Source: a virus. From it: a stretch of 35,673 bases of DNA. The stretch is from positions 36,405 to 72,077 of the IMG/VR virus record IMGVR_UViG_3300037963_002500. One strand, given 5' to 3'. The notes below the pieces were generated by a model. It did not search any database and was not told the origin of the DNA. It saw nothing but the letters and a program-made list of their open reading frames with translations. Below are positions 1-35,673 of the stretch, piece after piece; within the stretch, counting starts at the first letter, position 1, and every line of letters starts with the position of its first letter. A program made the translations under genes and the position numbers.

Positions 1-33
1 GAGTTAGAAAAACATAAAAGAAACATAAAGTGA
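1..33 (+). CDS. C-terminal end of an upstream gene (partial)
   Basis: The first frame is open from the window edge to a TGA at 31-33 and encodes a lysine-rich end (ELEKHKRNIK). The stop lies next to the ribosome binding site of the tape-measure gene (AAGTGAT before the ATG at 38), as in the tightly packed genes that follow. By position it would be a tail protein or tape-measure chaperone gene, but ten residues are too few to identify it. Confidence 0.4.
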   Translation, partial: ELEKHKRNIK

Positions 34-37
34 TACA

Positions 38-2023
38 ATGTCTGATTTGGATGATGTAAGGAAAGATGTGGTCGCATTAGGTGATTCATTAAAATCCTTA
101 GAAGAAACTGCATTTGAAACAGGTGTTCAGTTTAAAGGCTTTACAAAAAGTTTAGTTTCTGCCGCTTCAAATGCTTCTGATGCTGGAAAAACATGGACTA
201 CATTTAGTCGTTTAGTGTCGGGTAGTCCTTTATGGCGTGTTCAAAATAAATTTAGAGCGTATTTGGAAATTCTTGCGGGATTTGAAAAAAGGTCGCAAGC
301 AAATGCACAAGCACAATTAAATCAAGCAAAGGCAGTTATGGAGAACTTTGAGGCTTCTAAGAAATTAAATAAAATTATTAAAAAAAGAACAGGCTTAACA
401 AATGCAGAACTTAAAGACACTACTGCTTTTAAAGAAGAAATGGAAAAATTAACTGAAAACTATAAAGAACAGTTGAAATTGATGAACAGGTATAGCGACA
501 GACAAATTGAGCATTTGACAAATTTGAATAAAAGACATAGAGAAACAAAGGCTTTAGCCCATGCTCAAAAGGAATCAAAAAAAGAATTTCAAGAACAAAT
601 TAAAGAAACGAATACTTACAATTATATTCTAGAAGCAAGTGGAGATAGTCAAAGAGCATATTCAGTTGCATTACAATCTGTTTTAAATAAACAAAAAGTA
701 ATGAATAAAGAAACACAAAAACAAAGAGTTGCCTTAAAACAACAATATGCCTTTGACCAAAGTAGAATTAAAACAATAGAAGAAATTACAAAAAGAAAGG
801 CAGAAGAATTAGGTCTAGACAAAAAAGCCACTAAAGAAAGAATTAGGGCTGCAAAAAGATTTGAAAAGAAAAAAATGAAAGGAGAACAAGATAGCGCAGT
901 TGCGGGAGAAGCAAGAAGAGGAATAAAAATGCGCTTTGAATCAACCTTTGGTAAAAAACAATTATTAGACCAAACTAAAGGATTGAAACTTGCTCTTGCT
1001 CCAATCTATCCACTTATAGGATTAGTTAAACTCGCAAAAGGCCAAAGAAAAATCTCATTAAAAGCACAAAAATTTGCAAACTCTATGACTCCAGTTCTAA
1101 ATCTAGCATTTAAATTCTTTGTCTTTGCTATTATGGGTATTTTTGCATTCTTAATATTTATCAAGGGTGCTTATGAAGTTTTCAAGATTTTAAGAGAAAT
1201 GGGATTAATTGAAGAATTAAAAGAATTTTTCTTTACCGCTTGGGAGATAGTATCAGGAATTATAGGAGTAATAGGTAAATTTATTTCTGGAGATTATAAA
1301 CAAGCCCTTAAAGAACTTGGGCCGCTTTTAGATAAACTCTTTATTCTTGCTTTAGATGGTTTAGGATTGCTTGCTAAATTAGCATGGGAAACAATTGTTG
1401 CTACTTTTTACATAGTAATGCAATTTTTGCATGATTTAATCTTTGACGAGAATTTGCGAGAAAGAGCAGTTAACATAGGACTAAAAATAGGAAAGGTATT
1501 ATTAGCCGCTTATTTAGTTAAAACGCTTGCATTAATGGCACTACAATTAGTTGCCACTTATGCTGCACCAGTTCTTTTAGGAATATTTATTTTAGCAGGT
1601 CTTTATTCTTTGGCTAAATTTGCATATAATAGATATGCTATGCAATTTGTAAAGCCGTTTCATAAATTCTTTGACTTTATTACAGACTTAGGAACATTCG
1701 TTAGAGATAAATTAATTGATATAAAAGACTTTATCAAAGACTTAAACCCATTTTCTGAGGGAGGAAGAGTTAATTCTGATTTCCAATTAGTCGGAGAAAA
1801 AGGCCCAGAAATTGTAAAAATGCCGAGAGGCTCTACTGTTTACTCAAATGCAGTAAGTAAACAAATGATTTCAAAAGGTTCTAATACAGTAGTCAATAAC
1901 ATGAGTATTACAATAAATGCTAGAGATACTTCTGATGCAGAACTAAGACGCATCGCAGATAAAATTGGAAACATGGTTAATAACAAAATTAACAGAAGAA
2001 CATCTTCAAGAACATTAGGGTGA
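38..2023 (+). CDS. Tail tape-measure protein
   Basis: 661 residues. The first 350 or so are rich in Lys, Glu, Gln and Ala with long predicted helices, as in the rod-like part of tape measures. Hydrophobic stretches follow near residues 355-380 and 482-528; these are usual in tape measures and are thought to act during DNA entry through the host membrane. Near residues 573-600 is the characteristic C-terminal signature: SEGGRV, then LVGEKGPEIVKMPRGS. That motif makes the call firm. The family sets tail length at roughly 0.15 nm per residue, so a tail near 100 nm would be expected (inference). The start follows an AAGTGAT ribosome binding site. The next gene begins 4 bases after its stop and encodes a tail-tip-type protein, which agrees with the usual order. 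Confidence 0.87.
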   Translation: MSDLDDVRKDVVALGDSLKSLEETAFETGVQFKGFTKSLVSAASNASDAGKTWTTFSRLVSGSPLWRVQNKFRAYLEILAGFEKRSQANAQAQLNQAKAVMENFEASKKLNKIIKKRTGLTNAELKDTTAFKEEMEKLTENYKEQLKLMNRYSDRQIEHLTNLNKRHRETKALAHAQKESKKEFQEQIKETNTYNYILEASGDSQRAYSVALQSVLNKQKVMNKETQKQRVALKQQYAFDQSRIKTIEEITKRKAEELGLDKKATKERIRAAKRFEKKKMKGEQDSAVAGEARRGIKMRFESTFGKKQLLDQTKGLKLALAPIYPLIGLVKLAKGQRKISLKAQKFANSMTPVLNLAFKFFVFAIMGIFAFLIFIKGAYEVFKILREMGLIEELKEFFFTAWEIVSGIIGVIGKFISGDYKQALKELGPLLDKLFILALDGLGLLAKLAWETIVATFYIVMQFLHDLIFDENLRERAVNIGLKIGKVLLAAYLVKTLALMALQLVATYAAPVLLGIFILAGLYSLAKFAYNRYAMQFVKPFHKFFDFITDLGTFVRDKLIDIKDFIKDLNPFSEGGRVNSDFQLVGEKGPEIVKMPRGSTVYSNAVSKQMISKGSNTVVNNMSITINARDTSDAELRRIADKIGNMVNNKINRRTSSRTLG

Positions 2024-2027
2024 TTAA

Positions 2028-2738
2028 ATGGCGGCTTCAACACATTATGTTTATTTAAAACTGCAAAGTTATGCAGGTAATATTGAACAAAATACTATAC
2101 CACTAAGAGCAACAGGAGTTTCTGTTTCAGTTTCTAAAACTATTCCAGCGTTCCCTGTTCCTTTATCTGGTATTGCAACAGGTGAGTCTATTACTGCGGC
2201 ATTAGATTTAGGAATGGCTACAAAAAATATCTCAATTAGTGGTTTTATAGTAGATGATACTATTACTAAAGTTTTTGATGGAACTGCTACAACAAGAAAA
2301 TTTACTGCCCATGAAATTGCACAAATGATTGCATCGGGTGTTGATTCAACAGGATTAGCAAAAAATCAAGCGTTTTCAGAATTAGTTGTTCTTATGCCAT
2401 CTTTTGTTGCTAGTGATTATAATTATCGAGGAACTTGTAGTATTGCTGCACATAAAAATAAAACAGATTGCGAAGAAGCAGGTGGAACTTGGACACAAAC
2501 AATAAATGAAAATTCTGATAGAGAAGATGGAATTAATGTTCCTTTAATGTTTGGTTCAAGAGGTGGCGCACTTAGTTTAGATAATGTAAGAGTTCCATTA
2601 CCATTGACTACATTTCCAGATAGTGATACAGAAACAGGAATCACGGGATTCGTAAGAAGTTTTTCATATGAAATAAATGCAGATGCTTATGAGATTTCAT
2701 TCAGTTTAGAATTTGAAGCGGCAAACATCTTCCCTTGA
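2028..2738 (+). CDS. Tail tip/baseplate structural protein (distal-tail position)
   Basis: 236 residues, mostly short Ser/Thr-rich beta strands with no signal peptide or membrane segment. I do not recognise the family. It sits directly downstream of the tape measure, where many tailed viruses encode the distal tail protein or a LysM-type baseplate protein, so a tail-tip role is inferred from position. A Cys-containing segment near residues 137-157 (TCSIAAHKNKTDCEEAGGTW) resembles short cysteine modules that I associate with marine virus structural proteins. The start is supported by GGGTGAT overlapping the stop of the tape-measure gene. It is followed after 10 bases by the LamG-type gene. Confidence 0.6.
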   Translation: MAASTHYVYLKLQSYAGNIEQNTIPLRATGVSVSVSKTIPAFPVPLSGIATGESITAALDLGMATKNISISGFIVDDTITKVFDGTATTRKFTAHEIAQMIASGVDSTGLAKNQAFSELVVLMPSFVASDYNYRGTCSIAAHKNKTDCEEAGGTWTQTINENSDREDGINVPLMFGSRGGALSLDNVRVPLPLTTFPDSDTETGITGFVRSFSYEINADAYEISFSLEFEAANIFP

Positions 2739-2748
2739 GGTGAATTAA

Positions 2749-3885
2749 ATGTATCAAGTATTAGCAGGTAAGAAAAGAAGTTTAGTCTTCCCTGTTATGT
2801 GTAATGGGTTTGTTAAACTAGATTATTCAGATAATGTGGCTGATACAAATAATGATAATGATTCATCAAATGATATTGGATATGGTTTATTCGACCATGA
2901 GGGTTCATTTACATTTGAAGCAATTATTACTCCGTATGATATTAATGGATATGGTCGTCAAAGCGTAAGCGGAACTATTCCTAGTTTTACTTCAAGTAAA
3001 AAGATAATGCCATCAAATAGTCATCAATCCACTCCATCAAATTACCAAAGTGAACTTTATCTTCCTGTCAATGGGGGAAGATTAATACATGAAATGTTAA
3101 TATATTCAAGCGATAAGTTTTCTGTATCATTAGTTAATGCTACATCTTTTAATGAAAACCAACCTGCTGAATACAAGATAAAGGTTTCAATGGACATCGG
3201 AGGAACATCAGAAGATTTTATCACAACAAATGCAGTTATTACCGCTAATAAAAATTCTATGTTTAAATGGGGGTCATCTTCCGATAATGAAGGTTTTGAT
3301 ATTAATGGCCGAAGAGTATTTGATTTGTTAGGCTCGACCACCTCTCATAGTGGGGCGGTGATTGGCCTTTCTAGTTCAACGGAAAATTATTGCCATGTAG
3401 GTCAAGAACTCTTCATTAGAGATGGCTTTACATTCACATCTATCGGAACTGTCGCCAGCATCAATGGAACGACGAGCGTTACCCTCAACGCTTCATATTC
3501 TCCAACCCTGAGTAATGGAACAAAGGTATTTATTCATTCAAGAAAGGATGCTTCTTATATTAACAACACTTATCATATTGCAGTAGTTCATAACCAAATA
3601 GAAAATGAAATAAAAATCTTTTTGAATGGTATAAGAGTTTTAGATTCTAAGCATACTCAATCAGGAACATTTGCTTTTACAAGAACAGATAGTTTTATTG
3701 GTGCTACGGGTGCTGGTGCTACTGGGGCTAATTCAGCAATTGTGAATAAACAGTTTATGGGAGAAATGCATGAAATATCAATACTTAATATTGCAAAAGC
3801 CACTAAATTTCCAAACAAACAAACTTTACTACCTACTTTAAGCAACACTTTACTTTATCTTAGATTTGAGGAGATTGATTTATAA
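2749..3885 (+). CDS. Tail protein with a concanavalin/LamG-like domain
   Basis: 378 residues. Two separated parts match the LamG/concanavalin-like fold. An early strand group reads SFTFEAIITPYDI near residues 51-63. The late part, near residues 268-370, has the typical order of YHIAVVHN, then IKIFLNGIRVLDS, a conserved FIGATG turn and FMGEMHEISILN. Between them, residues about 195-265 form a separate beta module encoded by visibly more GC-rich DNA (about 3330-3530). Such domains in tail proteins usually bind glycans, so a role in host-surface binding or fibre attachment is inferred. The start follows GAGGTGA. The stop overlaps the ATG of the next gene by one base (TAATG), indicating co-translation with the large hub-like protein. 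Confidence 0.75.
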   Translation: MYQVLAGKKRSLVFPVMCNGFVKLDYSDNVADTNNDNDSSNDIGYGLFDHEGSFTFEAIITPYDINGYGRQSVSGTIPSFTSSKKIMPSNSHQSTPSNYQSELYLPVNGGRLIHEMLIYSSDKFSVSLVNATSFNENQPAEYKIKVSMDIGGTSEDFITTNAVITANKNSMFKWGSSSDNEGFDINGRRVFDLLGSTTSHSGAVIGLSSSTENYCHVGQELFIRDGFTFTSIGTVASINGTTSVTLNASYSPTLSNGTKVFIHSRKDASYINNTYHIAVVHNQIENEIKIFLNGIRVLDSKHTQSGTFAFTRTDSFIGATGAGATGANSAIVNKQFMGEMHEISILNIAKATKFPNKQTLLPTLSNTLLYLRFEEIDL

Positions 3886-6800
3886 TGGCAATCAAAGTCT
3901 TTCAAAAAGGTGAAACTGATATTGCCCAAGCAAATGGGTATAATACTCCTACTAATCCTCTAATTGAATCGAACACTAGTTTTAGTTCTACGGATAGATT
4001 ATTTACTTTAATTTATCCAGATGATTCTACATCAAGCGAAACCTTTGTAGAAGTTGGAACATCGACAGAAAATACAGAAAGAAACAATTTACAAACTACA
4101 AAAGGATTTAGAATTAAATGTTATGATTCTCTCACTACAACAGGTGTTCAATTAACGGGCGGTAATTATGATAGTGATTACCATTACTTTGTTTTAATAC
4201 ATTCAGATGACCATTTAAAACATCATTTTGCAAGAGTAACAGACATCATTACAGAAGATGTCGCTGGAGATGCTTTTGAATTTACTCCAGCATTAGGTAA
4301 AGAAATACCTAAAGATACAAAGTTTATGTTATTTAAAGGCCCAATTAAAACTACTACTGCTATTGCTTTTTCAGCAGGAATTAAACAAGACCTAAAAGCC
4401 TCCCTTGTTGTTTCATCTCCTTTGTTTCATTTGTTAGAATCTTCTCTAAATAAGAAGAATGAATTAGACCATAATACTAAGTATTTTGTTAGGTTAAATA
4501 AAACAGATAGTGGGGGAACGACCACGCTAGATTCTAGTTCAGAACAATATACTTTTATTACAGAACAGGAGTTTTCAAATAAAATTTTAGATTATAGTAA
4601 ATACTCTATGCAATTAACATTGGTTGATAAATTAAAAGATTTAGACAACCCAAGCACACATACTTCTAATGAAGGCAACACCATTAACAGTTTAGATTAT
4701 ACTGATTATGATGATGCATTCCCTAATGCTAGAAGAGATAGTGATGATTTAATAAATCCAACGTCTGTCATTGTCAATGAAGGCCCGATTAGATATTTAC
4801 ATTATGATTATTCTCCAGTTAAAGTTAATGTATTGGACAATGTATTAGATAATAAATTAGAACAGTCTATTGGAAATCGTGGAGGTTTTTGTGAAACCAA
4901 GATTATGAATCCTAGCAGAATGCTTACAAGTAAAATTAAAGAATTTGATAAGTATAGAGTTAGACATAGAGTATTTACTGGAGATTTAAATGAATTCGTT
5001 GATATGAAAATTACATTAGGTTCTCTTATTACAACTTTTAGCGATGCTAGATATAATTTAATAACTGATTATTCTGATGCAACTAATTTTATTAATGTAG
5101 GAGATGAGATTAGGATTGGTAATAGAATTTTAATATGTGCGATTATTACATCTTCTGTAATTAAATTTGAAGAATACAGTAGATTAGAAACAGAATCTTC
5201 CTTTACTAATTCTACAAGTTTAACTTCTTTAACAGGAACACTACAAAGAAGAGCATATAATTATCAAGATAATACAATTTTAACTTCATTCAACTTACTT
5301 GCTGGTAGAAGTTCTGAATTGTATGTTAAAACTATGTCAAAAGATATGGAGTTTATTGAATCATCTGTATCTGCTGTTGATGCTACTCATGGACTAATTA
5401 CATTAAGTTCTAATTCACAAAGTTATTCTTCTGATTCTTCTCTTAGATATTCTTTAGGTTCTTATCATATAGAAATAGAAAGATTTACTGGAACAATTGA
5501 AAAGGTTAATTCATATAAAGAAGGTTCGCAAAACTTTGTAGAACTTTCTGGAAGAAGCGATATTAGTAAATTATTTGGGCCAATTATTAATAAAGATACT
5601 GCGTTTTCAGAAGATATTATTTATTCTACTTTGAGTCCGTATAATACATTAAGTGAAATAAGAGCATCTAATTATACAATTGCTTTAGGAGGAACTACTT
5701 TAAATACAGGAGTTATTGCTAGTTCTCTAACAGTTATTCCAGTAGTAGGAGATAGATTATTTACAGTAAATGGATATATAGGTGAAGTTACTAATGCAGT
5801 TCCTGATGGTTCAGCACATTGGAATTTAACATTTACTCCTGCTATAACAGAAGTTAATACTGAAAGAGTATATGTAGAAACAGATAAAAATTATATTTTC
5901 AACAAAGCATTAAGTTCATCTCATCTTGCATCAGTTAATCCTACATCTTTGACTGGTTCTGCTGGTAAAGGAGTTTTCTTTACAAGTGGTAAAGAAATTA
6001 CAATGTCTGATGGTTCAGAAGGAAACGATTTGGTTGGAAGTAGTATTAATACGAATCCTAAAGCAATTGGCTATCATATTAACAGTCCTGTATCAATTAA
6101 AAACGATAATGCTTTTCAAGCAAAGTTTGTAGATGAAATTGGTAGCGAATCAAATTCTTCTTTCGATACTGTTAATACTTTAATTGACTTTGAAGTGGTT
6201 AGTATAGAAAAGAAAGAAAATGAATCAACGATTGTTTTAGCACCTTATCTTCCTATTACTTTAGGAAGAAAATTACCCAATTATGGAAATAGTTCTTCCT
6301 ATACTTTAACCGAAGAAGCAACAATCCAAAATACTGTTATTTCAGGTTCTGCTACTTGGAATGACCTTTTAGAAGCAATTATAGAAGTAGCGACAGACGG
6401 AATTAAAGATTTTGATTTTGGTGATGCTGTTTTTATCGGTGCTGATTCAGATTCAGCACAATTTGCAGGATATGTTGTAGATTTTATTTTTGTAACAGGT
6501 CAACCTGATTATGGGCCATTACTTATATTAGACCGTAATGTTTCCCCTACTACTGGTCATAAAGTATTTTCAGTTGTTAAAGACACCCATGATTTATTTT
6601 TTGTTAATGGAAAACATCTATGGGGAGGTAAAATTCTAACAATTCCCCATCCAAAAATTACCTCAAGTGGTGCAGTTCCAGTAAATTTTGAAAATATATA
6701 CGCTTCAAATACAGATATTGCAAAAAAATATGGTCAAATGTATTACAAATTAATAAGTGTGGCTGATGGTAATTTTAATTTATTAAATTCAAAATCAAAT

Positions 6801-9800
6801 ATTTTTTCTGATGCTCAAAATAAAACATATGAAAACGTTTCTAAATTAAAACACCATGCTATATCTTATAAGTTTTCACCAAAACTTGCTTCAGATAATA
6901 CAAATCAATATGATAAAACAGGAACAGGCGATGATATTCAGATGGATTTAGATATGAGAGGCTTAGATTCTGCTTATGGTAGTAATTTTACTGGACAAAA
7001 TCTAAGACTACAACGAAGTTTAGGACAAAATAAATTTCCTCCAGAATTTACTGCTAGTGGATTAACAATTATCGAAGAGTTAAGAACTGATTTAGACCAA
7101 AAAGACACTTCTGCTGCAAGTCTTTTCTTTTACATAAATAGCGATATACTTCCATATTCTTCTTTAAGAAAAGATAGTATTATGAGTTCCAATAAAACAA
7201 TCAATAACTATAATTTGTTTTTAATGCAAAATAAAAAGGCAGTTAATGAAGAACTAGAATATACCGATACCAGTTCAGGAAAAATTAAAAACATAACAGA
7301 TAATTCCTTTCAATCAATTACACTTAACTCAGATAAAGACCTCAGTTCTCTTAAAAGATTTGGCATAATGAGATTAACAGAACTTTGTTTTGATGCACAC
7401 TTTAATCCAATAAATCCAGAAAAACCAACAGTAGATGCTAAAAATTATGTTAGAATTCGTGATTTCAATGCATATACTTTTACTGATACTACAAATACGA
7501 TTCATGTTGCTAATAGCCTTAGTGCAAGCGCAAATCAAATTGTTTTAGATACAGTAGGAAGCACACCTGCTAATGGTGAGAATTATTATGATTCAGATTA
7601 TAGGCTTATAGGGGAAGTTGATTCTTACAATTCGGGAGCAAAAACAATTACTTTTACAAGCGCTACTCTAAGAAATAGTGAGAATACATTTACTTCGGGT
7701 AGTCTATTTAAAAGAACAGGAAAATTAGATGTAAATTTAAGAGGAACGAAAGATTCTGATACTTTTATTACTAAAGATAGAAGTCATATTCAAAGAGGTG
7801 CTTTAATTACTCAAAACTATGCTAGTCATGCTAATGATTTTTGGGCGCAGAATACAGATAATCATAGCGTGGTATTTAGTGGAGATGCTGTGGATAGAGT
7901 TGTTTTACCTTTTAGATTTAATTATAGTAATTCTTCTGACTTAACTGCTAGTAATAGGCAATTTCCAAGTAGAGTATTTAGATTCCTTTATGAAGCACCT
8001 GCTCATATGTTTGACCAATGTAAAGCGGTTGTTTTAGATACATATACAATAGAACAGGGAGGATTAGTAACAATAGAAGAAGGTTTAGCAATACCAGCAG
8101 GAGGAATAAGAGTTTATCAATTTGATGATGCCGTTGATGAACATACTGACTTTTTTATATTAAAAAGTGGGCTTAGAACCTTTGGAACAGAATTTCCTCA
8201 AGATTATCCGAGTGTTACTGGATTAGTCGCATCTGGAAGTAGTAGTTATGAAGCATCTGGAGCAAATTTATGTTTTTGTCCAAGATTACATTATGATGCT
8301 ATTGACCATGATACTGCAACTACTGTAAATTCATCAAATGGAACATTACATTCAGTCGGATTAAAAGCGATGACTTCGGAAAATGGTTGGTTAGACTTTG
8401 TTGATATAACTGGTTGCTACTTAGTTTCTGAAGCAGGTTTTGATACTGATTTAAAAGCAGCATCAACAAGTGGCGGTGGGGCAACCATTGATTCGAGAAG
8501 AATGGATAATGTTATTCCAGAAGATATTATTTATGTTCTTTCACACGAAATTAATAATGATGGTTCGGTTAGACATAATTTAACTACTGATAAGGCATTA
8601 ACTAATAATAGGTCATATAGAATTATGAAACCAAACGAAACTGCTTTCTATAAAGAATCACCAAAGAAAATTTCTTTAAATATGCTATCTCCAAAATATA
8701 CTAAAAAGGCAAATTCAAATGAAATGTATTCCCCTAAACAAGACTATGCTATTAAAGAAGGCTCAAGAGAAAAATCTGATTCAGGTTTAGGGCCAATACA
8801 AGAAGCAATTTTATCAATGTATGTTGCAGTAGATTTAGACAAACAAAGCAGTAGTGAAGATTATATTGTAATGAGAAAAGCAAAGAATTTTACAGATATT
8901 TTATCTGAAGGAAATTATACATTATATATGTCTGATGGGGAAAATAACCAATCTACTTCAATAACAGTAAGTGAAAATACAGATTTTACAAGTGAAAAAC
9001 AAATTATATTAGAATTTGGTAGCATGAAAGAAATGCATGGAATTGTTAGCGTTTCTGAAACATTTACTGTAACTTCAAATGAAACAATAGAAATTGAACC
9101 TACAAGAGCCTGTATAGGAACAACTGCTACAATTGCAAACGAAACAGAAGAACTTATCAATGAACTCATGGAAGAAAATGACATAGTATTCGATTTAGAA
9201 ACACAAGACTATCCTCTATACTTAGCACCTAATTATCAAGGCGTTGATTTGTTTTCAGCAATTAACTTCTTACTTGAGCAAAAAGATTTAACCCTCTTTG
9301 AAGAAAATGGAACATTTAAAATTAAGGACAAATTAGCAAATGATTTCTTTAAGGGTGTTATTCTTAACGAAACAGGAGAATATCAGATATTTGATTTTGA
9401 AGAATCAAAGAATATGTTTAACTTCTATAATCAAATTACTGTCTACGGAAGAAACCATAAGAAGGTCAGAAAGGATATTAGAAGCATCAATGATGTTGGT
9501 TTGAAAGCCTTTGAAGTATTTAACGCTGAACTTACAACACAAGAAGATGTAAATAAAGAAGCATCGGCATTACTTAAATTACATTCTTCATCGAATAAGA
9601 AACTAAAGATTACTGTTGGGCATTCTAAAATTTCACAAATTAAAGTAGGGGATATAATCAATGTTGAAATACCTAGAGAAAATATTCCACTTTCTGAATA
9701 TATGGTATTACAAATAGAGTATTTACTTACTGGATTAATGGTATTAGAATTAGGAAAGTATAGCAAAGGACTAGAAGATAGATTTGCTGATTTAATTATA

Positions 9801-10037
9801 CAAAACAAAAAGATTAATTCTCGAATAAGAAACCAATCTTTTAAGGAATCAGAAAGTTTAGATTTCTTAGAAGAAGTTAAAATTAATCAATTAAAACTGT
9901 TTGTTAGAAAGAAGGTATTTCCAACCACAGGCTTCCCACTAGGATTCTCGATACCATTAAATACAGGAACTTCTCCTTTTGGTTTAGCAAGTGGTTCAAT
10001 AACATACGAAACTTTAGTAGATGAGGAATTAGAATGA
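3885..10037 (+). CDS. Giant tail/baseplate protein with a hub-like C-terminal region
   Basis: 2050 residues, the largest gene here. Most of it is beta-rich, Asn/Ser/Thr-rich and without a recognised enzyme motif. Residues about 1750-1990 resemble the baseplate hub/tail-associated protein fold of phage tails (gp27, Mu gp44, late-control D): a helix with SAINFLLEQKDLTLFEENG, a strand with ITVYGRN, then NKEASALLKLHSSSNKKLKI and an OB-like KVGDIINVEI. Tailed-virus hubs connect tube and fibres and contact the host. At least four copies of a small module of the type GD-x-L...IG-x-V...LTFT occur at about 5085-5190, 5740-5890, 6400-6600 and 7575-7730; the last is less regular. Stop and next start overlap (ATGA). 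The length suggests several domains fused into one tail-tip organiser; only the hub-like part is named with some confidence. Confidence 0.68.
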   Translation: MAIKVFQKGETDIAQANGYNTPTNPLIESNTSFSSTDRLFTLIYPDDSTSSETFVEVGTSTENTERNNLQTTKGFRIKCYDSLTTTGVQLTGGNYDSDYHYFVLIHSDDHLKHHFARVTDIITEDVAGDAFEFTPALGKEIPKDTKFMLFKGPIKTTTAIAFSAGIKQDLKASLVVSSPLFHLLESSLNKKNELDHNTKYFVRLNKTDSGGTTTLDSSSEQYTFITEQEFSNKILDYSKYSMQLTLVDKLKDLDNPSTHTSNEGNTINSLDYTDYDDAFPNARRDSDDLINPTSVIVNEGPIRYLHYDYSPVKVNVLDNVLDNKLEQSIGNRGGFCETKIMNPSRMLTSKIKEFDKYRVRHRVFTGDLNEFVDMKITLGSLITTFSDARYNLITDYSDATNFINVGDEIRIGNRILICAIITSSVIKFEEYSRLETESSFTNSTSLTSLTGTLQRRAYNYQDNTILTSFNLLAGRSSELYVKTMSKDMEFIESSVSAVDATHGLITLSSNSQSYSSDSSLRYSLGSYHIEIERFTGTIEKVNSYKEGSQNFVELSGRSDISKLFGPIINKDTAFSEDIIYSTLSPYNTLSEIRASNYTIALGGTTLNTGVIASSLTVIPVVGDRLFTVNGYIGEVTNAVPDGSAHWNLTFTPAITEVNTERVYVETDKNYIFNKALSSSHLASVNPTSLTGSAGKGVFFTSGKEITMSDGSEGNDLVGSSINTNPKAIGYHINSPVSIKNDNAFQAKFVDEIGSESNSSFDTVNTLIDFEVVSIEKKENESTIVLAPYLPITLGRKLPNYGNSSSYTLTEEATIQNTVISGSATWNDLLEAIIEVATDGIKDFDFGDAVFIGADSDSAQFAGYVVDFIFVTGQPDYGPLLILDRNVSPTTGHKVFSVVKDTHDLFFVNGKHLWGGKILTIPHPKITSSGAVPVNFENIYASNTDIAKKYGQMYYKLISVADGNFNLLNSKSNIFSDAQNKTYENVSKLKHHAISYKFSPKLASDNTNQYDKTGTGDDIQMDLDMRGLDSAYGSNFTGQNLRLQRSLGQNKFPPEFTASGLTIIEELRTDLDQKDTSAASLFFYINSDILPYSSLRKDSIMSSNKTINNYNLFLMQNKKAVNEELEYTDTSSGKIKNITDNSFQSITLNSDKDLSSLKRFGIMRLTELCFDAHFNPINPEKPTVDAKNYVRIRDFNAYTFTDTTNTIHVANSLSASANQIVLDTVGSTPANGENYYDSDYRLIGEVDSYNSGAKTITFTSATLRNSENTFTSGSLFKRTGKLDVNLRGTKDSDTFITKDRSHIQRGALITQNYASHANDFWAQNTDNHSVVFSGDAVDRVVLPFRFNYSNSSDLTASNRQFPSRVFRFLYEAPAHMFDQCKAVVLDTYTIEQGGLVTIEEGLAIPAGGIRVYQFDDAVDEHTDFFILKSGLRTFGTEFPQDYPSVTGLVASGSSSYEASGANLCFCPRLHYDAIDHDTATTVNSSNGTLHSVGLKAMTSENGWLDFVDITGCYLVSEAGFDTDLKAASTSGGGATIDSRRMDNVIPEDIIYVLSHEINNDGSVRHNLTTDKALTNNRSYRIMKPNETAFYKESPKKISLNMLSPKYTKKANSNEMYSPKQDYAIKEGSREKSDSGLGPIQEAILSMYVAVDLDKQSSSEDYIVMRKAKNFTDILSEGNYTLYMSDGENNQSTSITVSENTDFTSEKQIILEFGSMKEMHGIVSVSETFTVTSNETIEIEPTRACIGTTATIANETEELINELMEENDIVFDLETQDYPLYLAPNYQGVDLFSAINFLLEQKDLTLFEENGTFKIKDKLANDFFKGVILNETGEYQIFDFEESKNMFNFYNQITVYGRNHKKVRKDIRSINDVGLKAFEVFNAELTTQEDVNKEASALLKLHSSSNKKLKITVGHSKISQIKVGDIINVEIPRENIPLSEYMVLQIEYLLTGLMVLELGKYSKGLEDRFADLIIQNKKINSRIRNQSFKESESLDFLEEVKINQLKLFVRKKVFPTTGFPLGFSIPLNTGTSPFGLASGSITYETLVDEELE

Positions 10038-10381
10038 TTACAGACAAATTAAAAGAATTAGTAGCAACAAACATACAAACTACCATAAACAATGGTAAAA
10101 TAGGACAAGGGGGTAATTCAACAAGTCCAGCCGCTACAACCTTAGATGTTCCATTAACAGTATCGACTTCAACATTTGCTGCGATTAAATCAGACACAAA
10201 CGTAATTGAAGTTCAAGCAATTTTTCAAGGTTCTTCTGCTAACATGACAGGAAAGGTAATTAGAGAATTTGGCATTTTTGATTCTAGTTCTAACCTTTTA
10301 GCAAGAGTTAATTTTGATGGCGTTGGGCCATTTTCTTCAAATGAAAACTTAGAAATATTTTTAACATTAGAGGTGGAATGA
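10034..10381 (+). CDS. Small tail fibre/collar-type protein
   Basis: 115 residues. The C-terminal half reads VIREFGIFDSSSNLLARVNF and ends in a short strand (FLTLEVE). This resembles the phage tail-collar or fibre-base proteins in which an xEIGLFD segment is followed by a leading strand and an aromatic acid-rich end. The N-terminus begins with an amphipathic helix that may pack against the hub protein. The ATG overlaps the stop of the hub gene (ATGA) and the gene stops one base before the next ATG, so it is translated together with the fibre genes. A role as adaptor between hub and fibre is inferred from order and size. Confidence 0.5.
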   Translation: MITDKLKELVATNIQTTINNGKIGQGGNSTSPAATTLDVPLTVSTSTFAAIKSDTNVIEVQAIFQGSSANMTGKVIREFGIFDSSSNLLARVNFDGVGPFSSNENLEIFLTLEVE

Positions 10382-10382
10382 T

Positions 10383-11567
10383 ATGGCAGATAATAACCCA
10401 TTTTTTATAAGCACAGAAGGAACAGGAATTACCTTTGGTCAAATTGACGATTTAGTAGATTTTCCTCATTCAGGAATTATTAAAGCATTAAATCAAATGA
10501 CAAAAGGAAACTTTGCATTAAAAACAACTAATGGTTTCAACATTACTCAAAGTTCATCAGACCCAATTATTACTGTTGCCGCAGGGCAATACTTTAGAGA
10601 TGGGCAAAAATATTCTGCATCTCAAACTACGTTTAATGCAGCCGCTTTTACTGCTACATCTGATAATAGTTATTATTTAATTGTAGTAGATTCTTCAAAT
10701 GTTGTTAGATTGAGAGTTCCTACTGCCGTCAATAGAGTCGCTCAATTCACGGCTGGAGATACAATTATTGCTATGTTGGAGTATTCATCGACTACTTCTA
10801 ATGGTGCAAGAAGAGTTCAATTCTTTACAACTGAAAAAGCAACTAATAGTTTAAGTTTAGGATATGATTCATCAGGATATACTGAAATGTCTAAGATAAC
10901 TGCCGCTTCTGGTGGAACAACAGTAGAAGTCGCTGCTACTGGTGGAGATTTTATTATTGATAATACAGATGCAGATAAAAAAATTATTATGCGTTTAGGT
11001 AGTGATGATGCTAATACTGACTTTGAAATAAGAAATAATTCTGATGCAGTTAAATTTGCAGTCGATGGTGCTGGAACTATAACTGGAGCATTATCGACGA
11101 ATGCATTAGTAAGATACGGTTTAACTGCCGATGAAACTTTATCTTCTGCTTCAAGATATACATTCGATAGCGGTGATTTCACAGCATATGCGGCAGATAC
11201 CAATGCAGTAACCTTTTCGGGTGAAGACATTACATTAAAAGGTGCAGGTATATTTGAAGTTAATTTATATGGTTATTTTGCAGCAGATACCGCAAATGCT
11301 AATTTAGAATTTGATTTATCAATAGGTGATGGAAACCAAAGCAATAGATATGCATATTACAGAAATATCATCAATTTGAATCATGTTGTAAGAATGGCAC
11401 AATTTACTACTGCTACTATTAAAACAACTGGAGATACAGTAATCAAGTTAAGTGGTTATATGGTTTGGACAGGGGCTAATTTAAAATTAGTTAATACTGG
11501 AAGTTCTGACCCTTATTCTAATAATACGCCACAATATACTGGATTTACAATAAGGAAGGTGGCATGA
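10383..11567 (+). CDS. Tail fibre/receptor-binding protein with C1q/TNF-like end
   Basis: 394 residues. Residues about 1-150 form a beta-rich base with FRDGQKYSAS and VRLRVPT. A middle repeat of the fibre type follows (FEIRNNSDAVKFAVDGAGTITG, split over about 216-237), which in fibres forms trimeric shafts. Residues about 255-394 have the spacing of a C1q/TNF-like jelly roll: a strand near FSGEDITLKGAGIFEVNLYG, then NHVVRMAQFTTATIKTTGD and a closing FTIRKV. Such ends bind receptors and trimerise. AGGTGGAATGAT precedes the ATG. The gene overlaps the next ORF by four bases. It is a likely determinant of host range; no recombinase or variation cassette is seen beside it. Confidence 0.65.
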   Translation: MADNNPFFISTEGTGITFGQIDDLVDFPHSGIIKALNQMTKGNFALKTTNGFNITQSSSDPIITVAAGQYFRDGQKYSASQTTFNAAAFTATSDNSYYLIVVDSSNVVRLRVPTAVNRVAQFTAGDTIIAMLEYSSTTSNGARRVQFFTTEKATNSLSLGYDSSGYTEMSKITAASGGTTVEVAATGGDFIIDNTDADKKIIMRLGSDDANTDFEIRNNSDAVKFAVDGAGTITGALSTNALVRYGLTADETLSSASRYTFDSGDFTAYAADTNAVTFSGEDITLKGAGIFEVNLYGYFAADTANANLEFDLSIGDGNQSNRYAYYRNIINLNHVVRMAQFTTATIKTTGDTVIKLSGYMVWTGANLKLVNTGSSDPYSNNTPQYTGFTIRKVA

Positions 11568-11758
11568 TGGGTTGTATGAAAGAGTTCTTAGAAACAAATT
11601 ATCCTTTAGTGGATTGGATAGACTTAGCCCCATTTATATTCAAAACTATTAAAATAAATGGAGTAAGGACTGTTACTCTTATTGGTGCTAATTGGCCGAG
11701 TTCGACATATCCAACTCCGCCAACACAAACAGAAATAACTAATTGGCATAATTCGTGA
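11564..11758 (+). CDS. Small protein after the fibre gene, unknown
   Basis: 64 residues, starting MMGCMKEFLE with an ATGA overlap with the fibre stop. The second Met, three bases on, is equally possible because AAGGTGGC lies upstream. There is no signal peptide or membrane segment; the C-terminal part is rich in Pro, Thr and Trp (NWPSSTYPTPPTQTEITNW). Genes of this size directly behind fibres are often fibre-assembly helpers or small baseplate parts, but nothing in the sequence proves either. Confidence 0.5.
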   Translation: MMGCMKEFLETNYPLVDWIDLAPFIFKTIKINGVRTVTLIGANWPSSTYPTPPTQTEITNWHNS

Positions 11759-11762
11759 TTAT

Positions 11763-11846
11763 ATGGAATTAATAGCGTTAGCAATAATAGCCTTTATTGC
11801 AGGTTTTCTATTGACTTGGCTCGGAACAATAGATGAAAAATGGTAA
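11763..11846 (+). CDS. 27-residue single-span membrane peptide
   Basis: A short ORF that starts 4 bases after the preceding stop; GTGATT, which contains that stop, serves as ribosome binding site. It encodes MELIALAIIAFIAGFLLTWL followed by GTIDEKW: one hydrophobic segment and a short charged tail. It is the last gene of the + strand block. Being last after the tail genes would fit a holin-like or membrane-directed lysis/exit peptide, but this is inference. It is credible because spacing and ribosome binding site match those of its neighbours. Confidence 0.45.
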   Translation: MELIALAIIAFIAGFLLTWLGTIDEKW

Positions 11847-11858
11847 ATTTGAAAAGCC

Positions 11859-11900
11859 AAAAAAAAGAGGGAAGGCGACCCAAAAGAGCCACCTTCCCTC
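11859..11900 (-). terminator. Hairpin with T-tract ending the minus-strand operon
   Basis: GAGGGAAGG at 11867-11875 pairs with CCTTCCCTC at 11892-11900, a nine-base-pair perfect stem with a 16-base loop. Read on the - strand it is followed at once by eight Ts and then GGCTTTTC. T-rich ends direct archaeal termination, so this would end the - strand block. On the + strand the hairpin is followed only by AAATAGTCTT, so it is a weaker terminator for the tail genes. The stop codon of the 47-aa zinc-ribbon gene lies at the foot of the stem. Confidence 0.55.
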
Positions 11901-12042
11901 AAATAGTCTTAATTGACCAAATTTTCTGACATTCCCGACATTCCCACAACTTAACTTGTTCGGGAGAACCTACATAAAAACCCAATAGACGCTTCGCTAA
12001 CGTCTTATTGCCACAATACGGGCATTGTTGTTTCAATCCCAT
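11899..12042 (-). CDS. 47-residue zinc-ribbon protein
   Basis: The last gene of the - strand block. It begins MGLKQQCPYCGNKTLAKRLL and carries two CxxC pairs (Cys7-x2-Cys10 and Cys35-x2-Cys38, CREC) about 24 residues apart, the layout of a zinc ribbon. Such small ribbons usually bind nucleic acid or RNA polymerase. The ATG overlaps the stop of the preceding membrane peptide by one base (TAATG), which supports this start. It ends at the terminator stem. No further function can be given. Confidence 0.65.
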   Translation of the reverse strand: MGLKQQCPYCGNKTLAKRLLGFYVGSPEQVKLWECRECQKIWSIKTI

Positions 12043-12191
12043 TACTGTCCATCTTCCTTGTTTCTCATCAATCTTCTCATGTAATCTTCGACGCTATCAT
12101 CGGTGATATTAGTTCCACCGAAAGCGGCAAAGAAAAGCAATAAGAGAACTGTTAAGAAAACAAGAAGAAAGAACCAATCCCAGCCTTCCAT
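12042..12191 (-). CDS. 49-residue membrane protein
   Basis: Encodes a short start (MEGWDW), one long hydrophobic span (FFLLVFLTVLLLLFFAAF) and a charged tail (DDSVEDYMRRLMRNKEDGQ). The ATG overlaps the stop of the exonuclease gene (TAATG), and its own stop overlaps the zinc-ribbon ATG in the same way, so all three are coupled. The topology is one membrane span with a probably cytoplasmic charged tail. No family is recognised. It is one of several single-span peptides scattered in this array. Confidence 0.6.
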   Translation of the reverse strand: MEGWDWFFLLVFLTVLLLLFFAAFGGTNITDDSVEDYMRRLMRNKEDGQ

Positions 12192-12784
12192 TACCATTTC
12201 ACCTCTAATTCTACAAACTTTTCTTTATCGACAGAAAATGCTTTGACAATCCCATTGTCTTGACCATACTTCCAAAGGTCATAGACTAATTGAGTATCTT
12301 TCATACAATACTCAACAACCTCATCATATTGACCTGCTTTCCATAACTTAGGAGCATCAGCACTATCCATGAGTTTAAAATCATTCATTGTGCATTTAAC
12401 TAAATTACTTAATGGGAATCTTTCGCCATGTTTTTTGGTTAAGATTCTGCTAGTATCAATATATCTTTTATCTTCTAGATATTGCTTAATACAATAAATA
12501 TCCATAGAGTCCTTCAGAATGGGCAAATCAAATGCAGCAATATTATGTCCCAATAATACTCCACCTTTCTGAAAATGCTCGTCTAAATCATACTTTAGTT
12601 CTCTTAAAGATTTTACAATATGACCAGACTTAGCAAAAGAATCAACGGGTTCATCGACATAAACAGTTCCAGTATTCCCATCCCATGTAGCGACTGTTGA
12701 TACTTGAAACATATGAGTATTACCGAAACCGCCTATGTCATACGACATATTCTTTGTTTCAATATCGAGAGCCATTACTGACAT
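12191..12784 (-). CDS. Stand-alone DEDDy 3'-5' exonuclease (DnaQ/PolB-exo fold)
   Basis: 197 residues covering one RNase H-like exonuclease domain. ExoI is LDIET (Asp7, Glu9), ExoII is HNIAAFDLPIL (Asn81, Asp86) and ExoIII is YCMKD (Tyr159, Asp163). All four acidic ligands and the Tyr of the DEDDy class are present. The wording is close to the proofreading domain of family B polymerases, so it may be a detached proofreading unit or a processing enzyme. It removes nucleotides from 3' ends using two metal ions. The polymerase encoded at 19017-20672 has its own ExoI-III motifs, so this would be an additional activity. It lies five bases after a DUF4177-like gene and is coupled to the downstream membrane peptide. 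Confidence 0.87.
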   Translation of the reverse strand: MSVMALDIETKNMSYDIGGFGNTHMFQVSTVATWDGNTGTVYVDEPVDSFAKSGHIVKSLRELKYDLDEHFQKGGVLLGHNIAAFDLPILKDSMDIYCIKQYLEDKRYIDTSRILTKKHGERFPLSNLVKCTMNDFKLMDSADAPKLWKAGQYDEVVEYCMKDTQLVYDLWKYGQDNGIVKAFSVDKEKFVELEVKW

Positions 12785-12789
12785 TTATC

Positions 12790-13014
12790 TCAATCCTGCG
12801 ACCAAAGTTTAGAAATCTTTTCTGTTTCTTTATCTACTTTAGGTTCTTCATCAATATCAATTCTTCGCTTTAAGAAGCAAACAATATTACTGCCCGCTAC
12901 TGTTAGCATAGAACAACATTCCCAACCATCAGCACCATATGTATCTAATGATTCTATGATTATTTTTGGCCCTTTTGATACTTCAAACACTAGGTATGTA
13001 TTTTCCCATTTCAT
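12790..13014 (-). CDS. DUF4177-like small protein
   Basis: 74 residues. The order of a starting KWENTYLVFEV strand, an amphipathic helix with SLDTYGADGWECCSM, and a final strand ending FLKRR is that of the DUF4177 family, small alpha/beta proteins of unknown function with the conserved GA-x-GWE element. A charged tail follows the domain (about residues 52-74). The ATG at 13014 has GGAGAGGAAAA upstream and overlaps the end of the ATPase gene by four bases (ATGA). The function is not known for the family. Confidence 0.6.
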   Translation of the reverse strand: MKWENTYLVFEVSKGPKIIIESLDTYGADGWECCSMLTVAGSNIVCFLKRRIDIDEEPKVDKETEKISKLWSQD

Positions 13015-14513
13015 TTCTTTTCCTCTCCTTTAAATTTAATAAATACTGCTCGGCCTTGTTTTTCTATTTCAAATAGGTTTTCAATTGATTTAAAGTAGTT
13101 GTAAACACTAGCCTGACTTTTCTTGCTTTCTCTTTTCACTTCTGATAAGAAATCCTTTTTACTTATGAATCCGTCTTCATCCTTTTCCATAGCAACATAA
13201 ACAGTCTTAAATGTGCTTAACATTGACTTTTCAGCAACCGAAGTTCGACGGGTTCGGAGGCTACGTTCAAGCCATGCGACAAGGGTTATATAACACTTTT
13301 CGGCAATCTGTCCTGCTTGTTCGACGTTTCTTGCGGAAACAATGAATCTCTTGCTTTTATCTTTAATACTTCTTGCTTCAGCAATAGAGCAAAGAACTGC
13401 CATCTTTTTAAGATTCTGATTCAATCGAGTAATAAATACATCAAGTATTTCTTTTACTTCTTGTCTTGAATCTGAAATATAATTATCCATTCTATCATAT
13501 TCACGAAGTAATCTATTTCTTGCATCTTGGGTATATGTCATAGTTTTCAAAGGTTCGCAACCTACTTCAACAAATCTTTCTTTTACTAGACTATAAATCT
13601 CAAATAAACTATTTGCGAATCTTTCAGTAGGGGGTTCTTTTGTTTCGTTAATTATACCAAATTGAGCAATCAATTCTCTTCTAATTTTGTCTTGAATAAA
13701 GGAAGGAACATCATGCACATACATAACCATTCTCGGTAGAACACCTGTTGTAGCCATAATCTCTTGAAGATTTCTTGGAGGATATGTCATAGCAATAACA
13801 GTTCTTTGACAATAACAAGACATTTCTCCACCTTCTTTTAACTGCTTGTTAATTACCCATGACTCTCCAGTTGTAGAATTCATTAGGCGATTTAAATATA
13901 CAATAGAATTACTTTTATGTTGGCTTTCTTTGAATACTCCAGAATACTCAAACTCATCCCAATGTGCTAAACCGCTTCCTTCTAATGCACCTGCTACTCT
14001 TTGAAAGTAAACATCACCAATCTCACCACCATGAGTTTCTGCTTCTTCATCATTCTTAATGAGTTTCTTATCCATATAACCAATTAAAGCAGCATCAGTA
14101 TAATCAATCAAAGAAAATATGTCAAAGTTTGTGTCCATTACTTTTTCGTCTTCTATTAAAGTTGGAGGGTGTTTACCTGTGCCATTAATTTTTTTGTATA
14201 GAGATTTTGTAATTGGGCCAACAAATCTCCATAAAGTAGATTTACCTGTTCCCGATGTTTGAATCCAACATAAGTGTATTCTAATATCATCCGTTAAATC
14301 ACCATCTGGTATATGCACAAAGTCTTTACATATTGAACTCAACAAACTAAAAAAAGTTAATGTTGCTGGAGTATCATTATACTTTGAAAAACCAGTTGCC
14401 GTTTCATTCCATGCTCGCATAATAGCGGGTAATTCTGCTTGACTTACTGCTCCTAAATCTTCTGTAAATTGAGCATACCAGTCTTCTTCATTCATTTCAT
14501 ATTCATCTATCAT
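13011..14513 (-). CDS. MCM/DUF3987-like AAA+ ATPase, candidate replicative helicase
   Basis: 500 residues. Walker A is QTSGTGKST near residues 85-93; Walker B is LAHWDEFE with Asp186-Glu187. A later segment (RTVIAMTYPPRN, then TTGVLPRMVMYV) has the look of a sensor region and an arginine finger. The last 80 residues form a winged-helix-like end with TVYVAMEKDEDGFISKKDF and SQASVYNYFKSIENLFEIE, comparable with the C-terminal winged helix of MCM. The architecture fits a viral hexameric ATPase or helicase of the MCM or DUF3987 type. The neighbouring primase, XPF nuclease and polymerase support a replication role. It could instead be a DNA-repair ATPase. Its ATG overlaps the stop of the nuclease gene and follows GGTGAAACT. 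Confidence 0.62.
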   Translation of the reverse strand: MIDEYEMNEEDWYAQFTEDLGAVSQAELPAIMRAWNETATGFSKYNDTPATLTFFSLLSSICKDFVHIPDGDLTDDIRIHLCWIQTSGTGKSTLWRFVGPITKSLYKKINGTGKHPPTLIEDEKVMDTNFDIFSLIDYTDAALIGYMDKKLIKNDEEAETHGGEIGDVYFQRVAGALEGSGLAHWDEFEYSGVFKESQHKSNSIVYLNRLMNSTTGESWVINKQLKEGGEMSCYCQRTVIAMTYPPRNLQEIMATTGVLPRMVMYVHDVPSFIQDKIRRELIAQFGIINETKEPPTERFANSLFEIYSLVKERFVEVGCEPLKTMTYTQDARNRLLREYDRMDNYISDSRQEVKEILDVFITRLNQNLKKMAVLCSIAEARSIKDKSKRFIVSARNVEQAGQIAEKCYITLVAWLERSLRTRRTSVAEKSMLSTFKTVYVAMEKDEDGFISKKDFLSEVKRESKKSQASVYNYFKSIENLFEIEKQGRAVFIKFKGEEKK

Positions 14514-15205
14514 AGTTTCACCTTATCTTCTGAATTTAATACGTTAAGTATTCTGTCTGCTAATACTTTTCCAAACCCATCTAGTTTCTGTATGTCAAAA
14601 CTAGTTTGTTCTCCTATTTCCATAACAGACCCAAAGGTATCAATTAATACCTTTGCTTTTTTATAGGATACGCCTTTGATGCTAGTTAAAATATCAAGTC
14701 TTAAATCGTCGGTGCTTATTCTCTTAAATACTTGCGGTCTTATAACTTCTCTTTTTATTGGTTGCATTTTACAAATCGCTGTAATTATCAATGATGCTTC
14801 TTCTTCGCTCTTTACCCAAAAGGGTTTTATATCCGTGTCTAATACAATTCTACCTATTGCTCCTAGAAATTTATTTGATAACATAATCTTTCTAGAAGCG
14901 ATAGGTAATTTGCTTTTACTGTGTTCAATAATATTGTGTATTCCTTCTGATAAATCTCCATAGATAATTACAACATTGTTCTTGTAATGTCTATCCATAT
15001 TATCTAGTTGAGTCCATAGTCTTTTAGACATTACAGACCCAATGAAATCTACAACAGATTTTGCTTCAAAACATACATCAGAAAAGACATAATCTCCTAT
15101 CTCTAACCATTTCTTCTCCGTTTGTATATTTAGAATTCTTGCCCGTTCTTCAACGAGTTTAACTAATTTAGAACCTTCTTTTTCTCTACTATCAATTATC
15201 AACAT
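14510..15205 (-). CDS. XPF/ERCC4-type structure-specific nuclease
   Basis: 231 residues. The N-terminus LIIDSREK (Asp5), then EIGDYVFSDVCFEAKSVVDF, is the ERCC4 nuclease core, GDxxxERKxxxD; here the first Arg is Ala (EAK, Glu47-Ala48-Lys49) while the acids and Lys remain. Residues about 165-231 carry two helix-hairpin-helix motifs (SIKGVSYKKAKVLIDTFGS and KLDGFGKVLADRILNVL), which bind DNA and hold the dimer. This is the minimal archaeal XPF layout without the helicase. It cuts branched or flapped DNA. GGAGGTTTCC lies upstream of the ATG. It overlaps the primase gene by 14 bases and the downstream ATPase gene by 4, so it belongs to the replication and recombination set. Confidence 0.87.
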   Translation of the reverse strand: MLIIDSREKEGSKLVKLVEERARILNIQTEKKWLEIGDYVFSDVCFEAKSVVDFIGSVMSKRLWTQLDNMDRHYKNNVVIIYGDLSEGIHNIIEHSKSKLPIASRKIMLSNKFLGAIGRIVLDTDIKPFWVKSEEEASLIITAICKMQPIKREVIRPQVFKRISTDDLRLDILTSIKGVSYKKAKVLIDTFGSVMEIGEQTSFDIQKLDGFGKVLADRILNVLNSEDKVKL

Positions 15206-16232
15206 TTGGAAACCTCCAACATTTACCTATACAATATCCTTCTGAAATAAGTTTATCACAAGAAGGAGTTTTGTAATTGCCATGCACCGTAAAACGTGCG
15301 TGTTTGCGTGTTTGTCCTTCATCCCAGTCTAACCAAACTTCATCATTATTTTCAGCAATAGATTTAATCTCTTCAACGACCATATCTAAAACTTTATTCT
15401 TTTCTTCTAATGAAGTAAGATTAGTTCGCAAAGTCAATAAATCTCGATACCAAGATACAAGATATGCTCTCGCTAAATGCGAAGGATTCTCCGTCATTAC
15501 TGCGTTATGCAAACACGGCAACATTGGAAGTTTTCCTTCATAGAACGGAACGCTAACTTCTCCTTCAACCGCTTCAATGGGGGGTTGTTCGGGAAACTTG
15601 ACCTTTGTATTGCCAACCTTTCTAAAGGGAATACTTCTTGACTTAGATGCTAAGAGAATAATATCTTCAAGACTTGAACTAAGGTCATCATATAGCAAAG
15701 GAATACAGAAAAGAGAATTACCATTTTTATCTGAAGATGACATATTAACAGTATTCGGAACTCTCCGTAAACGAGTTGTTTGTCCGACCCTATCATCTAA
15801 TGTATTATCATCGCCTACTTTTTCTTTTAAGATATTTTTGACGACTTTAAAATAAGCCTGTATATCTCGAATGTCTTGAGTTTCTTCACCATCTAAAAAC
15901 AAATGAAAACCTCTTCCAGAAAAGAACAAAGTATGCATAATGTCATTCTCCATAACCCAATCCATAATTATTTTAACATCACGATATGCTTTATCAAGGT
16001 CATCATTATGTCCATCAAAGTCTAAAAATATTCTGTTTAGAATTACAGAAGAATCAATCTGTGCAGTTTCACTAAAATGCTCAAAATCATATACAGTTGT
16101 ATATACATTCATCTTATTGTTGTAGTCCTTGACGAATTTAATATAATCATTCTTCGTCAGAACTATTTTTCTTTTCATTTGTCTTGCGTTTTTCAGATGG
16201 CTTCCCGCCCAAACTGCTCTCGGAAATTTCAT
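15192..16232 (-). CDS. priS: Archaeal-type primase: PriS catalytic domain with PriL-like Fe-S end
   Basis: 346 residues. Catalytic PriS motifs are FLDFDG (Asp71, Asp73), the SGRGFH loop (105-110) and RLRRVPNTVNM (about 154-164). The last 120 residues resemble the PriL C-terminal domain: LPCLHNAV, SHLARAYLVSWYRD, then PSCDKLISEGYCIGKC. This gives four conserved-type cysteines suited to an iron-sulfur cluster. Hence small and large subunit functions may be joined in one chain, as in PriS-PriL fusions known from archaeal mobile elements. It would make RNA or DNA primers for the split polymerase. The chosen start overlaps the upstream gene by 86 bases but has GGAGG eight bases ahead; a later Met would cut into the N-terminal strand region. 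Confidence 0.85.
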   Translation of the reverse strand: MKFPRAVWAGSHLKNARQMKRKIVLTKNDYIKFVKDYNNKMNVYTTVYDFEHFSETAQIDSSVILNRIFLDFDGHNDDLDKAYRDVKIIMDWVMENDIMHTLFFSGRGFHLFLDGEETQDIRDIQAYFKVVKNILKEKVGDDNTLDDRVGQTTRLRRVPNTVNMSSSDKNGNSLFCIPLLYDDLSSSLEDIILLASKSRSIPFRKVGNTKVKFPEQPPIEAVEGEVSVPFYEGKLPMLPCLHNAVMTENPSHLARAYLVSWYRDLLTLRTNLTSLEEKNKVLDMVVEEIKSIAENNDEVWLDWDEGQTRKHARFTVHGNYKTPSCDKLISEGYCIGKCWRFPNVDN

Positions 16233-16518
16233 TTTTTATTCCTCCAAAATTTACTGTTGCTGTATTCAGCATATTTTTTATTGTTCCTGCTACTTCTGCT
16301 TTAATATGTGTTAAACACATTTCTCTCAATACATCAGCATAGTAGTAGCCAACCATACTATCATTGATTTTTGTTTCTTTAATCATGTCGAATCTTTCAA
16401 TCAGATTCATTTCAGAATAGATTTCATTCGATAAACTTTCAATTGTTACCATTAGATTTGATATTTCGTTGAATGTCCATGACCTTGCTTTTACTTTTAA
16501 TTCAATTACTTCTTTCAT
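16147..16518 (-). CDS. Unknown helical protein with charged tail
   Basis: 123 residues from the ATG that follows GGGTGTAATT; an in-frame upstream Met at 16530 lacks a binding site and would overlap the nuclease gene. It is mostly helical (SNLMVTIESLSNEIYSEM, MVGYYYADVLREMCLTHIK), without cysteine clusters or nucleotide-binding motifs. The C-terminal 30 residues are disordered and strongly charged (KPSEKRKTNEKKNSSDEE) and are encoded in the stretch that also codes for the primase N-terminus. I do not recognise it. Its position between a Cas4-like nuclease and primase suggests a replication accessory role. Confidence 0.5.
   Translation of the reverse strand: MKEVIELKVKARSWTFNEISNLMVTIESLSNEIYSEMNLIERFDMIKETKINDSMVGYYYADVLREMCLTHIKAEVAGTIKNMLNTATVNFGGIKNEISESSLGGKPSEKRKTNEKKNSSDEE
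16241..16245 (-). promoter_or_regulatory. Ribosome binding site deciding the primase start
   Basis: GGAGG lies eight bases ahead of the ATG at 16232, inside the 3' part of the upstream unknown gene. It supports the early start despite an 86-base overlap and against later Met codons without such a site. Confidence 0.5.
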
Positions 16519-16520
16519 AA

Positions 16521-17426
16521 TTACACCCATGAATCTTCTTGTGCGGCATCACAAATACCAAAATAAGAACAATGAGCGCAAGTCTTGTAAAAGAACTTAG
16601 TAGGAAATGTATTCCTTTCATAGTGATGAATTAACTTAGCGATATTATTCATTACAGAAGTCATAGACCTTTTCTTTCTCTCTTCTGCATAAATGTAATT
16701 TGATGCTGGATAATACCAACCCCAATGGGTTACTTTATCATTTGGGTCAAGACCATTCTTAATCATAACTTCATCTGTTGCATTTTCGATAAGTAATTCA
16801 TAAAACGCCATTTCTTTTCTCATTGAAGTTGTTTTGTAATCTTTCCAAAGACCAGTCTTATATTCAAAAGGAACGAGTCCTCCATTCTCCTTAAAAATTC
16901 GGTCAATGATTCCTTGAATGTGAATTACATAATCTCTTTGAAGAGGAAACTTTGGATTGATGTTTGCAGGGATTGTGATTTCAGCGTCAAACTTTCCTTC
17001 ATTACAAACAGGCAGAAATTCTTCTATCTTATTTTCTGACCTTGCTTCAATAAATCGCTGTGCTTCAAGTGATGCTACTGTTACAGAAATATCATAATAC
17101 TCATCAACAGGCATTAGTCCTGTGCAGTATTCTAAAATTTCACTATTGTTCATCTTTGATGCCTTCGCAATATCGAAGTCATTGAAAAAGTTCTCTCTAT
17201 GATTGTGCAATACTGTTCCCTTTAGCATAGCCTCCGTTTGGTCTTGAGGCAATCGCTGGATATAAGAAAAGTCGTATTTCTTCGGACACCAATCGAAAGA
17301 ACCCAAAGAAGACTTCGTTATTTTCAAGATTGGTTCTGAAGGGTCATCATAATTTTCAGGTTTCCATTGATAGGTGAACTCCCTCATCGAGGAAATCACC
17401 GCATTATATTTTTCATCGTTATTCAT
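16521..17426 (-). CDS. Cas4/RecB-like PD-(D/E)XK nuclease with Fe-S cluster
   Basis: 301 residues. The N-terminal motif SLGSFDWCPKKYDFSYIQRL supplies the first cluster cysteine (Cys47), then MLKGTVLHNHRE gives His74. The catalytic core is GIIDRIF (Asp175), FEYKTG (Glu188, Lys190) and KEMAFYELLI, the motif IV helix. Near the end, CAHCSYFGIC (Cys283, 286, 292) completes a four-cysteine 4Fe-4S site typical of Cas4, AddB and Dna2-type nucleases. These enzymes resect or process DNA ends. No CRISPR array or other cas gene is present, so a role in recombination-dependent replication or packaging-end processing is more likely. GGTGGTAAA precedes the start, directly after the stop of the polymerase C-terminal gene. 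Confidence 0.82.
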   Translation of the reverse strand: MNNDEKYNAVISSMREFTYQWKPENYDDPSEPILKITKSSLGSFDWCPKKYDFSYIQRLPQDQTEAMLKGTVLHNHRENFFNDFDIAKASKMNNSEILEYCTGLMPVDEYYDISVTVASLEAQRFIEARSENKIEEFLPVCNEGKFDAEITIPANINPKFPLQRDYVIHIQGIIDRIFKENGGLVPFEYKTGLWKDYKTTSMRKEMAFYELLIENATDEVMIKNGLDPNDKVTHWGWYYPASNYIYAEERKKRSMTSVMNNIAKLIHHYERNTFPTKFFYKTCAHCSYFGICDAAQEDSWV

Positions 17427-17427
17427 T

Positions 17428-18315
17428 TTACCACCATTCGTCTAATTTCATTTGTAGTTTGCCTGTCCGTATCGAAGAAATATCCCATTCCATCGCCTTG
17501 TAAATTGGCTTCGCTTTGTTTATTACTTCTTCTGCGTAGTGTTTGTAATTGGGAATGTAATCTTTGAAATCCTCATATACTGTTCCCGAAACAAAATCTA
17601 CTTGTCTTTTTTCTTTTGTGAGAGGATGCGTATAGGTATCATTAACGCCTTGAACTTTCATAAACAAGTATGAATCATCAAAAGTTTTGTCTTCTTTTTC
17701 CCAAGCATACAGAACCCCTGCGATACCCGAACCGATTGTGGGTTTCTTGTATTTAGTTGTTAAGAAGAATTTGGTTTCAGTACCACATTTATCGCACCAT
17801 TTAATCTTAAGACATTCAGTTAAATGATGTTGCTTTCTGCATTCTGGACATTTAACCTCAAATCTTTCTTTACGCAATCGACTTCTCTTGATAATCTCTT
17901 TGTTTTCGATTTTACCATTGATAACATCATTGTATTTTTCATGTAAATATTTGTTGATTTCTTTCATATCTTTTTGTTCTACCCACATTCTCAATACATT
18001 TGTTTGAACTTCTTTTGCAAGTTTAGTTTCACTAACACGTTTTGCAGTAAAACCTGTCATTGTGAATTTAGGTTCATCGAGCCAAACTCCATCCTCCCAA
18101 GATACTAAACCTGCATTTCTGTTCTTTGTTGTGCCAACACCCAATGCTGAAAAATACTTTTCAAATTCAAGAACAACAGGATGTTGCTCAAGATTTAATA
18201 CATTAGGAAAGTGTTCCCGAACTGATTCTTCAATCTCTTTGATTGCTGATTCAGCCTTTTCAATAGATTCAATCTGAACATAGATTGAATCCGTGTGTCC
18301 ATAAACTACTTTCAT
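17428..18315 (-). CDS. polB: Family B DNA polymerase, C-terminal half (motif C, thumb, PIP box)
   Basis: 295 residues. It begins MKVVYGHTDS, so motif C (normally YGDTDS) lies at residues 5-10, with His7 replacing the first Asp and Asp9 kept. Residues 82-110 (FTMTGFTAKRVSETKLAKEV) match the palm-to-thumb KxxxKR region of family B. An unusual zinc-ribbon insertion has CPEC (156-159), Cys168 and CDKC (174-177). The chain ends QMKLDEWW (288-295), a PCNA-interacting motif. I place the start at 18315, where GGTGAT lies four bases ahead; the in-frame ATG at 18351 has no such site and lies inside the upstream ORF. Together with the product of 19017-20672 this gives a chain of about 846 residues, normal for the family. 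Confidence 0.87.
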   Translation of the reverse strand: MKVVYGHTDSIYVQIESIEKAESAIKEIEESVREHFPNVLNLEQHPVVLEFEKYFSALGVGTTKNRNAGLVSWEDGVWLDEPKFTMTGFTAKRVSETKLAKEVQTNVLRMWVEQKDMKEINKYLHEKYNDVINGKIENKEIIKRSRLRKERFEVKCPECRKQHHLTECLKIKWCDKCGTETKFFLTTKYKKPTIGSGIAGVLYAWEKEDKTFDDSYLFMKVQGVNDTYTHPLTKEKRQVDFVSGTVYEDFKDYIPNYKHYAEEVINKAKPIYKAMEWDISSIRTGKLQMKLDEWW

Positions 18316-18318
18316 AGT

Positions 18319-18324
18319 ATCACC
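18319..18324 (-). promoter_or_regulatory. Ribosome binding site deciding the start of PolB C-half
   Basis: GGTGAT lies three bases upstream of the ATG at 18315 and contains the TGA stop of the coiled-coil ORF. The same GGTGATA/GGAGGTGA pattern precedes many starts here (for example 22247 and 28875). It favours the start at MKVVYGHTDS over the in-frame Met at 18351. Confidence 0.6.
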
Positions 18325-18514
18325 ATGCGTTTTCAAAATAGAGTTTACCATCAGTATATTGCATCAATTCCTGCTTGATTGTTTTAATATCTTTAACTAA
18401 GTCTGCGAATGTTACATTCTCTTCGTAAAGTAGACTTAATTCATTTTCAAGCCTCTTTACTGTTTGCTTCAAATTTGCTATTTCTGCTTTTAATTCTTTA
18501 ATTTCTTTGCTCAT
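18320..18514 (-). CDS. 64-residue coiled-coil protein between polymerase halves
   Basis: It begins MSKEIKELKAEIANLKQTVK and continues with RLENELSLLYEENV, a clear heptad pattern over residues 3-33, followed by a second helix with LVKDIKTIKQELMQY. It should form a helical bundle or dimer. The ATG overlaps the stop of the 45-aa membrane peptide (ATGA), and its stop lies in the ribosome binding site of the polymerase C-half. This arrangement suggests coupled translation with the polymerase. It might help hold polymerase halves together; that is speculation. Confidence 0.6.
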   Translation of the reverse strand: MSKEIKELKAEIANLKQTVKRLENELSLLYEENVTFADLVKDIKTIKQELMQYTDGKLYFENAW

Positions 18515-18648
18515 AATATCACCGTTACGATTGTTATAATGGTTATTATATTTACGATATTTACCATCATCAATATCTTATTGCTTTTTGCTATCATAGA
18601 TAACAGTTCTTCGAGAAGTTCATTGGTTTTGTCCATCATCATTCTCAT
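18511..18648 (-). CDS. 45-residue membrane peptide between polymerase halves
   Basis: It encodes MRMMMDKTNELLEELLSMIA, then a hydrophobic span ILMMVNIVNIITIITIVTVIL at the C-terminus. One membrane segment with an amphipathic N-terminal helix is predicted. The start overlaps the end of the 54-aa ORF by 29 bases and has only a weak GGTAAGTG ahead. The stop overlaps the ATG of the coiled-coil gene. No family is recognised. Confidence 0.5.
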   Translation of the reverse strand: MRMMMDKTNELLEELLSMIAKSNKILMMVNIVNIITIITIVTVIL

Positions 18649-18784
18649 CACTTACCTTTACTATTATAGCGTTTCTTTTAATGTTATTCATCATTTGAAA
18701 TAATTCCTTTACTTCTTGTAAAGTAATATCCCATGTTTCTTCTGTATCATAAGATACTTCAACTGTTACAATTTTCTTCTTCAT
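18620..18784 (-). CDS. 54-residue unknown protein between polymerase halves
   Basis: It encodes MKKKIVTVEVSYDTEETWDI, continuing with TLQEVKELFQMMNNIKRNAI and an acidic end (DENDDGQNQ). The pattern is strand, strand, helix, strand. GGAGGCATTTAT precedes the ATG, one of the clearer ribosome binding sites here, although the gene starts 26 bases before the end of the winged-helix-like ORF. I do not recognise the fold. Confidence 0.55.
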   Translation of the reverse strand: MKKKIVTVEVSYDTEETWDITLQEVKELFQMMNNIKRNAIIVKVSDENDDGQNQ

Positions 18785-19016
18785 ATAAATGCCTCCATTT
18801 TTCTTTAATTACCCAATGTCTGTTTCTTCTTGTTCCTACTGCAAAAGCATAAGGTTTCAATAATGACGCTAAACGATTAGACTTATAAACTGTTCCGTGT
18901 TCTCTTTCGTAAAAAGAAACTATTTCTTCTAAATCAAAACTATCTGGGTTTTCGATTTGTTTTAATGAATCAATTAACTTTTGTTTTATTCTGTAATTTC
19001 CTGAACTTCTTCCCAT
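18759..19016 (-). CDS. 85-residue winged-helix-like protein inside the split polB locus
   Basis: Basic start (MGRSSGNYRIKQKLIDSLKQ), then FDLEEIVSFYEREHGTVYKS, NRLASLLKPYAFAVG and the wing-like RNRHWVIKEKWRHLY. The order of helix, helix, recognition-like helix and two strands fits a small winged helix, so DNA binding is likely. The ATG follows the TAA of the polymerase N-half immediately (TAAATG) with GGAGATGGAG as binding site. Nothing resembles an intein splice block or a LAGLIDADG, HNH or GIY-YIG nuclease. As the first gene of the cassette separating the polymerase halves, it may be autoregulatory or merely an insertion passenger. Confidence 0.55.
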   Translation of the reverse strand: MGRSSGNYRIKQKLIDSLKQIENPDSFDLEEIVSFYEREHGTVYKSNRLASLLKPYAFAVGTRRNRHWVIKEKWRHLYEEENCNS

Positions 19017-20672
19017 TTACTCCATCTCCTTTGCTTTAAATGCGGCTAAACGAATTGCTTCTCTTGCACTAGCAGTAATACTAGCGGCTAAATCTACATC
19101 AGCCCAACCAAATCCTTGAAAGGCTACAATGCCATAGAATGATGCCATTAATCTTTTTACTGCCATTTGATTGTTATACCACTTGACATATTCATTTTTA
19201 TCATCATTCTCTCTTGCTTCTTTCATAAGACGTTTGTATTCATTTCTCAATTCTTTTAATTCAAGAACTGCTCTCGGTAAAAGGCCGAGATTATCTGTCT
19301 TATAATAGAGCATTTGTTCTCTATCAGTAATACTGAAATCTCTCGGTGTTAAAATATTTACACCAAATTCTGTTGGTTCTTCTGATTTAGTTTCCCATGA
19401 AATGTTTCTTGCAATCATCATACTGGGATAAAGGCCAGCAAAATCAAAAGCAGCGACATTAAGATGCAATCCATTTGTTTCTTCACTTAATGGGTCATAA
19501 ATCATAGCACCATCATATTCTTGACGCTTCTCTACCTTTTCACCTGTTGGTGCAATCCATGTAGCATTACGCATAAAATAGATTGAACCCATATGACTTG
19601 CATAAAAACAAGCATCGAAAGGTGCAATCAATAACCTTTGTAGTGCGATAATTGCTTCACTACAATAATTTAATTCATCTAATTCTACCATTAGTTCAAC
19701 ATCAATCAAAGCATACTTCAAATATGTTTCAGTATCTTCTAACCATGCTCTACGATAAAACTCGTTGGGGTCTGGAAACTTTTCTGAAACCAGTTTCTTT
19801 CGATTAAGAACTAATTCAGATACATAATCTAAACTCAATGAAGGTAAAGTTCCTCTTTGCGAGTCATTCCATTGACGTTCAAAGGCCATGTCTAAATTGA
19901 GGGTAATGCGCCCCTTGATGGGTTGTTCGATACTTCCGAACCCGTTTTCACCGTAAAGGAATTTGTAGCCGTTCTTCGTTGATACAACACCCTTTACTTG
20001 GCTTACAGGAGATATTACTAAGGGATTCAGACCCAAAGCACACGCTCGCTCAAGTAGTTTCGGAACATCAGCAAAATTACCAAACCATGAAATAAGCATA
20101 TCTGGATTTTTTTCTTGAAGTGTTAGCATAAAATTTTCAAGCATATCTTTTTCACTTTCAAAGGTAAAGGTCGCAGTAACATCATAAATAAGATTACGTT
20201 GTGTATTTTCTGGAAACCATACCCATTGGTAATATTTTTCATCATAATTATCATACATTACCATAGTAGTAATACAATCGTGATATTGTCCACCTTGTTG
20301 CCATTCCATATCCCAATACCATTTACGCATTTTATATTCAGGTAAAGAACCTAAAGTATCAACTGCATATCTAAACGATAAAGGGACATCTGCTTCATAT
20401 GTTTGAAGAAAACTTTTCTTTGCAATTTTAATATCTTTAGCAGATTCAACATATACACGAACAAGTTTTGTTCCTTCAAGATTATACCAATCTCCTTCTT
20501 CATAAACAAAATCTCTTTCAATAAACTTTGAAGGTTTGTATGAAGTTGGTCGCTTTGAATTTACTGAGATGTAGAAATAAGGTATAAAATTTTCAACCTT
20601 TTCTATTAATTCTTCCCCATCTCTCCATGAAGTGTAAATTGTTTTTCCATTATCTAATGCACTAATTATCAT
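19017..20672 (-). CDS. polB: Family B DNA polymerase, N-terminal half (exonuclease, motifs A and B)
   Basis: 551 residues. The N-terminal domain is followed by an exonuclease domain with ExoI YWDMEW (Asp121, Glu123), ExoII WFGNFADVPKLL (Asp202) and ExoIII YALID (Tyr320, Asp324), so proofreading appears intact. Palm motif A is DFAGLYPSMM (Asp410). The finger motif B is KRLMASFYG (Lys506 to Gly514), with Ala where family B usually has Asn. The protein stops 37 residues later in the helix that normally leads straight to motif C (SAREAIRLAAFKAKEME). Motif C starts a separate gene at 18315. Little or nothing of the chain is missing, so both products should assemble into one enzyme. The gene directly follows the clamp gene. 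Confidence 0.92.
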   Translation of the reverse strand: MIISALDNGKTIYTSWRDGEELIEKVENFIPYFYISVNSKRPTSYKPSKFIERDFVYEEGDWYNLEGTKLVRVYVESAKDIKIAKKSFLQTYEADVPLSFRYAVDTLGSLPEYKMRKWYWDMEWQQGGQYHDCITTMVMYDNYDEKYYQWVWFPENTQRNLIYDVTATFTFESEKDMLENFMLTLQEKNPDMLISWFGNFADVPKLLERACALGLNPLVISPVSQVKGVVSTKNGYKFLYGENGFGSIEQPIKGRITLNLDMAFERQWNDSQRGTLPSLSLDYVSELVLNRKKLVSEKFPDPNEFYRRAWLEDTETYLKYALIDVELMVELDELNYCSEAIIALQRLLIAPFDACFYASHMGSIYFMRNATWIAPTGEKVEKRQEYDGAMIYDPLSEETNGLHLNVAAFDFAGLYPSMMIARNISWETKSEEPTEFGVNILTPRDFSITDREQMLYYKTDNLGLLPRAVLELKELRNEYKRLMKEARENDDKNEYVKWYNNQMAVKRLMASFYGIVAFQGFGWADVDLAASITASAREAIRLAAFKAKEME

Positions 20673-20673
20673 T

Positions 20674-21441
20674 TTAATTCCCCGATGTGAACGGTGCTTT
20701 TACTAATTTTCTATCTTCTGAAACAAGAAGTAGTGGAAACTCATCTTTCACATAGAAATTAATTTTTGATTTCTTTGGAAAGAACTTATGTAGTGGCCCA
20801 CTAAATTCTAATGTTGCAGGTTCTCCTGTATTCTGGTCAGGAGTAATTGTTTCTTTGTATTTATTCTGAACGGTAGAACCCGTTGAAAACTCAACAGAAG
20901 TTCCATCATAATCCAACTTATATGCACCATGCTTTGCTAATTCGCAAGATGAAATACAATCTGCAAATACTGATTGTTCTAATGTAAAAGCACCTTCAAA
21001 ATTAGAACTACCAAATTTAGGCAGGGTTTCTATTTCTTCGTCGTAAGAAATATGCTCAAGCATAGTATTAAGTCGAGTCAATACTGTCATGTTTGGATGA
21101 TTAACAACCCTTGAAACAGATGCAGTTTTATTATCAGAAGAAATCTTAAGAAAATCTTCTCCTTCAAATAAAGTCATGTCTCCAAACTTTTTGAGATATG
21201 GTAGAATAACTTGCGTATCACAAATAAATTCTCCATCTTCTGCACCTAAAACTTGTAATGTAATATTCATTCCAAAGGTTGCGTCGCCATTCCAAAGATT
21301 AAGAATACGGCCTTCTAAATTCATATAAACATATGAACCCATAGAATTACTGGAGAATCCTGATGAAGTTAGGTATTTACCTTTACCTTGAATGCTTTCT
21401 AATGCTTCTGTAATTTCTTTTGTATTTGCTGCAAATTTCAA
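20674..21441 (-). CDS. pcn: PCNA-like sliding clamp
   Basis: 255 residues, the usual PCNA length. It has the repeated helix-strand order of the two clamp domains: a first domain with ITEALESIQGKGKYLTSSGF and an interdomain region about residues 110-140. The C-terminal signature region reads INFYVKDEFPLLLVSED followed by KLVKAPF, which corresponds to the family pattern of a strand, a Pro-containing turn and LAP. The sequence is divergent and has lost many usual residues. The clamp would hold the polymerase on DNA. Its likely partners are encoded here: the QMKLDEWW end of PolB and the clamp-loader genes at 23845-25619. ATG and upstream stop overlap by four bases. Confidence 0.77.
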   Translation of the reverse strand: MKFAANTKEITEALESIQGKGKYLTSSGFSSNSMGSYVYMNLEGRILNLWNGDATFGMNITLQVLGAEDGEFICDTQVILPYLKKFGDMTLFEGEDFLKISSDNKTASVSRVVNHPNMTVLTRLNTMLEHISYDEEIETLPKFGSSNFEGAFTLEQSVFADCISSCELAKHGAYKLDYDGTSVEFSTGSTVQNKYKETITPDQNTGEPATLEFSGPLHKFFPKKSKINFYVKDEFPLLLVSEDRKLVKAPFTSGN

Positions 21442-22247
21442 ATCTTTCCCTCCTGCAATTCAGGAATACCGTTCCAAACGATATTTGGTGGCGTTCCTTG
21501 TCGAATAGTCCAGCGTGTTCCTACTAAGTTGCCATTAGTTCTTGAACCAATTAATTCAGCAACAAAGTGTATTTCACCCTTTACTTTTCTCTTAGAACAA
21601 TGAATCTCTTGTTCTAGTTTTCCGCCCCAATCCTTCCATGCAGGTTGAATACCCGTAGCAACATTATCTACATACTTTTCAGTTTCGTGAGTAATATAAA
21701 TTACATCACACTTTAGATTAAAGATTGCTTCAAGTAAATAATAGAAAGTTTTGTTTCGTGGGCCATACTGATATGGCATCATCTTTGTTACAACTGTTGG
21801 GTTTGGATTAACTTTGTAAATACATTTTTCAAACCATGTATCTACTCCATCCATCACAAAGATAGGCTTTTCACCGTTTTCAATTTGTCCTCGAACATAA
21901 CGAATAAAGTCATGTGAGTTTTGTTCAGACGCAGTAATATCAATTTTGTTTTCTTTGTCTTGAACAATTGGGTCAAATACTTCAATTCGTTCTGTTGCGT
22001 CATGGCATTCAATCCATGTAGATTCAACGCCACTATCCCAATCTAAAACGTAAATCTTACGTTCTGGGAAATCGAGAGCAATACCAGTTTTACCTGTCTT
22101 TGGTTCTCCCCAAATACCAAGAACCATTCGGCTCTTTCTATCCTTTCTTTTTTGTTCCATAATTTGTCGAAAGCGAGAATTAAATTCTTCTTGTTGCTTT
22201 CCAAAATTTGTCTTCTCATCTTTATTTGTATTATCTGTTATTCCCAT
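21438..22247 (-). CDS. RecA-fold ATPase (Sak4/RadA-like recombinase)
   Basis: 269 residues. Walker A is GEPKTGKT (47-54); the next strand ends KIYVLDWDSGVES; Walker B is KPIFVMDGVD; a further strand reads DVIYITHETE, matching the RecA core order. It is shorter than RadA and lacks the N-terminal helix-hairpin-helix domain, which is typical of phage Sak4-type single-strand annealing/recombination ATPases. It should bind single-stranded DNA with the SSB candidate and act in recombination-dependent replication. I chose the ATG at 22247 because GGTGATAGTT lies ahead; the Met at 22256 has none. It overlaps the clamp gene by four bases. Confidence 0.77.
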   Translation of the reverse strand: MGITDNTNKDEKTNFGKQQEEFNSRFRQIMEQKRKDRKSRMVLGIWGEPKTGKTGIALDFPERKIYVLDWDSGVESTWIECHDATERIEVFDPIVQDKENKIDITASEQNSHDFIRYVRGQIENGEKPIFVMDGVDTWFEKCIYKVNPNPTVVTKMMPYQYGPRNKTFYYLLEAIFNLKCDVIYITHETEKYVDNVATGIQPAWKDWGGKLEQEIHCSKRKVKGEIHFVAELIGSRTNGNLVGTRWTIRQGTPPNIVWNGIPELQEGKI

Positions 22248-22500
22248 AACTATCACCTAATTCATTTATATCTATATCTAATTCTTTACCATGCATCTTT
22301 GTCCATGCCATTACGATAGTTGCTAATTCATATTTATCGCAAATATATCTTGCTTCCTTTGTTTGGAAATGCATCTTTAGCCAATAAGTTCCGTTCTCTT
22401 TCTCGTTCTTTCTCCAAGTTAAGAAATCAACATTTGCTAAATCAACGATATATGCATCGCCTTTCAAAAGGAATCTTTCTTCTTTTAAATCTGTTGTCAT
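22231..22500 (-). CDS. Unknown 89-residue protein upstream of the recombinase
   Basis: A small soluble alpha/beta protein starting MTTDLKEERFLLKGDAYIVD, with TWRKNEKENGTYWLKMHF and a helix YELATIVMAWTKMHG. No cysteine pairs or known motif are seen. The ATG follows GAGGAATTTTT. It is the first gene after the 91-base gap, and its end overlaps the recombinase start by 17 bases. By position it could help the Sak4-like protein or bind single-stranded DNA, but nothing more can be stated. Confidence 0.58.
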   Translation of the reverse strand: MTTDLKEERFLLKGDAYIVDLANVDFLTWRKNEKENGTYWLKMHFQTKEARYICDKYELATIVMAWTKMHGKELDIDINELGDSYGNNR

Positions 22501-22591
22501 AAAAATTCCTCATTTAATAGGGCTTTGCACCCCTTTGACAGTCATCACCAGCCTACTGTTACACTATCCTTTGATTTTAATTATTACCTAA
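22501..22591 (-). promoter_or_regulatory. Largest gap inside the minus-strand array, possible regulatory region
   Basis: This 91-base stretch is longer than the other gaps in the - strand block. On the - strand it starts AT-rich (TAATAATTAAAATC), contains GGTGATGACTG and a short pairing element GGGG-TGCAAA-GCCC, and ends TATTAAATGAGGAATTTTT before the ATG. An internal promoter for the recombinase-clamp-polymerase group is plausible, but I cannot point to a convincing BRE/TATA pair. An 11-codon ORF (22510-22545) with a GGTG ahead might be a leader peptide. Confidence 0.3.
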
Positions 22592-23809
22592 TCAAAACCA
22601 ATCTAAATCGTCTTCAACAACTTCAACTGTTTCTGGAGGCGCACCAACACGATTAGTTACCATTAATCCTGAAACATTGATTGTTACTGCATCAGCGACA
22701 CCATCAACAATTCTTTGAGATGTTCGACCAACAACAATAACAGAAGAAGCAATTCCGAAGTCAATATCAATATGGCTAGGAATCCAACAGGTTGTGTAAT
22801 TCTCACCATCTTCAACAAATTCAGCAGAAAGGTCGCTAATGTTAATAATTCGATTACCATTCGCAGTAGCGGTCATAGTAATACTATCAACAGAACCATC
22901 TGTAATAATAAATCGCTCTCTTGCAGGTAGAGTTTGTCGTTCAATGTGCGCTCTATCAACATTTGAAAGAGGAACAAGATGACTCTTGAAATTTGTCGCT
23001 AAACAAGATTCAAAGTCAAAACTTGACATATCTCGGTAATCGTCGCCTTCTGGGTCTACTTCAGTATTGAGCATAAGACTCTTCAAAGTCGTGGTTGTCA
23101 TACCATAGATTGCAGAACCATCATCACTAGGAATACAAAGGAAATGAATCCATTCATAACAATTAGGAGAAAAATCAACGGCAGGTTGATTCTTATATGA
23201 AAACATATAAGTTGCCATTTCTCCGCCATCTAAAGAACCATAGAAAATACCAGTTCTTCGGAATTGTTCCAAAGGCAAAGGTTTTCCATAGTTTCGGTTC
23301 TTTGCACCAGACATATATGTTGGTTGATTATCAAGAGGAATAATGGTAGAACCATCTTCTGTTTCTTCTGCACCATCGGGCAAAGAAGAAACTTTCTTCT
23401 CTTCATATTCATTGTTATGATAACGAGCAACAGTCCACGTATTATCATCATTTTGCGTAGCAACGGCAACATGACCATCTTCTAATGCTCTATCAGCATC
23501 ACGAAGATACTCTTCTTTTGCTCGATTACGATTCCAACTCATCATATCTCTTGGTGCTTCTAAAGCAACAAAGAAACCAAACGCCTTCTTTACTAAAGAA
23601 TTACTTCCAGTATTAGAAGAGTTATTGCTTACTTTCTTCATACGTTGAACATTTCCAACATATCCACGCCATAGAGCGAGAGCGATTTGAGAATCCTCGC
23701 TTGTTGTGTTTTCCTTACAAATCTCTTTGAATTTGTCCATCGCTTCTTCGACAGACATTTCAACAATCTTTGCGCCTATTTCAATTTCTTTTTTCAATTT
23801 TTCTTGCAT
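22592..23809 (-). CDS. Candidate single-stranded DNA-binding protein
   Basis: 405 residues from the ATG after GGAAGTGAAAAAT; an upstream in-frame Met (23869) would overlap the clamp-loader gene and lacks a binding site. It starts with a charged helix (MQEKLKKEIEIGAKIVEMSV). The central and late parts are beta-rich with OB-like strand patterns (DAVTINVSGLMVTNRVG). It ends VEVVEDDLDWF, an acidic tail with final aromatic residues like the protein-recruiting tips of SSB, T7 gp2.5 and similar proteins. There are no nucleotide-binding or metal motifs. Location between clamp loader and recombinase fits an SSB/RPA analogue. I do not recognise a close family, so the call rests on tail, strand pattern and context. 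Confidence 0.5.
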   Translation of the reverse strand: MQEKLKKEIEIGAKIVEMSVEEAMDKFKEICKENTTSEDSQIALALWRGYVGNVQRMKKVSNNSSNTGSNSLVKKAFGFFVALEAPRDMMSWNRNRAKEEYLRDADRALEDGHVAVATQNDDNTWTVARYHNNEYEEKKVSSLPDGAEETEDGSTIIPLDNQPTYMSGAKNRNYGKPLPLEQFRRTGIFYGSLDGGEMATYMFSYKNQPAVDFSPNCYEWIHFLCIPSDDGSAIYGMTTTTLKSLMLNTEVDPEGDDYRDMSSFDFESCLATNFKSHLVPLSNVDRAHIERQTLPARERFIITDGSVDSITMTATANGNRIINISDLSAEFVEDGENYTTCWIPSHIDIDFGIASSVIVVGRTSQRIVDGVADAVTINVSGLMVTNRVGAPPETVEVVEDDLDWF

Positions 23810-23844
23810 ATTTTTCACTTCCGCATTTTTTATTTTTTTGTCCT

Positions 23845-24756
23845 TTACATCAATTGCCCAACAAACCATGATACTAATACTCTCGGTGTCATGGTTGTTG
23901 AACGATATTCACTTTCTCCTAATGTTCTTAGATATTTAAATTTAACATTGCTATCTAACCCATTCATGTTTATTACCGCATCGTGTAATCCAATACATAT
24001 TTCTGAAATATCACGACCTGCATAAATCATATCATGGAGTATAGAAAGAACTGTTGTATCTTTATTATTTATCAAATTAATTATTTTTACATATTCTTCT
24101 AATGAAATTTCACTTTGCTTCTTTAGTGAAATGTTTGAGTATTTTGCGGCCTGTATCTCGGTTATCGCTCTCCTTAAATCACCGTTTAGAGTGGCTATAA
24201 AGGAACTCAATTCATTATCATCAAATCCAGTTATTTCTTCACGTTGAAGAATACCTTTCACAACTTCCAATATTCGGTCATTGGACAAAGGCTTAAAATG
24301 ATAATTAGCACATCTACTTTGGATAGGGTGAATGATTTTGTTCTTATTATTACAAGTAATAATAAAACGAATATTACTTGCATAGCGTTCCATAATTCTC
24401 TTTAATGCATTTTGAGCATCATTTGTCATTCCTTCCATTTCATCCAATAATAGAATCTTAAACGGAACATCACCGATAGTTCCTGTTTGTGCTATTTGTT
24501 TGATAAGTGTTCTTACAGTTTCAAGTTTTCTATCATCAGATGCATTAATCTCAAAGAAATTATCTGCCGCATTTTCTCCTAAAATAGAATATGCTAGTGC
24601 TAATCCCGCACCTGTTTTACCTGTACCTGCTCTTCCATAAAAGAGAAGATTTGGCATATCTTTTTCTTCAATCCATAATTCAGCATCCATTGTAAAATGT
24701 TCTTGTCCTACAATGTCGCCTATTCCTTTTGGTCTATATTTTTCTGTCCATAACAT
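23845..24756 (-). CDS. rfcS: Replication factor C small subunit (clamp loader)
   Basis: 303 residues. It starts MLWTEKYRPKGIGDIVGQEH, the RFC N-terminal box. Walker A is GRAGTGKT (41-48), Walker B is ILLLDEMEG, sensor 1 is FIITCNN, and the RFC-specific SRC arginine finger is QSRCANYHF. An AAA+ lid follows (LNGDLRRAITEIQAA), then the C-terminal collar helices. The length is slightly short of archaeal RfcS (about 320). It opens the PCNA-like clamp and loads it at primer ends using ATP. The stop is close to the start of the SSB candidate, and the upstream gene encodes the probable partner ATPase, two bases apart. Confidence 0.93.
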   Translation of the reverse strand: MLWTEKYRPKGIGDIVGQEHFTMDAELWIEEKDMPNLLFYGRAGTGKTGAGLALAYSILGENAADNFFEINASDDRKLETVRTLIKQIAQTGTIGDVPFKILLLDEMEGMTNDAQNALKRIMERYASNIRFIITCNNKNKIIHPIQSRCANYHFKPLSNDRILEVVKGILQREEITGFDDNELSSFIATLNGDLRRAITEIQAAKYSNISLKKQSEISLEEYVKIINLINNKDTTVLSILHDMIYAGRDISEICIGLHDAVINMNGLDSNVKFKYLRTLGESEYRSTTMTPRVLVSWFVGQLM

Positions 24757-24758
24757 TT

Positions 24759-25619
24759 TTATTCACCATTAAAATAATCCGTTAAACTTCTTACCTCTAT
24801 TCGGGTAGGAGTTCTTTTTGTTCTTCTTTCTTTTTCTTTTAAGCCTAGCAATCTAGAATCAGCATTGTTAAGTTTGTTTCTTACATATTTAGCAAAGCCT
24901 TCATCATTTAGTAATTGTTTTAGCACACTCACGTTAGAATTACTAATGCCCAGTTTTCTTGCTAAGTATGGTTTCTTAGAATAAGATTTACGTTGAGGCA
25001 TTTTCAATCTGCCATAGTTTAAACCATCATGTCTATACGCCAACATTTCATAGAAATATCTTTGACTCCATCTTCTCTTTACCACACTATCAATGAAAAC
25101 CAATTTATTAGGATGTACGTTTTCACACAACCATGAAAGAATCTGAACATCGGGAGGTTTATTGTAAACTAATAATTCAGCCATTAAATCCCTATCAGTT
25201 TGCTTAAGATACTCCCTCACAAGAGAATAAGTATCTCTCTTGTAAAGAACTGGTTCTTCGCTTCTAGGGGCTTTATTTTTAATAGACTCCCTTAAATAAT
25301 TTTTACCTCCTGCTCTTTTGATTTGACACAGGTTTTTGATTTCCTTTGGAACATCCTTTTCGTTAATAGAAGTCAGAACAATTTGTCCTTTGTAATTTCT
25401 AATAATGAACAACACTTCTTCTTTCTTTGCTTTATGATGAACGTCTTCAATAATGATTCCATCATCAATTGGAATTGAGAATACATCTTTGATTCCCATT
25501 TCATTAGCATAAACAATAATAGGATTATTTACAAAAGTCTTTGCCTTTGTAGATTTACCTGTTCCTGTTTTTCCTGTTAGAAGTATTGGTCTATTCTTTT
25601 TCATATTTGTTAATCCCAT
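24759..25619 (-). CDS. AAA+ ATPase, candidate clamp-loader large subunit analogue
   Basis: 286 residues. Walker A is TGKTGTGKST (about 16-25); a Walker B-like strand reads GIIIEDVHH, and a sensor-like strand QIVLTSINE follows. The C-terminal half is helical and basic (RRWSQRYFYEMLAYRHDGL, KERRTKRTPTR). The end is VRSLTDYFNGE, close to the LxxYF core of PCNA-binding peptides though without the leading Gln. Archaeal RfcL also carries such a peptide at its C-terminus. The gene is directly upstream of RfcS, with its ATG overlapping the preceding stop (TAATG). It is much smaller than RfcL (about 480), so analogue is meant functionally. It could instead be an unrelated P-loop protein. Confidence 0.6.
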   Translation of the reverse strand: MGLTNMKKNRPILLTGKTGTGKSTKAKTFVNNPIIVYANEMGIKDVFSIPIDDGIIIEDVHHKAKKEEVLFIIRNYKGQIVLTSINEKDVPKEIKNLCQIKRAGGKNYLRESIKNKAPRSEEPVLYKRDTYSLVREYLKQTDRDLMAELLVYNKPPDVQILSWLCENVHPNKLVFIDSVVKRRWSQRYFYEMLAYRHDGLNYGRLKMPQRKSYSKKPYLARKLGISNSNVSVLKQLLNDEGFAKYVRNKLNNADSRLLGLKEKERRTKRTPTRIEVRSLTDYFNGE

Positions 25620-26017
25620 TATACTACACCTTTTATTTCAAATAATCTTTCCATACCTTCTAAGGTTAGATGTTTCTTTTCTGAAATTATATCTACACAT
25701 TCTAGAAATGAATTCCATTCTCCTTTTGAATGAGGGAGATTAGGATTCACTATTGACTTTATTAGATATAAGTTCTTGATTCCACCAATTCTTAGAATAG
25801 GCTTACGTCTCGTAGAATGTTCTTCTGAACGATATGTAGTTTCAATACCATGTTGTAACAAACTACGCTGAACCGCTAAAAGAAATTCAGCATCGGCTCG
25901 AATATTTAATCTTAAACGAACTCTATAACCAATAGAAGAAGCATCAGAAGAAACAATGTTTAGGTCCATCTTTGTTGATGAAAGAAGAATACCACATAGC
26001 ATATCTTTACTAAACAT
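25619..26017 (-). CDS. LAGLIDADG-fold protein, probably catalytically dead
   Basis: 132 residues. LCGILLSST at about residues 7-15 lies where LAGLIDADG would be, with the metal-binding Asp replaced by Ser. Then follow the typical features of one LAGLIDADG unit: YRVRLRLNIRADAEFLLAVQ, a helix SLLQHGIETTYR, a strand KPILRIGGIKNLYLIKSI, and C-terminal helices with EWNSFLECVDIISEKKHLT and EGMERLFEIKG. A dead homing-endonuclease fold could be used for DNA binding. GGAGGACTTGTA precedes the ATG, which overlaps the stop of the histone-fold gene. The assignment rests on the pattern alone. Confidence 0.5.
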   Translation of the reverse strand: MFSKDMLCGILLSSTKMDLNIVSSDASSIGYRVRLRLNIRADAEFLLAVQRSLLQHGIETTYRSEEHSTRRKPILRIGGIKNLYLIKSIVNPNLPHSKGEWNSFLECVDIISEKKHLTLEGMERLFEIKGVV

Positions 26018-26469
26018 TACAAGTCCTCCAAATACTTTGAATTATCGGGCCAATAACCATTAGGGTCTTGAGTAGGGTGCATTTCCCACCAATAGAAATG
26101 AGCAGGAGTAATTGTTTTATGACCACGTTTTTCAGCATTTTCTTCAGCAGCAACTACTAAATCTTCAATTGCTCCTTCCATCCACAATTTAAGAAAAGCA
26201 ATAAAATCTCTTGAAATAGGCATATCAGTATATTCCTTAACCATAGCCCTTAGTGAGAGTTTACCAGAACGATTAAACTTAGGTAAGGATGGTTTTTCGG
26301 GAACAATGAATTCTCCTTCTTCGTTGAAGTATGGCACTAATTCTACTTTCATTTTTCTTGGCCGACCTTGTGGATTTACAACATCCTTTAGATGTGCCAT
26401 TCCTTCTTCAATGCGAATTACTGAATAAGTAATTCTATCAATTACAGTTAAATCTCCTTTCTTAATCAT
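26017..26469 (-). CDS. Histone-fold protein with N-terminal extension
   Basis: 150 residues. Residues about 70-130 fit a histone fold: LSLRAMVKEY as the first helix, ISRDFIAFLKLWMEGAIEDL and VVAAEENAEKRG as the long helix, then HKTITPAHF, the equivalent of the histone RKTIKAEDI loop, and a last helix YWWEM. Positions 1-65 form a beta-rich part (DRITYSVIRIEEGMAHLKDV, MKVELVPYF) not present in ordinary archaeal histones. The C-terminus adds 20 polar residues. The protein could coat or bend viral DNA, or act as a subunit in a transcription or repair complex, as histone-fold pairs do. GGAAGGAGA lies before the ATG, coupled to the upstream ORF by a four-base overlap. Confidence 0.65.
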   Translation of the reverse strand: MIKKGDLTVIDRITYSVIRIEEGMAHLKDVVNPQGRPRKMKVELVPYFNEEGEFIVPEKPSLPKFNRSGKLSLRAMVKEYTDMPISRDFIAFLKLWMEGAIEDLVVAAEENAEKRGHKTITPAHFYWWEMHPTQDPNGYWPDNSKYLEDL

Positions 26470-26897
26470 TCTCCTTCCTCCTGTATTCCTTGCATTAGAA
26501 CAGATTTAACCACTTCATAGTCTGCTTCTTTTTCAAGAACTTGAATAGCCAATCTGAATACTTGGCGTAGTCTTCCCATTTCTTCAGTTGTTTTCGTTAA
26601 TCTAGGAGTATTCCAAACTCTCTTTTGTTCTTCAAAGTCTAAAAATGCATCAACATCACTATCTTGAATTTTTAATTCCTTAAGAATCTTAACATTGGTA
26701 GGAGTAAGAATTGCTTCTTCTCCATCTGCAAGACGAATCTCATGTAGTCTTTTATGCAAAAGAAAAAGTTCTCGTTGAATAGTCCTAATTTTTCCATAAT
26801 GAGTTCCTATGAATCTTCCTACTGCCATTCTAGACAATTTAGAAATTTCATATATTTGCCCTTTATCATTTACTACATATCCATTTACATAAGTCAT
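26466..26897 (-). CDS. Unknown helical protein between ligase and histone-fold genes
   Basis: 143 residues. A beta start (MTYVNGYVVNDKGQIYEISK) is followed by helices (GKIRTIQRELFLLHKRLHEI, RLRQVFRLAIQVLEKEADYE), and the end is acidic (QEEGE). No known motif is visible. GGAGGAATTACA precedes the ATG; both ends overlap neighbours by four bases, so it is translated with ligase and the histone-fold protein. A small DNA- or protein-binding role is possible only by context. Confidence 0.55.
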   Translation of the reverse strand: MTYVNGYVVNDKGQIYEISKLSRMAVGRFIGTHYGKIRTIQRELFLLHKRLHEIRLADGEEAILTPTNVKILKELKIQDSDVDAFLDFEEQKRVWNTPRLTKTTEEMGRLRQVFRLAIQVLEKEADYEVVKSVLMQGIQEEGE

Positions 26898-28411
26898 TGT
26901 AATTCCTCCATTCTTTTAAGCGTGTCAATATCATTGACAAATTTATCCTCTCGAATCCTTTTACATCTTGGAAATCTGAGAGAAAGATTTCCTTTAGCAT
27001 CTTTACTCACCAAATCAGCACGTATTTCTAATACGATGCGAGGTAAGAAATGATAAGTTCCATCCTTGAAAGACTCAACATTCTTTCTTAGATTACTAGT
27101 GAGATTAATTAGTTGTGTGTCTGTAAAGCCACTTCCGCACCAACCAGCAGAAGTAAAACCATTATCTGATTTTACTGCAATTTCAAATGTAGCAAATACA
27201 TTTGAGTTCTTTCCATCACCATACTTCGCTGAGATAATAACTACATCTAAATCAATTAGAGGTGGTTTATACTTAGCCCAATACTTTGACCTTTTACCAG
27301 ACTCATAAGGTGCATTTGCATCCTTTACAATAATTCCTTCAAATCCTTCATTGATTGCTTTATTGTAGAAAGCCATCACATCTGTTGTTGAACGCTCGGC
27401 TTGGTCAGGTAAACTATTCATTTCTATCAGACGTTGAGAATAAGGTAGATTCATTATTGTTATACCTTTATACATTAAACAATCAAATATAACCCACTTT
27501 ACTGGGCATTTAGAAATCGCTTCTGCTTTATCTTTTGAATGAACTCTTGTGGCAAGTTTAGAATGAGGCGCAGGTAATCCGTTCTCTATTGGGTAAATTT
27601 CTCCATCAAGAATAAGATTATTAACCTCGTAGTTTCGGACTATTTGTGCGACATCAGAAAACTGTTCTGTTACAATTTTTCCTGTTCGGTTAAAAATAAT
27701 AACGCTTTCGTCCTGCTTATGAATTTGATAACGATTACCGTCATACTTGAAATCTACAATTTTATTTGAAGGCCACTTATTCATAGGAATTGCTTTTGCA
27801 AGCATTGGTGAAACAAATGCGCCATGAGTTAAGTTCATCGGTGGTTCTTCATTCATTTCATAGTATGAAATAACATCAGTCATGCTGTTAAAATTACAAT
27901 GCTTTTTAACATCTGCAACCTTTTTACCATAGTGCTTTGCTAACACTTTCTTGAGTGTAGAGGACTGAATACCGTTTCTCGGTGTTCTTAACCAATAACG
28001 GATAAACCACTTTACTTCAGTATCAGACATATTTAGTAGGTGTTCTTCAACCAAAGCAAATGAATTAGAAGTCATATTAGAACAATCTAGTTCAAGAAGA
28101 GTCTTGAAGGTTTTAATTGTATATTTATTATCCTTCTGAGAATTATCGAACCAATACATCGCTTCTCCCAAATCTCCGTAAGTATCATATTCTACATCAA
28201 TTTCATCCTCAAATACGTCATAAATTTTAGCCATCCATTTCTTAGCCTTTGCCAAACCAATATTGTTTGGTGCTAATTCTAGAGACAAAATACTGAATAG
28301 TATTTGTTTATCTTCAAAACTCTCCATTTCCTTTGAAAGAAATGTTACTGCTTGAGTTGGAGTCATAGACTCGCTCGCTTCCAGTAATCTCGCTAATTTC
28401 TTCATTGTCAT
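26894..28411 (-). CDS. lig: ATP-dependent DNA ligase
   Basis: 505 residues. The N-terminal helical DNA-binding domain takes about residues 1-195. Motif I is FKYDGNR with the AMP-accepting Lys222. Motif III is LILDGEIYPI, motif IV EGIIVKD and motif V YWAKYKPP. The OB-fold domain ends with motif VI RFPRCKRIREDK. The length and order match archaeal/eukaryotic Lig1-type ligases (about 550). It seals nicks, as needed for Okazaki fragments and repair. The start at 28411 is supported by GGAAGTGA six bases upstream, though it overlaps the end of the preceding small ORF by 98 bases. Confidence 0.95.
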   Translation of the reverse strand: MTMKKLARLLEASESMTPTQAVTFLSKEMESFEDKQILFSILSLELAPNNIGLAKAKKWMAKIYDVFEDEIDVEYDTYGDLGEAMYWFDNSQKDNKYTIKTFKTLLELDCSNMTSNSFALVEEHLLNMSDTEVKWFIRYWLRTPRNGIQSSTLKKVLAKHYGKKVADVKKHCNFNSMTDVISYYEMNEEPPMNLTHGAFVSPMLAKAIPMNKWPSNKIVDFKYDGNRYQIHKQDESVIIFNRTGKIVTEQFSDVAQIVRNYEVNNLILDGEIYPIENGLPAPHSKLATRVHSKDKAEAISKCPVKWVIFDCLMYKGITIMNLPYSQRLIEMNSLPDQAERSTTDVMAFYNKAINEGFEGIIVKDANAPYESGKRSKYWAKYKPPLIDLDVVIISAKYGDGKNSNVFATFEIAVKSDNGFTSAGWCGSGFTDTQLINLTSNLRKNVESFKDGTYHFLPRIVLEIRADLVSKDAKGNLSLRFPRCKRIREDKFVNDIDTLKRMEELQ

Positions 28412-28541
28412 CTATCATCACTTCCTTATTTTTATTTACTTCTTTAATCAATTGTTTAAGTAATTGACTAATCCTTCCTTCATGTTTTTCTGAATATTCC
28501 CACATGGCATTAGCCAAGTATATCCAATCATTCTTCTTCAT
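28314..28541 (-). CDS. 75-residue unknown protein overlapping the ligase start
   Basis: It begins MKKNDWIYLANAMWEYSEKH, preceded by GGTGATTGGCG; a TTG two codons earlier is less likely. The helical N-terminal part (SQLLKQLIKEVNKNK) looks like a real protein, while the end is a polar low-complexity tail (SNSSSNISFKGNGEF) read in the region that also encodes the ligase N-terminus. The 98-base overlap is unusual here and may mean that the true protein ends earlier through a sequence error, or that the tail is tolerated. The function is unknown. Confidence 0.45.
   Translation of the reverse strand: MKKNDWIYLANAMWEYSEKHEGRISQLLKQLIKEVNKNKEVMIDDNEEISEITGSERVYDSNSSSNISFKGNGEF
28418..28425 (-). promoter_or_regulatory. 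Ribosome binding site of the ligase gene
   Basis: GGAAGTGA (one mismatch to GGAGGTGA) lies six bases upstream of the ATG at 28411, inside the preceding small ORF. It fixes the ligase start and shows that the long overlap of the two genes is probably genuine. Confidence 0.5.
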
Positions 28542-28875
28542 CGCCAATCACCAACAAGAAACTTAAAAAGTTGCTCATCATATTTGACAGAATTTCTGCT
28601 TCTTCGATTTTTCCAATCGCTAAAAGTTTATTCTGCAAACTAATCATAGTCCCTTGAGTAATTGCAGGTGCAATCTTAGCAAGAGAACCATTCAATTGTA
28701 TTTCCCAATAAGAAATAAATGAGGCTCTTGCAAAGTAAGAAGCATATCTTACATCTTGTTGTCCTGTATTAAACATCTCAAGGTATGAACCGTGTAGTTT
28801 CTTTCGCTTTTCTTTGCACCATGATGCAAACTTCTTATCATTATTTGCTATTAAATATAGTTTATTCATATTCAT
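28528..28875 (-). CDS. Unknown 115-residue helical protein
   Basis: It starts MNMNKLYLIANNDKKFASWC with AGGTGATAAT ahead of the ATG. It is helical, with an aromatic segment (YASYFARASFISYWEIQLNG) and a hydrophobic C-terminal helix (MMSNFLSFLLVIG) ending in acids. The last helix could contact a membrane or mediate self-association. No family is recognised. It follows another unknown helical gene by four bases and overlaps the next by 14. Confidence 0.55.
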   Translation of the reverse strand: MNMNKLYLIANNDKKFASWCKEKRKKLHGSYLEMFNTGQQDVRYASYFARASFISYWEIQLNGSLAKIAPAITQGTMISLQNKLLAIGKIEEAEILSNMMSNFLSFLLVIGDEEE

Positions 28876-28879
28876 ATTA

Positions 28880-29164
28880 TCACCTAAAATATGGCCATCC
28901 TTCTAATTTTCGACAAAGTTGTGTAATTAACCTTAAGTGTGCATTTCCGTTTTCTGGATTTTTTTCCTGCATTTTTAAAATCATTTTTACTCCCTTTCTG
29001 GTGTCTTCGGGAACTTCCTTAGCACTAATAAGCCATCTGTGTATGGATTCGAATTTTTCTTGGTAATGTTCTCTTAAGAACTCTTTCTTGTGTTTCTCCC
29101 ATTTTTCTAAAATTGTTGGGAAATGTTCCATCATCCATCTTTGGTATTCTCTTTCAATGTTCAT
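28880..29164 (-). CDS. Unknown 94-residue helical protein
   Basis: It starts MNIEREYQRWMMEHFPTILE and is strongly helical and charged (KWEKHKKEFLREHYQEKFES), with a second half containing DTRKGVKMILKMQEK and ITQLCRKLEG. No membrane segment or metal site is present. The ATG overlaps the previous stop by four bases. It belongs to a run of four small genes between the ligase and chaperonin parts, for which I can give only a general picture of small soluble helical proteins. Confidence 0.55.
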   Translation of the reverse strand: MNIEREYQRWMMEHFPTILEKWEKHKKEFLREHYQEKFESIHRWLISAKEVPEDTRKGVKMILKMQEKNPENGNAHLRLITQLCRKLEGWPYFR

Positions 29165-29454
29165 TCTTCTTCATCTCCGTATATTTTCAATTGTTCCTTT
29201 AATATTTCTTTAAATAAAATACTTTGAATTGTATCAAAACAATTCTTTACATCTTCACGTTGCATAGTAGCCCCACGAAGCCCCTCACCTGCGGGAATGC
29301 CTTTCCTAATATCAACATAGCAAGCAAATAAATCAACCAATTCACTTGCTAAAAATTTGAATTCGTTGAATGCTTCCATAGAATGCTTCCTTAATGAATT
29401 TGCTCTCCGCAACGATTTTTTAACTTGGACATCACTCATCCTCTTTATTCTCAT
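29161..29454 (-). CDS. Unknown 97-residue basic helical protein
   Basis: It starts MRIKRMSDVQVKKSLRRANS and is rich in Arg/Lys at the N-terminus, with a long helix (AFNEFKFLASELVDLFACYV) and an acidic end (KIYGDEEE). GGAGGAAATTAA lies just before the ATG, which falls within the last codons of the PC4-like gene (23-base overlap); a later Met at residue 6 is possible. The basic N-terminus might bind nucleic acid. No family is recognised. Confidence 0.52.
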   Translation of the reverse strand: MRIKRMSDVQVKKSLRRANSLRKHSMEAFNEFKFLASELVDLFACYVDIRKGIPAGEGLRGATMQREDVKNCFDTIQSILFKEILKEQLKIYGDEEE

Positions 29455-29653
29455 TTAATTTCCTCCTTAGTAAGTTTAAGACTTTATTAGCCTCATCAAT
29501 ATTCATTCTTATTCCTTTTCCTGTTGGTTTGTCTTTTTTGAACCAGCGAATATCAACTACTTCAACATTCCAATATGTTCCTGTTTGAATTACAATTTCT
29601 TCATCAGAATTTCTGACTACTGAACCTATTCTTTCAAGACTCAATTCATCCAC
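29432..29653 (-). CDS. PC4-like single-stranded DNA-binding/transcription cofactor
   Basis: 73 residues. The part from SDEEIVIQTG through VEVVDIRWFKKDKPTGKGIR to MNIDEANKVLNLLRRKL has the layout of the PC4/p15 and YdbC fold: strands followed by the signature VDIRxWxxxxxxxPTxKGI and one long helix. This fold forms a dimer that binds single-stranded DNA at melted promoters, replication forks or recombination sites. In an archaeal virus it could assist TFB-driven transcription or protect single strands. GGGGTGG precedes the ATG. It overlaps both neighbours, so it is translated in series with a zinc-finger protein. Confidence 0.68.
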   Translation of the reverse strand: MDELSLERIGSVVRNSDEEIVIQTGTYWNVEVVDIRWFKKDKPTGKGIRMNIDEANKVLNLLRRKLNENKEDE

Positions 29654-30036
29654 CCCTGTTTAAATTTCTTTAAATCTTGAGCAGATGTAAAGTATCGAGG
29701 AACATCTAATTGGTCTAAACGATTAACAACCCAACAAGTTCCACCTAATGAAGATATTTGAACAATTTCAAATTGGCCTTCGTTTACTTCTAAAACTTCA
29801 GAAGTATTAATTTCTGGAACTAAACCGTAAGACTTCGTTATCTCCTTAGCGATTTCATGAATGTTTTCTACAACATATTTTATGATATGCGCTCTTTGAA
29901 TTGGAATCTTTGGTGCTACTGGGATTTGTAATTTACCAGTCATATTGCAGACTTTACATTTATTGCCTTCACAAATAGGGCATTTAATCTCCGCTTTATG
30001 TGGTGCAGGTAATGTTACAGTAATTGCTCGTTTCAA
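29641..30036 (-). CDS. Zinc-finger protein with a DnaJ-type cysteine motif
   Basis: 131 residues. Near residues 18-36 it has CPICEGNKCKVCNMTGKL, a CxxC-x4-CxxC pattern followed by G, like one repeat of the DnaJ zinc domain. The remainder is alpha/beta (AHIIKYVVENIHEIAKEITK, then EGQFEIVQISSLGGTCWVVN). The start is a TTG at 30036, preceded by GGGAGGG; it overlaps the stop of the upstream membrane peptide as TTGA, which supports this uncommon start codon. No J-domain is present. It might bind nucleic acid or a client protein; its position near GroEL allows, but does not show, a chaperone link. Confidence 0.58.
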   Translation of the reverse strand: MKRAITVTLPAPHKAEIKCPICEGNKCKVCNMTGKLQIPVAPKIPIQRAHIIKYVVENIHEIAKEITKSYGLVPEINTSEVLEVNEGQFEIVQISSLGGTCWVVNRLDQLDVPRYFTSAQDLKKFKQGWMN

Positions 30037-30179
30037 TGAAAGCCCTCCCAATAATAATCTTCTTGATAGAATCCTTCAGTATCTTCTACTTCTTCGGGTT
30101 CTGAAAATAGATACAAGTGGTAGAGATTAAGCGCATAAAGTATTGCTACACATAAAAATAGATAAAATAAATCTTTCAT
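30033..30179 (-). CDS. 48-residue membrane protein
   Basis: It encodes MKDLFYLFLCVAILYALNLY, a hydrophobic span, followed by a highly acidic and aromatic tail (SEPEEVEDTEGFYQEDYYWE). The ATG overlaps the stop of the upstream 40-aa gene (ATGA), and its stop overlaps the TTG start of the zinc-finger gene. A single N-terminal span with a cytoplasmic or external acidic tail is expected. The function is unknown. Confidence 0.6.
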   Translation of the reverse strand: MKDLFYLFLCVAILYALNLYHLYLFSEPEEVEDTEGFYQEDYYWEGFH

Positions 30180-30298
30180 TCGTGAACCCCCATAATTTTG
30201 TTAATTCTTTCTTGTAGTGTATTTGCTAAATCGGGACGGCCTAATAAGTTTATGATAGCAATAGCATCAACACAAACATTAATTAATCTATCTTTCAT
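30176..30298 (-). CDS. 40-residue helical protein after groEL
   Basis: It encodes MKDRLINVCVDAIAIINLLG, then RPDLANTLQERINKIMG. Two amphipathic helices with a break at GRPD are predicted. GGGGGAATAAA, formed by the end of the GroEL gene, precedes the ATG by a suitable distance, and the stop overlaps the next ATG. It is a credible short gene of unknown function. Confidence 0.55.
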   Translation of the reverse strand: MKDRLINVCVDAIAIINLLGRPDLANTLQERINKIMGVHE

Positions 30299-30299
30299 T

Positions 30300-31814
30300 T
30301 TATTCCCCCATCAATACTGCTACGTCGGTAGTCAAGAAAAGGTTTGCGATTGACATAGCAGCATTAAAACTTCCTAATGTTACAAGAAGAGGGTCAAAGA
30401 TTCCTGCTTCTCTTAAATCACAAGAAACACCTGTTACCATATTTATTCCTGTATCTTTATAGTCATCGAGAATAGTATTATATCTATCAATATCAATTCC
30501 TGCATTTTCTACCAATGCTTGCAAAGGAGCAGTTAAAGATTTATACACAATAAAATCTCCTTTTTGTTCAATGTCTAAAACATTTCTTGCATTAAACAAT
30601 GACTTTCCGCCACCAATAATAATTCCTCCCTTCAATGCAGATTTAGTCGCATTTAGAGCATCATCAAGTCTTTCCTTTGTTTCACGCAGTTCAACGGTAG
30701 AACCAGCACCAACATGAATAATGGCAACGCCACCCGCCAAACGAGCCAAACGACGCTTTAATCTTGCTTTGTCAATGCCCTTTGCATCATCAATACTTCC
30801 TCTCAATTGAGCGATTTTGTCTTTCGGATTACCTTCTCCGCCAATTAGAATTGTTTTCTCCTTCGACACCACAACCTTCAAGCAACTTCCAAGTTCTGTT
30901 AATGAAACTAATTGAGGGTCATCCTTTGCTTCGTTAGTAAATACTTTACCTCCTACTAAAGATTGAATGTCTCCTAATTCATCAATTTGAGCATCACCAA
31001 AATTAGGTGCAAGAATAGCGGCACATTGAATAGTATTTGCAACTACATTAGCAATAAGATTGTTTAATGCTGAACCTTCCATACCTTTACACATAATTAA
31101 CAATGGTCTGCTTTGTGCAGAAGAAATCTCAAGAAGTGGTAGAATATCTTTGAAGTTACGGATATTAAGATTCGACATAAAGATAAGAGGATTCTCAAAT
31201 ACGGCTTCACCATTTTCAGTATTTGCCATAAGATGACTTAGATAACCTTCATCAAGTTCAATTCCTTCTTTTACTTCAAGATAAGTCTTATTTGTTTTAG
31301 ATTCCTCTACTGCAACAATGCCTTCTTTACCAACAGTCTTAACTGCTTCGCTGATAATATTCGCCATTCCTTCATCATTGTTTGATGCAATCATGGCAAT
31401 ATCGAATACATTCTCTTCATCAATTTCTGTGGCAGTTTCTTCTAAATAGTGAACAATCTTTCTTTGAGCCAAAAGCAATTCATTTCTTAATTGATGAAGA
31501 TTATACATCTCTTCATTATCAAGAATATTTTGACAAAGAGCCTGTGCTAAAACACAAGCCGTTGTAGTTCCATCACCAGAAGTATCTTGAGCCTTTGATG
31601 CAATATTCTGAACTAACTGAATACCCATATTAACGAACTGGTCTTCAGCATTTACATACTTTGCAATTGTTACTCCGTCATTAATTACAACAGGAGGATT
31701 ACCCTGCAAAATAACTGTTTTTGCTTGTGGCCCTAATGTTGGTTTAACCGTATTAGCAACAAGATTAATTCCTTCCATTAATTTCTTTTTTACTTCATCT
31801 CCGAATAAAATCAT
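30300..31814 (-). CDS. groL: Group I chaperonin GroEL-like (Hsp60)
   Basis: 504 residues. Despite the archaeal setting it follows GroEL, not the thermosome: FGDEVKKKLMEGINLVANTV, TLGPQAKTVILQ, NDGVTIAKYV (Asp46), SGDGTTTACVLAQAL, then VGKEGIVAVEES, the apical ILPLLEISSAQSRPLLIM, LAPNFGD, ARLAGGVAIIHVGA and RLDDALNATKSALKGGIIIG, with the catalytic Asp of ERLDDAL. The usual GGM C-terminal tail is missing; the chain ends DVAVLMGE. It should form a folding cage with ATP. A small GroES-like gene lies 125 bases upstream in the same array. The start at 31814 follows GGAGATGGAAGA; an upstream Met at 31841 would add nine residues. Substrates may be viral virion or replication proteins. Confidence 0.92.
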   Translation of the reverse strand: MILFGDEVKKKLMEGINLVANTVKPTLGPQAKTVILQGNPPVVINDGVTIAKYVNAEDQFVNMGIQLVQNIASKAQDTSGDGTTTACVLAQALCQNILDNEEMYNLHQLRNELLLAQRKIVHYLEETATEIDEENVFDIAMIASNNDEGMANIISEAVKTVGKEGIVAVEESKTNKTYLEVKEGIELDEGYLSHLMANTENGEAVFENPLIFMSNLNIRNFKDILPLLEISSAQSRPLLIMCKGMEGSALNNLIANVVANTIQCAAILAPNFGDAQIDELGDIQSLVGGKVFTNEAKDDPQLVSLTELGSCLKVVVSKEKTILIGGEGNPKDKIAQLRGSIDDAKGIDKARLKRRLARLAGGVAIIHVGAGSTVELRETKERLDDALNATKSALKGGIIIGGGKSLFNARNVLDIEQKGDFIVYKSLTAPLQALVENAGIDIDRYNTILDDYKDTGINMVTGVSCDLREAGIFDPLLVTLGSFNAAMSIANLFLTTDVAVLMGE

Positions 31815-31942
31815 TCTTCCATCTCCTTTGACCTTTTCCATGCATCAAAAAGTTGTTTTAGAATAGAAGGGTGAGTTTCATTAACCCACGTTAGAAATTC
31901 TGCAACTCCCTCTATTGCCATTTCTTCAGTAAATACTCTCAT
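31811..31942 (-). CDS. 43-residue protein between groES-like and groEL genes
   Basis: It encodes MRVFTEEMAIEGVAEFLTWV, then NETHPSILKQLFDAWKRSKE. It is a helical, mixed-charge peptide. The ATG overlaps the stop of the GroES-like gene (ATGA), and its own stop overlaps the groEL ATG, so this gene would couple translation of the chaperonin pair. The function is unknown; a chaperonin helper role is only suggested by place. Confidence 0.58.
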   Translation of the reverse strand: MRVFTEEMAIEGVAEFLTWVNETHPSILKQLFDAWKRSKEMEE

Positions 31943-32151
31943 TCTAGCACCGCCAAAATCCAATCATCGTGAATAAACTTAAATTCTCCTAAATCTTCAA
32001 TGGGCTTCATTAAAGAAAATACAATGCGCTTTCCAATAATATCTTTATTCTTGCTATCTACAACAATGCCGACATTGTTCTCCTTTACAATAATTTGACC
32101 TACTGTATCTTCGTCTTGCAATACTACTGAATACTTTCCATATGCCTTCAT
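31939..32151 (-). CDS. groS: Short GroES-like co-chaperonin
   Basis: 70 residues. The sequence follows the GroES strand order: YGKYSVVLQDE (for RVIVKR), VGQIIVKENN where the mobile loop GGIVL would be, VGIVVDSKNKDIIGKRIVFS (for GxVLAVG to VKVGDIVIF) and a final FKFIHDDWILAVLE, close to GroES VLIMSESDILAIVE. It is about 25 residues shorter than GroES, mainly in the roof loop. GroES caps the GroEL ring and closes the cage. Its location two short genes before groEL makes this reading persuasive. The fold is small, so other beta-barrel proteins remain possible. It is coupled to both neighbours by four-base overlaps. Confidence 0.65.
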   Translation of the reverse strand: MKAYGKYSVVLQDEDTVGQIIVKENNVGIVVDSKNKDIIGKRIVFSLMKPIEDLGEFKFIHDDWILAVLE

Positions 32152-32372
32152 TCTTCTTCACTCCCGACATAAACCCACTTTTTCTTCATGGTTCTATCCG
32201 TATAAGTCCAAACGTGGTTCTTATGAAACTTTTGTAGTTTTTTCCACCGTTCAGTTTTCTTAGACCAAGTTACACCCTTTTCTGGGTTACGCTTGTTCTT
32301 GTCATTTGGATGATTTTCAAAGTGCTTTTCTCTTCTTTGTGCAACAGGTGATGGTGATTTCTTTTGCATCAT
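32148..32372 (-). CDS. Basic Lys/Arg-rich 74-residue protein
   Basis: It starts MMQKKSPSPVAQRREKHFEN and contains KGVTWSKKTERWKKLQKFHK and RTMKKKWVYVGSEEE. It is strongly basic with aromatic residues, so nucleic-acid binding is likely. The GVTWSKKxERW stretch recalls AP2-type small DNA-binding domains but is too short to claim. The ATG overlaps the JAMM stop by four bases; the second Met overlaps the stop as TGATG and could be the start. GGAGGAAGA lies ahead. Confidence 0.5.
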   Translation of the reverse strand: MMQKKSPSPVAQRREKHFENHPNDKNKRNPEKGVTWSKKTERWKKLQKFHKNHVWTYTDRTMKKKWVYVGSEEE

Positions 32373-32932
32373 TCTTCCTCCATAAAAGTATTAACAAATT
32401 CTTCTTCTTCATACCAACCCAAAGAAGGTGCTAAAGAAAGTTGATTGTTATTGTTTTGCCAATAAGATTCACCCGCATTACTTTCTTGAATGAAAAGATT
32501 ATCTGGGTCAGTATTCTGCCAAAAACCAAAGTGTTCTTCTCCACCAAGAACATAGGCTTCTTTCATTTGAGTTTTCCAAGTTCCAACAGTTTTCCAATCA
32601 ACTCCGCTAAAATATGCTCGACCAAATGGATGAGTATGAATCCAACATTTAATCGGCAATTTTAGCCCTGTCGGTTGTTGCATAAAAGATACAAAACCTG
32701 ATGAACCAGTAGAAACAAAACAATTGTCGTTATTATCTACAACAACTTGAACTTCAAGATGTGGTAGAATATTTGTAGACATATCCCAAATAACCTTAAA
32801 GAAACTAGTTTCTGCAAAAGGTTCATATTCTGATTCTGGATTATACCAGTCAGTTCTTGCATTCCATACTTCCTTTATGCCATCAATGACATATTCTCTT
32901 CGCTTTTGTATTTCTTCTTCAAACGGTATCAT
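32369..32932 (-). CDS. JAMM/JAB-family metalloprotease (deubiquitinase-like)
   Basis: 187 residues from the ATG after AGGTGAAAATA. The zinc site is complete: CWIHTHPFGRAYFSGVDWKT contains H99-x-H101-P and S109-x-x-D112, the JAMM signature, with strands before it (LEVQVVVDNNDNCFVST) and an acidic residue (Glu60) at the place of the usual general base. The first 55 residues and the last 60 are specific to this protein and acidic at the end (EEEEFVNTFMEEE). JAMM proteins remove ubiquitin-like tags or process Ubl precursors; some phage versions act in tail assembly. Here the neighbours are an E1-like gene and an E2-like candidate, not tail genes. The gene start overlaps the SANT/zinc-finger gene by 14 bases. 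Confidence 0.85.
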   Translation of the reverse strand: MIPFEEEIQKRREYVIDGIKEVWNARTDWYNPESEYEPFAETSFFKVIWDMSTNILPHLEVQVVVDNNDNCFVSTGSSGFVSFMQQPTGLKLPIKCWIHTHPFGRAYFSGVDWKTVGTWKTQMKEAYVLGGEEHFGFWQNTDPDNLFIQESNAGESYWQNNNNQLSLAPSLGWYEEEEFVNTFMEEE

Positions 32933-33656
32933 TATTTTCACCTACTAGTTTATTCAATTTTGCTTGTAGTTTTTGTTGCTTCTTCAACTTTCGTCGTTCT
33001 CGACGAGTAAGAGGCTTTTTCTTTGCTTCGGCCAAAAGACCTTCCATTTTCTTTGTATATTTCTCAAAGGCCAATTTCCACGATTCTTCAGACAATGTTA
33101 AAGTAGTAGTCAGTTGTCTTTGTTGCGACTTAAGTTTGCTAACCTCTTTTCTTAGGCTAACAATACTTTCTTTCTTTTGCTTGAGAAGTTTCTCAAGGTC
33201 TGAATAAGAAAGTTTCTTTTCCGTCTTTGTTTTCTTAGCACTAGTCTTTTCTGTCTTTGCAGAAAGAACCTTCTTAAGTTTCTTACGTTCCTTAAGATAA
33301 GCATTCCAACACTTTTTGCATTGTCTTACACCTTTCTTTTTCATTGAAGGGTATCGGTTATCGTCTGTCAATTCAACACCACAAGTTCGACATTCCTTCT
33401 TATTAGAAATCTTTTTCTTTGAAGTCTTTTTCTTAGGCTTAGGGCTAGGCTTAGCCTTTTTACCAACTGCTCTTGTATTTGTTCCAAGTGGAGTTCCACC
33501 CTTTGCAGATTTCTTTCTCAAAGAAGAAGCCTTAACCTCAACCGATTTAAATGTCCTTTTCTTACCAAACTTTTTAGTATATTTGGCATAGATTTCCTTT
33601 GCTGTTTTGTTCAAATGTAAATACATAAACGCTGTTTCTTCTGTTGTCCACTTCAT
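32919..33656 (-). CDS. SANT/Myb-like plus zinc-finger basic DNA-binding protein
   Basis: 245 residues from the ATG after AAGGAAGTGAAAAAT. An upstream TTG would overlap the E1-like gene and is less likely. The N-terminal domain (KWTTEETAFMYLHLNKTAKE, then KFGKKRTFKSVEVKASSLRK) resembles a SANT/Myb helix trio. Residues 50-85 are a Lys/Pro-rich linker. A zinc finger follows with CRTCG and CKKCW about 30 residues apart. Then comes a long coiled coil (residues about 137-205) and a basic end (RRERRKLKKQQKLQAK). The protein should bind DNA and multimerise, so it may organise viral DNA or act as a transcription regulator. It lies between the E1-like and JAMM genes. Confidence 0.62.
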   Translation of the reverse strand: MKWTTEETAFMYLHLNKTAKEIYAKYTKKFGKKRTFKSVEVKASSLRKKSAKGGTPLGTNTRAVGKKAKPSPKPKKKTSKKKISNKKECRTCGVELTDDNRYPSMKKKGVRQCKKCWNAYLKERKKLKKVLSAKTEKTSAKKTKTEKKLSYSDLEKLLKQKKESIVSLRKEVSKLKSQQRQLTTTLTLSEESWKLAFEKYTKKMEGLLAEAKKKPLTRRERRKLKKQQKLQAKLNKLVGENNDTV

Positions 33657-33669
33657 ATTTTTCACTTCC

Positions 33670-34227
33670 TTATAGGTTAATAACCATAAAATCCTTTGTT
33701 TCTTCATTGTTGAAGAATTTTTGCATCCATTGTGCGCCCATTCCCGCAATTGCTACTTGTAGGAATTGAACGCCTTCTTCTGTTTTATCCCATTCATCGC
33801 CTTGACAACTAAAACTACCGTCAGGGCCACTCAATAATGTATCATACATCTTTGGGTCAGAATTACTGGAAATAAATGCAGCATTTCTGCCTTGCGCTCG
33901 CAAATCGAGCCACTTTAGATTACTATTATACAATGTGCGTCTAACTCCTAGATTATCTACACAACATATAACTAAATCATATCCTTTCATTTGCTTTTCT
34001 GTCAGAATTGGATAAGTATTTGCGAAGTCTACTGATGAATATTCATCACGCATTACAATCGCCTTATTTTGTCCAACATGACCTTTGGTAAAGTTTTGAT
34101 AAGTTAAATTCTTTTCTTCAACAGTATCGGGGTCAGCAACATGAATCTCATAAAGACTCAATTTATTCAAAATTTGAATAAGCCAACTTCCAATACCGCC
34201 TGCTCCGATAACTAATACTTTTCTCAT
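33670..34227 (-). CDS. E1/ThiF-like adenylating enzyme
   Basis: 185 residues, a minimal Rossmann-type domain of the E1/MoeB/ThiF family. It has GAGGIG at 8-13, the acidic ribose site HVADPDTVEEKNLTYQ (29-44), Lys55 in VGQNKAIV, Asp91 in CCVDN and a late helix QVAIAGMGAQWMQK. The Arg of the family NLxRQ is Tyr43 here. A cysteine at 141 (FSCQGDEW) is a possible thioester site. Such enzymes adenylate the C-terminus of ubiquitin-like proteins. The chain lacks the extra domains of eukaryotic E1. GGAGAAATAA precedes the ATG, two bases after the TFB stop. The neighbouring JAMM protein and E2-like candidate suggest a Ubl pathway; sulfur transfer is the alternative. Confidence 0.85.
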   Translation of the reverse strand: MRKVLVIGAGGIGSWLIQILNKLSLYEIHVADPDTVEEKNLTYQNFTKGHVGQNKAIVMRDEYSSVDFANTYPILTEKQMKGYDLVICCVDNLGVRRTLYNSNLKWLDLRAQGRNAAFISSNSDPKMYDTLLSGPDGSFSCQGDEWDKTEEGVQFLQVAIAGMGAQWMQKFFNNEETKDFMVINL

Positions 34228-34229
34228 AT

Positions 34230-35072
34230 TTATTTCTCCATTAAATTATTTATATCCTTTCCTTTGATTTCCTTTACTGATTTCTTACCAATAAGTTCTA
34301 GAATCTTCTTTGTTTGATTGTAAATGTTCTTTCTTTGAAAGCCTGTCTTTTCAGCAATTGTTGTTCCAGAAATACGATAACAAAACATATTGGTTGCTAT
34401 CCAACAGATACTTGCATTGTAGCACCTACCTTTGTTAAAAGTCGTATCAATTAACAATCTCTCAAAATACTCAAAGACCTTTTCACATCTTGCATGATAT
34501 ATAGGCTCATCTGAAATAAGAGCAACACATCTACTAAATTCAAACCTTTGATTTGAAAATGAAACTGTTCTTAAGTTCTTTGTAATTCTAGAAACTAATT
34601 TTCTTACCTTTCTTTGAGAGCAGGAAAATTCTGAACATATCTCTTTGTATGTCAATGGCGTTCCGTTTTCTTTCAGAACATAAGATACAATTGCTGTTGC
34701 TCTTATTTCTAAGGAATCTCCAGTATTAAAGAAACCTTTACGATAAAGACTCAGATATAGTTCTTCTGTTCTAGATTTAAGACCAACAAATTCATGCTTT
34801 GCTAAAATCATATTACAATGCGTTAAAGCATTTTGAACAGTTCTAGGAATCAAATTATCTGTATTCCATCTGTTAAACTTCGTTGAGCCTTTTCCTGTAA
34901 CAACCGAACCTAATCTATTTGTATCAATGTTTCTATCATAGAAACCATCTGCAAAAGATACTGATTCATCGAATGCTTCATAGATAGCAACTAATCCACA
35001 TTCATTACAGACCTTTTCACCGAGTCTTTCGTCAAATCTAAAATCTCTCATTCCGCATTCTTCACATCTCAT
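34230..35072 (-). CDS. tfb: Transcription factor B (TFB)
   Basis: 280 residues from the ATG after GAGATGATAATA; a Met three codons earlier is possible. The N-terminal zinc ribbon is MRCEECGMRD to VCNECGLV (Cys3, Cys6, Cys22, Cys25). The linker with LGSVVTGKG follows. Two cyclin-like repeats come after: about residues 75-165 (VQNALTHCNMILAKHEFVGL, IRATAIVSYVLKENG, TYKEICSEFSCSQRKVRKLV) and 180-275 (NASICWIATNMFCYRISGTT, IAEKTGFQRKNIYNQTKKIL). TFB recruits RNA polymerase with TBP to promoters. A viral copy would redirect host polymerase to viral promoters. No TBP gene is visible here. Confidence 0.9.
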   Translation of the reverse strand: MRCEECGMRDFRFDERLGEKVCNECGLVAIYEAFDESVSFADGFYDRNIDTNRLGSVVTGKGSTKFNRWNTDNLIPRTVQNALTHCNMILAKHEFVGLKSRTEELYLSLYRKGFFNTGDSLEIRATAIVSYVLKENGTPLTYKEICSEFSCSQRKVRKLVSRITKNLRTVSFSNQRFEFSRCVALISDEPIYHARCEKVFEYFERLLIDTTFNKGRCYNASICWIATNMFCYRISGTTIAEKTGFQRKNIYNQTKKILELIGKKSVKEIKGKDINNLMEK

Positions 35073-35673
35073 TATTATCATCTCTATTCAATTTACTACT
35101 TAAATCTTTATTCCTTACAGTATCGGGTTCTCCGCTTAGGTAATTCTTGATTGTCTTTACTAATGTAACAAGCATTTTATCATTCATTGTAGACATAATT
35201 CTAGAAACATATTGGTCGCCCATTGAAGAACCTGTTGCGAGATTATCTATACAAATTGGGCCACGCCAATGTGGTTGTTGATGAACCTGTAAATGCTTGC
35301 CGTTTTCATCAAGTATTTTTTCTCCCTCTCTTGTATAACAATTAACAAGATAGGGTTGCCAAACTGATACTCTTACTTTTTGTAAATCAGAACTAACTGC
35401 ACCGCCCTCTATTTTCCAATCATATAATTGACCACGAACATAAACCGCAGTAATATCATCTTCTTTTCTTTCTGCCCAAATCTTATGTTTAAACTTTTCA
35501 AGTGTTTCATCAAGAAGTTTCATCGCTCGCTTTTCTACAATATCTCCTTGACGATTTTGTTTCAGAAATTCTATCATTAGTTCATGTTCTGAATCAGAAG
35601 GATTTCTTTCAATTAAACGATAAAATAAATCTCTAGGTGATAGATTTGTCCAGTTTCCTCGCTTTTTATCATG
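35062..35673 (-). CDS. E2 (UBC)-like candidate, N-terminus beyond the window
   Basis: The frame is open up to the window edge, so the gene starts outside; the Met at 35577 has no ribosome binding site and is probably internal. At least 203 residues are seen. Numbered from that Met, HLQVHQQPHWRGPICIDNLA (95-114) resembles the E2 core HPN...GxICLD, with Cys109 as the candidate catalytic cysteine, and LVTLVKTIKNYLSGEPDTV (136-154) resembles the following helix. Before it are a helix (RAMKLLDETLEKFKHK) and strands (DITAVYVRGQLYDWKI). This order fits the UBC fold but is divergent, with an unusual insert. The call is suggestive and depends partly on the E1 and JAMM neighbours. It overlaps TFB by 11 bases. 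Confidence 0.4.
   Translation of the reverse strand, partial: HDKKRGNWTNLSPRDLFYRLIERNPSDSEHELMIEFLKQNRQGDIVEKRAMKLLDETLEKFKHKIWAERKEDDITAVYVRGQLYDWKIEGGAVSSDLQKVRVSVWQPYLVNCYTREGEKILDENGKHLQVHQQPHWRGPICIDNLATGSSMGDQYVSRIMSTMNDKMLVTLVKTIKNYLSGEPDTVRNKDLSSKLNRDDNNEM

Follow-up and report, generated by a model that had tools for sequence, protein, structure and literature searches.

The family B DNA polymerase (PolB) encoded in the stretch of viral DNA analysed here (35,673 nucleotides of the 81.5 kb IMG/VR record IMGVR_UViG_3300037963_002500; hereafter ‘the window’) is divided into two genes immediately before motif C, and four small genes lie between the halves. Comparison of 151 distinct IMG/VR loci having both polymerase parts shows that the split is real and conserved, and that its junction collects genes: the polymerase gene is unsplit in 34 loci, split without insert in 4, where the two genes overlap by the 4 nt ATGA, and split with an insert of 102–2392 nt in 113. 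Both the split and the gene-filled junction that had been described for this one genome thus recur in related viruses. Taken as a whole, these observations are probably best explained by a single frameshift that split the gene, a restart of translation at ATGA, a later gain of genes at the junction, and exchange of this gene slot among viruses.

The polymerase and the gene content of the window, in which genes resembling those of a clamp loader (RFC-like), TFB, an ATP-dependent ligase and GroEL were recognized by eye, fit a magrovirus, that is, a tailed marine virus of Poseidoniales archaea. The ICTV profile of the Aoguangviridae labels PolB-NTD and PolB-CTD in a figure legend as separate products beside PCNA, RFC-S, TFB and MCM, and names GroEL in its text (PMC10768690). 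Poseidoniales virus YSH_150918 (ON649702; Aoguangviridae, order Magrovirales), compared by description only, shares PolB-NTD/CTD, RFC, TFB and GroEL with the window. A PolB made of an NTD and a CTD, a replisome of its own and GroEL are traits of the Magrovirales and Aoguangviridae that the window likewise exhibits, and from this likeness in gene content it is very likely that both viruses belong to the same family or order. With these labels, the ICTV profile had already annotated the split; it contains no discussion, however, of the split or how it arose, of intermediates or of what the slot contains (PMC10768690), and we found no text discussing the magrovirus split, its intermediates or the behaviour of the slot in the literature covered, which did not extend to Philosof et al. 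2017. A tblastn search with the C-half against annotated phages gave zero matches. Among the loci compared, the contig of L039 (IMGVR_UViG_3300021958_000021) is 184733 bp long, about twice the usual 92 kb, and possibly represents a tandem or duplicated assembly.

Two polymerase genes and the position of the cut

Both polymerase genes are read from the minus strand. The N-half (19017..20672; 551 aa, open frame) comprises the N-terminal domain, the 3'-5' exonuclease motifs WDME, WFGNFAD and YLKYALID, and the polymerase motifs A (FDFAGLYPS) and B (KRLMASFYG), and it ends, as originally counted, 37 residues past motif B when the count starts from SFYG. The C-half (17428..18315; 295 aa, open frame) provides motif C, the remaining palm and the thumb. 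Pfam DNA_pol_B matches both halves above cut-off with consecutive stretches of its profile (25–193 of 453 for the N-half and 221–363 for the C-half), DNA_pol_B_exo1 (the exonuclease domain) also matches the N-half, and in PHROGs both halves correspond to phrog_262 (E 1.1e-63 for the N-half). Exonuclease motifs I–III and motifs A, B and C are all kept across the two halves and are invariant in relatives. Motif C (YGHTDS; 18286..18303, minus strand) is unusual in that the first Asp normally found in DTD is replaced by His in magrovirus polymerases, whether split or unsplit, whereas HF2 has YGDTDS.

Scanning by pattern for genes in which the ITASA helix and motif C are joined without a cut yielded the unsplit loci, whose single frames of about 800–844 aa share 41–44% identity with the N-half and about 30% with the C-half. 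Where these relatives read ...AFKAQELG-YEVIYGHTDS, the window reads ...AFKAKEME, followed by a stop codon and then by MKVVYGHTDS; the distance from ITASA to the junction is 15 residues in the unsplit forms and 14–16 residues in 110 of the 117 split N-halves. The frame of the C-half is open up to 18351, and a start at that position was considered and rejected because the extension is not conserved. The conserved start is the Met at 18315: all 117 split loci have a start codon here, ATG in 115 of them, the matching codon encodes Tyr or Phe in 34/34 unsplit loci, and a Shine-Dalgarno-like motif precedes the start in 84/117 (72%) as compared with a background of 22%. Hence, the original prediction that the polymerase is split just before motif C with almost no residue lost, that the C-half begins at MKVVYGHTDS, and that the split is fixed is borne out throughout this virus group, the position of the cut being identical in all 117 split loci.

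The predicted structure of the unsplit relative L254 (mean pLDDT 78; about 92 around the cut) matches archaeal PolB structures with an E value of 1e-39, a match that pertains to this relative and not to the window’s own halves. In the model, the palm helix spans residues 531–554 and the motif C strand residues 558–563; the cut falls between residues 556 and 557, which places it in the predicted turn joining the helix to the strand. The C-half further contains, in its thumb part, a four-Cys zinc-ribbon-like insert (CPEC...CDKC; 17785..17850, minus strand). A Cys-rich insert, variable in its number of Cys, is found here in every aligned split sequence and is absent from all aligned unsplit ones (unsplit loci L240–L280), and may be linked to the split.

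In cassette-bearing viruses, dN/dS is about 0.13–0.22 for the N-half and 0.02–0.14 for the C-half, indicative of strong purifying selection. As judged from their sequences, the two chains are likely to be two subunits of one enzyme. It is conceivable instead that -1 frameshifting joins the halves in cassette-free forms while cassette-bearing forms decay or have taken on another role, and the frame of the C-half is indeed -1 relative to that of the N-half wherever the two genes abut. This reading appears very unlikely to us, however, in view of the purifying selection on both halves in cassette-bearing viruses, the retention of all catalytic motifs, the conserved start codon and Shine-Dalgarno-like motif, and a search of the 81.5 kb source record in which no further PolB match was found.

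Relatives and the single origin of the split

We also considered whether an assembly chimera or a frameshift artefact had produced the arrangement in the window, and rejected this, as the same split is found in 117 distinct loci. Since the near relatives L003, L009, L010 and L097 share the arrangement in separate assemblies, the window is not an assembly chimera. The split arose once on the tree: the branch dividing unsplit from split polymerases has support 100/100, the clade with the abutting forms 96/91, and the cassette clade 97/93. The latter two clades are sisters, and all members of the cassette clade bear a cassette.

The bare ATGA junction is found in L243, L262, L273 and L279, and in the partial locus L274. 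The same clade contains L282, L284 and L350, each with a single insert gene, which encode, respectively, a 38-aa membrane peptide, a 138-aa protein and a 54-aa zinc-ribbon-like protein; these inserts are unrelated to one another and to the cassette of the window. L243 and L282 are nearest relatives (about 92% identical) and differ by one 38-aa open reading frame located exactly at the ATGA junction. Both retain, out of frame and just upstream of the start of the C-half, the sequence KKDGDYE, which resembles the linker GYE of the unsplit forms.

Parsimony alone does not decide whether the junction was at first bare, because equally few steps are needed if the ancestor had an insert that was lost once in the abutting-form clade. 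Our preference for a bare junction rests on its simplicity, on the linker remnant and on the unrelated nature of the inserts. That the split came first and the cassette later is more likely, given the bare relatives, the unrelated inserts of this early clade, and homologues of cassette genes located elsewhere (see below).

In archaeal PolB, inteins are known to occur at motif C. Imprecise loss of an intein from the vicinity of motif C could thus have left the split behind, and erratic excision of an intein has been proposed as the cause of the split of Methanobacteriales PolB3 (PMC4104785). In the magrovirus-type loci, however, the cut precedes the strand and does not lie within motif C, the bare-junction relatives and the linker remnant fit a frameshift, and a search for intein splicing domains or motifs at the junction yielded no domain over cut-off in any of 42 records (41 related ones and that of the window). 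We therefore deem an intein origin highly improbable, and the suggestion that the position of the cut reflects an intein hot spot finds no support.

With a frameshift as the preferred explanation, a small indel would most likely have shifted the frame in the turn that connects the palm helix with the strand of motif C. The ATG of the ATGA overlap would then let translation restart, so that the two chains would together retain all parts of the unsplit enzyme, and the junction would become a tolerated site for additional genes.

Cassette genes, endonucleases and exchange at the slot

The four genes between the halves of the window, predicted originally as winged-helix-like, 54-aa, membrane and coiled-coil genes, are present, under selection and recurrent in the slots of relatives; all are on the minus strand. 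Gene 1 (MGRSSGNYRIK...; 18759..19016; 85 aa) is winged-helix-like: its AlphaFold model (mean pLDDT 81.5) has the order helix-helix-helix-strand-strand, and comparison with the PDB yields weak winged-helix matches, the best with E 4e-3. It occurs in 24 of the 113 slots, with dN/dS of 0.07–0.25 among homologues. In the close relatives L008 and L013, a protein only 28% identical replaces it, while the neighbouring genes are 61–95% identical. Gene 2 (DTEETWDITLQEVKELFQMMNN; 18620..18784; 54 aa; dN/dS 0.06–0.34) is a common core gene of the slot. Gene 3 (18511..18651; 46 aa), with one transmembrane helix predicted by eye, is found in 99/113 slots, and gene 4 (18320..18514; 64 aa; dN/dS 0.03–0.11), a coiled coil with many weak matches to coiled-coil families, in 108/113. 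Wherever true homologues are compared, dN/dS of the four genes is about 0.03–0.36, the two values near 1 having come from setting the 85-aa protein against barely related proteins. These low values, along with the recurrence of the transmembrane and coiled-coil genes in most slots, argue that the cassette genes are not chance frames.

In L243, which lacks a cassette, homologues of the 54-aa and transmembrane genes are located about 6.5 kb upstream of polB, and a homologue of the 54-aa gene lies immediately upstream of the unsplit polB of L259. Since these genes have homologues elsewhere in relatives lacking the cassette, they appear to be resident genes that relocated to the slot, and under the proposed mechanism the small resident genes of the replication operon, encoding the 54-aa, transmembrane and coiled-coil proteins, would have done so once the junction was open to them. 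It is tempting to speculate that these three proteins are accessory polymerase subunits, made between the halves for co-assembly and tethering the replisome to the membrane, but we consider this rather improbable.

Within the cassette clade, the region directly behind the N-half is variable, being occupied by winged-helix proteins, zinc ribbons or endonucleases. Free-standing HNH or GIY-YIG endonucleases are encoded there in 15 of 113 slots and are of three kinds: an HNH enzyme (PF01844), a second HNH enzyme with matches to phage endonuclease VII as well as HNH families, and a GIY-YIG enzyme (PF13455/T5orf172). Neither HNH nor GIY-YIG families match anything in the window itself. Of the 2.31 Mb in 30 related records, slots make up 1.4%, and they contain all 7 matches to PF01844 and PF13455 that exceed the cut-off; these records were chosen partly for their slot endonucleases, which biases the rate and leaves the absence elsewhere unbiased. 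An HNH gene of 140–170 aa stands immediately after the intact polB in most unsplit relatives examined (L240, L245, L254, L256, L260 and L263). Part of the slot GIY-YIG endonucleases of L016, L017 and L072 resembles the window’s 500-aa helicase-like protein (13014–14522; HMM E 2.9e-5); this portion is probably a C-terminal winged helix, as if a DNA-binding domain had been borrowed from the virus’s own helicase-like protein.

The presence of three kinds of endonuclease in exactly this slot, one of them (in L085) a truncated relic, along with the HNH genes following unsplit polB in many relatives and the phage precedent of mobE in nrdA of phage Aeh1, raises the question of whether a homing endonuclease entered an intact polymerase gene, split it, and then decayed or was replaced, the cassette being the scar. 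Such a course of events is unlikely in our assessment, though less so than an intein origin: insert-free, ATGA-joined split relatives exist in the clade adjoining the cassette clade, the inserts within that clade are unrelated small genes and not endonucleases, and L243 and L282 keep the linker remnant out of frame. Of the proposal that the locus holds the remains of an invasion by a mobile element, one part thus stands, namely a link to mobile elements, as homing-endonuclease genes occupy exactly this slot in relatives, while invasion as the cause of the split is disfavoured by the insert-free forms. According to the preferred sequence of events, the split came before the endonucleases, which would have settled repeatedly behind the N-half.

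A gene-exchange tract (18017..19614, minus strand), shared with L009, L010, L097 and L011, covers the slot, extends about 600 nt into the N-half and 300 nt into the C-half, and is 92–96% identical inside as compared with 76–77% outside. The identity profile shows the window’s cassette to be about 90–100% identical to those of L009, L010 and L097, with much of the flanking gene parts at about 60–80%. Across 5244 diverged pairs, which are not independent of one another, we identified 124 exceptional tracts, 73 of which span the slot, where coverage peaks. Five weaker tracts located at this position in a single unsplit clade weaken the hot spot as proof of homing, and the conserved palm sequence may contribute to it alongside the slot. 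Either homing or exchange across homologous flanks would continue to swap the slot and its edges among viruses.

Known split polymerases and significance

Aeromonas phages 25 and 44RR, in which gene 43 is split into 43A and 43B, also encode a family B replicative polymerase as two genes. An endonuclease gene lies at the gene 43 junction of phage 25, the 43A and 43B chains co-purify and are active, and the order of split and endonuclease arrival could not be decided for these phages (PMC2988022). In 44RR, the cut in gene 43 separates motif A from motif B, whereas the magrovirus cut separates B from C, and the Aeromonas split, in a bacterial virus, is an independent event. In nrdA/mobE of phage Aeh1, a free-standing HNH endonuclease likewise resides inside a functional gene in pieces; nrdA encodes another enzyme, however, and the bare-junction relatives suggest for magroviruses that the split preceded the endonucleases.

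In an archaeal setting, a family B polymerase in two genes is likewise known from Methanobacteriales PolB3 (PolB1/PolB2 of Methanothermobacter), which is a cellular polymerase, unlike the viral PolB of magroviruses, and for which we know of no cassette like the magrovirus one. The likeness to the two-gene Methanothermobacter polymerase pointed out in the original prediction is hence a real parallel (PMC4104785).

The value of the finding lies in the intermediates and the slot-specific endonucleases. The cut point it reveals is indicated to be permissive in PolB and would be useful for split-polymerase engineering. The unsplit, bare split and gene-slot forms constitute a natural series for an essential single-chain replicase, of a kind that, to our knowledge, is rarely seen, and this series suggests how a replicase turns into two genes, and then into a landing site for genes and homing endonucleases.
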